Source of the DNA: Aidingimonas halophila
Lineage (GTDB): Bacteria; Pseudomonadota; Gammaproteobacteria; Pseudomonadales; Halomonadaceae
Direction of reading: 5' to 3'
Assembly (NCBI RefSeq): GCF_900106955.1
Contig: NZ_FNNI01000002.1
Span: 372,001 to 436,000 of the forward strand
DNA: 64,000 nt
Part shown: in pieces, positions 1-64,000 of the stretch
Layout of the letters: each line of letters begins with the position of its first letter
Position numbering within the stretch: the stretch's first letter is position 1
The notes under the pieces: model-generated
The model's database searches: none
What the model saw: the letters and a program-made list of their open reading frames with translations, nothing else
What the model was told of the DNA's origin: nothing
Translations under genes and position numbers: made by a program

Positions 1-482
1 TCCAGCGTCACTCCGACGGCGACGGCACCGAGGACTTCACCATCCTGATCTCGTACCGGCGCAAATCCGCGAATGCTGGTTCCCAGGGTTCCTCGCGACC
101 GTGACGCATAGTGCTCCCCCGCCAGCGCAGCCTGTTCATCACCGCCGACAAAGGGTTCACCGATACGATTCGGCTCGGGATGGGTCAAGCGGATGCCCTG
201 ATCATCCATCACCACCATGAAATCGACGCCCAGCTCACGACGCAGACCATCGATCGACGCCTGCAACGACGCCGGCTCGCCGTTACCACGCAGTGCCCGG
301 CGGACACTGCCGCGATCGGCCAGGCTGCGCGCCAGGTCGGTCACGCGCGTCGCCTGATCCTGCTCGGCCGTCTCGTTCAATTGCGCCGTGAACAGCCACA
401 GTGCCATCCCCAGCGACAGGATCACCATCAATGCCGCCAGAAGAGAGATCAGAATGTTCAGTCGTAGTCGCAACGGCGTCAT
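1..482 (-). CDS. CitA/DcuS-type sensor histidine kinase, N-terminal part (cut by window edge)
   Basis: Only the first 160 codons are inside the window; the rest lies before base 1. Reading the complement from an ATG at 482 gives one membrane helix (about residues 10-33) followed by a periplasmic PAS-like sensor domain. Residues about 87-113 read VDFMVVMDDQGIRLTHPEPN then RIGEPF, and residues 130-160 contain GTLGTSIRGFAPVRD; these are the carboxylate-binding signatures of the CitA/DcuS family (Arg98, His101 and Arg138 are likely ligand contacts by analogy). Such kinases sense citrate or C4-dicarboxylates and act with a CitB/DcuR-type regulator. The divergent neighbour is a 2-hydroxycarboxylate transporter, which fits a local sensor-transporter pair. 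An upstream ATG at 490 is followed at once by a stop, so 482 is preferred. The kinase domain is not visible. Confidence 0.85.
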   Translation of the reverse strand, partial: MTPLRLRLNILISLLAALMVILSLGMALWLFTAQLNETAEQDQATRVTDLARSLADRGSVRRALRGNGEPASLQASIDGLRRELGVDFMVVMDDQGIRLTHPEPNRIGEPFVGGDEQAALAGEHYASRSRGTLGTSIRGFAPVRDQDGEVLGAVAVGVTL

Positions 483-618
483 CTCGTCATAGGGGTGTCA
501 CCCATCGAACCGGCGAGGGTAATCAGACCAAGGTGGTATTGGCTACTCCTCGGCCTTCTGACGTCAAACCTCTGCACACTTTCAAAAATGACAAAACGGT
601 TTAGAAACTTTGCCAATC

Positions 619-646
619 TTGGTTACAGCGGCTCAGCGCTTATGCT
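619..646 (+). promoter_or_regulatory. Candidate sigma-70 promoter for the 2HCT transporter
   Basis: TTGGTT (619-624), a 16-base spacer and TATGCT (641-646), about 80 bases before the transporter start. The divergent region 483-724 also has an AT-rich stretch (about 575-615) where a CitB/DcuR-type response regulator could bind. The assignment rests on consensus resemblance only. Confidence 0.35.
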
Positions 647-724
647 CGCCGGCACGCGTTCATTCTCACACCGACCAACGGACCCACCGCTGACCATCGG
701 TAGCGGAAGTCTGGAGGAATTGTC

Positions 725-2026
725 ATGAATCATACCCTGAACCCATCTGCCGATCGGACTGGTGTCAGCCCGACCTGGCCTCGTATTGCCGGCATGCCGC
801 TACCGGCCTTTGCCTTGATGGTCGTTATCCTGTTGATGGCCATTTACACCGACACCCTGCCAGCAGGCATGATTGGTGGACTGCTGGTCATGATGATACT
901 CGGTGAAGCGCTGGGCTTCATCGGTGACCGACTGCCGATCGTTCGCACCTATCTGGGCGGTGGTGCCATTCTTGCCATTTTCGGCGCGGCGACGCTGATG
1001 TATTTCCCGGTCATGCCGGGGAGTGTCGAGACCACCATCACCGACTTCATGAAGGATGGCGGCTTTCTCAATTTCTATATTGCCGCTCTTATCACCGGCA
1101 GTATTCTGGGCATGGACCCCAAGGCGCTGGTACAGATCGGAACCCGCTATTTCGTGCCGATCCTCGGTGCTGTTGCCGGTGCCGTCGTGCTGGCTGCCCT
1201 GGTCGGGCTGCTGGTCGGTTTCAGTATCAGCGATGCGGTGCTGGTGATCACGCTGCCGATCCTGGGGGGAGGCATGGGCGCCGGCGCTGTCCCAATGAGC
1301 CAGGTCTATGAACAGTTGCTGGGTCAGTCGGCCGGTTACTACATTTCACTGCTGGTGCCCGCCCTGGCGCTGGGTAACGTCTTCGCCATCGTTGTTGCCA
1401 GCCTGCTGTCCAAGCTCGGCGAACGTTATCCCCATCTGACCGGGAATGGCCAGATCATGGCCGGGGTCGAGCTCGAGGAGAACCAGTCCCGGCTGGATAT
1501 CGGCGCCATGGGGATCGGCGTGATGATGGCATTGAGCTTCTATGTCAGTGGACAACTGCTGGGTCAGCTCGTGCCGCTGCACCCATACGCCCTGATGATC
1601 ATCCTGGTTGCCGTGTTCAAGATCAGCGGTCTGGTCCCCGACACCTTGTCGGATGCCGCCAGCCAGTGGTATGGCTTCGTCGCCCGTAACTGGACATTTG
1701 CCCTGCTGTTCGGCATCGGCGTCGCCTATACGGACCTGGGAACGGTCCTCGAGGCGCTCACGCCCACCTATGTGATGATCGTCTTCGCGGTCGTGGCCGG
1801 TGCCACCCTCGGCGCTGGCCTGCTGGGGAAAGTGGTCGGTTTCTATCCGATCGAATCGGCCATCACTGCAGGGCTCTGCATGGCCAACATGGGAGGTACC
1901 GGTGATGTAGCCGTGCTCTCCGCAGCGCGCCGCATGCAGCTGATGCCGTTCGCACAGATCTCTTCCCGCCTGGGGGGTGCCCTGATCCTTCTAATGGCAG
2001 GAACGGGTATTCCACTACTTCTCTAA
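725..2026 (+). CDS. 2-hydroxycarboxylate (citrate/malate) transporter, 2HCT family
   Basis: A 433-residue, very hydrophobic inner-membrane protein with about 11 predicted helices. It carries both family signatures: GGGMGAGAVPMSQ around residues 181-193, and near the C-terminus MANMGGTGDVAVLSAARR followed by MQLMPFAQISSRLGGA. These mark the 2HCT family (CitS, CimH, MaeN), which take up citrate or malate with Na+ or H+. The ATG at 725 follows a GGAGG-type site (TGGAGGAATTGTC). The divergent CitA/DcuS-like kinase suggests induction by the transported acid. The exact substrate and coupling ion cannot be read from the sequence; Na+ is likely given the family and apparent habitat. Confidence 0.88.
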   Translation: MNHTLNPSADRTGVSPTWPRIAGMPLPAFALMVVILLMAIYTDTLPAGMIGGLLVMMILGEALGFIGDRLPIVRTYLGGGAILAIFGAATLMYFPVMPGSVETTITDFMKDGGFLNFYIAALITGSILGMDPKALVQIGTRYFVPILGAVAGAVVLAALVGLLVGFSISDAVLVITLPILGGGMGAGAVPMSQVYEQLLGQSAGYYISLLVPALALGNVFAIVVASLLSKLGERYPHLTGNGQIMAGVELEENQSRLDIGAMGIGVMMALSFYVSGQLLGQLVPLHPYALMIILVAVFKISGLVPDTLSDAASQWYGFVARNWTFALLFGIGVAYTDLGTVLEALTPTYVMIVFAVVAGATLGAGLLGKVVGFYPIESAITAGLCMANMGGTGDVAVLSAARRMQLMPFAQISSRLGGALILLMAGTGIPLLL

Positions 2027-2047
2027 CCGGCCACACCACCGAGATGT

Positions 2048-2074
2048 CCCGAGCGGGCAGCACGCCCGCTCGGG
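2048..2074. terminator. Stem-loop between convergent genes (putative bidirectional terminator)
   Basis: An 11-bp perfect GC stem, CCCGAGCGGGC / GCCCGCTCGGG, with loop AGCAC. It lies between the convergent 2HCT gene and the ligA-yheU operon. No clear T-run follows on either strand, so it may terminate weakly or depend on Rho. Confidence 0.5.
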
Positions 2075-2102
2075 GGCACTATCACTGGCCTGGCCGGAGC
2101 CA

Positions 2103-4417
<2,315 letters not shown>

Positions 4418-4467
4418 TCAGAGGAGTATGACGTCGGTCAACGATTTTTGATATTTGCCTGCAAGAA

Positions 4468-4498
4468 AACAACCCCGTGAGCAATTCACGGGGTTGTT
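4468..4498 (-). terminator. Rho-independent terminator after zipA
   Basis: A 13-bp perfect stem (AACAACCCCGTGA / TCACGGGGTTGTT) with a 5-base loop, followed on the minus strand by a T-rich tract (GTTTTCTT). It lies between the zipA stop and the ligA start. Confidence 0.8.
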
Positions 4499-4527
4499 AT
4501 CGTCATCGATGCGTGCAGGCAACGACA

Positions 4528-6237
4528 CTATGTCGCCTGGTAACGGTGCAGCCGGTATCGCCGCTCGAATTCCTGGACTCGTTGGCGGGCGAACTCAACG
4601 GTCTGGGCGGTCATGACGCTGTGGTTTTCATCCTTGAGCTCCCCGCCCAGATGGCGCACGACCACCATGGCCGTCTCCACCATCGCTTCGAACGATGATA
4701 GCGTGTCGCTAGCGCACGGGAGTGGCATCAACAATGTCACCCCAGGCGTGCGGAAATCATCCATCGATTGGAGAGGGAAAGTGCCCGGTTTCACCACATT
4801 GACCATCGAGAACTGCAGTTCGCTGTTGGGGTCCTCGGTCTCGAACCGGTGAAAGACACCCATATCACTGCTGTAGCGCAAGCCACATGCCAGCATCAGA
4901 TCCAGCAGCGCTGCCCCGGAAAACCCCTCTTCTTCATGGGACATGACACTGATGACGATGACTTCCTCGGCATTGACCAGTGTTTCACGGGCATGGTCGG
5001 CTTTCACATCATTGCGCAGCACCCGTTCGAAGGAGGGATGCGTTGCAACACGCGATGATCCTTCACCAACATGCTCATCGTCACCGCGTGCCATGGCTGG
5101 CTCGTCGTCCCGACCGCCATCATCGCGGGACGCCATGCGGGCTTCCTCATCTGCACGGGGGCGACGCGGCACAAAGAGCGGGTCGTCATAATCCTGTGCC
5201 TCTATGGACTCACGTTCATGGCGCTCTCGTTCCGCAGCCAGACGTGCTTCCTTCTCGCGCGTTTCCTGTTCGGCCTGGGCCTGCTGCCGTCGGCTGTTCT
5301 TGCGTGCCTGCTCCTCAGCCTTGACCTGAGCCTTCTCAAGTTTCTGTTTCTTTCGCTGCTCCTTGCGTTCCGACAATCCCTTCTGGAGGGAGGCGCCGAA
5401 ACGCTGCATGGAGGAGCCGACCTTGAGCGATTTCGATTTCAGGGAATCCGCCATCCCCTCCACGTCGACAAGCCGATACCGCTCGGCATCATGGTACTCA
5501 TCATGATCCCCGGGGTCTGCCGCGAGTGGCATATCGGCATTCTCCGGTGGCTTGGATTCGTCGGACGAGACAGACGTCAGGGTAGGTTCACGACGCTCAT
5601 CATCCGTGGGCTCAGCACTCCGGGCATGTTCCGGCTGGGCCTGATCCCGATAATGCGGTGTCTCGACTCGAGACTCACCGTCGGCGCCTATGCCTTCCTC
5701 TTTAGCCAAGGCATCTTTCGCCACGGGGTCATCATGCGTCGCTTTCGTGGCAGCCTCGGCTCGGGAATCGCTCTGCGACACGTTATCGTCGGCACGTTCA
5801 ACGTGCTCCGAACCCGGCGCTCGGTTCGCCGACTCAGGCTGACTTGCCGATTGCGTGTCGCGCACGGCATCGGCAGACGGCCTTCGTGTCTGGCTGAAGG
5901 GCGCCTCGGATGATTCACTATACTGCTGCCGCCATTCCGATAGCACCCGGGAGGGACCCGGGTGATCCTGACGTTTTATCTTGGGTTTGGGCTTGACGTC
6001 ATACTCTGCCGGTTTGACGACCCTCGCCCCACCATTAGGCAGCTCCCAATTGACTTCCGCTTCGCGGGCCGCCTGTTCGGGATCCACCGGTTCCTCCCCG
6101 TCCGGGTCGGCCGACGCTTTGTCGACACGGTCCAAGCGGGGTACTTTACGCTGGCGCTGAAGGCGACGTACACCATCAATAACGATGATCGTCACCAGCG
6201 CCAGCCCCAGGATGATAAGCCACTCTCGTAGTTCCAT
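4528..6237 (-). CDS. zipA: Cell division protein ZipA
   Basis: A 569-residue inner-membrane protein that tethers FtsZ to the membrane at the Z ring. The N-terminus MELREWLIILGLALVTIIV is the typical ZipA anchor helix, followed by basic residues and a long charged linker (about residues 30-425, rich in D, E, R, Q, S and A). The C-terminal FtsZ-binding domain starts near VIVISVMSHEEEGFSGAALL and ends in FERRYRLHRYQAT. The start at 6237 is chosen because the anchor helix begins there; the reading frame stays open a further 99 codons upstream with no family match. The protein is much longer than E. coli ZipA (328 residues), almost entirely in the linker. It lies downstream of smc. Confidence 0.92.
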   Translation of the reverse strand: MELREWLIILGLALVTIIVIDGVRRLQRQRKVPRLDRVDKASADPDGEEPVDPEQAAREAEVNWELPNGGARVVKPAEYDVKPKPKIKRQDHPGPSRVLSEWRQQYSESSEAPFSQTRRPSADAVRDTQSASQPESANRAPGSEHVERADDNVSQSDSRAEAATKATHDDPVAKDALAKEEGIGADGESRVETPHYRDQAQPEHARSAEPTDDERREPTLTSVSSDESKPPENADMPLAADPGDHDEYHDAERYRLVDVEGMADSLKSKSLKVGSSMQRFGASLQKGLSERKEQRKKQKLEKAQVKAEEQARKNSRRQQAQAEQETREKEARLAAERERHERESIEAQDYDDPLFVPRRPRADEEARMASRDDGGRDDEPAMARGDDEHVGEGSSRVATHPSFERVLRNDVKADHARETLVNAEEVIVISVMSHEEEGFSGAALLDLMLACGLRYSSDMGVFHRFETEDPNSELQFSMVNVVKPGTFPLQSMDDFRTPGVTLLMPLPCASDTLSSFEAMVETAMVVVRHLGGELKDENHSVMTAQTVEFARQRVQEFERRYRLHRYQAT

Positions 6238-6302
6238 GGGTCGTCTTGCCTGTTTGCTAAGGCGCCATGCCTGTACATTGTTCGTCAACAGCATAGCGCG
6301 AA

Positions 6303-6336
6303 TTCCAAAAAAAGGGCCACTTTTTTTGAATGTCAA
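6303..6336 (-). promoter_or_regulatory. AT-rich stem-loop beside a consensus -35 element, upstream of zipA
   Basis: On the minus strand TTGACA (complement of 6331-6336) is followed by a stem of seven A and seven T with loop TGGCC (6303-6330, one bulged C). A -10 at 17-18 bases would fall in the T-run and matches poorly; a better -10 (TATGCT) lies further downstream. It may be a zipA promoter, a weak smc terminator (the stem ends in a T-run) or both. Confidence 0.3.
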
Positions 6337-6454
6337 GTTCCATGATTTTCTAGTGGGGAACTTTTTGCGCCCAGAGCAATCGCCCTTCGGTAGTCCCTGA
6401 ACTTCATCGGTCGTCTTTCCTTGTAAACCGGTTAGGTGGGTTAATGCAAGCCTT

Positions 6455-9400
6455 TCATGCCTCGGCAAACTCTGCGGCTTCTTCAATACCGACCGAGACC
6501 ATCCGAGATACTCCGGGTTCCTGCATGGTAACACCCATCAATCGTTCCGCGGATTCCATCGCTATCTTATTGTGGGTGATATATATGAACTGAACCGACT
6601 CGGACATCTCTTTAACCAGGTTGGCATAGCGTCCCACATTGACATCATCCAACGGCGCATCGACTTCATCGAGTAAACAAAACGGCGCCGGGTTGAGGTG
6701 AAAGATAGCAAAAACTAACGACAATGCCGTCAGTGCCTTTTCTCCCCCCGACAACAAGTGAATGGATGTATTCTTCTTGCCGGGAGGGCGTGCCATAATT
6801 GCGACACCCGTCTCCAGCAAATCATCGTCGGTCAGCGTCAACCATGCGGTTCCACCACCGAAGACCTTGGGAAAAAGTTCGCCCAGTCCGGTATTGACTC
6901 TGTCAAAGGTCTGCTTGAAACGGGTCCGGGTTTCCTGATCAATCTTGCGGATAGCCCGCTCCAATGTCTCCAGCGCTTCACTCAATTCAGCATGCTGTGC
7001 TTCCAGATAATCACGCCGTTCAGCCTGCTGATCGTATTCTTCGATAGCCGCCAGGTTGATGGCGCCGAGCCGACGAATCCTGTCACTGACGTCGTCAAGT
7101 CGACTCTGCCAGGCCGACTCGGTGGCCTCAGCCGCCATTTTACGGGCCAGTTCCTCGGCATCATGGCCCAACTCAGCGAGATGCTCATCCTGAGTATCGG
7201 CCTTCAGTGCCAGCGCCTGAACCTGCAACCGGGATTCCTGAAGCCGCTCCCGCAATCGTTCCAATTCCTGCTCGTGGCGATGACGCGACTGTTCATCCTC
7301 ACGCAATTGTTCCGCCAGCGCTGCAATCCGATCACGACAGTCGTTCAACGCCCGTTCATTCTGCTCACGCTGCTCCAGTAGTTCTTCGAGCCGCTCTCGG
7401 TTATCTTCTCCCGGCTCGTTGAGCTGCTCGCGTTGCGCTTGCAATGCTTCATGCTTCTCTTCCAGCCGGGCACGTGACTGCTCGGCACGCTGCATCTGCT
7501 GGACCAGCCCCGAACGCTCGGTGGTCAGGCGCTGGTGGTCGAGTGCCAGCTGCTGGGAACGCTCCGACAACGTCCGGTGACGGTCACGCAGAGCATCAAG
7601 ATGTTCCTGGGCGCCACGGCGCTCCTCGTCCGTAACCTGGCGTTGATGCGTGGTGTCATCAAGAGAGGCCATTACCGATTGCCATTGGTTGCGAGCCTCT
7701 TCGAGTTCGGCACGGCGACTTTCACGCTGTTCGGCCAGTCGCTCGAACTCGTCATCGAGCTCCCTGGCGCGTGAAGCAAGGTGGTCGAGCCGCGTCGCCA
7801 GATTACCTTCACGCAGCTGGAGTTGCTGGCGTTGCTGGTCATGTTCGAGCGACGCCTGATGGCACTGCTCCAACGCCATTTCACACTCCCGGAGTTGCTC
7901 TCGGGCCGCTTCGAGGTGGTGATCCTGCTCCTGCAGTCGAGCATCGAGCGTAGCCAGCTCCTCGGCCACCTCGTCACGGCGACGACGACTTGCCAATAGA
8001 CTGTCCTTGGTTTCCGTCGAACAGCGCCGGCGGACCCAGTCACGTCCCAGCCAGAGACCGTCGGCCGTGATGACGCTTTCACCAGGATTCAGCACAGCAC
8101 GCTGCTGCCATGCGTCGTCATGCGTTGCGACACAGCGGATGCCGAGCAGCAGGCTGCACGCGGCATCATTCCCACGAACGTGAGCAGCCAGGTGATCGGC
8201 CGGCGAAGAGGTCTCTCCGACATTTTCCGCCAGCAAGGGAAGCTCGCCACTATCGAGCGCTTCCAATGTATCCCGCCAGCGATCCTCGGAAACCACACGC
8301 GCGCCGATCCAGGGAGATAGCACCCAGGAGACGGCATCCTCCCACTCGGGGTCGACATCCAGACACTCCCCGAGGCGCGGTGTGGTATCGAGCCCCCGGT
8401 TGGCCAGCAACGTCTCCAGCGCCGAGTCATTGTCGGCCAGCCCCGCTTCGATCAACGCTTCCAGTGACGCCAATTCCCCTTGCAGGCGGCTACGAACCTG
8501 ACGCTGCGATTCGCGAGATTGCTCGGCATCGGTGATCCGCTCCTGCAAGGTCGTGCGCTGCTGTTGCAGTTCGCGCCGCCGCTGCTCGACGCTCTCACAG
8601 GCCACCTCGGCCTCGCTCAACTGACCGGCGAGCTCTTCACGCTGAGCCCGTAGCGTCTCGACATCGGGCAAGTCACCATACTGCTGCCGACGGCGTTGTT
8701 CTTCGGCAGTGAGTTCCTCCAGTGCCTGCTCCAGGTGACGCACCCGATCCTGGGCCCGTTCGGCCTCGTGACCGGCCTGACGATGCGACTCATTGAGGGC
8801 TTCCCAGCGCTCGACCACGTCGACATGACGTGTCTCGGCCGCTTCGAGTTCGCTCTCGAGTTGTGCCAGGGCTTCGGCGGCCGCTTCCTGATCGGGGGCC
8901 AACTCGGCCAGGCGTTCATCCACCTCGGCCAGACGTTCGGCATCCGCCGCGCTCAGCTCATCGAGCTCCGCCAATTCCCGCTGGGCCGATTCCAGGTCAC
9001 TGGCGAGTTGCGACTCACGTGTACGGGCATGCGCCAGCTCCTGCTCGATCCGGGTAATTGCCGTCGTGGTTTCGTAGAAGCGGGCTTGGTGTCCTTCGAG
9101 TTCCTCCGCGAGTTTGTCATGCTCGCTTCGTGCCTGTTCGAGACGTGTCTCGCACTGTCGCTGACCAAGCAGTTCTCGTTCGATCGCTGTTTCCTGCTCT
9201 CTGATACGTTGTTCCTGCTCCTGCTGTTCGGTGCGAAGACCTCGTGCGCGCAGCAAGGCGAGTTCGCCTTTCAGCCGGTGCTGCTGCTGTTGCAGTGTCT
9301 GGTAGCGCCTGGCAGCCTCGGCTTGGCGTTCGAGTCGCTCGAGTTGCTTGTCGAGTTCCTCGCGGATGTCATCGAGACGTTCCAGGTTCTCCTGGGTGCG

Positions 9401-9955
9401 TCGCATGCGATTCTCGGTTTCGCGACGACGCTCCTTGTACCTGGAGATTCCCGCCGCCTCTTCGAGCGTCGCGCGCAGCTCTTCGGGGCGCGCCTCGATC
9501 AGCCGGGAAATCATCCCCTGGCCGATAATGGAGTAGGAGCGGGGCCCAAGGCCGGTCCCCAGAAACAGGTCCGCGATATCGCGACGGCGACATTTCTGGC
9601 CATTGAAAAAGTAGGTCGACTGGCTATCACGAGTGACCTGTCGCTTGACGGCGATCTCGGCATACTGAGCATAGGGACCGCCCATGCTGCCATCGCGATT
9701 GTCGAAGTGAAGTTCGATAGAGGCTTGGCCGACCGGCTTGCGCGCCGTCGATCCATTGAAGATGACATCGGTCATGGCCTCGCCGCGCAATGTCTTCGCC
9801 GAGGACTCGCCCATCACCCAACGCACCGCATCGATGATATTGGATTTGCCGCAACCGTTAGGACCGACGATGGCGGTCATGTTGCCATCGAAAGGGACCG
9901 TCACCGGATCGACGAACGACTTGAAGCCTACAAGCTTGATGGATTTCAGACGCAT
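6455..9955 (-). CDS. smc: Chromosome segregation ATPase SMC
   Basis: 1166 residues. The N-terminal head has Walker A GPNGCGKSNIIDAVRW (about residues 32-47). It is followed by two long coiled coils flanking a hinge (roughly residues 510-660). The C-terminal head has the ABC signature LLSGGEKALTALSLVF and Walker B PFCLLDEVDAPLDD. SMC dimers organise and separate sister chromosomes with ScpAB (not in this window). The ATG overlaps the ccmI stop by one base (TAATG), so it can be co-translated from the ccm transcript. zipA follows after 217 bases. Confidence 0.97.
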   Translation of the reverse strand: MRLKSIKLVGFKSFVDPVTVPFDGNMTAIVGPNGCGKSNIIDAVRWVMGESSAKTLRGEAMTDVIFNGSTARKPVGQASIELHFDNRDGSMGGPYAQYAEIAVKRQVTRDSQSTYFFNGQKCRRRDIADLFLGTGLGPRSYSIIGQGMISRLIEARPEELRATLEEAAGISRYKERRRETENRMRRTQENLERLDDIREELDKQLERLERQAEAARRYQTLQQQQHRLKGELALLRARGLRTEQQEQEQRIREQETAIERELLGQRQCETRLEQARSEHDKLAEELEGHQARFYETTTAITRIEQELAHARTRESQLASDLESAQRELAELDELSAADAERLAEVDERLAELAPDQEAAAEALAQLESELEAAETRHVDVVERWEALNESHRQAGHEAERAQDRVRHLEQALEELTAEEQRRRQQYGDLPDVETLRAQREELAGQLSEAEVACESVEQRRRELQQQRTTLQERITDAEQSRESQRQVRSRLQGELASLEALIEAGLADNDSALETLLANRGLDTTPRLGECLDVDPEWEDAVSWVLSPWIGARVVSEDRWRDTLEALDSGELPLLAENVGETSSPADHLAAHVRGNDAACSLLLGIRCVATHDDAWQQRAVLNPGESVITADGLWLGRDWVRRRCSTETKDSLLASRRRRDEVAEELATLDARLQEQDHHLEAAREQLRECEMALEQCHQASLEHDQQRQQLQLREGNLATRLDHLASRARELDDEFERLAEQRESRRAELEEARNQWQSVMASLDDTTHQRQVTDEERRGAQEHLDALRDRHRTLSERSQQLALDHQRLTTERSGLVQQMQRAEQSRARLEEKHEALQAQREQLNEPGEDNRERLEELLEQREQNERALNDCRDRIAALAEQLREDEQSRHRHEQELERLRERLQESRLQVQALALKADTQDEHLAELGHDAEELARKMAAEATESAWQSRLDDVSDRIRRLGAINLAAIEEYDQQAERRDYLEAQHAELSEALETLERAIRKIDQETRTRFKQTFDRVNTGLGELFPKVFGGGTAWLTLTDDDLLETGVAIMARPPGKKNTSIHLLSGGEKALTALSLVFAIFHLNPAPFCLLDEVDAPLDDVNVGRYANLVKEMSESVQFIYITHNKIAMESAERLMGVTMQEPGVSRMVSVGIEEAAEFAEA

Positions 9956-11199
9956 TACTCGAATACCCGATCGATGACCACCTCAACGGGTTCATCATCG
10001 CCACTGCCAACCGGAACGGCATCGTGTTCGCCGAACAGGTCGCCCGCCTGAGGCGTGGCGTCACCGCTTGCAGAAACACGCACCATCAAGCGGACCTCCT
10101 CGGCATCGGACAGTCGGGCCTGTTCGCTCATGGCACTGGCGTCATCGAGCGTCACCGTCAGCGGCAGCTCATCGGCTCGGGCACGCATGACCGCCAGAGG
10201 GGTCCCCTCACCTTCAGGGTCACGGGCCATCACGAAAACGGTATCGTCATCGTCGACCTGATCAGCCAATGACTCATCGAGCGTTGCCCGAACCCGAACC
10301 GCCGCCCCCTCGGCCATTTCCGCCTCGATGTCACTGGCGGAGACGCCAAGACGACGCTGGGCTTCGGTAATACCTTCCCGAAGCGAGGCAGCGGCCTCGG
10401 GATTGTCATAGCCGGCAATCGCTCGACGCCAATGTTCGATGGCGTCCTCGTAGCGTCCTTCATCGAAGGCCTGGATACCCAGCATGCCGAGCACCGTGGG
10501 TTCGCGGGGATCCTCTTCCAGCACTTCGTCCACCAGTGCTCGGGTTTCCTCGGTCATGGTGCGGTCAGCCGCGAAATACTGGATCTGGGCGAGTTGGGCC
10601 AGTAGTGACGGGTGCCGACCTTCCAGTTCGATCAACCGTTGCAGGGCCTGAATCGCTTCCGATGCCTGGCCCGTTTCACGGTAAAGCGGGAACAGTGACG
10701 ACCAGACATTGGGATTATCGGGCTGCGACGCCGCTTCCTCTTCCAGCGCCGAGATCATCGTGGCGGTCGAGGCATCGGGGGCATCGCGGACCTGTTGTTG
10801 GGTCGCATACAGCGACAGGTCCCCTTCACTGCCCTGCTGGTGATACCACGCGGCACTCACGATCACCATGGCAAGCATGGCGATCGGTACGATGACTCGA
10901 CCCGAGGTGGCAATCTTCAAGGGGCGCCGGGCGATATCCTGCGTATCGTCCAGCAAGTTACGCTCGAGTTCGAGGCGATCCTCCTCGAAACGCGCCGCAT
11001 CGATGTCACCACGATCGCGGGCGGCCTCCAGCGAGGCAAGTCGGCGACGATAGATGGCCACGTTCTGTCGGGCCGTCATATCGTCGGCTTCATAGGTCGC
11101 CTGGGTATCGCGCAGCCTGCCTGCCAACCGTAACGGTCGAACCATCAGCCACAGCGCCGGCAACAACAATAGCGCGAAAGCAAGCCAGAGTGTCGTCAT
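9955..11199 (-). CDS. ccmI: Cytochrome c maturation protein CcmI
   Basis: 414 residues. Two membrane helices (about 3-20 and 101-118) enclose a basic and acidic coiled segment, followed by a periplasmic TPR region (about 150-290, with SSLFPLYRETGQASEAIQAL and LGMLGIQAFDEGRYEDAI) and a C-terminal domain. CcmI delivers apocytochrome c to the CcmF/CcmH heme ligation complex. It overlaps ccmH by 4 bases and smc by 1 base, so it is last in the ccm operon proper. Confidence 0.92.
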   Translation of the reverse strand: MTTLWLAFALLLLPALWLMVRPLRLAGRLRDTQATYEADDMTARQNVAIYRRRLASLEAARDRGDIDAARFEEDRLELERNLLDDTQDIARRPLKIATSGRVIVPIAMLAMVIVSAAWYHQQGSEGDLSLYATQQQVRDAPDASTATMISALEEEAASQPDNPNVWSSLFPLYRETGQASEAIQALQRLIELEGRHPSLLAQLAQIQYFAADRTMTEETRALVDEVLEEDPREPTVLGMLGIQAFDEGRYEDAIEHWRRAIAGYDNPEAAASLREGITEAQRRLGVSASDIEAEMAEGAAVRVRATLDESLADQVDDDDTVFVMARDPEGEGTPLAVMRARADELPLTVTLDDASAMSEQARLSDAEEVRLMVRVSASGDATPQAGDLFGEHDAVPVGSGDDEPVEVVIDRVFE

Positions 11200-11663
11200 T
11201 CAGTCCTCTCGCGGTCGATCAGCTCGTTGAGCCGGGCGCGTTCGTCGGCTGACAGCGCTTGCGCGGATGCCCGCCGGCGGGCTCGCACAATCAGCAGCAC
11301 GACGATGGCACCGACGACAACCAGTACGGCGGGAAGTCCCCAGAGCAGGTACGTTCGCCCCTCCAGGCGAGGATTATACAGTACATAATCACCGAACCGA
11401 TCGACCATGAAGTCCTGGATCTCACGATCCGATCGCCCCTCCTGGAGCAGGGCATAGACACGGTCACGCATATCTGCCGACACGGGCGAGTTGGAGTCGT
11501 CGATCGCCTGATTCTCGCACTTGGGACAGCGCAGTGAAGCCGTCAATTCACGGTATCGCTGCTCCATCACCGGGTGGCCGAATTCACGCACCTCATCGGC
11601 AACCGCCATGCCGGCCACCAATGACAGGCAAATCACCGCCAGACATCGAGATATCACTGCCAT
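11196..11663 (-). CDS. ccmH: Cytochrome c maturation protein CcmH (apocytochrome thioreductase)
   Basis: 155 residues: a signal peptide (about 1-22), a periplasmic three-helix domain with the LRCPKCENQ motif (Cys46 and Cys49), and one C-terminal membrane helix (about 106-126). The thiol pair keeps the CXXCH motif of apocytochrome c reduced before heme attachment. This is the short CcmH form, with the TPR part encoded separately as ccmI. It overlaps dsbE by 10 bases and ccmI by 4. Confidence 0.95.
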   Translation of the reverse strand: MAVISRCLAVICLSLVAGMAVADEVREFGHPVMEQRYRELTASLRCPKCENQAIDDSNSPVSADMRDRVYALLQEGRSDREIQDFMVDRFGDYVLYNPRLEGRTYLLWGLPAVLVVVGAIVVLLIVRARRRASAQALSADERARLNELIDRERTE

Positions 11664-12181
11664 TTCTCAACCTCCGGCAGAATGGTATCGCGCACATCTT
11701 CGGGCTTGATGTAGCCGGTATGGTGATAGCGGATGATGCCATCCGCATCGACCAGGAAGGTTTCCGGTGCCCCATAGACGCCCAATTCGAACCCCAGATC
11801 CCCCTCGGGATCGAAAATGTTGACCTCAAAGGGGTTGCCGAACTCATCAAGAAACTCACGCCCCTTGTCACGCGTGTCCTTGTAATTGATACCGACCAGG
11901 CGAATGCCCCGATCAGCCAGATCGAGCAGTTGCGGCATCTCCTGCTTGCAGGTCGGACACCATTCACCCCACACGTTGACCAGCGTCACCTCACCTTCGA
12001 ACAGCGATTCATCGACCCGACGATCAGGATCGTCGAGCGTCGACAATTCGAACGACGGAAAGGCATCGGACAGCCTGGCCGAGTCACGACCGAAGGGATC
12101 CATCGACAGTCCCATATAGAGGAAGATCGCCAGGCCGATGAAGCCGACCAACGGCAACGACAACAGCAGACGCCGCTTCAT
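11654..12181 (-). CDS. dsbE: Periplasmic thiol:disulfide oxidoreductase DsbE/CcmG
   Basis: 175 residues: an N-terminal membrane anchor (about 4-25) and a thioredoxin fold with the active site WCPTC (Cys75 and Cys78) in the context VTLVNVWGEWCPTCKQEMPQ. It receives electrons from a CcdA/DsbD-type protein and reduces CcmH or apocytochrome c. The conserved acidic or structural segment GAPETFLVDADGIIRYHHTG is present. Its ATG overlaps the ccmF stop (ATGA). Confidence 0.95.
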   Translation of the reverse strand: MKRRLLLSLPLVGFIGLAIFLYMGLSMDPFGRDSARLSDAFPSFELSTLDDPDRRVDESLFEGEVTLVNVWGEWCPTCKQEMPQLLDLADRGIRLVGINYKDTRDKGREFLDEFGNPFEVNIFDPEGDLGFELGVYGAPETFLVDADGIIRYHHTGYIKPEDVRDTILPEVEKWQ

Positions 12182-14175
12182 GCCGTGGCCTCCTGCACCG
12201 CCGATACGTCACGCTGTTGCGACTGACTCGCTCGACGGCGATAGCGACGATCCGCGACAGCCAACAACCCGCCTGAAGCCATCAATACAGCCCCCAACCA
12301 TAGCCAGCGTACCATGGGCTTGTACTGAATCCGCATGGCCCAGGCACCGTCTCCCAACTCTTCACCCATCGCCACATACAGATCACGTAACGGACCTGGA
12401 CGCAACGCGACCTGAGTCATCGGCATGCCTCGAGCCAGGTACAGGCGCTTCTCGGGTTCCATGACGAAGCGGCGTTCACCATCACTGCCGACCACTTCGA
12501 TAACCGCGATATCGGACAGGAAGTTGGCTCCGCGGCGTTGTTTCAATTCCTGCATGGAGAAGGTGTATCCAGCAACCTCGACGCTATCCCCGGGTGACAT
12601 TCGCACGTTCTCTTCGACGCTGTAATTGGACACCACCGTGACGCCGGTAATCGTTATCGCCATGCCCAGATGGCCAACCACCATTCCCCAGTAAGCCAAC
12701 GATTGGCGCCGCAACCCCGTCAAGGGGGTAGCCCCCTTGCGCGCCTTGTCGATCAAGTCGCGCACCAGCGGCAGGACAATCCACAGCGCGGCGACAAGCC
12801 CCAGCGAGACCCATGGATTCCATTCCCCGCCATAGATCAAAGGCATCAGGGCAGCAATGACCAAGGCGACCAACCCCGCCAGCCAGAGCCGACGACGTAA
12901 CTCGCTGCCCGCCATACGCTTCCAGCGAGCGATGGGCCCCAATCCCATGAAAACACACATCAATACCGTCAGAGGTACGAACAAGGCATTGAAGTACGGC
13001 GGCCCCACGCTGATCTTGCCGAGACCGAACGCATCGAGCAGTAGCGGATACAGCGTTCCCAGCAGCACCGTGACAGTCATGATGACAAGCAGGATGTTGT
13101 TGACCAGCAGCAACGAATCCCGTGAAACCAGCCCGAAGCCCACGGCGTGGCTCACACGCGGCGCACGGAGGGCAAACACAAGGAGAGAGAGGCCGACGGT
13201 GATGCCAAGCAGCACCAGGATGAACAGGCCGCGTGAAGGATCGTTGGCGAATGAATGCACCGACGTCAGCACGCCCGAACGCACCAGGAAGGTGCCCAGC
13301 AGCGACAACGAAAAGGTGAAGATCGCCAACAGTACCGTCCAGCTCTTGAAGCTACCCCGTTTCTCGGTCACCGCCAGGGAATGAATCAAGGCCGTTCCCG
13401 TCAGCCAGGGCAGCAACGAGGCATTCTCCACAGGGTCCCAGAACCACCAGCCTCCCCAGCCCAGTTCATAGTAGGCCCACCAGCTGCCCAGTGCGATGCC
13501 CACCGTCAGGAAGGCCCAGGCCACATTGGTCCAGGGACGCGCCCAGCGAGTCCAGGCGGAATCCAGCCGCCCCCCGAGCAGGGCCGCGATGGCAAAAGCG
13601 AACACGACCGAGAAGCCGACATAGCCCATGTAGAGCATCGGCGGATGGATGACCAGGCCGAAATCCTGTAACAGGGGATTGAGGTCGGCACCATCCTCGG
13701 GAATGTTGGGGAGTGAGCGTTCGAAGGGATTCGACGTGATCAGCACGAACAGCAGGAAACCGGCCGATACCGACCCCATCACGCCCAGCACCCGAGCAAC
13801 CATGTCACGCGGCAATCCCCGCGACAAGCGGCTGACGGCAAACCCCCAGGTAGCCAGCATCAGGCTCCAGAGCAACACCGAACCTTCGTGATTGCCCCAG
13901 ACAGCGCTGAACTTGTAATACCAGGGCAGCATCGAGTTGGAGTTGTCGGCCACATTCACCACGCTGAAGTCATCCAGCATGTAGCTGGCCGTCAGACATA
14001 GATAAGCCAACAGCACGAATGCAAACTGCCCCAACGCCATGGGGGCGGCATACGCCATCCACAATGGACGCCGTGTAGCGGCACCAGCAAGTGGCACGAT
14101 CGCCTGGGTGACTGCCATCAATGCCGCGATGATGAGGGCAAAATGGCCGATTTCCGGAATCATCCTGGTCAGCAT
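12178..14175 (-). CDS. ccmF: Heme lyase component CcmF
   Basis: 665 residues with about 15 membrane helices. The heme-handling WWD motif is at GWGGWWFWDPVENASLLPW (about residues 232-250), and conserved His residues are nearby (NHEGSVLLW around residue 93, and IHSLAVTEKRGSFKSWT). With CcmH and CcmI it transfers heme from CcmE to apocytochrome c in the periplasm. The length and motifs are standard. It lies 10 bases after ccmE and overlaps dsbE. Confidence 0.97.
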   Translation of the reverse strand: MLTRMIPEIGHFALIIAALMAVTQAIVPLAGAATRRPLWMAYAAPMALGQFAFVLLAYLCLTASYMLDDFSVVNVADNSNSMLPWYYKFSAVWGNHEGSVLLWSLMLATWGFAVSRLSRGLPRDMVARVLGVMGSVSAGFLLFVLITSNPFERSLPNIPEDGADLNPLLQDFGLVIHPPMLYMGYVGFSVVFAFAIAALLGGRLDSAWTRWARPWTNVAWAFLTVGIALGSWWAYYELGWGGWWFWDPVENASLLPWLTGTALIHSLAVTEKRGSFKSWTVLLAIFTFSLSLLGTFLVRSGVLTSVHSFANDPSRGLFILVLLGITVGLSLLVFALRAPRVSHAVGFGLVSRDSLLLVNNILLVIMTVTVLLGTLYPLLLDAFGLGKISVGPPYFNALFVPLTVLMCVFMGLGPIARWKRMAGSELRRRLWLAGLVALVIAALMPLIYGGEWNPWVSLGLVAALWIVLPLVRDLIDKARKGATPLTGLRRQSLAYWGMVVGHLGMAITITGVTVVSNYSVEENVRMSPGDSVEVAGYTFSMQELKQRRGANFLSDIAVIEVVGSDGERRFVMEPEKRLYLARGMPMTQVALRPGPLRDLYVAMGEELGDGAWAMRIQYKPMVRWLWLGAVLMASGGLLAVADRRYRRRASQSQQRDVSAVQEATA

Positions 14176-14185
14176 GGCAACTCCA

Positions 14186-14653
14186 TTAATCCGCCCCCTC
14201 GACCTTCACGCCATAATCTTCGGGGGAGTAACCGGAATCCTCGAGCGCCTCTGCCACTTCCTTGGGCATGTAATTCTCATCGTGCTTGGCCATGACCTCG
14301 TTAGCCTCGAAGTGCCCCGACTCACTCAATTCCCCGACGACGACTACACCCTGCCCCTCGCGAAACAGGTCGGGCAGGATACCGCTATAACGTACTTCCA
14401 GATCATCCACGTAATCAGTGACAGTAAACACGACGTCCAGATTCTCGTCGTCGCGTTCAACGCTTCCCTCCTTGACCATCCCGCCAGCTCGAATCTGGCG
14501 ACCGACCGGTGCGTCGCCATCGGCTATCTGCACCGGGCTGAAGAACAAGTTGACGTTGCTGCGCAAGGCATACAGAGTCAACCCGATGGCGATGGCCGCC
14601 AGGGACAGCAAGCCAAGGATAATGAATAGCTTCTGCTTGCGTTTAGGATGCAT
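14186..14653 (-). CDS. ccmE: Heme chaperone CcmE
   Basis: 155 residues: an N-terminal membrane anchor (about 9-30) and a periplasmic beta-barrel. The covalent heme-binding histidine is His124 in MAKHDENYMP, with the conserved Tyr128. It accepts heme from CcmABCD and hands it to CcmF. The start overlaps the end of ccmD by 11 bases. Confidence 0.96.
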   Translation of the reverse strand: MHPKRKQKLFIILGLLSLAAIAIGLTLYALRSNVNLFFSPVQIADGDAPVGRQIRAGGMVKEGSVERDDENLDVVFTVTDYVDDLEVRYSGILPDLFREGQGVVVVGELSESGHFEANEVMAKHDENYMPKEVAEALEDSGYSPEDYGVKVEGAD

Positions 14654-14849
14654 TGCTGTTGTTCCCTACCGCCGCGTTGGCCTGACGGCGTTCCCGGCGA
14701 TGCAAGTCGCGCAGCAACCAACGCCGCTCGGCGCGAGCATGGAGCACGGCGCCCACCATCAATGCTAGTGTCACGCCCCAGGCCGCCCATACGTAGGGGG
14801 CATACCCCCCCATGGCGAGAAACGACGACACGGAATCGAAAGCCATCAT
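14643..14849 (-). CDS. ccmD: Heme exporter accessory protein CcmD
   Basis: 68 residues with one membrane helix (about 19-38) and a basic, charged C-terminus ([16 protein letters not shown]). Small size, position between ccmC and ccmE and the [13 protein letters not shown]-terminus fit CcmD, which helps release holo-CcmE from CcmABC. Its ATG overlaps the ccmC stop (ATGA); a second ATG follows immediately. Confidence 0.9.
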
Positions 14850-15583
14850 TGCCCCCTCACCAATTCACGAACCCAGCGTTTATTCGACTCCCGCCGCAGT
14901 ATCTCGTTACGTGTACGCATCAACGTCAGGGCAATGAAAAAACAATAAAATCCCAGCACCATCAGTAACAGCGGCATCCACATTTCCGCAGGCATCGAGG
15001 GACGCTCGGTGACACTGAAGGTGGCGGGTTGATGCAACGTATTCCACCACTCGACCGAATACTTGATGATCGGAATGTTGATCACGCCGACGATGGCCAG
15101 TACCGATGCCGCCCGTGAACCGCTATCCCGATGAGTAAACGCCCCCCGCAAGGCGATGATACCGAAGAACAGGAATAGCAGAATCAGCATCGAGGTCAGG
15201 CGGGCATCCCATACCCACCAGGTCCCCCAGGTCGGCACGCCCCAGACGGCACCGGAAAACAGCGCCACGAAGGTCATGGCAGCACCGAACGGGGCCATGA
15301 CCGACGCTGCCATATCCGCGACCTTGATCTTCCAGACCAGAAATATCACTGCCGCAACCGCCAGACCGACAAAAGCCGATTGCGCCAGAAGAGCCGCCGG
15401 GACATGTACATAAATAATACGGAAGCTGTCTCCCTGCTGATAATCGGCGGGCGCATACAACAACCCCCAAAGACTGCCGGTCAGAAGCAACAGCACGGCA
15501 GCTGCCCAGAACCAGGGTTGCAGCCTGGCACTGAAATCATAGAACCCCTTTGGGGAGCCGAATTGATGAATGATGCGCCACAT
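14846..15583 (-). CDS. ccmC: Heme exporter/presenter CcmC
   Basis: 245 residues with six predicted membrane helices. The WWD heme-binding motif is at [16 protein letters not shown], and conserved histidines include His60 in IIYVHVPAA. CcmC loads heme onto CcmE His124. It begins 43 bases after ccmB and overlaps ccmD. Confidence 0.96.
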
Positions 15584-15626
15584 AGCCTAGCTAGCCCTCG
15601 ATGTCCCGGCGAATCCGACCACACAG

Positions 15627-16343
15627 TCACCCATTGATACTGATGCGCAGCGACGCCGCAATGGCCCAGGGCGCCAGCATCAGCGCCGCCGCCAGCATTG
15701 CACCGAGAATCGCCAGATGCGGAGCAACGTCACTTCCCGCCACCGCTGCCTGTACCGCGCCGGTGCCAAAAATCAATACTGGGATGTAGAGCGGCAACAC
15801 CAGCAGTGACAATAACACCCCACCCCGAACCAGACCGACAGTGAGTGCCGCGCCAATCGCCCCCACCAAACTAAGGCTGGCACTGCCCACGGCAAGGGAC
15901 AGGCTCAGCACGCCATAACTTCCTGTCGGCAATGACAGCAGAATTCCCAGCAGCGGTGCCATCAACGCCAGTGGTAACCCGGTCAACAGCCAGTGCCCTG
16001 CCACCTTGGCCAGCGCCATCAACGCCAGCGGTTGGGGACAAAGCATCAATTGCTCAAGACTGCCATCATCGAAATCGGCACGAAACAGGGAATCCATCGA
16101 AAGTAGTGTCGCCAACAGTGCCGCCACCCAAAGCAGCCCCGGAGCGATGGTCGCCAACAAGTCCGCTTTCGGAGCAATCCCCAAGGGAAACAGCGTGATG
16201 ACGAGGGCGAAGAACACCAATGGATTCATCACTTCGCTGCGCCGACGCAGTCTCAACATCAGGTCTCGGCGCAGGGTTGCCATCCATGCGACTACCAGTC
16301 CGCCGCCAGGTTCCCGAAGCACCGCAAGATCGACCTCACGCAT
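15627..16343 (-). CDS. ccmB: Heme exporter permease CcmB
   Basis: 238 residues with six predicted membrane helices; the segment RRRSEVMNPLVFFALVITLF is typical of CcmB. It forms an ABC-type complex with CcmA that powers release of holo-CcmE. The ATG at 16343 is chosen over one 57 bases further upstream because it overlaps the ccmA end by only 8 bases and gives the usual length of about 220-240 residues. Confidence 0.93.
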   Translation of the reverse strand: MREVDLAVLREPGGGLVVAWMATLRRDLMLRLRRRSEVMNPLVFFALVITLFPLGIAPKADLLATIAPGLLWVAALLATLLSMDSLFRADFDDGSLEQLMLCPQPLALMALAKVAGHWLLTGLPLALMAPLLGILLSLPTGSYGVLSLSLAVGSASLSLVGAIGAALTVGLVRGGVLLSLLVLPLYIPVLIFGTGAVQAAVAGSDVAPHLAILGAMLAAALMLAPWAIAASLRISING

Positions 16344-16974
16344 CGACAGCTCCCCCACCCAGATGGATGGAGCGGATATCCCCCAGCGAAGGCATCTCAT
16401 GGTGCGTCGTCATCAGCACTCCACCGCCACACTGGACATGCGTCAGCAAACGCCTTTCGAGGGCCGCGACACCTGCCTTGTCGATCGCGGTGAACGGTTC
16501 ATCGAGGATCCACAAAAGGCGAGGCGTCAATTCCAGACGTGCCAGTGCCACACGGCGTTGTTGTCCTGCCGATAACTGTCCGACCAGAACATCCTCAAAC
16601 CCGGATAACCCTACCGACGCCAATGCCGCCATCCGGTCGGACTCTCGGCCCGACTCGCCGCCCAACGCCTGATACCAGGCCAGGTTCTCCAGTGCCGTCA
16701 GACCGGCATGAATTCCTGGTGCATGTCCCAGGTAAAGCAGATTGGCATGAAAGTCCCCGCGCACCGCTGTCATATCCCGATCGCACCAGGAGAGCGTTCC
16801 CTGATAATCGTCCAACTGTCCGGAAAGGATTTTCAGCAACGTTGTTTTGCCACTCCCGTTGGGCCCCTCGATGCGAACAAGATCACCGCTACCCACGTCA
16901 ATATCGAGATCACGGAACAGGCAGCGATCGTCGCGCTCACAGGCCAGCCCCCGGGCTCTCAGGCAAAAGTTCAA
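16336..16974 (-). CDS. ccmA: Heme exporter ATP-binding protein CcmA
   Basis: ABC ATPase of 212 residues when started at the TTG at 16974, which follows a good site (GGGAG, 8-base spacing). The frame stays open for 37 more codons to an ATG at 17085, but that would exceed the normal length of about 205-210. Visible motifs: Walker A GPNGSGKTTLLK, signature LSAGQQRRVALARL, Walker B LLWILDEPF and the switch histidine in TTHH. It is the first gene of the ccm operon, divergent from the SOS-regulated S24 gene. Confidence 0.92.
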   Translation of the reverse strand: MNFCLRARGLACERDDRCLFRDLDIDVGSGDLVRIEGPNGSGKTTLLKILSGQLDDYQGTLSWCDRDMTAVRGDFHANLLYLGHAPGIHAGLTALENLAWYQALGGESGRESDRMAALASVGLSGFEDVLVGQLSAGQQRRVALARLELTPRLLWILDEPFTAIDKAGVAALERRLLTHVQCGGGVLMTTHHEMPSLGDIRSIHLGGGAVDA

Positions 16975-17059
16975 GAGTCTCTCCCAGCATTGATAACCCG
17001 CCCGGCACTCTACATGGAAACCGTTTTCCGGACCAGTGCCCGAGCCTGCCTCAGGCGGT

Positions 17060-17076
17060 GACTTTAGTGTAAGGTC
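17060..17076. promoter_or_regulatory. Operator-like inverted repeat upstream of ccmA
   Basis: GACTTTA-GTG-TAAGGTC, two 7-base arms with one mismatch, 85 bases before the ccmA start. TTGACC on the minus strand overlaps one arm and could be a -35, but no good -10 follows at standard spacing. The binding protein is unknown. Confidence 0.3.
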
Positions 17077-17158
17077 AACGTTCACCGACGAGCGTCCCGC
17101 GTCGGGAGAAACGTACTGGCCTTGCCAGATGGCAAAAAATTGCTAAGCTGGCAAAGAA

Positions 17159-17174
17159 CTGTAAATATAAACAG
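17159..17174 (+). promoter_or_regulatory. LexA (SOS) box
   Basis: CTGTAAATATAAACAG matches the gammaproteobacterial LexA consensus CTG-N10-CAG with an AT-rich centre. It lies 54 bases before the S24 gene start. A possible promoter (TTGCCA at 17122-17127, 16-base spacer, TAAGCT at 17144-17149) lies just upstream, so bound LexA would sit over the start of transcription. Confidence 0.8.
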
Positions 17175-17227
17175 GTCACCATGCATTCTTCATGACAGGC
17201 CTGCATTGCGTTCAGGGAGTAATGATC

Positions 17228-17698
17228 ATGTCACATACGGCACCGCATTACCTGTACCGACAGCCCAACCTGCCCATCAGAGACGCCTGGGAAGAGGTCG
17301 AAGCTGATGATCTGGTCGACATTCCCCTGTTGGGTCGCGTCGCTGCCGGTCTACCCATCGAAGCCTGCCCCGATGAAACCCATGTCGCGGTGCCCTCGCA
17401 AATGGTGAAACGGAACACCTATGCCCTGCGGGTGTGTGGCGACTCGATGATCGACAGCAATATTCATGATGGCGACGTCATTATTATCGAACGTCGGGAA
17501 AGCGCCGAAAATGGCGAGACGGCTGTCGTCATGATCAATGATCAGGAAGTCACGCTCAAGAAGTTCTACATCGAGAAGTCCGGGGTCAGACTTCAGCCCG
17601 CCAACCGGGACATGGCGCCCATCTATCTGAAAAATGACGACATCCAGGTCCTGGGGCTGGTGATGGGCGTCATGCGACAACCCGCCATAGCCGCCTGA
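17228..17698 (+). CDS. S24-family LexA/UmuD-like self-cleaving protein without DNA-binding domain
   Basis: 156 residues. Residues 31-150 form a LexA-type S24 peptidase: cleavage site Ala40-Gly41 in LLGRVAAGLPIE, catalytic Ser73 in VCGDSMID, catalytic Lys111 in EVTLKKFY, and the ending VLGLVMGVMRQ. The first 30 residues are short and acidic with no room for the winged helix of LexA, so it resembles UmuD in layout, although the sequence looks closer to the LexA C-terminal domain. No umuC is adjacent. The ATG at 17228 follows GGGAG by 8 bases; an ATG at 17222 is too close to it. A LexA box lies upstream and the stop overlaps the IMPACT-family gene by one base, so both are probably SOS-induced together. 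It could be a polymerase accessory factor or a LexA modulator; which one is unknown. Confidence 0.75.
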   Translation: MSHTAPHYLYRQPNLPIRDAWEEVEADDLVDIPLLGRVAAGLPIEACPDETHVAVPSQMVKRNTYALRVCGDSMIDSNIHDGDVIIIERRESAENGETAVVMINDQEVTLKKFYIEKSGVRLQPANRDMAPIYLKNDDIQVLGLVMGVMRQPAIAA

Positions 17699-18312
17699 TG
17701 CGTTACCCCATTCCCGACCTCGCCACCGGGCAGTGGCACGAGAGCAAACTGGAGGTGGAGAAGAGCCAGTTCATCGCCTGGATCGCCCATACCCCCGACA
17801 AGGCACACGTCGACGCGCTGTTGCAACAAGCCAGGCAACGTCACCCGGATGCCAGCCACCACTGTCTCGCTTTCATTGCCGGCGCCCCCGGAGAACAGCA
17901 CGCTACCGGTTTTTCCGATGATGGCGAGCCAGGCGGGACTGCCGGTCGCCCAATGTTCCGCGTACTGGAGGGCGCTGGATTGGGCCAGATCGGTTGCGTG
18001 GTCATACGCTATTTCGGCGGCACCAAGCTGGGCACCGGCGGCTTGGCCCGGGCCTATGCCCAGGCAGTCAATCATGCCCTGACGACAGTCCCTCGACGCG
18101 ATTTCACCGCCCGCCAGCGCCGTTATCTACAGGTCGATTTTGCTGGCGAAGCCGAAGCGCGTGCCTGGCTGGCCGATCAGGGCATTCCCATCGAGCAGGC
18201 CGATTACGACAGTGCCGGTGTCACCCTGGCTATCGGTTGGCCAGAGGGGGATGCCCCTGCGCTCGATACACTGCACTCCCGCCTGAAAGGACGTCTCTCC
18301 CTACACGACTGA
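17698..18312 (+). CDS. IMPACT family protein (YigZ/UPF0029)
   Basis: 204 residues. The N-terminal half has the IMPACT signature: KSQFIAWIAHTPDKAHVDAL, then HHCLAFI, FSDDGEPGGTAGRPM and GCVVIRYFGGTKLGTGGLAR. The C-terminal half is the DUF1949 ferredoxin-like domain. The cellular role of bacterial YigZ is not settled; links to ribosome or translation factor binding are suggested for the family. The ATG overlaps the stop of the S24 gene (TGATG), which suggests coupled translation and SOS control, an unusual setting for this family. Confidence 0.88.
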   Translation: MRYPIPDLATGQWHESKLEVEKSQFIAWIAHTPDKAHVDALLQQARQRHPDASHHCLAFIAGAPGEQHATGFSDDGEPGGTAGRPMFRVLEGAGLGQIGCVVIRYFGGTKLGTGGLARAYAQAVNHALTTVPRRDFTARQRRYLQVDFAGEAEARAWLADQGIPIEQADYDSAGVTLAIGWPEGDAPALDTLHSRLKGRLSLHD

Positions 18313-18346
18313 TCCATCAGTGCACGGTTTCCTGCCCAATGCGCCC

Positions 18347-18376
18347 TTGACCTGTCATTGGGGCTGCATCTATATT
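18347..18376 (+). promoter_or_regulatory. Candidate sigma-70 promoter for the chromate transporter pair
   Basis: TTGACC (18347-18352), an 18-base spacer and TATATT (18371-18376), about 120 bases before the first CHR gene. Good consensus match; no operator is obvious. Confidence 0.5.
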
Positions 18377-18498
18377 GCTTCCTCAAATAATCGATTTTTT
18401 CCTATCTAAACGATGAAACCAGAAAAATCAGTGAAACCAAGTTCAATCGATCAAGAATCCCCTCAGACGGGGACCATCCGCAACAAGGAACGTTGGAG

Positions 18499-19059
18499 AT
18501 GATGTCGGCAACGCAACCTGCCCTGTTCTGGTCTTTCCTGCGCATCGGGCTGCTCGGTTTCGGCGGCGGCCCGGCCATGATCCCCCTGATTCGCGCTGAA
18601 GTCGTGACTCGACACGGCTGGGTCGACGATGAGGAGTTCGCGGATATCCTGGCGATCGGCAATACCCTGCCCGGCCCCATCGCTACCAAGATTCCCGGCT
18701 ATATCGGCTATCGCGTCGGTGGCATCACCGGTTGTGCAAATGCCGTCCTGGCGATCATCTTGCCGATGATCCTCGCCATGATTCTGCTCCTGGGTCTTCT
18801 CGACCACTATCGAGACGTCGACTGGATACATGGCATGGGTCAAGGCGTCATCCCTGTCGTCATGATCATGATGGCCCAGTTGGCCTGGGATTTCTGGCAT
18901 AAGTCCCGCCTCTCTCTCGGCGCAATGACCACGATGGTCATGATGATCGTCTCCGGCAGTTTTATCTACTGGCTCGGCATCCATCCCGGACTCGTCGTCG
19001 GCGCTCTCCTCGCTGCAGCCCTGCTCCGCCCCACCGCCTCGGGCAAGGGAGTGTCATGA
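18499..19059 (+). CDS. Chromate transporter, half-size CHR protein (first of pair)
   Basis: 186 residues, one CHR domain with about five or six membrane helices. The CHR signature FGGGPAMIPLIRAEVV, then EFADILAIGNTLPGPIATKI, is near the N-terminus. Half-size CHR proteins usually occur as tandem pairs and export chromate or related oxyanions; the substrate here is not proven. The ATG at 18499 follows AAGGAA by 8 bases; an adjacent ATG at 18502 is possible. The 3' end overlaps the second gene by 4 bases (ATGA), implying a heteromeric transporter. Confidence 0.85.
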   Translation: MMSATQPALFWSFLRIGLLGFGGGPAMIPLIRAEVVTRHGWVDDEEFADILAIGNTLPGPIATKIPGYIGYRVGGITGCANAVLAIILPMILAMILLLGLLDHYRDVDWIHGMGQGVIPVVMIMMAQLAWDFWHKSRLSLGAMTTMVMMIVSGSFIYWLGIHPGLVVGALLAAALLRPTASGKGVS

Positions 19060-19589
19060 TGATCTACTGGCACCTGTTCCTGGCTTTCTTCATCCCTAAC
19101 ATCATCGGCTATGGCGGTGGTCCGGCAATCATTCCACTGATCGAAGCGGAGGTCGTTGGTCGCTATGGCTGGATGAGCGGCCAGGAGTTCGCTGAAACCC
19201 TGGCACTGGGCAACTCCCTGCCCAGTCCGATCGCCACCAAGATGGCGGGGCAAGTCGGTTTCGAGGTTGCCGGGATCGGCGGCGCCGTCGCTGCCGTGCT
19301 CGCGACGGTCGTTCCCTCACTGCTGTTGATGCTCGGTGCCCTGGGTGTGCTTTATCGGTATCGCAACTCGCCACGAGTAAAGCGCATGAGCCAATGGGTA
19401 CGACCCGTCATCGCCGTGATGATGGTATGGCTGGCCTGGAGTTTTTTCAGTGAAGGCGTCGACAGTGCCGGCATCCTGCATACCGGGGTGATCGGTACCA
19501 GTGCGGCCATCGCTCTCTTGTGTTTCAGGGTCCACCCGGCATTCGTCGTGGCCGGGGCCGTGATATACGGCGGCCTGTTTCTGGGCTGA
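19056..19589 (+). CDS. Chromate transporter, half-size CHR protein (second of pair)
   Basis: 177 residues, the paralogous second half of the pair. The signature IGYGGGPAIIPLIEAEVVGR followed by EFAETLALGNSLPSPIATKM is the counterpart of the first gene. About five membrane helices follow. It is translationally coupled by ATGA overlap. The intergenic region after it (19590-19755) contains a 7-bp stem-loop (GACTCAT/ATGAGTC) without a T-run, then the tct operon. Confidence 0.85.
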   Translation: MMIYWHLFLAFFIPNIIGYGGGPAIIPLIEAEVVGRYGWMSGQEFAETLALGNSLPSPIATKMAGQVGFEVAGIGGAVAAVLATVVPSLLLMLGALGVLYRYRNSPRVKRMSQWVRPVIAVMMVWLAWSFFSEGVDSAGILHTGVIGTSAAIALLCFRVHPAFVVAGAVIYGGLFLG

Positions 19590-19755
19590 CTCATACCAGA
19601 ACATGAGTCGACACAACAATAAACAAACCGTTTTCGGGACACGCGCTCTCGACGGGCAGACCACAAGACGCTCTGCCTCCCACGAACCGGAGACATCCCT
19701 CGGTTCACCTTCAGCCAATGATGATACTGACTATCGACAACAAAGGTATCCCGAT

Positions 19756-20745
19756 ATGACACTGACAAATAGCAGATTCACCAGCATCCTGGTCGGGCTG
19801 GGCCTTGCCTCAGGTATGGCCTTCACCACGACTGCCTCAGCACAGGATGGCGATTATCCGGAAAAGGAAGTCCGTCTCGTCATTCCCTACGGCCCGGGCG
19901 GCGCCACCGATATCATCTTTCGCCTGATCGCCGAAGAAGCCGAACAATACCTCGATGAATCCATTGTCCCCGTCAATATGGAGGGGGCAGGTGCCACCCG
20001 AGGATCTCGAGAGGTCAAGGACGCAGAACCTGACGGCTACACCCTGCTTGGCAGTCACGATACCATCGCGCTCTCCAAGCTTGCCGGTACTGTCGATTAC
20101 TCCTACGACGCCTTCGAACCGATTGCCCTACTGACGCAAACGATCAACATCCCTTCCACTTACGCAGATCACGAGGTGCAAAGCGCCGACGAGATCGCCG
20201 CATATGTCGAGGACAACCCTGGGGATGTCCGCTTCAGCATGATCCCCGGCTCCACCGATCACTTCTTCTGGGCACAGTTCTTCCAGGAAGCGGGCATCGA
20301 CATGTCGGATGTCCGGTTGATCGGGTATCCGGATACCGGTGAGCAGGTCGCCGCACTCCGCGCCGAAGAGATCGATTTTTCCATGCTGAACCTGCCCTCA
20401 GGTGGGTCTGCCTACGAAGAGGGCGCCCTTCACCCCTTGGGTGTGGCCCACAATGAACGGCTTGAGGCGATCAGTGACGTCGCCACGCTCGAAGAACAAG
20501 GCATCGAACTCGAACATGCTACCAGCCGAGGCCTGTTTGCTCCCAAGGGTACCCCCGAAGAGCGCCTGGATGTGATCAAGGACGCCTTCGGCAAGGCCCT
20601 GGAAAACGAGGAAATCCAAAGCCGTATCGAGGAAGAGTTCGGTTCGATCACGAATTTCCTGACCGACGAGGACTATCAGGAATTCCTCGATGAAAACGAG
20701 GCCAACCTGGCCAAGGCAGCGGAAGATATCGAATTCGACAACTGA
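19756..20745 (+). CDS. Tripartite tricarboxylate transporter solute-binding protein (TctC family)
   Basis: 329 residues. A signal peptide (about 1-28, ending TTTASAQDGDYPEKEVRLVI) is followed by the TctC/Bug fold with IPYGPGGATDIIFRLIAEEA and the ligand-loop region GAGATRGSREVKDAEPDGYT. The mature protein is strongly acidic, as in halophiles. It binds a small carboxylate in the periplasm and delivers it to TctAB. The ATG at 19756 is chosen because the signal peptide starts there and AAAGG precedes it; the frame runs 51 codons further upstream without family match. The substrate is unknown; see the ggt gene in the same operon. Confidence 0.88.
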   Translation: MTLTNSRFTSILVGLGLASGMAFTTTASAQDGDYPEKEVRLVIPYGPGGATDIIFRLIAEEAEQYLDESIVPVNMEGAGATRGSREVKDAEPDGYTLLGSHDTIALSKLAGTVDYSYDAFEPIALLTQTINIPSTYADHEVQSADEIAAYVEDNPGDVRFSMIPGSTDHFFWAQFFQEAGIDMSDVRLIGYPDTGEQVAALRAEEIDFSMLNLPSGGSAYEEGALHPLGVAHNERLEAISDVATLEEQGIELEHATSRGLFAPKGTPEERLDVIKDAFGKALENEEIQSRIEEEFGSITNFLTDEDYQEFLDENEANLAKAAEDIEFDN

Positions 20746-20770
20746 TATACAGTCTGCGGCCTGTCTGATG

Positions 20771-20790
20771 CGTCGCCCTGACGGGCGGCG
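20771..20790 (+). terminator. Intra-operon stem-loop between tctC and tctB
   Basis: CGTCGCCC / GGGCGGCG, eight pairs including one G-U, loop TGAC, no T-run. Such hairpins after binding-protein genes often stabilise or attenuate the transcript so that the binding protein exceeds the membrane parts; that role is inferred. Confidence 0.4.
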
Positions 20791-20820
20791 TGTCATTGCG
20801 TGCCCCATATGGTGAACATC

Positions 20821-21291
20821 ATGAACAAGGATCGCTATCTGGCCATCGCCACCCTGGTGATCGTCGGTATCCTATTGATCGAGTCGGGCGACATTCCGGG
20901 CAAGTCGAGTTGGCAACCTTATGGCTCGGCTATGTATCCCCGATTCCTGCTGGCATTGATTGCCCTGTTGTCGCTGGTCCTCCTGGTCCGTTCTTTCCTG
21001 ACGGCAAAGCCAGCGACGCCTCAAAGCACAGCAACCTTCCATTCGCTGGCCGGCTGGTTCCGTCACTACCGCATCATCATCGCACTGTTCGGGCTATTCG
21101 GCCTTTATGCGCTACTGTTGCCCATGCTTGGCTACCTGATTAGCACCACACTGTTCATGGTCAGCTCCCAAGGACTACTACTCGGGTGCGACACACGTCG
21201 AAAATGGCTGATCAATCTGGGCATTACGTTCACGCTGGTACCATTGGTCTATGCCATTTTCCAGTACGGACTGAACGTCTGGCTCCCCTGA
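20821..21291 (+). CDS. Tripartite tricarboxylate transporter small subunit (TctB family)
   Basis: 156 residues with four predicted membrane helices; MNKDRYLAIATLVIVGILLI and the conserved SAMYPRFLLALIALLSL segment are typical of TctB. It forms the membrane complex with TctA. The ATG at 20821 is preferred: GGTGA lies six bases before it and TctB proteins begin in this way; upstream in-frame GTG and ATG codons lack a site. Confidence 0.82.
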   Translation: MNKDRYLAIATLVIVGILLIESGDIPGKSSWQPYGSAMYPRFLLALIALLSLVLLVRSFLTAKPATPQSTATFHSLAGWFRHYRIIIALFGLFGLYALLLPMLGYLISTTLFMVSSQGLLLGCDTRRKWLINLGITFTLVPLVYAIFQYGLNVWLP

Positions 21292-21307
21292 TCCATGGAG
21301 AAACACG

Positions 21308-22819
21308 ATGGCAGACTCATTCCTTCAAGCGCTGCTGGCAGTCAGTACCCCAGGCGTCCTGATACTGATCATCATCGGTGTACTGTTTGGTATCATCGGG
21401 GGAAGCATTCCCGGCTTCACGGTCACCATGGCCATTCTCGTGGTGTTTCCTTTCACCTTTGCCATGGACCCGATCAGTGGTGTCGCCCTGATGATAGGCG
21501 TATTTGTCGGGGGATACTCCGGAGGTATCGTGTCCGGCGTCATGCTGGGTATTCCCGGAACGCCATCGTCGATCACGACCGTCTACGACGGCTACCCCAT
21601 GGCACAGAATGGCGAGCCGGGGCGCGCCCTGGGCATCGGCATGCTGGCATCGTTCTTCGGCACTTTGATCAGCATTGCCGTTCTGGTCTTCTTCGGTCCC
21701 CTCATCGCCCAAATGAGCATGCATTTTCGGCCATGGGAAATCACAGGGCTGATCGTGTTCGCGTTGACACTGGTTGCCGGTCTTTCCAATGGCGCCATGC
21801 TCAAGGGGTTGCTGGCAGCATTGATCGGACTGTTCATCACCACGGTCGGTCTCGATCGCAACAGTAACCTTCGTTTCGATTTCGACCTTGCCTTCCTCTC
21901 CTCCGGCTTCGAAATCCTGCCAGTGATGATCGGTGTCTTCGCCTTTACCCAGCTGATGGGAAACATCGAGAAACTGAAGGAGGAGACTCACCAAGACACC
22001 CAAGCACCCGATGCCAGCGTCAACATTCCCTATCGCCATATCGTCCGTGATATCGGCCAGCAGAAACTCAACACGCTACGCTCATCACTGATAGGCAGTC
22101 TGGTCGGTGCGTTACCGGGTACTGGCGGTACAGTGGCCAATTTCATCAGCTACGACCAGGCACGTAAGTTTTCCCGTCATCCTGAACGCTTCGGCAAAGG
22201 GATTCCGGATGGGATCGTCGCCTCGGAAGCCTCCAATAATGCCGTCGTCGGAGGAGCCTTCGTACCAACCTTAGCGCTAGGCATTCCCGGCGATCTGCCC
22301 ATGGCCATCATGATGGGTGTCTTGATACTTCACGGCATCCAGCCCGGTCCACTGATGTTCGAACAGAACCCCATTCTTGTTGGAGCCATCTATGCCAGCC
22401 TGTTGCTGGGCGCTGTCATCATGGTGATATTTCAGCTGCTTCTGGTGCGCTGGTTCGCCAGGATATCGCAGATCCCGCAACAGGTTCTGGTGCCGGTCGT
22501 GCTGATGCTGTGTGCCGTCGGCTCCTATGCCCTGAACAACAACCTGTTCGACATCTGGGTCCTGTTCGGATTCGGCATCATTGGCTATCTGTTGTGGAAA
22601 GCCGGGGTACCACTGACACCGTTGATCCTCGGCGTGGTGCTGGGCAACAACCTGGAAAGTCAAGTATTCCGAGCCATGGAGCTCGATGATAGCTGGCTGA
22701 CTTTCCTGACCCGGCCCTTGTCTGCGTCATTTTTCATCCTCGCCGCCGTATCGGTCGTCGTCGCCCTGATCCAGAACCGAAAGATCGCCAACAAACTCAG
22801 CGCTACCGAAAACGGCTGA
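21308..22819 (+). CDS. Tripartite tricarboxylate transporter large subunit (TctA family)
   Basis: 503 residues with about 11-12 membrane helices. The TctA signatures are present: IGGSIPGFTVTMAILVVFPF, GGYSGGIVSGVMLGIPGTPS, and in the second half SLVGALPGTGGTVANFISYD and TLALGIPGDLPMAIMMGVL. It is the ion-coupled permease of the TTT system. A GGAG site precedes the ATG. It lies 16 bases after tctB and 26 bases before the gamma-glutamyltransferase gene. Confidence 0.92.
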   Translation: MADSFLQALLAVSTPGVLILIIIGVLFGIIGGSIPGFTVTMAILVVFPFTFAMDPISGVALMIGVFVGGYSGGIVSGVMLGIPGTPSSITTVYDGYPMAQNGEPGRALGIGMLASFFGTLISIAVLVFFGPLIAQMSMHFRPWEITGLIVFALTLVAGLSNGAMLKGLLAALIGLFITTVGLDRNSNLRFDFDLAFLSSGFEILPVMIGVFAFTQLMGNIEKLKEETHQDTQAPDASVNIPYRHIVRDIGQQKLNTLRSSLIGSLVGALPGTGGTVANFISYDQARKFSRHPERFGKGIPDGIVASEASNNAVVGGAFVPTLALGIPGDLPMAIMMGVLILHGIQPGPLMFEQNPILVGAIYASLLLGAVIMVIFQLLLVRWFARISQIPQQVLVPVVLMLCAVGSYALNNNLFDIWVLFGFGIIGYLLWKAGVPLTPLILGVVLGNNLESQVFRAMELDDSWLTFLTRPLSASFFILAAVSVVVALIQNRKIANKLSATENG

Positions 22820-22845
22820 CCACTTCGTTCAAGGAGAGACATCTC

Positions 22846-24453
22846 ATGCAGTACGATCCACTCTATTATCCAGGCACCTCGCGACGCATGCTGACCTACG
22901 GTCGGCGGGGCATGGTGGCCACGTCGCAAACGCTGGCGGCACAGGCCGGACGTGACATCCTCACTCGCGGGGGCAATGCCGTGGATGCCGCGATTGCCAC
23001 CGCTGCGACTCTGACCGTCGTTGAGCCTACCTCCAACGGCCTTGGTAGCGACGCCTTCGCCATTGTCTGGATGGATGGCAAGTTGCATGGCCTGAACGCC
23101 AGTGGCCCGTCCCCCCAGGCAATCAGCCCTGACGCCGTACGCGCACAGGGACACGAGTGCATGCCGGTCCACGGCATGACCCCGGTCACCGTTCCCGGCG
23201 CCCCAGCTGCCTGGTCGGCACTCTCCCAGCGGTTTGGCAAACTGCCTTTCGCCGAGTTGCTGGCCCCTGCCATCGATATCGCCGAGCAGGGCTTTCCGGT
23301 CTCGCCCGTCGTTCATCAGCTATGGTCTGAGGCATTCGGTGAGTACCGTGCCTATGAGGATGCCGTCTTTGCACCCTGGTTCGATACCTTCGCCCCTGCG
23401 GGTCACGCACCGGCCCCCGGAGACATGTGGCGCGCACCGGATCATGCCCGTACACTCCAGGCCATTGCCGATAGCAACGCGCGTGACTTCTACGAGGGCG
23501 AGCTGGCCGAGCGAATCGATACCTTCTTCCGCGAACATGGCGGTTTTCTGCGTAAGGAGGACCTAGCGGCATTCAGACCGGAGTGGGTGGAGCCGATTGC
23601 CACCCGTTTCCGGGGCTGCGATGTTTGGGAGATCCCACCAAATGGTTGCGGCATGATTGCTTTGCAGGCACTCGGCATGCTGGAGAGCCTGGGACAACCT
23701 GGCCGTGGTCTCGTCGAGACACTGCACCAGCGCATCGAAGCCACCAAACTCGCCTACGTGGACGGTCTGCGTTATATCACCGAGCGCGATAACATGACGG
23801 CCAGCGTCGAGCAGATGCTCTCGCCCGGTTACCTGGAGCAACGCGCCAGATTGATCGGCGAGCGCGCCCTGAATCCGGAACCCGGCAATCCGATCACCGG
23901 CGGCACCGTCTATCTGGCCACAGCCGACAATGATGGCAATATGGTGTCGTTCATTCAGAGCAACTTCAAAGGGTTCGGTTCCGGCATCGTGGTACCTGGC
24001 ACTGGCATCAGTCTACAGAACCGGGGCTGTTCGTTTTCGCTGGCTCCTGATCATGTCAACTGCCTGGCTCCCGGCAAGCGCACTTACCACACGATCATTC
24101 CAGGCTTCATCACCCGCAACAACGAGGCGGTCGGTCCGTTCGGCGTCATGGGAGGCTTCATGCAACCGCAAGGACATGTCCAGGTTGTCAGTGCCATGCT
24201 CGACGACGCCCTGAACCCCCAGGCCGCCCTGGATCTGCCGCGCTGGAAATGGACGGAAGGCACCACGGTGGAAGTGGAGCCCGATTTTCCCGACCACCTT
24301 GCCCAAGCGCTTCAACGACGCGGGCATCACATCGTCAAACGAGTCGACGGGTTGAGTTTCGGCCGTGGCCAGATCATTTGCCGGGATCCTGTCACCGGCG
24401 TGTTGAGCGCCGGCACCGAGCCACGGACCGACGGTGCGGCCGTACCCTGGTGA
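22846..24453 (+). CDS. Gamma-glutamyltransferase family protein
   Basis: 535 residues. The N-terminal large-subunit region has GMVATSQTLAAQAGRDILTR then GGNAVDAAIA, and the processing site lies at GNPITGGTVYLATADNDGNM, with Thr354 the likely autocleavage and catalytic nucleophile. The C-terminal small subunit contains GFGSGIVVPGTGISLQNRG and MGGFMQPQGHVQV. No signal peptide is seen, so it is probably cytoplasmic, unlike classical periplasmic Ggt. Family members cleave gamma-glutamyl amides (for example glutathione) or related amides. It is the last gene of the TTT operon, so it may act on the imported compound. Confidence 0.85.
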   Translation: MQYDPLYYPGTSRRMLTYGRRGMVATSQTLAAQAGRDILTRGGNAVDAAIATAATLTVVEPTSNGLGSDAFAIVWMDGKLHGLNASGPSPQAISPDAVRAQGHECMPVHGMTPVTVPGAPAAWSALSQRFGKLPFAELLAPAIDIAEQGFPVSPVVHQLWSEAFGEYRAYEDAVFAPWFDTFAPAGHAPAPGDMWRAPDHARTLQAIADSNARDFYEGELAERIDTFFREHGGFLRKEDLAAFRPEWVEPIATRFRGCDVWEIPPNGCGMIALQALGMLESLGQPGRGLVETLHQRIEATKLAYVDGLRYITERDNMTASVEQMLSPGYLEQRARLIGERALNPEPGNPITGGTVYLATADNDGNMVSFIQSNFKGFGSGIVVPGTGISLQNRGCSFSLAPDHVNCLAPGKRTYHTIIPGFITRNNEAVGPFGVMGGFMQPQGHVQVVSAMLDDALNPQAALDLPRWKWTEGTTVEVEPDFPDHLAQALQRRGHHIVKRVDGLSFGRGQIICRDPVTGVLSAGTEPRTDGAAVPW

Positions 24454-24468
24454 GGCAATGAGGTAACA

Positions 24469-24489
24469 ATGGCGCCCAATGGGCGCCAT
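24469..24489. terminator. Stem-loop between convergent ggt and oadB
   Basis: Perfect 9-bp stem ATGGCGCCC / GGGCGCCAT with loop AAT. On the minus strand it is followed by TTGTT. It probably serves both genes. Confidence 0.55.
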
Positions 24490-24513
24490 ATGGGGACAAC
24501 AACCGGTGCTGGC

Positions 24514-25836
24514 CTAGCCGAGATACTTGATCATCACGCCGGCGGCCACCGCAGAGCCGATGACACCAGCGACATTGGGTCCCATGGCATGCATCAGCAG
24601 GAAGTTGTGCGGATTGTTGTCCAACCCGACCTTATTGGAGACACGTGCCGCCATCGGCACGGCAGAAACCCCTGCTGAGCCGATGAGCGGATTGATCGGC
24701 ATGCGGCTGACGCTGTTCATCAGCTTGGCCATGAGAACCCCACACGCCGTTCCGATACCGAATGCCACGATTCCCAATCCGAGAATACCCAGTGTTTCCA
24801 ATGCCAGGAAACGCTCGGCAACCAGCTTGGACCCTACTGACAGCCCCAGAAAAATGGTCACGATATTGATCAGTGCATTCTGAGCCGTATCGGAAAGACG
24901 CTCGACCACACCACACTCGCGCATGAGGTTGCCGAAACAGAACATCCCCAGCAGTGGTGCCGCATCGGGCAGGAACAACACGACCAGAATCAATAGCACC
25001 AAGGGGAAACAGATCTTCTCCAGTTTGGAGACCGGGCGCAGTTGCGTCATGACGATCTGTCGCTCGCGCCGGGAGGTCAGCGCATTCATGATCGGCGGCT
25101 GAATCAACGGGACCAGGGCCATGTAGGAATAGGATGCCACAGCAATCGCCCCCAGCAATTCGGGCGCCAGAATACTCGAGACATAAATCGAGGTCGGCCC
25201 ATCCGCACCACCGATGATACCGATCGCCGCCGCCTGCTTGAGCGAGAAGTCCATCCAGCCCGTAGCTGACAGACCGACGGCACCCAACAACGTGGCAAAA
25301 ATACCAAACTGGGCCGCCGCACCGAGAAACAGCGTACGAGGATTGGCCAACAGAGGACCGAAATCGGTCATGGCGCCCACGCCCATGAAGATCACCAGCG
25401 GGGCGACACCCGAGGCAATGGCAACGCTGTAGAACTGATACAGCATGCCATGGGTGAATCCGGCTTCCTTGGCAATGTCATTGGCTTCACGCAACTGTAC
25501 CGGCGATAGCTCGCCATGCAGGGCTTCTGATACCCCATGTCGCCAGGCATCGATTCCGGCACCGGCCTCCAGGCGCACATCCAGGATATCGGCTAGTCGC
25601 TCGATCATCTCGGGGCGGGCCAGGTGGGCCGCCTGCTCCGCAGCAGACAGCGCCAACCCGGCTTCCGGAATATTGGCCAGGATGCCACCGAAACCTATCG
25701 GTACAAGCAACAACGGCTCGAATTTCTTGTTGATAGCCAGATACAACAGGAGAAGGCCGATGACGATCATCACCGCCTGTCCCCAATCCAGGTTGTAGAG
25801 CCCCGATCCGTACCAGAGTGTCAGCAGTTTTTCCAT
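24514..25836 (-). CDS. oadB: Oxaloacetate decarboxylase beta subunit (Na+ pump)
   Basis: 440 residues, about nine membrane helices. It contains the conserved [15 protein letters not shown] (the Na+-site aspartate region) and, near the C-terminus, [20 protein letters not shown]. The beta subunit decarboxylates the carboxybiotin formed by OadA and exports Na+. The last gene of oadGAB, 10 bases after oadA. An extra hydrophilic segment (about residues 60-110, [19 protein letters not shown]) is seen in OadB of several gammaproteobacteria. Confidence 0.95.
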
Positions 25837-25846
25837 GCGGCTGTCC

Positions 25847-27679
25847 TTAAAGCACGATCAGCGTATCGCCAACGGCAACGCTGTCGCCTTCCTTGACCTT
25901 GACATCGGACACGGTACCGGCACCGGCCGCGCGCACCTCGGTTTCCATCTTCATGGCTTCGAGGATGATCACGACATCCCCTTCGGCCACGCTGTCCCCG
26001 GGCTTGACGTTGACCTTGAAGATATTGCCGGCCAGCGGTGCAGTGATGGCCTCTCCACTTGGTGCAGGCGCTGTCTGCCCGGCCGACTGGGCTGGCTGGC
26101 CACTTGGCTCACCCGCTGCCTGGACTTGCTCGATCTGGCCCCCTTCGGCCACCTCGACTACGTACTGCTTGCCGTTGACGGTAATGGTATAGGTTTCGGG
26201 TCCTGACGAGGCCGAGGGAACCGAGGCCGTCGTTGTCGTAGCAGGAAGTGTACCGGCCTTATCCTCCGTCCCCGGTGCCTGAGGCGCAGGCTCGAAGGCA
26301 TCGGGATCATCCCGGTTCTGCAGGAATTTCAGGCCAATCTGCGGGAACAGGGCATAGGTCAGCACATCATCGATTTCGCGCTCCCCCGTTTCCAGGCGGA
26401 TTCCTTCATCCTGCGCCTTGCCCTTGAGTTCTTCGCGCAAGCGTTCCATTTCCGGCTCCAGGCGATCGGCCGGACGACAGGTTATCGGTGCTTCACCGTC
26501 CAGCACGCGTTGCTGAAGCTCACTGTTGTAAGGTGCAGGGGCCGCGCCATATTCACCACGAAAGAGTGCTTGAACCTCCTTGGAGATCGACTTGTAACGC
26601 TCGCCCATCATCACATTCATCACCGCCTGGGTCCCGACGATCTGCGACGTCGGTGTCACCAGAGGAATGAACCCCAGGTCCTCTCGTACCTTGGGAATCT
26701 CGGTGAGCACGTCGTCGAGCTTGTCACCAGCCCCCTGCTCCTTGAGCTGGTTCTCCATATTGGTGAGCATGCCGCCGGGAACCTGGGCGACCAGAATGCG
26801 GGAATCGATACCCTTGAGCGCCCCCTCGAACGCGGCATACTTCTTACGGACTTCACGGAAATAGGCGGCAATATCTTCCAGGAGCTCGAGGTCGAGACCG
26901 GTATCGCGTTCGGTTTCCTTGAGGATGGCCACTATCGACTCGGTGGGACTGTGGCCATAGGTCATGGACATCGAAGAGATCGCGGTATCGACATTGTCGA
27001 CGCCCGCCTCGACGGCCTTGACGGCCGCCGCCGTGGACATGCCGGTAGTTGCATGGCTATGTAGATGGACCGGAACCGACAACACCTTCTTGAGCCGGGA
27101 GACCAACTCGAAAGCGGTATATGGCGTCAGCAGCCCGGCCATATCCTTGATCGCTATGGAATGGGCACCCATCCCCTCGAGTCGCTGGGCCAGATCGATC
27201 CAGCCCTCGATCGTGTGCACCGGACTCACGGTGTAGGAAATCGCCCCCTGTGCGTGCCCCCCCTGATCGACCACCGCTTTGATCGGCCGCTCCAGGTTGC
27301 GGGGATCGTTCATGGCATCGAACACACGAAAGACATCGACGCCATTGACCCGCGCACGCTCGACAAACTTATCGACTACATCGTCGGCATAGTGGCGATA
27401 GCCCAGTAGATTCTGTGCACGTAGCAGCATCTGTTGCCGCGTATTGGGCATCGCTTCCTTCAGCGCACGTATCCGTGCCCACGGGTCCTCCCCCAGATAA
27501 CGGATACAGGCATCAAAGGTCGCGCCACCCCAGGACTCCACCGACCAGAAACCGACTTGATCGAGCTTAGCGGCGATCGGGAGCATGTCATCGAGGCGCA
27601 TGCGAGTGGCGAACAGCGACTGATGCGCATCACGCAGCACCAAGTCAGTGATGCCTAGCGGGCGTTGGGTCTCACTCAT
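25847..27679 (-). CDS. oadA: Oxaloacetate decarboxylase alpha subunit (biotin-containing)
   Basis: 610 residues. N-terminal carboxyltransferase (HMGL-like) domain with [16 protein letters not shown] and the metal-site motif [11 protein letters not shown]; a middle conserved carboxylase domain; an Ala/Pro/Thr-rich linker (about 475-540); and a C-terminal biotinyl domain with Lys577 in EAMKMETEV. It transfers CO2 from oxaloacetate to biotin. Encoded between oadG and oadB. With the 2HCT transporter at 725-2026 it could support citrate or malate use linked to Na+ export. Confidence 0.96.
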
Positions 27680-27772
27680 GACCTTGTCCTTATGTATATC
27701 TCTCTCATGAAATGGCGTTGGAGACCGCGAGACCGTTCGGTGGAGGACGACAGTTCGGCGCTCTCTACTGAA

Positions 27773-28018
27773 CTAGCGGCGGCGGCGATAGCGATGCAGG
27801 GCGGCACTGATCACCGCCATCAACTCGCCGTCATGGTCATCGGCAGCCCCGGCCTCTCGAGAGCCGGACTCGGTGGGTGCCGGCGCCGGTGTCAAACGGC
27901 TCACCAAGGACGACATCAAGGTCGTCGCCACGACCAAGACGGTAAGGAAAACGAACACGAAGCCCATACCGAAGGCCATGAGGCTCAGACCTTCCTGTAG
28001 CAGCTGCGGATCCTGCAT
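27773..28018 (-). CDS. oadG: Oxaloacetate decarboxylase gamma subunit
   Basis: 81 residues: a single membrane helix (about 15-36, FGMGFVFVFLTVLVVATTLM), then a Pro/Ala-rich stretch and a C-terminal tail with His and Arg residues (AALHRYRRRR). OadG assembles the complex and accelerates decarboxylation via a metal ion. The start follows GGGGAA. First gene of oadGAB; 93 bases separate it from oadA. Confidence 0.88.
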   Translation of the reverse strand: MQDPQLLQEGLSLMAFGMGFVFVFLTVLVVATTLMSSLVSRLTPAPAPTESGSREAGAADDHDGELMAVISAALHRYRRRR

Positions 28019-28597
28019 GATTATGGTTCCCCTGACTGATAGTTGTGGCCAACCGTGACGACACGACAGGCCATCACCGACTCATACAATAACTTGCCTG
28101 ATTTCCCGCGTCATGCAATGGCACCTTGGTGGCGTACCCCTCCGCGACGGCAAATATCATGATGCCGACAATGCATCGATTGAAGCTGAAGCCAACCATT
28201 ACGTTGTTAAATTACTACATTTACAGAGTATAAGGCTAACACTCCCGGAGGCAACAGAACGACACCTGATAAGCCACCATTCGCGATATGATCGGGATTG
28301 CAGGCGCACACCTCGCTTACTACCGGTCGTTGATCGTCACGATCCATCAAGAATCGTCAGCAGTTATACCGCATTGCAGCGTAGCATACTTCCTAAACAA
28401 GTGAAGGCCTTGCAAGTAAAACGATGGTGGAACCGCAAGGTTTCAGCACGAGCCACTGCCCCGGACTGGATACCGCGTTGGCGAGTAGAGCATAGGGAAT
28501 CAAGGCGGGGCGCCACGGGCATCTGAGGGAAAGGTCCGGCGGATTCGACTGACCAATAACAAAAAACCCGCCCTCATAGTGAGGACGGGTCGCAATC
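28019..28597. other. 579-base region without a convincing gene, between oadG and the tRNA array
   Basis: It should hold the oadG promoter (minus strand) and ends at the tRNA terminator. A plus-strand open frame of 137 codons (28113-28526) has no family resemblance, no good ribosome site and a Trp/Arg-rich tail, so it is not called. A TTGTTA/TATAAG pair at 28204-28234 has a 19-base spacer, too long for a confident promoter. No inverted repeats typical of mobile elements were seen. Confidence 0.5.
28561..28590 (-). terminator. Rho-independent terminator of the tRNA/csrA transcript
   Basis: Eleven-base arms ACCCGCCCTCA / TGAGGACGGGT (one mismatch), loop TAG, followed on the minus strand by TTTTTT. 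It lies immediately after the second tRNA-Arg in transcription order. Confidence 0.85.
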
Positions 28598-28674
28598 TGG
28601 CGCGCCCGGGAGGATTCGAACCTCCGACCGCCTGATTCGTAGTCAGGTACTCTATCCAGCTGAGCTACGGGCGC
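28598..28674 (-). tRNA. tRNA-Arg (anticodon ACG)
   Basis: 77 bases with encoded CCA. The acceptor stem GCGCCCG/CGGGCGC pairs fully, the D arm has AGCTGGA, the anticodon loop CTACGAA gives ACG (A34 is normally edited to inosine, reading CGU, CGC and CGA), and the T loop is GTTCGAATC. It is the promoter-distal of two nearly identical copies after tRNA-Ser. Confidence 0.97.
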
Positions 28675-28755
28675 CTAATACACGACCTGAGCTGACAACC
28701 ATTCAGTAATGGCTCGCAAACACAGGTAAAGGGAAGCAAGATCCCGAGAGGATGA

Positions 28756-28832
28756 TGGCACGCCCGGGAGGATTCGAACCTCCGACCACCTGATTCGTAG
28801 TCAGGTACTCTATCCAGCTGAGCTACGGGCGC
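28756..28832 (-). tRNA. tRNA-Arg (anticodon ACG), variant copy
   Basis: 77 bases with encoded CCA, the same anticodon ACG and body as the copy at 28598-28674. It differs at two places: the variable region has T instead of C, and base 72 is U, giving a G1-U72 wobble at the end of the acceptor stem. Everything else needed for function is present. Confidence 0.95.
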
Positions 28833-28883
28833 GGATCATTCCTGCACTGTATTGATGGCTCACTCTCTGAGTGAGCGCGGAAA

Positions 28884-28976
28884 TGGCGGAGAGAGAGGGA
28901 TTCGAACCCTCGATGGGGCTATCAACCCCATACTCCCTTAGCAGGGGAGCGCCTTCAGCCACTCGGCCATCTCTCC
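28884..28976 (-). tRNA. tRNA-Ser (anticodon GCT)
   Basis: 93 bases with encoded CCA and the long variable arm of class II tRNA (ATGGGGTTGATAGCCCCAT). The acceptor is GGAGAGA paired with the 3' strand, and the anticodon loop CTGCTAA gives GCT, reading AGC and AGU. It sits between csrA and the tRNA-Arg genes, the arrangement seen around csrA-serV-arg in enterobacteria. Confidence 0.97.
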
Positions 28977-29053
28977 CTCATCAACACGGCGCGCATCTTA
29001 CCGTTTATACCGCTCGTTGTCCAACACTCACCGGAACTTTTTGCCGGGCGATT

Positions 29054-29245
29054 TCAGGACGGTACGTCATCATCGTCGGTTTGTTCACGCTGGATGCGCT
29101 GATAGATCTCTTCACGATGGACGGCGACGTCCTTGGGTGCGTTGACTCCAATACGTACTTGATTGCCTTTGACTCCCAATACCGTCACGGTAATGTCGTC
29201 ACCGATCATCAAGGTTTCGCCGACTCGGCGGGTCAGGATGAGCAT
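29054..29245 (-). CDS. csrA: Carbon storage regulator CsrA (RsmA)
   Basis: 63 residues: [20 protein letters not shown], then [20 protein letters not shown] and [10 protein letters not shown], the complete CsrA fold with the RNA-contacting Leu4/Arg6 and Arg44 regions. The dimer binds GGA motifs in mRNA leaders and controls translation and stability. AAGGAG lies eight bases before the ATG. The gene lies between lysC and tRNA-Ser as in Pseudomonas and enterobacteria. A likely sequestering RNA is encoded at 38991-39166 in this window. Confidence 0.98.
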
Positions 29246-29308
29246 AGCTGATCTCCTTCTCAGACTGTTCCAACGGGATGCCTAGCTTACTGCGATGTGT
29301 GGCGGACG

Positions 29309-29337
29309 ATTATGCGTCATGCATCGCTTACGGCCAA
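29309..29337 (-). promoter_or_regulatory. Candidate csrA promoter
   Basis: On the minus strand TTGGCC (complement of 29332-29337), a 17-base spacer and CATAAT (29309-29314), 64 bases before the csrA start. Confidence 0.55.
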
Positions 29338-29370
29338 ATGCTCAGTACAATAACAGACGATAATGACGTT

Positions 29371-29436
29371 GAAAGAAAGCCCAGGCATCGCCCTTTATGC
29401 TCTCTTTCTCTAGCGTAGCCCCCCGTCGGCGATGCC
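29371..29436 (-). terminator. Possible lysC terminator
   Basis: Nine-base perfect arms GGCATCGCC (29384-29392) and GGCGATGCC (29428-29436) separated by 35 bases; on the minus strand the second arm is followed by TGGGCTTTCTTTC. It starts 12 bases after the lysC stop. The long loop makes it an unusual terminator. Confidence 0.3.
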
Positions 29437-29447
29437 GTTTGTCCGGA

Positions 29448-30698
29448 TCACTCGGGCTCGATGTCCTGTTTATCCAGACCAAACGCGGTATGCAAGGCAC
29501 GGACCGCCAGCTCCATATGCTTTTCATCGATCACCACGGAGATCTTGATTTCCGATGTCGATACCATACGGATATTGACATTCTCATCTGCCAGGACTCG
29601 GAACATGCGCGACGCCACCCCGGCGTGGGAGCGCATCCCCACACCAACCAGTGATACCTTGGCGATATTATCGTCGCCACGTAGCTCACCGCTGCCCAGG
29701 TCCGGCAAGACCTGATCCTTGAGGATCTGCATGGTCTGCTTGTAATCGCTCTTGGCTACGGTAAAGGTGAAGTCAGTATAGTCACCCACCGGAGCCACGT
29801 TCTGGACGATCATGTCGACTTCGATGTTGGCATCGGCAATCGGGCCCAGGATACGAGAAGCGACTCCCGGCACGTCGGGGGTGTTGAGCAGGGTGAGCTT
29901 GGCTTCTTTGTCGGTAAACGCGATACCGGAAATCAGCGGTTCTTCCATGGAATCCTCTTCTTGATCTGATTCAGCAACAATCAGGGTACCGGGGCCATCC
30001 TCGAAACTGGACAGCACACGCAGCGGAACATTGTACTTACCGGCGAATTCCACCGCCCGGATCTGCAATACCTTAGACCCCAGACTCGCCAGCTCGAGCA
30101 TCTCCTCGACAGTGATGGTTTCCAGACGCTGCGCCCGGGAACAGACACGAGGATCGGTCGTATAAACACCATCGACATCAGTATAGATCTGACACTCGTC
30201 GGCCCCTAATGCCGCAGCGAGGGCTACACCTGTCGTATCCGAGCCTCCGCGACCGAGCGTGGTGATATTGCCCTCATCATCGGCGCCCTGAAACCCGGCG
30301 GCGACTACGACCTGGCCATCATCGAGGTCGGCACGGAGATCCTCGGTATCAATGCGTTGAATGCGGGCTTTGGTGTAAGCACTGTCGGTTTGAATACCCA
30401 CTTGTGCACCGGTATACGACGTGGCCGGCACCCCCAGTCGATGAAGTGCCATGGCAAGCAGCGAGATGGTGACCTGTTCGCCGGTGGAAACCAGCATGTC
30501 CATCTCGCGTGGGGTCGGCTCATCGTTGATCTGTTCGGCAAGTTCGATCAAACGATTGGTTTCACCACTCATGGCCGAGACGACCACAACGACCTGATGG
30601 CCCTCGTCGCGGAAGCGTTTGACCTTGTTCGCTACGGCCTTGATGCGCTCGACGGAACCTACCGACGTCCCGCCGAATTTCTGTACGTATAGCGCCAT
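29448..30698 (-). CDS. lysC: Aspartate kinase
   Basis: 416 residues. The kinase domain begins MALYVQKFGGTSVGSVERIK and has the catalytic GRGGSDTTGVALAAAL segment. Two C-terminal ACT domains follow (ISGIAFTDKEAKLTLLNTPD and VSLVGVGMRSHAGVASRMFR), which bind lysine and/or threonine for feedback control. It phosphorylates aspartate in lysine, threonine, methionine and ectoine synthesis; ectoine would matter in a halophile. The ATG at 30698 is chosen because the family starts with MALYVQKFGG; the frame continues upstream without homology. It is 90 bases after alaS and may share its transcript. Confidence 0.96.
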   Translation of the reverse strand: MALYVQKFGGTSVGSVERIKAVANKVKRFRDEGHQVVVVVSAMSGETNRLIELAEQINDEPTPREMDMLVSTGEQVTISLLAMALHRLGVPATSYTGAQVGIQTDSAYTKARIQRIDTEDLRADLDDGQVVVAAGFQGADDEGNITTLGRGGSDTTGVALAAALGADECQIYTDVDGVYTTDPRVCSRAQRLETITVEEMLELASLGSKVLQIRAVEFAGKYNVPLRVLSSFEDGPGTLIVAESDQEEDSMEEPLISGIAFTDKEAKLTLLNTPDVPGVASRILGPIADANIEVDMIVQNVAPVGDYTDFTFTVAKSDYKQTMQILKDQVLPDLGSGELRGDDNIAKVSLVGVGMRSHAGVASRMFRVLADENVNIRMVSTSEIKISVVIDEKHMELAVRALHTAFGLDKQDIEPE

Positions 30699-30788
30699 AG
30701 ACAGTTTACCCTGGTTGCATTGACATTCGGCTTGTCGCCGAACGGGTGAATGGGCTTTCGCCGGGCCGGACACCCCGACCCGGCCGAC

Positions 30789-33398
30789 TCAAACGAGCTG
30801 TGACTCGACCCAGTCCGTGACACTGGCAAGCGCTTGCGGAAGCGCACCAGGGTTACTGCCACCGGCTTGAGCCATATCCGGACGACCGCCTCCTTTACCG
30901 CCGACCTGGGCAGCCACGTGATTGACCAGTTCGCCTGCCTTGATCTGGCTGGTGAGGTCCTCGGTCACTCCGGCAATCAGATTAACCTTGTTGGCCTCGG
31001 TATCGGCCACACCCAGCACGATCACGCCAGACCCCAACTTCTGTTTGAGCTGGTCCAGCACACCACGCAGTTCCTTGCCTGACACACCGTCGAGTTGCTT
31101 GGCCAGCAATTTGACGCCGGCCACCTCACGCGCTTCGCTGATCATGTCACTACCAGCGGCACTGGCCAGTTTGGCCTTGAGTCGCTCGAGTTCCTTCTCC
31201 AGATGACGGTGGCTCTCGACAAGCGATTCGACCCGACTCTCGACCTGTTCGGGTCTGGCCTTGAGCCGTTCGCCAACACGCGCCAACCGCGCTTCCTGTT
31301 CACGAAGATAGGCCAGTGCCGCTTCACCGGTGATTGCCTCGATGCGTCGCACGCCGGCGGCAATGCCCGTTTCGGACAAAATATGGCAACAGCCGATATC
31401 CCCACTACGAGCGACATGGGTGCCCCCGCAGAGTTCGATGGAAAAGTCATCGGCCCCGATGGTCAGCACACGTACATTATCGGCGTATTTGGCTTCGAAC
31501 AGAGCCGCGGCACCTTTGGCTTTGGCATCATCGAGGCTCATGTGCTCGATCCGGGTCGGGGCATTCGCCAGTATCTGTGAATTGACGATTGACTCGACCT
31601 CGGCCAATTGATCCGGTGTCATGGCCTCGAAATGGCTGAAATCGAAACGCAGTCGTTCCGCCGTGACCAACGATCCTTTCTGTTGCACGTGATCGCCCAA
31701 TACCAGACGCAAGGCTTTGTGCATCAGGTGTGTTGCTGAATGATTGCGAACCGTGGCAGCACGTAGCGCTTCATCGACCTGGGGTGTTACCGAAGCACCG
31801 ACATCGAGTCTCCCCTCGATCAGTACACCATGATGCAAGTGGTGACCGCCCTGTTTCTGCGTGTCGGTTACCTGAAAACGCCCCGAATCGAAATACAGAT
31901 AGCCGGTATCTCCGACTTGCCCACCGGACTCGCCATAAAACGGCGTGCGATCCAGCACCACCACGCCTCGTTGGTCGGCCTCGAGCGCATTCAGCGGATT
32001 GCCCTGTTCATCGACCAGAGCCACGACATCGGCAGTATCCTGGAGCCGATCATAACCGGTAAAGGCGGTTTCGCCGTCAAGCTCCAGCGTTGCGGAATAA
32101 TCGGTGCCGAACTGACTGGCGGCACGTGCCCGTTCGCGCTGAGCTTCGAGCTCTCGCTGGAAACCGACCTCATCGAGGGTCACGCCTCGTTCACGGCAGA
32201 CATCGGCCGTCAAATCGAAGGGGAAGCCATACGTATCGTAGAGCTTGAATACCGTCTCGCCGGACAGAACATCGCCATCGAGTGACTCCAGCGCCTCTTC
32301 GAGCAGTCCCATGCCATGATCGAGGGTCCGCGCGAACTGTTCTTCTTCCTTGGCAAGGATACTCTCGATCCGGTCACGCACCTTGCGCAATTCGGGATAG
32401 GCATCGCCCATCTCGGCATCGAGTGCAGCCACGAGCTTGTGAAAGAACGGCTCTTTCGCTCCCAGTTTGTGGCCATGCCGAATGGCGCGGCGAATGATTC
32501 GACGCAAGACATAGCCCCGGCCTTCATTCGAAGGCAATACATCATCGACGATCAGAAATGCGCAGGAGCGGATATGGTCGGCGATCACGCACAATGAGGG
32601 CGAAAGAAGATCATCATGCCCCGTCAGCTCGGATGCCGCCTTCAGCAGGTTCTGGAAGAGATCGATCTCATAGTTGGAATGCACTCCCTGCAGTACGGCC
32701 GCCACACGCTCCAGCCCCATGCCGGTATCGATCGACGGCTTGGGCAGTGGAGTCAGCGTACCGCTGGCATCGCGATCATACTGCATGAAGACCAGGTTCC
32801 ATATCTCGATATAGCGATCGCCATCTTCCTCGGGACTGCCGGGAGGCCCACCCCAGACATCGGGGCCGTGATCGAAGAAGATTTCCGAGGAGGGGCCACA
32901 GGGGCCGGTATCTCCCATCTGCCAGAAGTTGTCGTCCTCGAGCCTGGAGAAGCGCTCGGGGTCGACGCCAATATCCTGTTTCCAGATCTCTTCGGCTTCG
33001 TCATCGCTGACATGCACTGTCACCCACAACTTTTCGGCGGGAAGCCCCAGCCGCTCAGTGAGAAATTCCCAGGCAAAGCGGATGGCGTCACGCTTGAAAT
33101 AGTCACCGAAGCTGAAATTGCCCAGCATCTCGAAAAAGGTGTGATGGCGGGCCGTATAGCCGACGTTGTCGAGATCGTTGTGCTTGCCGCCGGCGCGTAC
33201 ACAGCGTTGTGCCGAGGTGGCCCGCACATAGGGGCGTGGATCGCGGCCAAGGAATACATCCTTGAACGGCACCATGCCGGCATTGGTGAACAACAGGGTG
33301 GGATCGTTGTCGGGAACCAGCGAACTCGACGGTACGATGGTGTGGCCCTGCTCCTTGAAGTACGTCAGAAAGGCCTGTCTGATATCTGCGCTTTTCAT
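30789..33398 (-). CDS. alaS: Alanyl-tRNA synthetase
   Basis: 869 residues. N-terminal class II core ([20 protein letters not shown]), tRNA-recognition region, an editing domain with the zinc-type motifs HSATHLMH and CGGTHV, and a C-terminal C-Ala oligomerisation domain ([15 protein letters not shown]). The ATG at 33398 gives the usual N-terminus [10 protein letters not shown]; an upstream in-frame start would add 13 unrelated residues. A likely promoter lies at 33449-33477. Its place between recX and lysC-csrA is conserved in Pseudomonas-like genomes. Confidence 0.97.
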
Positions 33399-33448
33399 AA
33401 TGAATCCGTGGCGATATGCGAAGCGGCTCGAGGCCATGCAAAGCCATC

Positions 33449-33477
33449 ATTATAACGCAGACTTGGGGTAACTTTCA
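33449..33477 (-). promoter_or_regulatory. Candidate alaS promoter
   Basis: On the minus strand a perfect TATAAT (complement of 33449-33454) with TGAAAG 17 bases upstream, about 50 bases before the alaS start. The -35 is weak. Confidence 0.5.
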
Positions 33478-33502
33478 GCGCCAATCCACATTCATGCCTG
33501 TA

Positions 33503-33976
33503 TCACGGCTCATCATCCCAGGCGTGGGCCAGTGCGTAGCGAACCTGCTCGAAGTCGAAACCACGACCCGCCAGGAAGCGTTCGCGCCGGGCCCGGTCAC
33601 GCGGCCCCTCGCCAGGACCGGAGAAGCGCTTGGCCAATGTTTCACACGCCAGTTCGCGCCAGTCGACATCAGCTTCGGCCAGAGCCGCGTCGATCCATTC
33701 ACGTTCGACACCTCGCTGACCAAATTCGGCATGAATCTTGACTGGCCCCTGACCGCGGGCGATACGTGAACGAATGAAGTGTTCAGCGAAACGTCGATCC
33801 GATTGCAGGCCTTCAGCGACCAGGGTATCCAGGCATTCCCCAATGGCCTGAGAGGCATGCCCTTTAGCCGCCAGTCGCGAGGCCAACTCCGCCCGTGAAT
33901 ATTCACGTCGGGCCAGGAGCCGAATGGCGTCATCCCGGGGTGATGACGCCTGCGCATCTTGAGAGGAAGACACCAT
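33503..33976 (-). CDS. recX: Regulatory protein RecX
   Basis: 157 residues of tandem three-helix repeats. AIRLLARREYSRAELASRLA and FIRSRIARGQGPVKIHAEFG are typical of RecX. RecX caps RecA filaments and restrains their extension. It lies 43 bases downstream of recA on the same strand, so it is probably SOS-induced by read-through from the recA LexA box. Confidence 0.93.
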   Translation of the reverse strand: MVSSSQDAQASSPRDDAIRLLARREYSRAELASRLAAKGHASQAIGECLDTLVAEGLQSDRRFAEHFIRSRIARGQGPVKIHAEFGQRGVEREWIDAALAEADVDWRELACETLAKRFSGPGEGPRDRARRERFLAGRGFDFEQVRYALAHAWDDEP

Positions 33977-34019
33977 ATCTCACTTCCTGCGACACCATCA
34001 GGCATTCATGATGACGACA

Positions 34020-35090
34020 TCACAACAATTCATTGCGTTCATCGTCGGCAGTCACTGTATCACCGGTTTCACCAGCCTCCTCCTTGGAGGACTCCGGTAG
34101 CGCCAGCAACTGCGCCCGAATCTGGGACTCGATCTCTGCCAGAATGGCCGGATTGTCCTCGAGATACTGTGCGGCATTGGCCTTGCCCTGCCCGATCTTG
34201 CTGCCCTGATAGCTGTACCAGGCGCCTGCCTTGTCAATCAGTTTGCATTGCACACCAAGGTCGATGACCTCGCCAGCGTGGTAAATCCCCTTGCCGTAAA
34301 GGATCTGGAACTCGGCCTGACGGAACGGTGGCGCCACCTTGTTTTTGACCACCTTGACGCGAGTCTCGTTACCGATCACCTCGTCCCCCTGCTTCACCGA
34401 GCCGGTACGGCGAATGTCGAGACGCACGCTGGAATAAAACTTGAGCGCATTGCCACCGGTGGTGGTTTCGGGACTACCGAACATGACACCGATCTTCATG
34501 CGAATCTGGTTGATGAAGACCACCATGCAATTGGCATTCTTCATGTTACCGGTGATCTTGCGCAGTGCCTGCGACATCAAGCGTGCCTGCAGTCCGACAT
34601 GGGAGTCCCCCATTTCGCCTTCGATCTCGGCGCGCGGGGTCAGGGCGGCCACCGAGTCGATGATGATCACATCGACCCCGCCGGAGCGGACCAGCATGTC
34701 ACAGATCTCCAGGGCCTGTTCACCGGTATCCGGTTGAGACACCAGCAAATCATCGAGATTGACGCCCAATTTTTCCGCATAGCTCGGATCGAGCGCGTGC
34801 TCGGCATCGATGAAGGCACAGGTCTTGTCCTGCTTCTGTGCCTCGGCAATTACCGACAGTGTCAGTGTCGTCTTACCCGACGACTCGGGACCAAAGACCT
34901 CCACGACCCGACCGAACGGTAGCCCGCCGATACCCAAGGCGATATCCAGACCCAGGGACCCGGTGGACACCGAAGGCATCGTGACGCGCGGCGCATCGCC
35001 CAGGCGCATCACTGTCCCCTTGCCGAACTGGCGATCGATTTGGGAGAGGGCGGCGTCCAGCGCCTTGGAACGGTTCTCGTCCTTTGCCAT
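34020..35090 (-). CDS. recA: Recombinase RecA
   Basis: 356 residues. Visible features: MAW-type N-terminal helix ([20 protein letters not shown]), Walker [11 protein letters not shown], Walker [16 protein letters not shown]-binding loop L1 ([12 protein letters not shown]) and L2 ([20 protein letters not shown]), and an acidic C-tail. It performs strand exchange and triggers LexA self-cleavage. The ATG at 35090 follows AGGAGG by 7 bases, and the family N-terminus starts there; the frame extends 16 codons upstream without support. A LexA box lies 35 bases upstream. Confidence 0.98.
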
Positions 35091-35124
35091 GCATGGCCTC
35101 CTGGTCTCGTCAAAAGGGAAAGTA

Positions 35125-35140
35125 CTGTATGGCTGCACAG
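35125..35140 (-). promoter_or_regulatory. LexA (SOS) box of recA
   Basis: CTGTATGGCTGCACAG (CTG-N10-CAG), extended by TA and TA on either side. On the minus strand it overlaps a possible promoter (TTCGCC, 17 bases, TACAGT). This is the expected control element of recA-recX. Confidence 0.88.
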
Positions 35141-35179
35141 TAGTATGGCGAAAAAATCGTCCGCCGCCTAGCTCTCATT

Positions 35180-35695
35180 CTACATTTTTTCCGGACTTTC
35201 CAGCCATCGAATCAGCCCTTGCAGAGCCACTTGCACCGACTGTAACCGCACGGCACGGCGATCACCGGAGAAATGCCATTGCTCGGCTTGCTGCTGCCGG
35301 ATATCACCCCAGGCCAACCATACCGTTCCCACCGGTTTGGTCTCGCTACCACCACCGGGGCCGGCCACACCGCTGACGGCCACGCCGAGATCGGCTCCAC
35401 TTTCCCGGCAGGCACCGACCACCATCGCCTCGACGACGGCTCGACTGACGGCACCCTGCGAGTCGATCACTTCGGTCGGCACACCCAGCAATCGAGACTT
35501 GGCGACGTTGGCATAAGTCACATACCCGGTTTCGAAGTAGTCGGAACTACCGGCCACTTCCGTGATGGCACTGGCCACGCCACCTCCAGTGCAGGATTCA
35601 GCTGTCGTGATCCTGACCCGTTGCTGGCGACAAAGATCTCTCAAGCGCTCGGCGAGCGGCGTCGTGTCCACCGCCTGATCGACAACATCGGACAT
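35180..35695 (-). CDS. pncC: Nicotinamide-nucleotide amidase (CinA C-terminal domain family)
   Basis: 171 residues, a single CinA C-terminal domain: TTAESCTGGGVASAITEVAG, YFETGYVTYANVAKSRLLGV, SGVAGPGGGSETKPVGTVWL. PncC deamidates NMN to NaMN, recycling the NMN released by NAD+-dependent DNA ligase. Placement just upstream of recA on the same strand is conserved in Pseudomonas-type genomes. The start at 35695 follows AGGGGG; the frame is open 31 codons further upstream but would run into the mutS promoter region. Confidence 0.93.
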   Translation of the reverse strand: MSDVVDQAVDTTPLAERLRDLCRQQRVRITTAESCTGGGVASAITEVAGSSDYFETGYVTYANVAKSRLLGVPTEVIDSQGAVSRAVVEAMVVGACRESGADLGVAVSGVAGPGGGSETKPVGTVWLAWGDIRQQQAEQWHFSGDRRAVRLQSVQVALQGLIRWLESPEKM

Positions 35696-35725
35696 GCGTT
35701 GCCCCCTGGTTGGTCCACCGACATC

Positions 35726-35754
35726 CTGACGGATGCATCTCATCGGCGTAGAAT
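35726..35754 (+). promoter_or_regulatory. Candidate mutS promoter
   Basis: CTGACG (35726-35731), 17-base spacer, TAGAAT (35749-35754), about 80 bases before the mutS start in the divergent pncC-mutS region. Confidence 0.5.
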
Positions 35755-35832
35755 AACGGCGTTGTCGACGAAATGCAGACTCCCGCATCGTGCGGCCAAC
35801 AGCGCCTCAGCGACCTACTGTCAAGGATGTCC

Positions 35833-38415
35833 ATGTCACAGGCAAGCCCTCAGCATACCCCCATGATGACGCAATACCTGAAGATCAAGCGCGAACACCC
35901 GGACGTGCTGCTCTTCTATCGCATGGGTGACTTCTATGAGCTGTTCTATGATGATGCCAAGCGTGCCGCGGAATTGCTCGACATCACGCTGACCCAGCGA
36001 GGTCAGTCGGCCGGCCAGCCAATTCCCATGGCCGGCGTGCCCTATCATAGCGCAGAGAGCTACCTGGCAAGATTGGTGAAGTCCGGTGAATCGGTGGCCA
36101 TCTGCGAGCAGATGGGCGACCCCAACACCGCCAAGGGCCCGGTGGAGCGCCAGGTCGTTCGCATCGTCACGCCCGGCACCCTGCATGATGAAGCCCTGCT
36201 GGACGCCCGTCGCGACAATCTTCTGTTAGCACTCTATCATGCTGGCCAACGCTGGGGGCTGGCCTGGCTGGAGCTGTCCAGCGGCCGTTTCAATGTGCTG
36301 GAGGTCGAGGGGGATACGGAAATGTTGGCTGAAGTGCAGCGGCTGGATCCGGCGGAACTGTTGGCAGCCGACAGCGCCTCCCTGCCCGGCGCCCTGTCCG
36401 AGCGTCGCGGCTTACGCCGACAGAGCGACTGGCTATTCGATCCGGCATCGGCGACACGCATTCTATGCGATCAACTAGAGGTTGCCGACCTGCGTGGCTT
36501 TGGCTGTACACACCTGGAGACCGCCCTGACGGCCGCCGGGGTACTGATCGATTATGCCCGCGACACCCAACGCTCACGCTTGCCCCACGTCACGGCGATC
36601 GGTGTCGAAAGTCGCGACGACGCTGTCATCATCGATGCGGCCAGCCGACGCAACCTGGAAATCGACACCAACCTCAGCGGCAGCACCGACAACACGCTGG
36701 CCAGCGTACTCGATACCACGTCGACGGCGATGGGATCGCGCCTGCTCAAACGCTGGCTGAATCGTCCCTTACGAGACCACACCCAGGTCAGTGCTCGCCA
36801 GGCGGCCATCCAGCAACTGCTCGATGACGACGGGTACGACAGCCTGCGCGATTCGCTCAAACAGGTCGGCGACATCGAGCGCATTCTTGCACGCGTCGCC
36901 TTGCGCAGCGCTCGTCCACGCGACTTGGCCCGCCTTCGCGAGGCCCTCAATACACTGCCTGAACTCCGGTCGTCACTGGCACATTTCGAGGAGGGATCGG
37001 CACTGGATGACCTGAAACACCACATCCGTCCCTATCCGGAGTTGGCCGACACCCTCGACCGAGCCCTGGTCGACGAGCCACCTGTCGTGATCCGCGACGG
37101 CGGCGTCATCGCCGAGGGGTTCGATGCAGAGCTCGATGAATATCGCGGCCTCGCCGAGCATGCCGGCGACTACCTGGTCAACCTGGAGATTCGCGAGCGC
37201 GAGCGCACCGGCCTGTCCGGCCTCAAGGTCGGCTACAACCGAGTTCACGGCTATTACATCGAGATCCCCCGGGCCCAGGCCCGCGAGGCGCCGGCCGACT
37301 ATATTCGTCGCCAGACGCTAAAGAATGCGGAGCGCTTCATCATTCCCGAGCTCAAGGAGTTCGAGGACAAGGCGCTGTCGGCCAAATCACGGGCATTGGC
37401 ACGTGAAAAGCAACTCTACGAATCGCTGCTCGAAACGCTCAATGCCGATCTCGATGCACTACAGGCCAGTAGCCGGGCGTTGTCGGCCCTGGATGTCCTG
37501 ACGACATTCGCCGAGCGGGCACAGGCACTGGATTTTACCCGTCCTCGCTTGAGTGAAGCACCAGGCATCCACATTCATAACGGTCGTCATCCGGTCGTTG
37601 AACAGGTCAGCGATACGCCGTTCGTACCCAATGACCTCGACCTCGGTGACTCACGACGCATGTTGATGATTACCGGCCCCAACATGGGAGGGAAATCGAC
37701 CTACATGCGTCAGGTGGCCCTGATCACCCTACTGGCCCATACCGGCGCCTTCGTTCCGGCCGACAGTGCCGATATCGGCCCGGTGGATCGCATCTTCACC
37801 CGCATCGGTTCCAGCGACGACCTGGCCGGTGGTCGATCGACCTTCATGGTCGAAATGACCGAAACCGCCAGTATCCTGCATAACGCCACCGACCACAGCC
37901 TGGTGTTGATGGATGAGATCGGTCGAGGTACCAGCACATTCGACGGATTGTCGCTGGCCTGGGCCAGCGCCGAACACCTGACCCGAACACGTGCCTTCAC
38001 TTTGTTCGCGACCCACTATTTCGAAATGACCGCCCTGGCGGATCAGATCGACGGCGTTGCCAACGTGCATCTGACTGCTGCCGAACACAAGGACGGTATC
38101 GTGTTCATGCACCGTGTCGAAGAAGGGCCGGCAAGCCAGAGCTACGGGCTGCAGGTTGCCCAACTGGCGGGGGTGCCACAGGAGGTGATCAGTCGGGCAC
38201 GCGAGAAGCTTGCCAATCTGGAACAGCAGGAGATCGACCAGGGGCATCGTCACAACTCGACGATATCCAACGACAAGACGCCGCATCCACAACAGGCTGA
38301 CCTGTTCGCGACGGCACCCCACCCGTTGATCGAAGCGCTCGCCTCCCTTGAGTTGGACGATCTGACGCCCCGTCAGGCACTGAACATGCTATACGAGTGG
38401 CGAGACAGTCTATGA
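35833..38415 (+). CDS. mutS: DNA mismatch repair protein MutS
   Basis: 860 residues. The N-terminal mismatch-binding motif [15 protein letters not shown] has the conserved Phe-X-Glu contact. Connector, lever and clamp domains follow. The C-terminal ATPase has Walker [14 protein letters not shown], Walker [18 protein letters not shown] and the helix-turn-helix dimer region, with a C-terminal tail ending in MLYEWRDSL. It recognises mismatches and recruits MutL. The ATG at 35833 is preferred because AAGGA lies 5 bases upstream; an ATG two codons earlier directly abuts that site. Confidence 0.97.
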
Positions 38416-38535
38416 CAACGCACCGTATCGATGTTATTACCGATATTTGCCCGACGACATGAGCTCATGCCCAAACGTTCTGCCTGTGCAGACGGGCGTG
38501 TCTTGTCGGGTATGAGGGAGGCGACTAAAATAAAC

Positions 38536-38560
38536 CGCCATTAGAATGGCGTCTTATAAT
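38536..38560 (+). promoter_or_regulatory. fdxA promoter with a palindrome in the spacer
   Basis: A perfect -10 TATAAT (38555-38560) lies 70 bases before fdxA. Immediately upstream is the perfect palindrome CGCCATT-AG-AATGGCG (38536-38551), covering the spacer; the -35 (about 38532-38537) is poor. This is the layout of a regulated promoter; the binding protein is unknown. The palindrome could instead be a weak mutS 3' hairpin. Confidence 0.45.
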
Positions 38561-38629
38561 AGATGAGCCGCTTATAACATGTACCGACCCGTGGCTACGA
38601 CCTTCAGCGGCCATGACCTAGGAGATTCC

Positions 38630-38956
38630 ATGACATTCGTCGTCACCGAGAACTGCATCAAATGCAAGTACACCGACTGCGTCGAAGTTTGCCCGGTGGA
38701 CTGCTTCTATGAAGGGCCCAATTTCCTGGTCATTCATCCCGACGAGTGCATCGACTGTGCCCTTTGTGAACCGGAATGTCCCGCCGAGGCCATCTACTCA
38801 GAAGATGAGCTGCCCGACGATCAGAAACAGTTTCTGGAACTGAATGCCGAACTGGCTGAGACATGGCCGAACATCGCCGAGAAGAAGGACCCTCCGGAAG
38901 ATGCGGAAGAGTGGGATGGCAAACCGGGCAAGCTGGAGTATCTCGAACGAGAATGA
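38630..38956 (+). CDS. fdxA: Seven-iron ferredoxin FdxA
   Basis: 108 residues. [20 protein letters not shown] begins a [3Fe-4S]/[4Fe-4S] ferredoxin; the second cysteine set is [13 protein letters not shown]. The acidic C-terminal extension ([20 protein letters not shown] and after) is typical of the FdxA/Azotobacter FdI type. AGGAG sits 6 bases before the ATG at 38630; 17 upstream in-frame codons lack family match. In Pseudomonas fdxA lies between mutS and rsmZ; the same order is found here. Confidence 0.96.
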
Positions 38957-38960
38957 ACAT

Positions 38961-38990
38961 GCTGATGGCCCATGATCGTGGGCCATCAGC
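38961..38990. terminator. Stem-loop after fdxA, tail to tail with the sRNA terminator
   Basis: Perfect 12-bp stem GCTGATGGCCCA / TGGGCCATCAGC with loop TGATCG, five bases after the fdxA stop. It is followed on the plus strand by seven A, not T, so it is not a standard intrinsic terminator for fdxA; it may still fold at the transcript end and stop read-through in both directions. Confidence 0.5.
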
Positions 38991-39015
38991 AAAAAAAGGC
39001 GACCCGAAGGTCGCC
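38991..39015 (-). terminator. Intrinsic terminator of the RsmZ-like RNA
   Basis: On the minus strand a perfect 7-bp stem GGCGACC / GGTCGCC with tetraloop TTCG (38998-39015) followed by seven T (38991-38997). Confidence 0.9.
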
Positions 39016-39166
39016 CGCTCCCAGCTACTCCTTTGAGCCACTCCCTTGGCTCGATTCCTTTGGTGACTTCCCTGCCGAGAGGCGACCTCCTGTCACACTC
39101 GGCGCACCACGACTAGCATCCCGTTGGCATCCTGCCGGAAAAGCGCTCCTCGCTTTTCCACATCCC
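38991..39166 (-). ncRNA. rsmZ: CsrA-sequestering small RNA, RsmZ/CsrB type
   Basis: About 175 bases with no open frame but 11 GGA motifs on the minus strand. Several are in hairpin loops, the preferred CsrA/RsmA target: stem GGAAAAGCG/CGCTTTTCC with loop AGGAG (39137-39159), GGC/GCC with loop AGGAT (39126-39136), GTGAC/GTCGC with loop AGGAG inside CCGAG/CTCGG (39075-39102), and GAGCCA/TGGCTC with loop AGGGAG (39035-39052). Others (CAAAGGAGT, AAAGGAAT) lie in linkers. It ends in a strong intrinsic terminator. The 5' end is estimated from the first GGA and a weak TTGAGA-17-AAAATG promoter (39172-39200) and could be further upstream. Position next to fdxA matches Pseudomonas rsmZ. It should bind CsrA (gene at 29054-29245) and release its targets. 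Confidence 0.82.
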
Positions 39167-39339
39167 GGGTTCATTTTGGCAGCTGAAGAGAAGTTCTCAA
39201 GGTGGTCAGAAATTGAAGCCGCAAGGAATCAGAGGCTTGAACTCTAAGCATGAGTTCTTTAATTTCAAGGAGTTGCATTATTTAATACATGGACGAATTG
39301 ATCATTTTTTAACCACTATCGTCAAATTCTTCGGCGATA

Positions 39340-39379
39340 TGTAAGCGATTTCCTACAAAACCTTAGGAAATCGCTTACA
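39340..39379 (-). promoter_or_regulatory. Double GacA/UvrY-like box (40-bp palindrome)
   Basis: Perfect 16-base arms TGTAAGCGATTTCCTA and TAGGAAATCGCTTACA around an 8-base centre. The left part reads TGTAAG-N6-CCTACA (39340-39357), one mismatch from the GacA upstream activating sequence TGTAAG-N6-CTTACA; the mirrored right part ends in a perfect CTTACA. It lies about 175-210 bases upstream of the estimated 5' end of the RsmZ-like RNA, in the eno 3' region. No T-run follows on either strand, so a terminator is unlikely. Confidence 0.7.
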
Positions 39380-39397
39380 CCGGCAGGCCGATCACAA

Positions 39398-39416
39398 GGC
39401 GATAACCGATATCACC
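39398..39416 (-). terminator. Weak stem-loop after eno
   Basis: On the minus strand GGTGATA / TATCGCC, seven pairs including one G-U, nine bases after the eno stop, followed only by TTGTG. It is the only candidate for eno termination before the GacA-like palindrome. Confidence 0.3.
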
Positions 39417-39424
39417 TCAATGGC

Positions 39425-40768
<1,344 letters not shown>

Positions 40769-40780
40769 TCACGGCTCCGC

Positions 40781-43402
<2,622 letters not shown>

Positions 43403-43491
43403 TTTCGGGCTAACGACCACGAAAAGGAGGACGCATTGCTGCAACAATACGCCACACCTGACTCGTAGCCTGTAACCACCAGCTTATGCCC

Positions 43492-49379
<5,888 letters not shown>

Positions 49380-49501
49380 GGGCGTGCCTCAACCAGGAAT
49401 CTGTATATTGTTTCCGAGGAAAACAAATGCTATATTGAAAGGTTATTTTTCATATTTTTATTCAAAAAAATGCGTCTTTCTGGCGCGAGAAAAGGCCGTA
49501 C

Positions 49502-49530
49502 AGCATAGCGACGCCTATCCCTACACGCAA
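49502..49530 (-). promoter_or_regulatory. Candidate gltB promoter
   Basis: On the minus strand TTGCGT (complement of 49525-49530), 17-base spacer, TATGCT (49502-49507). This leaves a leader of about 115 bases before gltB. Confidence 0.6.
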
Positions 49531-49656
49531 TTCCTCGGCTCGCAAAACCCCACCCAAGTTAGTGAAAAAACACCGTTTTTTCGTAAAACACGACAAATTT
49601 GCGATATATATCAGCAGCTTGAGTTAACGATACAGTTTGGGAATAACGATATAATC

Positions 49657-49721
49657 GTGAACCGGCAACCGCACCGCGCCCTCATGCCAATCATGCATGA
49701 GACATGCGGATTACGGTTCAC
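49657..49721. repeat. Three-tier imperfect hairpin downstream of aroB
   Basis: Nested arms: GTGAACCG (49657-49664) with CGGTTCAC (49714-49721); inside it TGCGG-type bases pair with CCGCA; and innermost CTCATGC (49681-49687) with GCATGAG (49695-49701). It lies 28 bases after the aroB stop. No T-run follows. It may be a structured 3' end or a small repeat element. Confidence 0.4.
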
Positions 49722-49748
49722 AAGACCCTTCCCATGCGGGCTACAGGA

Positions 49749-50852
49749 TCAGATTCGGGGATAATCGACCAGCAAGCCTTCGAGTGACGCATTCGGTACA
49801 GCTTCCTCGACATAGGCACAGCCGACCGTCTGAAGGAGCACCAGACGGATACGTGAATCGATATTCTTCTTGTCGAGGCGCATCACCGCGAGGAAATCGT
49901 CTGACGTCATGGATGCCGGTGCCGAAAGAGGCAGCCCGGCCGCATCGATGACGGCACGGATACGCGACACGTCCGATGGCGCCAGCCAGTCGAGCCGGCG
50001 CGACATCTCGGCCGCCATCGCCATGCCGACACCGACCGCTTCGCCGTGCAACCAGGCGCCGTAGCCCTGATGAGCCTCGATGGCATGGCCAAAGGTATGA
50101 CCGAGATTGAGCAAGGCGCGTACACCCTGTTCGGTCTCATCTGCCGCGACCACTTCTGCCTTGATCGCGCAGCTGCGCAGAATGGCCTCACGCAGGGCGT
50201 CAGTCTGTAACTCCCGAAGCGAGGTCATCCGTGCTTCCAGCCACTCCAGAAAGCCGACATCGCGAATCAGCCCGTACTTGATCACTTCGGCCAGGCCTGC
50301 CGATAGCTCACGTGATGGAAGAGAGGACAACGTATCGGTATCGACGAGAACGGCCCTTGGTTGCCAGAACGCGCCAATCATGTTCTTGCCGCGAGGATGA
50401 TTGACGCCGGTCTTGCCGCCCACGGATGAGTCGACCTGCGACAACAGCGTCGTTGGCACCTGGATGAATGCCACGCCACGCTGATAGGAAGCGGCAGCAT
50501 AGCCGACCATATCACCGATGACACCGCCGCCCAGCGCGACCAGCGTACACCTGCGATTGAAGCCCGCCGCCAACAACGCATCCCAGATGCAGGCAACCGA
50601 TTCCAGCGTCTTGGTGTGCTCGCCATCAGGCAAGACGACTTCTCGAACGTCGAGGTCAGACGGCAGGCCTTGCTTGAAGCGATCGAGATACAGCGGGGCA
50701 ATGGTCTCATTGGTGACCACCATGACCTGACGCCCGGCGAGATAGGGCTGGATCCACCGGGAATCACCGAGAAGGCCGGGGCCGACATGAATGGGATAAC
50801 TGCGCTCACCGAGCTCGACGGTCAAGGTACGGGGTGCTTGGCTGGGGGGCAT
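49749..50852 (-). CDS. aroB: 3-dehydroquinate synthase
   Basis: 367 residues. NAD+-binding domain with VVLPDGEHTKTLESVACIWD and GGGVIGDMVGYAAASYQRGV, the metal and active-site segment QVDSSVGGKTGVNHPRGKNM, and the metal-ligand histidines in LNLGHTFGHAIEAHQGYGAW then LHGEAV. It catalyses the second step of the shikimate pathway. The start at 50852 follows AGAGAG; an ATG 15 bases upstream has no site. Located after aroK in the pil-aroKB operon. Confidence 0.96.
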   Translation of the reverse strand: MPPSQAPRTLTVELGERSYPIHVGPGLLGDSRWIQPYLAGRQVMVVTNETIAPLYLDRFKQGLPSDLDVREVVLPDGEHTKTLESVACIWDALLAAGFNRRCTLVALGGGVIGDMVGYAAASYQRGVAFIQVPTTLLSQVDSSVGGKTGVNHPRGKNMIGAFWQPRAVLVDTDTLSSLPSRELSAGLAEVIKYGLIRDVGFLEWLEARMTSLRELQTDALREAILRSCAIKAEVVAADETEQGVRALLNLGHTFGHAIEAHQGYGAWLHGEAVGVGMAMAAEMSRRLDWLAPSDVSRIRAVIDAAGLPLSAPASMTSDDFLAVMRLDKKNIDSRIRLVLLQTVGCAYVEEAVPNASLEGLLVDYPRI

Positions 50853-50891
50853 GACACTCTCTTGCATGGTTAGGGCCGACGTAGACGGATA

Positions 50892-51434
50892 TCAGGCATT
50901 GCACTTCAATGGATCGACCAAGCGTTTGATGCGGCGGACGATCTCGTTGGCCACAGACCGTGGACCTCGCCGGTCGGTACGCACCACGAGGTCGGACGTG
51001 GCGCGATACAGCGGATCACGTTTGGTGAACATGGTGCGCAAGATCTCTTCAGGGTTGCCATTCTGGAGCAGGGGACGATTGCGATCCTTGGCAGTCCGGC
51101 GCAACTGTTGTTCGACGGTCGTGTAAAGGTAGATGACCGTTCCCCGTTCCCGCAGCATCCGTCGATTGGCCTCACGCAGGACAGCACCGCCACCCGTCGC
51201 CAACACGACAGCCTCCTTGCCCGTCAGTTCTTCGATCATCTGCTGCTCACGTTCGCGAAACCCGGCCTCACCTTCGACATCGAAAATCCAGGGAATATCT
51301 GCGCCACAACGACGCTGAATCTCGTGATCACTGTCGTAGAACTCACGAGACAGCTCGGCCGCCAAAAGACGGCCGATCGTGCTCTTTCCGGCCCCCATAG
51401 GGCCCACCAGAAACAGATTGGGAAGATCCTGCAT
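50892..51434 (-). CDS. aroK: Shikimate kinase
   Basis: 180 residues, P-loop kinase: Walker [13 protein letters not shown] (about residues 11-22), shikimate-binding [11 protein letters not shown] and [23 protein letters not shown], lid RNRPLLQ. Its ATG overlaps the pilQ stop by one base (TAATG), tying it to the pilus operon, as in Pseudomonas. Confidence 0.96.
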
Positions 51435-52834
51435 TAGCGAACGGCCATATTGTCATCGATGATTCGAGGGGTAATGAATACCAATAACTCTACCTGTTCA
51501 CTGGCGTCTTGGGTATAGCGAAATAGTTGACCCAGCAGCGGCAGGTCACCCAGCAAGGGGGTCTTGAGCAGGCTGCTCATCTGTTCGCTGGAGAGGATAC
51601 CTCCCAATACCACCGTCTCTCCGTCACCGACCAGAACCTGCGTTTCGATCTGGCTGGTATCAATGGCCAGAGCCCCATCGACACTGCGGTCGGACACCGT
51701 ATCGTTATTGATCGCCAAGTCCATGATGATACGGTCGTCGGGAGTGATTTGCGGTGTGACTTCCAGTGACAGCACCGCTTCCTTGAAGTCCGTGCTGGTT
51801 GCACCACTGGATGTGGCCTCCTGATAAGGGATCTCGGTGCCTTGCTTGATCACTGCTTGACGCTGGTTCGCCGTGATGACACGCGGCTGCGAAATGGTCT
51901 GGCTCTTGCCTTCACTTTCGAGCGCCCGAAGTTCCAGATCGAGCAATACATCACCCGAGAGGTAACCGAAACTCAATCCGGTCATGGCCTGGGCCGGATT
52001 GCCAAGATCCACCTGTAATCCCCCCATGGCACGATCGAGCCCCTGCGGATTGCTTTCACGAGCACCGAAGCCCGTCCTGTCGTCAGCTTGCTGAAATCCC
52101 CCCGTACTCGACGCCGACCAGTTGACGCCCAACTCCTTGGTGACACTATCACGGGCAATGACGATACGTGCCTCGATCTGCACCTGGCGAACGGCGATAT
52201 CGAGCCTTTTCACGGCCTCGAGAACTCGCTCGATCCGTTCGGGGATATCCTGGAGAAGCAGGGTATTGGTACGCCCATCGGCACTGACATGTCCACGCTC
52301 AGATAGCCACCCAGGCCCGTCACTGCCGCGTAGCATCTCGGCCAACGTTTCCGCTTTAGCATAGCGCACGGCCAGATAGGCGGTTTCCAACGGGAGCAGC
52401 GCTTCCTCTTCATTTTGCGCATCAAGTACGTCGCGTCGCTGATCAGCGAATTCCCCGGCCGGTGCAACAAGCAGGACATTACCCTCCTGCCGGCTGTCCA
52501 GTCCCTGGCTCTGAAGTATCAGACCCAGTGCCTGATTCCAGGGGACATCCACCAGACTCAGAGTGACCTCTCCTTGCACACTGTCACTGACCACAAGATT
52601 CAAACCGGTATATTCGGCAAGGACCGCCAGTGCTTCCCGAACATCGATTGACCGAAAGTTCAGGGATAACGGCTCGCTACCATATGCAGGTTCGACACCC
52701 GACCCATCATGCCCATCCGGACGGAATCCCGCCGCCTCAGCGGCGATGCCTGGCGATATCCAGAACCCTGTCGGCGACAGCCCCACTGCCAACAGGACGG
52801 CCACAATACGCACCCCCTTCCTCCCTTGCATCAT
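51434..52834 (-). CDS. pilQ: Type IV pilus/competence secretin PilQ (short form)
   Basis: 466 residues with a signal peptide (about 1-32). A secretin N0/STN-type domain ([20 protein letters not shown]), an N1 domain ([20 protein letters not shown]) and the C-terminal secretin pore ([20 protein letters not shown], then [11 protein letters not shown] and [19 protein letters not shown]). The N-terminal AMIN domains of the roughly 700-residue Pseudomonas PilQ are absent, so it resembles the shorter HofQ/ComQ-type secretins. It forms the outer-membrane channel for pilus fibres or DNA uptake. ATGA overlap with pilP. Confidence 0.92.
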
Positions 52835-53373
52835 TCGCTTGTTCCATTCCCCGTGTCATCATCGAGTGACAGACGACTGATATGTCGAGCCCAGCCTCCC
52901 TGCCCGTCAGGTCTCTTTTCGGCAATCGTCATGCGGGTAGCGTCTATCGCTACGACCTCACTAGCACTGTCTCCCAGATAGGCGCCCGGCTGCACCAAGT
53001 GAACACGCCCTCGGGGGTCACGGATCAAGGCCGAGTACCGCTCTCCAACGGCAAGGGTGCCAACCAGGGCCAAATCCTCCAGCTTGAAGGCTGCTAGCGA
53101 CACCCTGGATCTTTGCTGCTCGGCCCTTTCAGACTGGCTATCCATGATGTCAGCCTGCGGATCGCGAGCCTTGGCAAGAAAAGGACTCCGCTTATCACCA
53201 TGGTGATAAGCGAAACGGGGATAGACCGGCACATAGCTCGGGACACTCTGCGACGAACCGGTAGAGGAGGCCTGGGCAGCCAATCGTCGTTCAAGGCCAC
53301 TCAGATCGGGGTCGACACACCCGGCAAGCGATGCCAGCACTCCCCAAATCGCGACCTCAGGCCAACGCATCAT
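52831..53373 (-). CDS. pilP: Type IV pilus assembly lipoprotein PilP
   Basis: 180 residues. A lipoprotein signal with lipobox LAGC (Cys near residue 20), a disordered linker, and the PilP beta-domain (LEDLALVGTLAVGERYSALI, then DPRGRVHLVQPGAYLG). PilP links the inner-membrane PilMNO platform to the PilQ secretin. The ATG at 53373 overlaps the pilO stop (ATGA); a second ATG follows directly. The frame is open 12 codons upstream without support. Confidence 0.92.
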   Translation of the reverse strand: MMRWPEVAIWGVLASLAGCVDPDLSGLERRLAAQASSTGSSQSVPSYVPVYPRFAYHHGDKRSPFLAKARDPQADIMDSQSERAEQQRSRVSLAAFKLEDLALVGTLAVGERYSALIRDPRGRVHLVQPGAYLGDSASEVVAIDATRMTIAEKRPDGQGGWARHISRLSLDDDTGNGTSE

Positions 53374-54008
53374 CGCTCTCCCCGAGAAGCCTTCACATCC
53401 GTATCCCATCGATCGCTATAAGTGCGTACCAACATCGATAGACGCAACTCGTTCGAACCGCTGTCGACTGGCGCCAATGTAAAATCGTGCTGTGTCACCA
53501 GAAAGGACATGTTCGCCACCCCCGACAGGAAGGCAGCTATGCGGTGATAGTCACCCCTCACCTGAATATCGAACCCGGATTCCGTATAAAATGGCTCCCG
53601 AACCGGGGCTCGGAGGCGAATGAAATCGACGGCAAGCTGGTTATCCCGCGCAATATCGTTGATAGCATCCACGACCGCCGGAATTTCCTCCTCATCAGGC
53701 AGCATGGCCTTCAACGTCTCACTGCGCGCCTCGAGCTCAGCAATTCGGTTCCGCAGACCGGGCACCATGGCGGCCTTGGCAATTTCCTGCCGATAGTCGA
53801 GCAGCAACGACTCCTCGCGCTGCTGGGCATCCAGCCAGGCCTGTCTGGTCGGCAGCACCAGATACCACCCCATCACCACCATGACCAGCACCACCGACAC
53901 GAAACAGCACAACAAGTGAAGCATGCCGGGCCAGCGTCCTGCCTCCTTGAGGTCCAGATCACGCCAGTCCACATCGCGAAAAGCTCGCCACTCACGACTC
54001 AGGTTCAT
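53370..54008 (-). CDS. pilO: Type IV pilus inner-membrane protein PilO
   Basis: 212 residues: a short cytoplasmic N-terminus, one membrane helix (about 29-50), a coiled coil (about 58-102) and a ferredoxin-like periplasmic domain (IRLRAPVREPFYTESGFDIQ, GDYHRIAAFLSGVANMSFLV). It pairs with PilN. It overlaps pilN by 17 bases. Confidence 0.93.
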   Translation of the reverse strand: MNLSREWRAFRDVDWRDLDLKEAGRWPGMLHLLCCFVSVVLVMVVMGWYLVLPTRQAWLDAQQREESLLLDYRQEIAKAAMVPGLRNRIAELEARSETLKAMLPDEEEIPAVVDAINDIARDNQLAVDFIRLRAPVREPFYTESGFDIQVRGDYHRIAAFLSGVANMSFLVTQHDFTLAPVDSGSNELRLSMLVRTYSDRWDTDVKASRGER

Positions 54009-54549
54009 GGAACGTTCTCATGGCCTGATTCATTTTGAGTTCGAAACGTCGCTGTCCATCGATGTCTGACTCGACTTCAGTCAGGACAGGCGAATCGAAC
54101 GCCGGTGACATTCCCAGCGCACTCAACTGTTCTGACACGCGCGCATTGTCCCGGGCCAGACCGACGATATGCAGCGTCTGACCCCGGCGCGAGACATGAC
54201 GGTAATGGACCCCTTCCTGAAGCGTCATGACCAGCTGGTTCATCACACGCACACTGCGCGGACGGCGAAACTGTAAATGGGTGAGGGCATCCACCTCCGC
54301 CTGTATCCGCTGGCGGTCGGTTTTCAATGCGTCGATCGAGGGCATGTCGCGGCCAAGCCGTTGAATACGAGCCTCAATGAGCAGGTTGCGCCTTTCCTGG
54401 GCCGAGACTGCCTGGCGGTAATGAATCGCCATTCCTCCACACACGGTGGCAGTCAGGCATACGGACATCACCAACGTACGGTAAAAACGTCGGGCACGTC
54501 GACGCCGCAGCTGCTCACGCCAGGGCAACAAGTTGATTTCAATACTCAC
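53992..54549 (-). CDS. pilN: Type IV pilus inner-membrane protein PilN
   Basis: 185 residues. The N-terminal INLLPWREQLRRRR binds the PilM groove, followed by one membrane helix (about 25-45), a coiled coil and a periplasmic domain. The GTG at 54549, which overlaps the pilM stop (GTGA) and follows GAGGTCGGAG, is chosen because it puts INLLPWRE at the very N-terminus as in the family; an upstream ATG adds nine residues. Confidence 0.92.
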   Translation of the reverse strand: MSIEINLLPWREQLRRRRARRFYRTLVMSVCLTATVCGGMAIHYRQAVSAQERRNLLIEARIQRLGRDMPSIDALKTDRQRIQAEVDALTHLQFRRPRSVRVMNQLVMTLQEGVHYRHVSRRGQTLHIVGLARDNARVSEQLSALGMSPAFDSPVLTEVESDIDGQRRFELKMNQAMRTFHEPES

Positions 54550-55598
54550 CGCTCCGACCTCATCGCCAGCCCGCAAGCGGTAACCCAGGCAGGCGCTGTG
54601 GCCATCACCCCCTGATTGACATCCGCACCGGCGACCGCCAGGGCGCCAAATGGGTCGGCTGCCGCCACCTTCAGACGGCCATGTGCCGTCAGTCGCTCCT
54701 GAAGTCCAGGAATCAAACTTCCGCTACCGGCCAGGATCAATTCACCGACGTCTTCCTGCTGTCCCGTCGTACCGAAGAGCTGCAGGGAATGCCCGACCTG
54801 TTGGCCCAATGTCTCGACGAAGGGGACCAGCACTTCCCTCTCGTACGCTGACGGCAGATTCCCGCAACGCATGGCGCTCACAGCTTCATCCCGGGTCACC
54901 CGATATCGACTACAGACATCATCGATCAGTCGTTGCCCACCGACCGGAAGATCTCGACTATAAAGACTGCGCTCATTCTGAAATACGTGCAGGGCACTGG
55001 ACTCAGCACCGACATCAAGCAGTGCGACACCGGCTGCCTGGTCGCCGTCACCGGCATGAAAGGCTGACAACACTCGCCCCATGGCAAGTGTCTCCAGGTC
55101 GACTCTGCAAGGGTGCAAATCTGCCCGAGTGACGATATCGGACAACAGTTCTACGTATTGGCGCCGACAGGCAACCAGCAGGATGGACTGCTGCTCATCG
55201 TCAGCCGTTGTCGTAGGCAAACGCTGAAAATCGAAGGCGACATCATGGAACGGGAAGGGGAAATCGTCTCCGACCTCAAGAGGAATCCGTGCTTCGACTT
55301 CATCCTCATGCAAGGAGGCCGGCATCGGAAGGACCCGGGTGATGGCGGCATTCGAGGGTACTGCCACGCAGGCATGGCGCGAAGTGAAACTGCCCTGTCC
55401 CAACGCTGCACGGATCGACGCGACAACGGCTGTCGCATTCTGAACACGGCGCTCCACCACTGCCTGTGCCGGCAACGGCTGCTCCGCCTGACCCAGAACG
55501 CGATATCCTGAGGCCGTCCGCTTGAGTTCAATGGCCCTGACCGCCGTTGAAGTGATATCGATCCCGATCGTTCCCTGACCGGACCTTCTCGACCACAC
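54546..55598 (-). CDS. pilM: Type IV pilus assembly ATPase-fold protein PilM
   Basis: 350 residues with the actin-like fold of PilM/FtsA: GTIGIDITSTAVRAIELKRT at the N-terminus, GVALLDVGAESSALHVFQNE as the second phosphate-binding segment, and ELILAGSGSLIPGLQERLTA near the C-terminus. It is cytoplasmic and binds the PilN N-terminal peptide. A GTG start at 55598 follows GGGAG by about nine bases. First gene of pilMNOPQ-aroKB, divergent from mrcA. Candidate -10 TAATAT lies about 70 bases upstream. Confidence 0.93.
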   Translation of the reverse strand: MWSRRSGQGTIGIDITSTAVRAIELKRTASGYRVLGQAEQPLPAQAVVERRVQNATAVVASIRAALGQGSFTSRHACVAVPSNAAITRVLPMPASLHEDEVEARIPLEVGDDFPFPFHDVAFDFQRLPTTTADDEQQSILLVACRRQYVELLSDIVTRADLHPCRVDLETLAMGRVLSAFHAGDGDQAAGVALLDVGAESSALHVFQNERSLYSRDLPVGGQRLIDDVCSRYRVTRDEAVSAMRCGNLPSAYEREVLVPFVETLGQQVGHSLQLFGTTGQQEDVGELILAGSGSLIPGLQERLTAHGRLKVAAADPFGALAVAGADVNQGVMATAPAWVTACGLAMRSER

Positions 55599-55741
55599 CT
55601 GGTTTGTCTCCCAACGAATCCTTGTCGGTCGTCCGCTCGCCTAGCGCTGAACATCCTGTCCAGATGCGGACCATATTAGCAACACAAAATACATGATATC
55701 GCAGAAACTCATCGCCGAACACATTGTCTTGGTTTCAATGC

Positions 55742-55770
55742 TGGTGCGACCGCAACCAAATTCCTATAAT
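55742..55770 (+). promoter_or_regulatory. Candidate mrcA promoter
   Basis: Perfect -10 TATAAT (55765-55770) with TGGTGC 17 bases upstream, 71 bases before mrcA. TTGGTT (55729-55734) and AACCAA (55754-55759) form an inverted repeat across the promoter that could be an operator. Confidence 0.45.
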
Positions 55771-55840
55771 GGCCGCTTCAAAGGAACATCCATCTCATCG
55801 CCGTCCGAATGCTTCCGATCATCACGGGTAATACTATTTC

Positions 55841-58369
55841 ATGAAGCTGTTCAAAAAGTTAATCGTACCGCTGGTCTGGCTTGCCCTCTCTCTCGGCGCT
55901 GCCAGCCTGCTAGTCGTGGTCGGCGCTGCACTCTATTTCGCTCCCGGTCTACCAGACGTCCGTCAGCTGCAGAATTTCGAACTGCAAACACCGCTGCGCA
56001 TTTTTACGCGAGATGGCAAGCTTATCGGCGAATACGGCGACGAGCGGCGTATCCCTGTCGAGTTCGACGACATACCCGACGATATGATCAATGCCTTGCT
56101 GGCCGCTGAGGACAGCAGCTACTTCGATCACCCCGGTGTTGACCCCAAGGGTTTGGCCCGGGCGGCCTATGAACTGGCCGCCAGCGGTGGCGACATACAG
56201 TCCGGGGGCAGCACCATCACCATGCAGGTGGCCCGCAACTACTTGTTGAACCTCGATCGCACCTATACCCGCAAGATTCGGGAAATCCTGCTCGCCCTGC
56301 AGATGGAACAGGTGCTCGACAAAGGCGAGATATTCGAGCTCTACGTCAACAAGATCTTCCTCGGCAATCGGGCCTATGGGATTGCCGCGGCGGCCGAGAC
56401 CTATTACGACAAGCCTCTCGATGAGTTGACGCTAGCCCAACAGGCGATGATCGCCGGTTTACCGAAAGCCCCCTCTCAATTCAATCCTCTCGCCAATCCG
56501 GAGCGCTCCTTGATTCGACGCAACTGGATTCTGTACCGGATGCGCGAGCTGGATTATATCGACCAGGACACTTACCAAGAGGCGGTCGCCGCCCCCGTGA
56601 CGGCACGCCGGTTCTCGGCACAGGTCGAGGTCGATGCCCCCTACATGTCGGAGATGGCACGCCAGTTCGCTGTCGAACGCTATGGCGAGGAGGCTTACAC
56701 CAGCGGGTATCATATTCACACGACGCTCGACAGCGAGCTCCAGCCAAAGGCCCAGGCTGCGCTGACGAAAGGGCTGATCGATTATGACACCCGTCACGGT
56801 TGGCGTGGCCCTGAGGAGACCGACCTGCCCGCCAGCCTCGTCGAGGCCCAGGAACAGACCGAACGTAGCGGGTTGGAAGAAGAGCTGTCGGAATCGCCTG
56901 AAGTCATGGAAACCGCCCGGCAGGCCGCTGAGAGCAGTGAGACGGAAATCGAAGGCATCGATGGCGATGTCAGCAACTGGCTGCGTGTGCTGGAACGAAC
57001 ACCGGGTTACGGACCGCTTCAACCCGCTATCGTCGTGGAAAGCGAAGGGCAGGAAATGCGGGTTCTCAACCGGGATGGCGAGCTGATCACACTTAACTGG
57101 GATGGCCTGGAATGGGCACGCCCCTATCAAAGCGCCAACAGCCGAGGAGCCGTCCCCTCTTCGGCCGCGGATATCGCCAGCCGCGGCGATCTCGTACGTA
57201 TTCTCGAAAATGATGATGACGAATGGCGGCTTTCACAACGCCCCGATGCGGAAGGCTCGATCGTCGCCATCGAGCCCGATACGGGCGCCATTCGCGCCCT
57301 GCAAGGCGGCTTCAGCTTCTCGGCCAGCAAATTCAACCGAGCGACGCAAGCCAAACGGCAATCGGGGTCGATATTCAAGCCATTCATCTACCTGGCGGCA
57401 TTGCAAAGTGATGAGATGACCGCTGCCACGGTCATCAACGATGCCCCCATCGTCATGGCCGATGCCGGCGACACCTGGCGTCCGGTCAACTCCGGCGGTG
57501 AATTCCGCGGACCGACACGCCTGCGCGAGGCTCTGGCCCAATCCCGTAACCTGGTGACGGTGCGTCTGTTGCGGCAACTTGGACTGGATCAGACCCGAGA
57601 GTTCCTGGAAGGGTTCGGCTTCGCCGGGGACCGACTCCCGAACGGTTTGTCACTCGCTCTGGGAAGCGCCGACTTGACTCCCCTGGAAATGACCAATGCC
57701 TATGCCGTGCTGGCCAATGGCGGCTTCCAGGTCTCTCCCTGGTTCATTGAGCGGGTCATCCGCGGTGGCGAGGATGGTGAAGTCGTAGACGAAGCTTCTC
57801 CCCGGGTCGCCTGCCGCGACTGCAGCGAGGATGATACCGAAGTGGAAATCGACGGCGAAACCTACGCCGTAGCACCACGAGTCGCGGATCCCGCCTCGGT
57901 ATTCATCCTGCGCGACATGCTACGCGATGTCATCGAGCGCGGCACCGGTCGGAAAGCCATGGAATTGGGCCGTGAGGACATTGTCGGAAAGACCGGCACT
58001 ACCAATGACTATCGGGATGCGTGGTTCGCCGGTTTCAACGACGACCTCGTCGCCACCGTCTGGGTCGGCAAGGACAACTATGAGACGACGGGGGAATATG
58101 GCGGCCAGGCCGCTCTTCCCATCTGGATGGACTTCATGGCCAGCGCCCTGGAAGACCGGCCCGAAGCCGCTCCGGAACGTCCGGAATCGATCGTCACGGA
58201 ACGCATCGATCCGGAAACGGGACGGCGGCTGCATGACGGCCAGCAAGGGGGTATCGAGGAACTGTTCCGTGCCGACCACGTACCTGACTACCAACCACGT
58301 ACCATGGACCGTGAACTCGAAGACGATAGCGGTTCCCAGGGTACCGGAACGTACGAAGCCATCTTTTGA
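55841..58369 (+). CDS. mrcA: Penicillin-binding protein 1A
   Basis: 842 residues, bifunctional peptidoglycan synthase. Membrane anchor (about 9-32); GT51 glycosyltransferase domain with the catalytic glutamate in LAAEDSSYFDHPGVDPKGLA and GGSTITMQVARNYLL; an OB-like insert rich in acidic residues; and a transpeptidase domain with SIFK (SxxK) in SGSIFKPFIY, SRN (SxN) in AQSRNLVTV and KTGT in VGKTGTTNDY. Divergent from pilM, as ponA is in Pseudomonas. Confidence 0.97.
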   Translation: MKLFKKLIVPLVWLALSLGAASLLVVVGAALYFAPGLPDVRQLQNFELQTPLRIFTRDGKLIGEYGDERRIPVEFDDIPDDMINALLAAEDSSYFDHPGVDPKGLARAAYELAASGGDIQSGGSTITMQVARNYLLNLDRTYTRKIREILLALQMEQVLDKGEIFELYVNKIFLGNRAYGIAAAAETYYDKPLDELTLAQQAMIAGLPKAPSQFNPLANPERSLIRRNWILYRMRELDYIDQDTYQEAVAAPVTARRFSAQVEVDAPYMSEMARQFAVERYGEEAYTSGYHIHTTLDSELQPKAQAALTKGLIDYDTRHGWRGPEETDLPASLVEAQEQTERSGLEEELSESPEVMETARQAAESSETEIEGIDGDVSNWLRVLERTPGYGPLQPAIVVESEGQEMRVLNRDGELITLNWDGLEWARPYQSANSRGAVPSSAADIASRGDLVRILENDDDEWRLSQRPDAEGSIVAIEPDTGAIRALQGGFSFSASKFNRATQAKRQSGSIFKPFIYLAALQSDEMTAATVINDAPIVMADAGDTWRPVNSGGEFRGPTRLREALAQSRNLVTVRLLRQLGLDQTREFLEGFGFAGDRLPNGLSLALGSADLTPLEMTNAYAVLANGGFQVSPWFIERVIRGGEDGEVVDEASPRVACRDCSEDDTEVEIDGETYAVAPRVADPASVFILRDMLRDVIERGTGRKAMELGREDIVGKTGTTNDYRDAWFAGFNDDLVATVWVGKDNYETTGEYGGQAALPIWMDFMASALEDRPEAAPERPESIVTERIDPETGRRLHDGQQGGIEELFRADHVPDYQPRTMDRELEDDSGSQGTGTYEAIF

Positions 58370-58472
58370 TGACTGACCGCGTCGGGTGGCAGGATTGCCG
58401 CCCGGCGATCGCTGATGACACATAGCCTGCGTGGAGCCCATCCATTCGATTGGCAACCCATGGAGCTTTTCG

Positions 58473-59228
58473 ATGCCACTATTGATGGTGAGTCTGGCTG
58501 TTACGCTGTTCTTGTCGCTCAGCGCTTCCGTCAGCCATGCGGATCCGTTCTATTCCCCTCCGGCACCAGATGAAGAGGATCCCCACTTCAGCGGGGATAT
58601 CGAGCTGGGATACACGCGATTGTCAGGTAACACCAATAGCCAATCGCTGATCTCGAAAGGCACCCTCACCTGGCTGAAAGAACGTTGGACACACAGCCTT
58701 CGCGGCGAGATCCGCAATGTCTCGAGGGATGATGAAACCAGTGCCGAACAGTATCTGGCCGCCTGGCGCGAGCGGTACGATTTCAACGGCCCCCATTATT
58801 TGTTCGGCTTCACTCGGTGGGAAAAGGATCGCTTCAGTGGCTATGATCAGCAACTGGCAGCCATCGGCGGGTATGGCCGTCAAGTGCTGGATAACGAGGC
58901 TCACAAACTGTCCCTGGAAATGGGGCCAGGATATCGGCGCGACACCCTCGCGGATAACCATAGCGTCGAAAACCAGGCGGTCGCCTACGGTGCCCTGGAT
59001 TATGAATGGGACTTCTCATCAACGGCGTCATTGTCACAGGAGTTCTCCATGGAGGGCACTCAGGACAACGTCACCACGCGCTCGCTATCAGCACTGACAG
59101 CGAAACTCAATTCGCGGCTGGCGTTACGCCTATCCCATGAGATCAAGCGTAATTCACAGCCTCCTGAAGAGACCGATTCGCGACGAGACATGACAACCAG
59201 CGCGTCGATTCTGTATAGCTGGGAATGA
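58473..59228 (+). CDS. DUF481 outer-membrane protein
   Basis: 251 residues. Signal peptide MPLLMVSLAVTLFLSLSASV with a likely cleavage at SHA-DP, then repeated amphipathic strands with GDIELGYTRLSGNTNSQSLI typical of DUF481 (YdiY-like) proteins, ending in an aromatic strand (SILYSWE) as expected for beta-barrel insertion. The function is not established. The ATG at 58473 follows GGAGC by nine bases. Confidence 0.85.
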   Translation: MPLLMVSLAVTLFLSLSASVSHADPFYSPPAPDEEDPHFSGDIELGYTRLSGNTNSQSLISKGTLTWLKERWTHSLRGEIRNVSRDDETSAEQYLAAWRERYDFNGPHYLFGFTRWEKDRFSGYDQQLAAIGGYGRQVLDNEAHKLSLEMGPGYRRDTLADNHSVENQAVAYGALDYEWDFSSTASLSQEFSMEGTQDNVTTRSLSALTAKLNSRLALRLSHEIKRNSQPPEETDSRRDMTTSASILYSWE

Positions 59229-59237
59229 TGCAGATGA

Positions 59238-59265
59238 GAAAACGCCGGCCAAGGCCGGCGTTTTC
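59238..59265. terminator. Bidirectional Rho-independent terminator
   Basis: Perfect 13-bp arms GAAAACGCCGGCC / GGCCGGCGTTTTC with loop AA; T-runs follow on both strands. It lies between the convergent DUF481 gene and maeB. Confidence 0.9.
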
Positions 59266-59292
59266 CTGTGCTCGTCATGGCATGCAGGGCCA

Positions 59293-60561
59293 TCAACCGT
59301 AGATGTCGTCAACACTCTGCAACGGATAGTTCGACGGATACGGCTTGCGCGCCACACCGGAATCCACTGCCGCCTGTGCGACTGCAGAGGCAACCCACCC
59401 CAACAGGCGGGGGTCCAATGGCGTCGGGATAATGTATCCGCGGCCATAGGAGAGAGACTCAATCTCATAGCCATCAAGCACCACTTGCGGCACTTCTTCA
59501 CGCGCCAGGTCCTTCAATGCATGTACAGCGGCCACTTTCATTTCTTCATTGATGCGAGTAGCGCGAACATCGAGCGCTCCCCGAAAGATGAAAGGAAAGC
59601 CCAATACATTGTTAACCTGGTTGGGATAATCGGAACGACCCGTTGCCATGATCACATCATCGCGGGTGGCATTGGCCACGTCCGGATGTATCTCGGGATC
59701 CGGGTTGGAGCACGCGAACACGATGGGATTGGACGCCATGCTCTGAAGCTGTTCAGGTGACAGGAGGTTGGGGCCCGACAAACCGACAAAGACATCCGCA
59801 CCGTCGATCGCGTCATCAAGGGTACGACGATCGGTATCGGTAGCAAACATGGCTTTGTACTGGTTGAGGTCCTCGCGACCGCCATGGATGACTCCCTTGC
59901 GATCGAGCATGTCGATATGTTCCGCCTTGGCACCGCAGGAAACCAGCAGCTTCATGCATGCCACGGCAGCTGCACCGGCCCCCAGACACACGATTCTGGC
60001 ATCCTGGAGCGCCTTGCCGGCAATGTCCAATGCGTTCAGAAGACCGGCTGCCGTCACGATGGCCGTACCATGTTGATCGTCATGAAAGACCGGAATGTTA
60101 CAGCGCTCGATCAAGGATCGCTCGATCTCGAAACACTCAGGCGCCTTGATGTCTTCCAGGTTGATCCCACCCCAGGTATCGGCAATGCGCGCCACGGTAT
60201 CGACGAAGGCTTGCGGGCTCTCGGCATCGACCTCGATATCAACGGAGTTGATGCCGGCAAATTTCTTGAACAATACGCCCTTGCCTTCCATGACCGGCTT
60301 GCTGGCCAGCGGCCCCAGGTTTCCCAGGCCGAGAATCGCACTACCATCGGAAACCACTGCAACGAGATTCCCCTTACCGGTATAAAGGTAGGCATTTTCC
60401 GGGTCCTTGGCGATTTCGCGGCACGGTTCGGCCACACCGGGGCTATAAGCCAGGGCCAAGTGTTTTGCAGAATCGGTCGGCTTGGTCAGTTCAACGGAGA
60501 GCTTTCCGGGAATCGGCTGAGAGTGGTAATCCAGAGCCGCTTGCTTCTTGGCGTCAGTCAT
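59293..60561 (-). CDS. maeB: Malic enzyme (NADP-type, short form)
   Basis: 422 residues. It has the N-terminal malic domain (LALAYSPGVAEPCREIAKDP, KKFAGINSVDIEVDA, FHDDQHGTAIVTAAGLLNAL) and the NAD(P)-binding domain (IVCLGAGAAAVACMKLL). The C-terminal phosphotransacetylase-like domain of E. coli MaeB is missing, so it is the short form. It decarboxylates malate to pyruvate. Cofactor choice is inferred from the family. The ATG at 60561 (MTDAKKQAALDYH) is chosen by family start; the frame runs 25 codons further. A possible promoter (TTGTCG, 15 bases, TATATT) lies at 60600-60626. Confidence 0.93.
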   Translation of the reverse strand: MTDAKKQAALDYHSQPIPGKLSVELTKPTDSAKHLALAYSPGVAEPCREIAKDPENAYLYTGKGNLVAVVSDGSAILGLGNLGPLASKPVMEGKGVLFKKFAGINSVDIEVDAESPQAFVDTVARIADTWGGINLEDIKAPECFEIERSLIERCNIPVFHDDQHGTAIVTAAGLLNALDIAGKALQDARIVCLGAGAAAVACMKLLVSCGAKAEHIDMLDRKGVIHGGREDLNQYKAMFATDTDRRTLDDAIDGADVFVGLSGPNLLSPEQLQSMASNPIVFACSNPDPEIHPDVANATRDDVIMATGRSDYPNQVNNVLGFPFIFRGALDVRATRINEEMKVAAVHALKDLAREEVPQVVLDGYEIESLSYGRGYIIPTPLDPRLLGWVASAVAQAAVDSGVARKPYPSNYPLQSVDDIYG

Positions 60562-60777
60562 GCGTGTCGTCCGATCATGTCGTGAGGATGTCGCGCCAGA
60601 ATATAGAAAAACCGTTCCGGCGACAACTTGCCTCAAGTCATTGTCTTTATTGGAGTTTGCTGAAAATCATGAAAAACATTTCCAATTATATATCAAACCT
60701 TATAGGCGCTTCGAAAACCATAAGATAGAGCTTATTCGATATGCGCCGTTGGCCCGTATGGTTGTCACGCTCAGAAA

Positions 60778-60813
60778 CACGAGGCCCGCTCCTCTCGAGA
60801 AGCGGGCCTCGTG
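60778..60813 (-). terminator. Rho-independent terminator after rpmE
   Basis: Perfect 13-bp stem CACGAGGCCCGCT / AGCGGGCCTCGTG with a 10-base loop, followed on the minus strand by TTTCTGA. Confidence 0.8.
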
Positions 60814-60860
60814 GCGCAACGCCTTCGGTAGAAGGCGCGGTGCGTTAGCCAAGTTTTGGC

Positions 60861-61076
60861 TCAGTTGCGACGAATCGCGGCTCCAAAGCGCTTGTTGAAA
60901 CGCTCGACACGACCGCCGGTCGTTGCCTGTTTCTGCTTGCCGGTATAAAACGGATGGCACTGGGAGCACACGTCCAGGTAGAGATCCTGATCCGCGGTGG
61001 AGCCGACATCGAAGGTTGCGCCGCAAGAACATGTTGCGGTCACACGCTTGTATTCGGGATGGATAGCTTGTTTCAT
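60861..61076 (-). CDS. rpmE: 50S ribosomal protein L31
   Basis: 71 residues. [20 protein letters not shown] and [16 protein letters not shown] give the four zinc-binding cysteines of the C+ form of L31; [12 protein letters not shown] is the conserved C-terminal part. The start at 61076 follows AAGAGGCATGACG. Divergent from priA, the order found in many gammaproteobacteria. Confidence 0.97.
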
Positions 61077-61237
61077 CGTCATGCCTCTTGAGCGGTATGC
61101 CGCCACCTGATCACGAGCCAGGCACCGCATACAGGTTATCAACCGCGGTTGCCATATGCAGCGCCGCGGACCGGTTATCTCAGGCGGGAAACGCCATAGA
61201 GGGCGCATATTCTAGCAGAGCCATTCCCGGAGGCCAA

Positions 61238-63469
61238 TTGACAAACACGGATATCCACGTCCCCACCGTGCTAGGTGTTGCACTACCTACTCCGGTACGT
61301 CGCTTGTTCGACTACCGGCCTAACCAGGATGGGCCACCGACCGGATGGCGTCCCGGACAGCGGGTATGGGTGTCCTTTGGTCGTCGTGAGTTGGTCGGTA
61401 TCATCATCGAATGTCGGCAGTACAGCGAACTGCCCGCTAGTGACCTCAAACCCATACTGGCCTGGATCGATGATGCGCCACTACCGGCCGACTGGTTATG
61501 GTTGGGGCGCTTTGCGTCGCGCTACTATCAGCATGCGCTGGGAGACACCCTCCACCAGAGTCTTCCGGCACGGCTTCGGCAGGGACGGCCACTGGCTGCC
61601 CGCACGCAGGAACGCTGGCATCTTACCGACAAAGGCAAAGGCGTGCGTGCCGCCGATCTGGGGCGTGCCAAACGCCAGGGTGCGCTGCTCGAATTGCTGC
61701 ATCAGCACCCCCGAGGCCTGGTCCATTCGGCTATTACCGCACAAGGATTCACCCGGGAGCAGCTGGAGGGATTGCGCGACAAGTGCTTGGCTTATGCGCA
61801 CGCCGAGCCGGTCATCGAGGCCCCGCGCCCTCAACATATCCTGGCGGAGCCGGCCTTGACACTCAACCAGGAACAAGCTGCGGCACGCGCTATCCTGCAC
61901 GAGGGTCTGGACAGCTTTCATCCCTGCTTGCTGCATGGAGTGACCGGTAGCGGCAAGACGGAAATCTACTTGCAACTGATCGAGGCCGTGATCAAACGCG
62001 ATCGGCAGGCGCTGATTCTGGTCCCCGAAATCGGCTTGACACCTCAGACGCTGACCCGTTTTCGACGACGTTTCCAGGTGCCTGTGGTTGCGATGCACTC
62101 CGGACTGACGGACACCGAACGTCTCGATGCCTGGTTCGCCGCCATGAGCGGTCGTGCTCCAGTCGTCATCGGTACGCGCTCGGCGGTTTTCACTCCCCTG
62201 GCCCGGCCGGGAGCCATCATCGTCGACGAAGAACACGACACCTCTCTCAAACAGCAAGACGGCCTTCGCTATCATGCTCGCGACCTGGCCTTGGTCAGAG
62301 CACGACATCATGGCATCCCGATCGTTCTGGGAAGTGCCACCCCCTCCCTGGAAAGCCTTGCCAATGCGCGTAGCGGACATTACCGACACCTTCGACTGAC
62401 ACAACGTGCCAGCCGCCACGCGCCGGCGCGCCTTGAGTTGGTCGACATGCGCGGACGTACGAATCGAGGAGGACTGATTCCCGGTGTGATCGATACCATC
62501 GAAGCGACACTGCGTGCCGGCCATCAGGTCCTGGTGTTCATCAACAGGCGTGGATTCGCTCCCACGCTGGCCTGCCAGTCTTGTGGCTGGATGGCCGAAT
62601 GCAGTCACTGTGATGCGCGGCTTACACTGCACCGTCAGCCGCCTCTGCTTGCCTGTCATCACTGTGAAGCCCGTCACTCGCTCCCCGATGCCTGCCCTGA
62701 CTGTGGCAGCGCCGACCTGCGTCCCTTGGGGGCGGGCACCGAACGGGCCGAGGAAACACTGGCCGACTTGTTTCCCGACACGCCGGTCCACCGAATCGAC
62801 CGTGACAGTACGCGGCGTAAGGATGCACTGGAGCACACGCTCAACGAGGTCCGGCGCGGCACTCCCTGTCTCTTGGTCGGGACGCAGATGCTGGCAAAGG
62901 GCCACCACCTACCGCACGTTACCCTGGTCGTTGTGGTCAACGCCGATGCCGGACTTTATGCCAGCGACTTTCGCGCGCTGGAACACAGCGCCCAACTGCT
63001 CGAACAGGTCGCCGGGCGCGCGGGCCGGGCCCACCACCCCGGTCGGGTACTCGTCCAAACGTTGCACAGCGATGACCCACATCTCTCACTACTGGCCGAA
63101 AAGGGCTATGAAGCGCTGGCCGATTCGCTCCTGGAGGAGCGTCGCGTTGCGGCGCTCCCGCCCTATCGATACCTTGCCCTGGCGCGCTTCGAAAGCCCCC
63201 GCGAAGGGGATGTCATGGCATTGGCGGACACCGCTGCCCAGGCGGTGAAAGCCAGACTGACCGATCAGGCCCACACCCAATGCCTGGGTCCGGTGCCCGC
63301 GCCCATGGAGCGCCGACAAGGGCGTTATCATGTACAGTTGATGCTTTCCAGCACCCATCGGAGCAAGCTCCACGAAGCCAGCGCCTGGCTCATTGACTGG
63401 CTGGACAGGTCATCCCAGGCCCGGCGTGTCCGGTGGTCACTGGATATCGACCCACAAACGTTGAGCTAA
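61238..63469 (+). CDS. priA: Primosomal replication restart helicase PriA
   Basis: 743 residues. N-terminal 3'BD and winged-helix domains, helicase Walker A GVTGSGKTEIYLQ, DEEH box IIVDEEHDTSLKQQDGLRYH, zinc cysteines in CQSCGWMAECSHCDARL and CHHCEARHSLPDACPDCGS, and motif V/VI (GTQMLAKGHHLPHVTLV, EQVAGRAGRA). It reloads DnaB at stalled forks. The TTG at 61238 is chosen because GGAGG lies 5 bases before it and the family N-terminus starts close by; the open frame continues 50 codons upstream into the rpmE leader. Confidence 0.95.
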   Translation: MTNTDIHVPTVLGVALPTPVRRLFDYRPNQDGPPTGWRPGQRVWVSFGRRELVGIIIECRQYSELPASDLKPILAWIDDAPLPADWLWLGRFASRYYQHALGDTLHQSLPARLRQGRPLAARTQERWHLTDKGKGVRAADLGRAKRQGALLELLHQHPRGLVHSAITAQGFTREQLEGLRDKCLAYAHAEPVIEAPRPQHILAEPALTLNQEQAAARAILHEGLDSFHPCLLHGVTGSGKTEIYLQLIEAVIKRDRQALILVPEIGLTPQTLTRFRRRFQVPVVAMHSGLTDTERLDAWFAAMSGRAPVVIGTRSAVFTPLARPGAIIVDEEHDTSLKQQDGLRYHARDLALVRARHHGIPIVLGSATPSLESLANARSGHYRHLRLTQRASRHAPARLELVDMRGRTNRGGLIPGVIDTIEATLRAGHQVLVFINRRGFAPTLACQSCGWMAECSHCDARLTLHRQPPLLACHHCEARHSLPDACPDCGSADLRPLGAGTERAEETLADLFPDTPVHRIDRDSTRRKDALEHTLNEVRRGTPCLLVGTQMLAKGHHLPHVTLVVVVNADAGLYASDFRALEHSAQLLEQVAGRAGRAHHPGRVLVQTLHSDDPHLSLLAEKGYEALADSLLEERRVAALPPYRYLALARFESPREGDVMALADTAAQAVKARLTDQAHTQCLGPVPAPMERRQGRYHVQLMLSSTHRSKLHEASAWLIDWLDRSSQARRVRWSLDIDPQTLS

Positions 63470-63680
63470 AAAAGAAACACAAGCGGTGAGTTCGAAGAGT
63501 CGCCATCTCACGCATACTGTTCATGAGCCCCCGACGAAGCCGGCCAGGGTTTAAAGCCACAGCCCATTTGTCGATAATAGGCGGTCACCCACTGACGATA
63601 CCGACGGTTTCACGTCTTCTGTACGAGATCATCACTGTCGACGACGACGTTACGCCAGAGCCACAGGACACTCGGATTCC

Positions 63681-64000
63681 ATGAAAGAGACGATTACTGC
63701 GCTGCTCGGGGATGCGCTCAACACGCTCAAACAGCAGGGCGAAGTCCCCGATGACATCGACCCGACCATCAAAGTCGAGGCCACCAGGGACAAGGCTCAC
63801 GGCGACTATGCCACCAACCTGGCCATGATGCTGGCCAAGCCGGCAGGCAAGAACCCGCGGGATCTGGCCAATGCATTGGTCGCAGCCCTGCCCGAGAGTG
63901 CGGCCATCCGACAGACGGAGATTGCCGGCCCGGGATTCATCAATTTCTTTGCAGCGACCGATGCCATGGCACAGATCGTTGCCCGGATACTCGATGCCGG
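63681..64000 (+). CDS. argS: Arginyl-tRNA synthetase, N-terminal part (cut by window edge)
   Basis: The first 106 codons are present. MKETITALLGDALNTLKQQG and VEATRDKAHGDYATNLAMML are the ArgS N-terminal recognition domain, and AGPGFINFF follows. The catalytic core lies beyond base 64000. The ATG at 63681 gives the standard family N-terminus. priA-argS is a common order. The 211-base gap before it (63470-63680) shows no gene or clear terminator. Confidence 0.93.
   Translation, partial: MKETITALLGDALNTLKQQGEVPDDIDPTIKVEATRDKAHGDYATNLAMMLAKPAGKNPRDLANALVAALPESAAIRQTEIAGPGFINFFAATDAMAQIVARILDA

Follow-up and report, generated by a model that had tools for sequence, protein, structure and literature searches.

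The minus strand of the 64 kb window from Aidingimonas halophila (the window is the whole stretch of DNA that was analysed) very probably carries a non-coding RNA gene of about 176 nt, which would be a GacA-activated sponge for CsrA and is probably an ortholog of RsmZ. This reading is based on sequence features, conservation, covariation, synteny, an upstream box and a promoter that are conserved among the closer relatives, and the fact that the genome also encodes CsrA and GacA. From these we infer that the unit is transcribed, where exactly it begins and ends, that it depends on GacA and binds CsrA, and that it is orthologous to RsmZ rather than of independent origin at the same site. An initial annotation of the locus had proposed a CsrA/RsmA-sequestering RNA, and GGA loops, compensatory changes, a promoter, a terminator and the RsmZ position all support it. 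The sequence features of CsrA/RsmA sponges are present together: GGA-bearing loops, an own promoter and terminator, a GacA box, and csrA and gacA.

The predicted RNA gene and its fold

The features of the window that bear on this reading are listed below.

29054–29245, minus strand: csrA, the presumed protein target, 63 aa (NCBIfam CsrA NF002469, 120.7 bits; cut-off 73)
35773–38415, plus strand: ORF, which we take to be mutS
38630–38956, plus strand: fdxA, the convergent neighbor (NF045490, 180.1 bits; cut-off 135)
38991–39166, minus strand: predicted RsmZ-like CsrA-sponge RNA gene, about 176 nt with 11 GGA (covariance-model match 38989–39166)
38991–39021, minus strand: intrinsic terminator with a G+C stem, a UUCG loop and seven T at 38997–38991 (pattern scan; helix 7)
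39035–39052, minus strand: hairpin 4, loop AGGGAG (helix 6, both-side changes in 6 of 6 pairs; GGA in 30 of 30 sequences)
39061–39109, minus strand: composite hairpin 3, with AGGAG in the end loop and an unpaired GGGA on the 3' side (helices 4 and 5)
39126–39136, minus strand: hairpin 2, loop GGA closed by A-U (fold; helix 2; GGA 39132–39130 in 29–30 of 30 sequences)
39137–39159, minus strand: hairpin 1, loop AGGAG (fold; helix 1, both-side changes in 9 of 9 pairs in some sequence)
39173–39200, minus strand: predicted promoter, TTGAGA and then TGCCAAAAT, with the -35 element TTGAGA at 39200–39195 and the -10 element CAAAAT, preceded by TG, at 39178–39173 (pattern scan)
39340–39379, minus strand: predicted GacA/UvrY-type box, of which 39357–39340 fits 11 of the 12 fixed positions of TGTAAGN6CTTACA
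39425–40717, minus strand: eno, the upstream neighbor on the strand of the RNA (TIGR01060, 678.1 bits; cut-off 300)

The 5' end of the RNA was placed from the promoter and the 3' end from the terminator. Between them, the 176 nt of the minus strand from 39166 to 38991 hold 11 GGA, about twice the expectation from dinucleotide shuffles (6.0 ± 1.6; at least 11 in 5 of 2000), and this locus is the sole site in the window, on either strand, where a 150-nt stretch has at least 10 GGA. Fold prediction gave a mean unpaired probability of at least 0.5 for 9 of the 11 GGA; the mostly paired ones lie in stem 1 (39159, 0.0) and at the terminator foot (39021, 0.21). The initial annotation had counted the GGA exactly, and its other structural claims also held: the predicted fold shows GGA in the end loops of four hairpins, at least four having been announced, and the stem with a TTCG loop and seven T was recovered as a terminator by the pattern scan.

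The single sequence does not stand out by its folding energy (z = -1.78), and 13 of 200 shuffles did as well. Because the fold is only modestly better than that of shuffles, the structure was tested by comparison with related sequences, and the structural claim is carried by covariation.

A 16-bp inverted repeat (94% complementary) was also noted at 38960–38991, between the fdxA stop and the terminator of the RNA; it is possibly the terminator of fdxA or a second terminator for the RNA.

Conservation and covariation among halomonads

A blastn search with the region gave matches in 16 of 38 genomes, including the source genome (3.9 Mb), and 8 of the 18 rows were matches of 23–38 nt to the terminator. 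Among the best 80 fdxA loci listed, the nearest sequences over the RNA region belonged to Modicisalibacter, Salinicola, Vreelandella, Cobetia, Larsenimonas and ‘Halomonas’ (74–77% identity). The first alignment consisted of only the 10 long blastn homologs, the window's own among them, and from these the covariance model R1, with 177 positions and 48 pairs, was derived. At E 0.001, R1 matched 94 of 121 genomes of the family. Full-length matches of at least 47 bits were found in 87 of them, distributed over 16 of 24 genera; this count excludes seven genomes with weak or terminator-only matches (G005, G008, G022, G056, G089, G106, and G128), and a strong match was absent from 34 of the 121. When 244 genomes drawn from the order, some of them from the family itself, were searched under stricter filters by which weak matches were lost, R1 scored at most 29.7 bits outside the family, and many of those rows covered the terminator only.

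The position of the gene is also conserved. In each of 35 loci eno lies upstream on the same strand, and convergent fdxA follows in 34, the remaining locus being cut by a contig end. Both genes were found in this arrangement in 17 of 21 further stretches, which come mostly from diverged genera and include three from genomes already among the 35 loci. In two stretches from genus g17 (L167 and L168) eno is present and fdxA was not in the fetched stretch, while two weak matches from genus g4 (L173 and L174) have neither neighbor and for this reason are probably not the RNA gene. In two Salinicola species (L033 and L035) fdxA is close to eno, and no GGA-rich RNA was seen between them after fdxA, from 4321 onwards.

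With 42 matches aligned to the model, standard pairs occupied 95.3% of cells and both-side changes occurred in 40 of the 48 pairs. The covariation score of this alignment, which is fitted to the structure, was 0.431. Shuffled columns gave 0.190, with none of 500 reaching the observed value, and slid versions did not exceed 0.106. A structure-free MAFFT alignment of 30 of the 42 sequences (three near-duplicates were dropped, as were the sequences that were most diverged or repeated) gave compensatory changes in 21 of 41 RNAalifold pairs, including those of the hairpin with the GGGA loop. All 30 sequences have 10–12 GGA, and before the terminator the GGA columns are more conserved than the others (0.87 vs. 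0.74). Conservation is complete (30 of 30) for the GGA at RNA positions 96, 123, and 146; at 2, 35, and 46 each base of the GGA is shared by 29 sequences or more, and at 77 and 109 by 25 or more. Three more, at positions 8, 18, and 136, are less in register (one base or more in only 11–13 of 30), partly because their surroundings vary in length.

Predicted promoter and GacA box

The TTGAG and TGCCA of the promoter are invariant in the 10 aligned homologs. In a larger set of 29 loci, TTG stands at the -35 place in every locus, and the -10 place has TGCCA in 28 and GGCCA in one; a stricter -35 pattern (TTGA followed by G or C) was matched in 20 of the 29.

The GacA box is a feature absent from the initial annotation. 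TGTAAGN6CTTACA is given as the Gac box consensus in the excerpted text of PMC11837529. Beside the listed box, a second, partial one (9 of 12 fixed positions) lies at 39379–39362 on the minus strand, and together they form a perfect inverted repeat of 16 bp around an 8-nt spacer, within a palindromic stretch of 40 bp (39379–39340). The best match within 500 nt upstream was sought in 30 fetched loci, of which L139 was left out as its start pattern was not found. In all 29 best-scoring loci the box is 187–212 nt upstream of the RNA start (187–193 in 27), and it has at least 10 of the 12 fixed positions in 26, a level that base-shuffled upstream regions reach in 1.3% of cases. The sequence from the box to the promoter is not conserved among the homologs. 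A second set of 24 loci, which includes more diverged genera, was divided equally: a box of at least 10 of 12 positions was present in 12 and not found in 12, the latter mostly diverged (g4, g8, g10, g16, g17, Larsenimonas, and one of g21).

Boxes with at most one mismatch are not in excess in the window's own genome (7 vs. 6 in the reversed control), and the window has three single boxes with at most two mismatches where 0.75 are expected, which is not significant by itself. Exact TGTAAGNNATNNCTTACA sites, a pattern outside which the window's own box falls, number 21 in 6 of 23 genomes, compared with one for the reversed control. This difference suggests that the motif is in use in at least part of the family.

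Two perfect GacA boxes were observed elsewhere in the same genome. One (L022, G000:C17:279361) precedes a PAS-GGDEF protein ORF by 183 nt. The other (L023, G000:C20:79263) precedes the ORF of an outer-membrane efflux protein by 243 nt, and two other genomes have stretches similar to this one, likewise with a box (L187 and L188). Both are possible direct targets of GacA other than small RNAs.

The proposed CsrA/GacA circuit and its mechanism

In addition to csrA, the genome has gacA just upstream of uvrC (L145, approximately 3349–4005); the match of its product to NF007018 (UvrY/SirA/GacA) scores 281.8 bits, narrowly above the cut-off of 280. A hybrid kinase of 948 aa (L155:483–3329), located via its HPt domain, also has HisKA, HATPase and receiver domains and appears to be GacS-like. 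Its best NCBIfam match is BarA, with 592 bits, below the equivalog cut-off of 890, and a profile search of the genome for the BarA sensor domain PF09984 found none. Judging by eye, we take the neighbors of the kinase gene to be cysM and acpS-pdxJ.

By analogy with CsrB and RsmZ, the sponge in A. halophila would work as follows. Phosphorylated GacA would bind the box about 190 bp upstream and turn the promoter on. The RNA would then fold so that its hairpin loops expose GGA, with more GGA between the hairpins, and would bind several CsrA dimers, often with one dimer bridging two sites, as CsrA can do for sites 10–63 nt apart (PMC7652899, in excerpt). CsrA would thus be withdrawn from mRNA leaders, and the mRNAs that it represses would be freed.

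Relation to Pseudomonas RsmZ

At the gathering score, Rfam recognized only three tRNAs in the window. The initial annotation had looked to the CsrB/RsmY/RsmZ covariance models for confirmation, and here it was disappointed: the Csr/Rsm families of Rfam (CsrB, CsrC, RsmY, and RsmZ) had no match over 38940–39430 even at E 10. Five other Rfam rows at E 10 (MIR396, snoZ101, MIR7533, Chlorobi-1, and L2-Alphaproteobacteria; E 0.56–5.8) were taken for chance or for the GacA palindrome. The PrrB_RsmZ model RF00166, with a threshold of 44 bits, had no match at the locus or in the window's own genome; over 38 genomes it gave five matches, none of them over the cut-off. Because RF00166 does not score the RNA, we have not filed the RNA in that family.

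Some of these subthreshold matches deserve mention in their own right. L028 and L029 look like other GGA-rich RNAs, and L032 is without GGA. L030 and L031, together with L113, which is similar to L030, are GGA-rich and partly alike; a blastn search of the window's own genome with L030 found nothing. With the exception of L032, these loci are possible second sponge RNAs of the relatives.

The surroundings of fdxA were compared in named loci, of which the best 80 were listed, 20 of them from Pseudomonas or Stutzerimonas. In 62 of the 80, fdxA is preceded on its own strand by a mutS-like ORF. The order mutS, fdxA and a convergent RNA, which the initial annotation had likened to that around Pseudomonas rsmZ, was confirmed both here and in Pseudomonas loci, with eno beyond the RNA here. 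Of those 20 loci, seven were scanned with Rfam, and six of these (L043, L057, L088, L082, L060, and L068) have RsmZ at the place and on the strand of our RNA, that is, on the minus strand, with its near end 29–242 nt after the end of the fdxA match. L046 (Stutzerimonas) had no match at the gathering score and a CsrC match of 19.9 bits at the RsmZ place; Atopomonas (L039) had no Rfam RsmZ after fdxA. A box of at least 10 of 12 positions was found downstream of fdxA in 24 of 79 named loci, 22 of them with at least seven GGA in the expected place, and in the control region before fdxA in 2 of 76 (from the best 80 listed, one and four loci, respectively, were left out as too short).

Alternative explanations

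The RNA could be a separately arisen CsrA sponge with the same function, not orthologous to RsmZ, whose position at fdxA would be a coincidence or a preferred landing place. We consider this unlikely, even though RF00166 does not match the RNA and R1 scores RsmZ at only 18–19 bits, in 2 of the 20 Pseudomonas/Stutzerimonas loci, with no match at the RsmZ place in the other 18 at E 0.01. The two weak matches (L060, 4429–4553, 18.1 bits; L068, 4383–4524, 18.8 bits; E about 0.001) start exactly where Rfam RsmZ starts in these loci (4429–4561 and 4383–4516, respectively) and end no more than 8 nt from its ends, which argues against a separate origin, as do a subthreshold RF00166 match at the corresponding site in Marinomonas (25.3 bits, E 0.08) and the fact that both groups share the side and strand of fdxA and the upstream GacA box. 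In our opinion, the RNA is probably an ortholog of Pseudomonas RsmZ that has been kept in place after fdxA.

Three further explanations concern the nature of the locus itself. Small RNAs that act by base pairing (Hfq-type) are common, and a discrete RNA bounded by a promoter and a terminator could be one of them, with its GGA richness being incidental; the stronger conservation of the GGA columns, the compensatory variation of the stems and the GacA type of the upstream box make this very improbable. Even less probable is that the RNA is merely the 3' untranslated region of eno without a promoter of its own. It is on the eno strand, about 260 nt past the eno stop, and the pattern scan found no minus-strand terminator between the two, but the -35 and -10 elements hold a fixed place in 29 loci, the box holds a fixed distance, and the sequence from the box to the promoter is not conserved. 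The least probable reading is a small protein gene on either strand. An ORF of 91 aa lies opposite the RNA, and an opposite-strand ORF extends over at least 150 nt of it in 11 of 29 loci; this frame, however, varies between loci and is absent in 18 of the 29. The 91-aa ORF was matched in 11 of 56 loci, including its own (76% in the same genus and about 39% over 69–77 aa in two others; the remaining matches were shorter pieces), and was without a match in 45. On the RNA strand, only close groups have ORFs (of about 20 codons or more) in common, and the 30-sequence alignment has indels whose lengths are not multiples of three. In these ORF comparisons among relatives, on both strands, no conserved protein gene was found over the RNA, in line with the original statement that no protein gene covers it.

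Probable enlarged forms in Cobetia and Larsenimonas

In two halomonad lineages, namely Cobetia with its relatives and Larsenimonas with a similar genus, it appears likely that the RNA gene has been enlarged within one transcript. The features concerned are the following.

L044:4321–5900, minus strand: predicted enlarged RNA form of Cobetia amphilecti, with a single GacA box and a terminator that resembles the short form's
L063:4489–5054, minus strand: tandem repeat units of Larsenimonas suaedae between eno and fdxA, four by eye and three matched by R1

In C. amphilecti (L044) and in three genomes of one genus (L160–L162), a terminator resembling that of the short form lies about 900 bp beyond a single box. 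With the start taken at box + 190, and with this start and the unity of the transcript presumed, the RNA would measure 709–725 nt. It has 34 (L160), 40 (L161), 37 (L162), and 39 (L044) GGA, compared with means of 22–25 in shuffles, which reached these counts in 1, 0, 0, and 0 of 500, respectively. GGA is borne by 9 of 18, 13 of 20, 12 of 22, and 14 of 21 hairpin loops in the same order. The enlarged form has stop-free stretches of 156 codons (L161, one frame) and 142 codons (L044, one frame).

Two genomes of the genus similar to Larsenimonas, G044 and G058 (L156 and L157), have four adjacent or overlapping R1 matches over about 720 nt between eno and fdxA, and a simple scan found no terminator inside the array before its end. 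A box of at least 10 of 12 positions was not found in these two loci or in L. suaedae (L063).

The enlargement seen in some genera is unusual. To our knowledge, the enlarged halomonad forms would, if true, be the largest CsrA sponges. They would mean that sponge capacity evolves by the growth of one RNA, beyond the addition of gene copies. They would also provide a natural size series in which to study the number of CsrA sites that a sponge requires.

Significance for halomonads

Halomonads are used for salt-tolerant bioproduction. In the excerpted table of a 2020 review, Halomonas anticariensis is listed with a GacS-GacA system that controls quorum sensing, exopolysaccharide and biofilm; CsrA stands in brackets in its row, and the sponge RNA is entered as unknown (PMC7366521). 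The RNA described here, if it is what it seems, fills this gap and provides a locus open to testing by deletion. In the open-licence PMC literature, to which the search was confined without subscription papers, no Csr/Rsm RNA of Halomonas or Cobetia was recognized among the matches listed, and the main text of a 2017 machine-learning prediction paper names neither Halomonas nor Chromohalobacter. The halomonad RNA may have been predicted elsewhere, for example in subscription papers. On the sequence evidence, we regard it as a known kind of RNA that is widespread in its family and escapes the present Rfam models. With a new covariance model it would be annotated in many halomonads, here in 87 of the 121 genomes.

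Comparison with known systems

RsmZ/PrrB (RF00166) is like the RNA of the window in being convergent to fdxA and soon after its stop, in having a GacA box upstream and in being rich in GGA; the RsmZ of P. brassicacearum, for example, has 10 GGA (PMC7911923, in excerpt). The two differ in that the RNA of the window has no Rfam match and is about 176 nt long, compared with 133 positions in the model. They also differ in their surroundings, since eno lies beyond the RNA here, whereas the Pseudomonas loci had no match to eno; there, rpoS lies beyond the RNA.

CsrB and CsrC of Escherichia coli would share with the RNA the sequestration of CsrA by many GGA sites, which for the latter is our reading of the sequence. 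The E. coli RNA CsrB, however, is 369 nt long with 22 GGA (PMC5027483, in excerpt), and the RNA of the window has no match to the Rfam families.

For Azotobacter vinelandii, RsmZ1–7 and RsmY1–2 are tabulated in the excerpted review (PMC7366521). The likeness to RsmZ1–7 is that binding capacity has increased in the RsmZ line; the difference is that Azotobacter has several RsmZ copies, whereas the Cobetia and Larsenimonas relatives apparently have one longer RNA.
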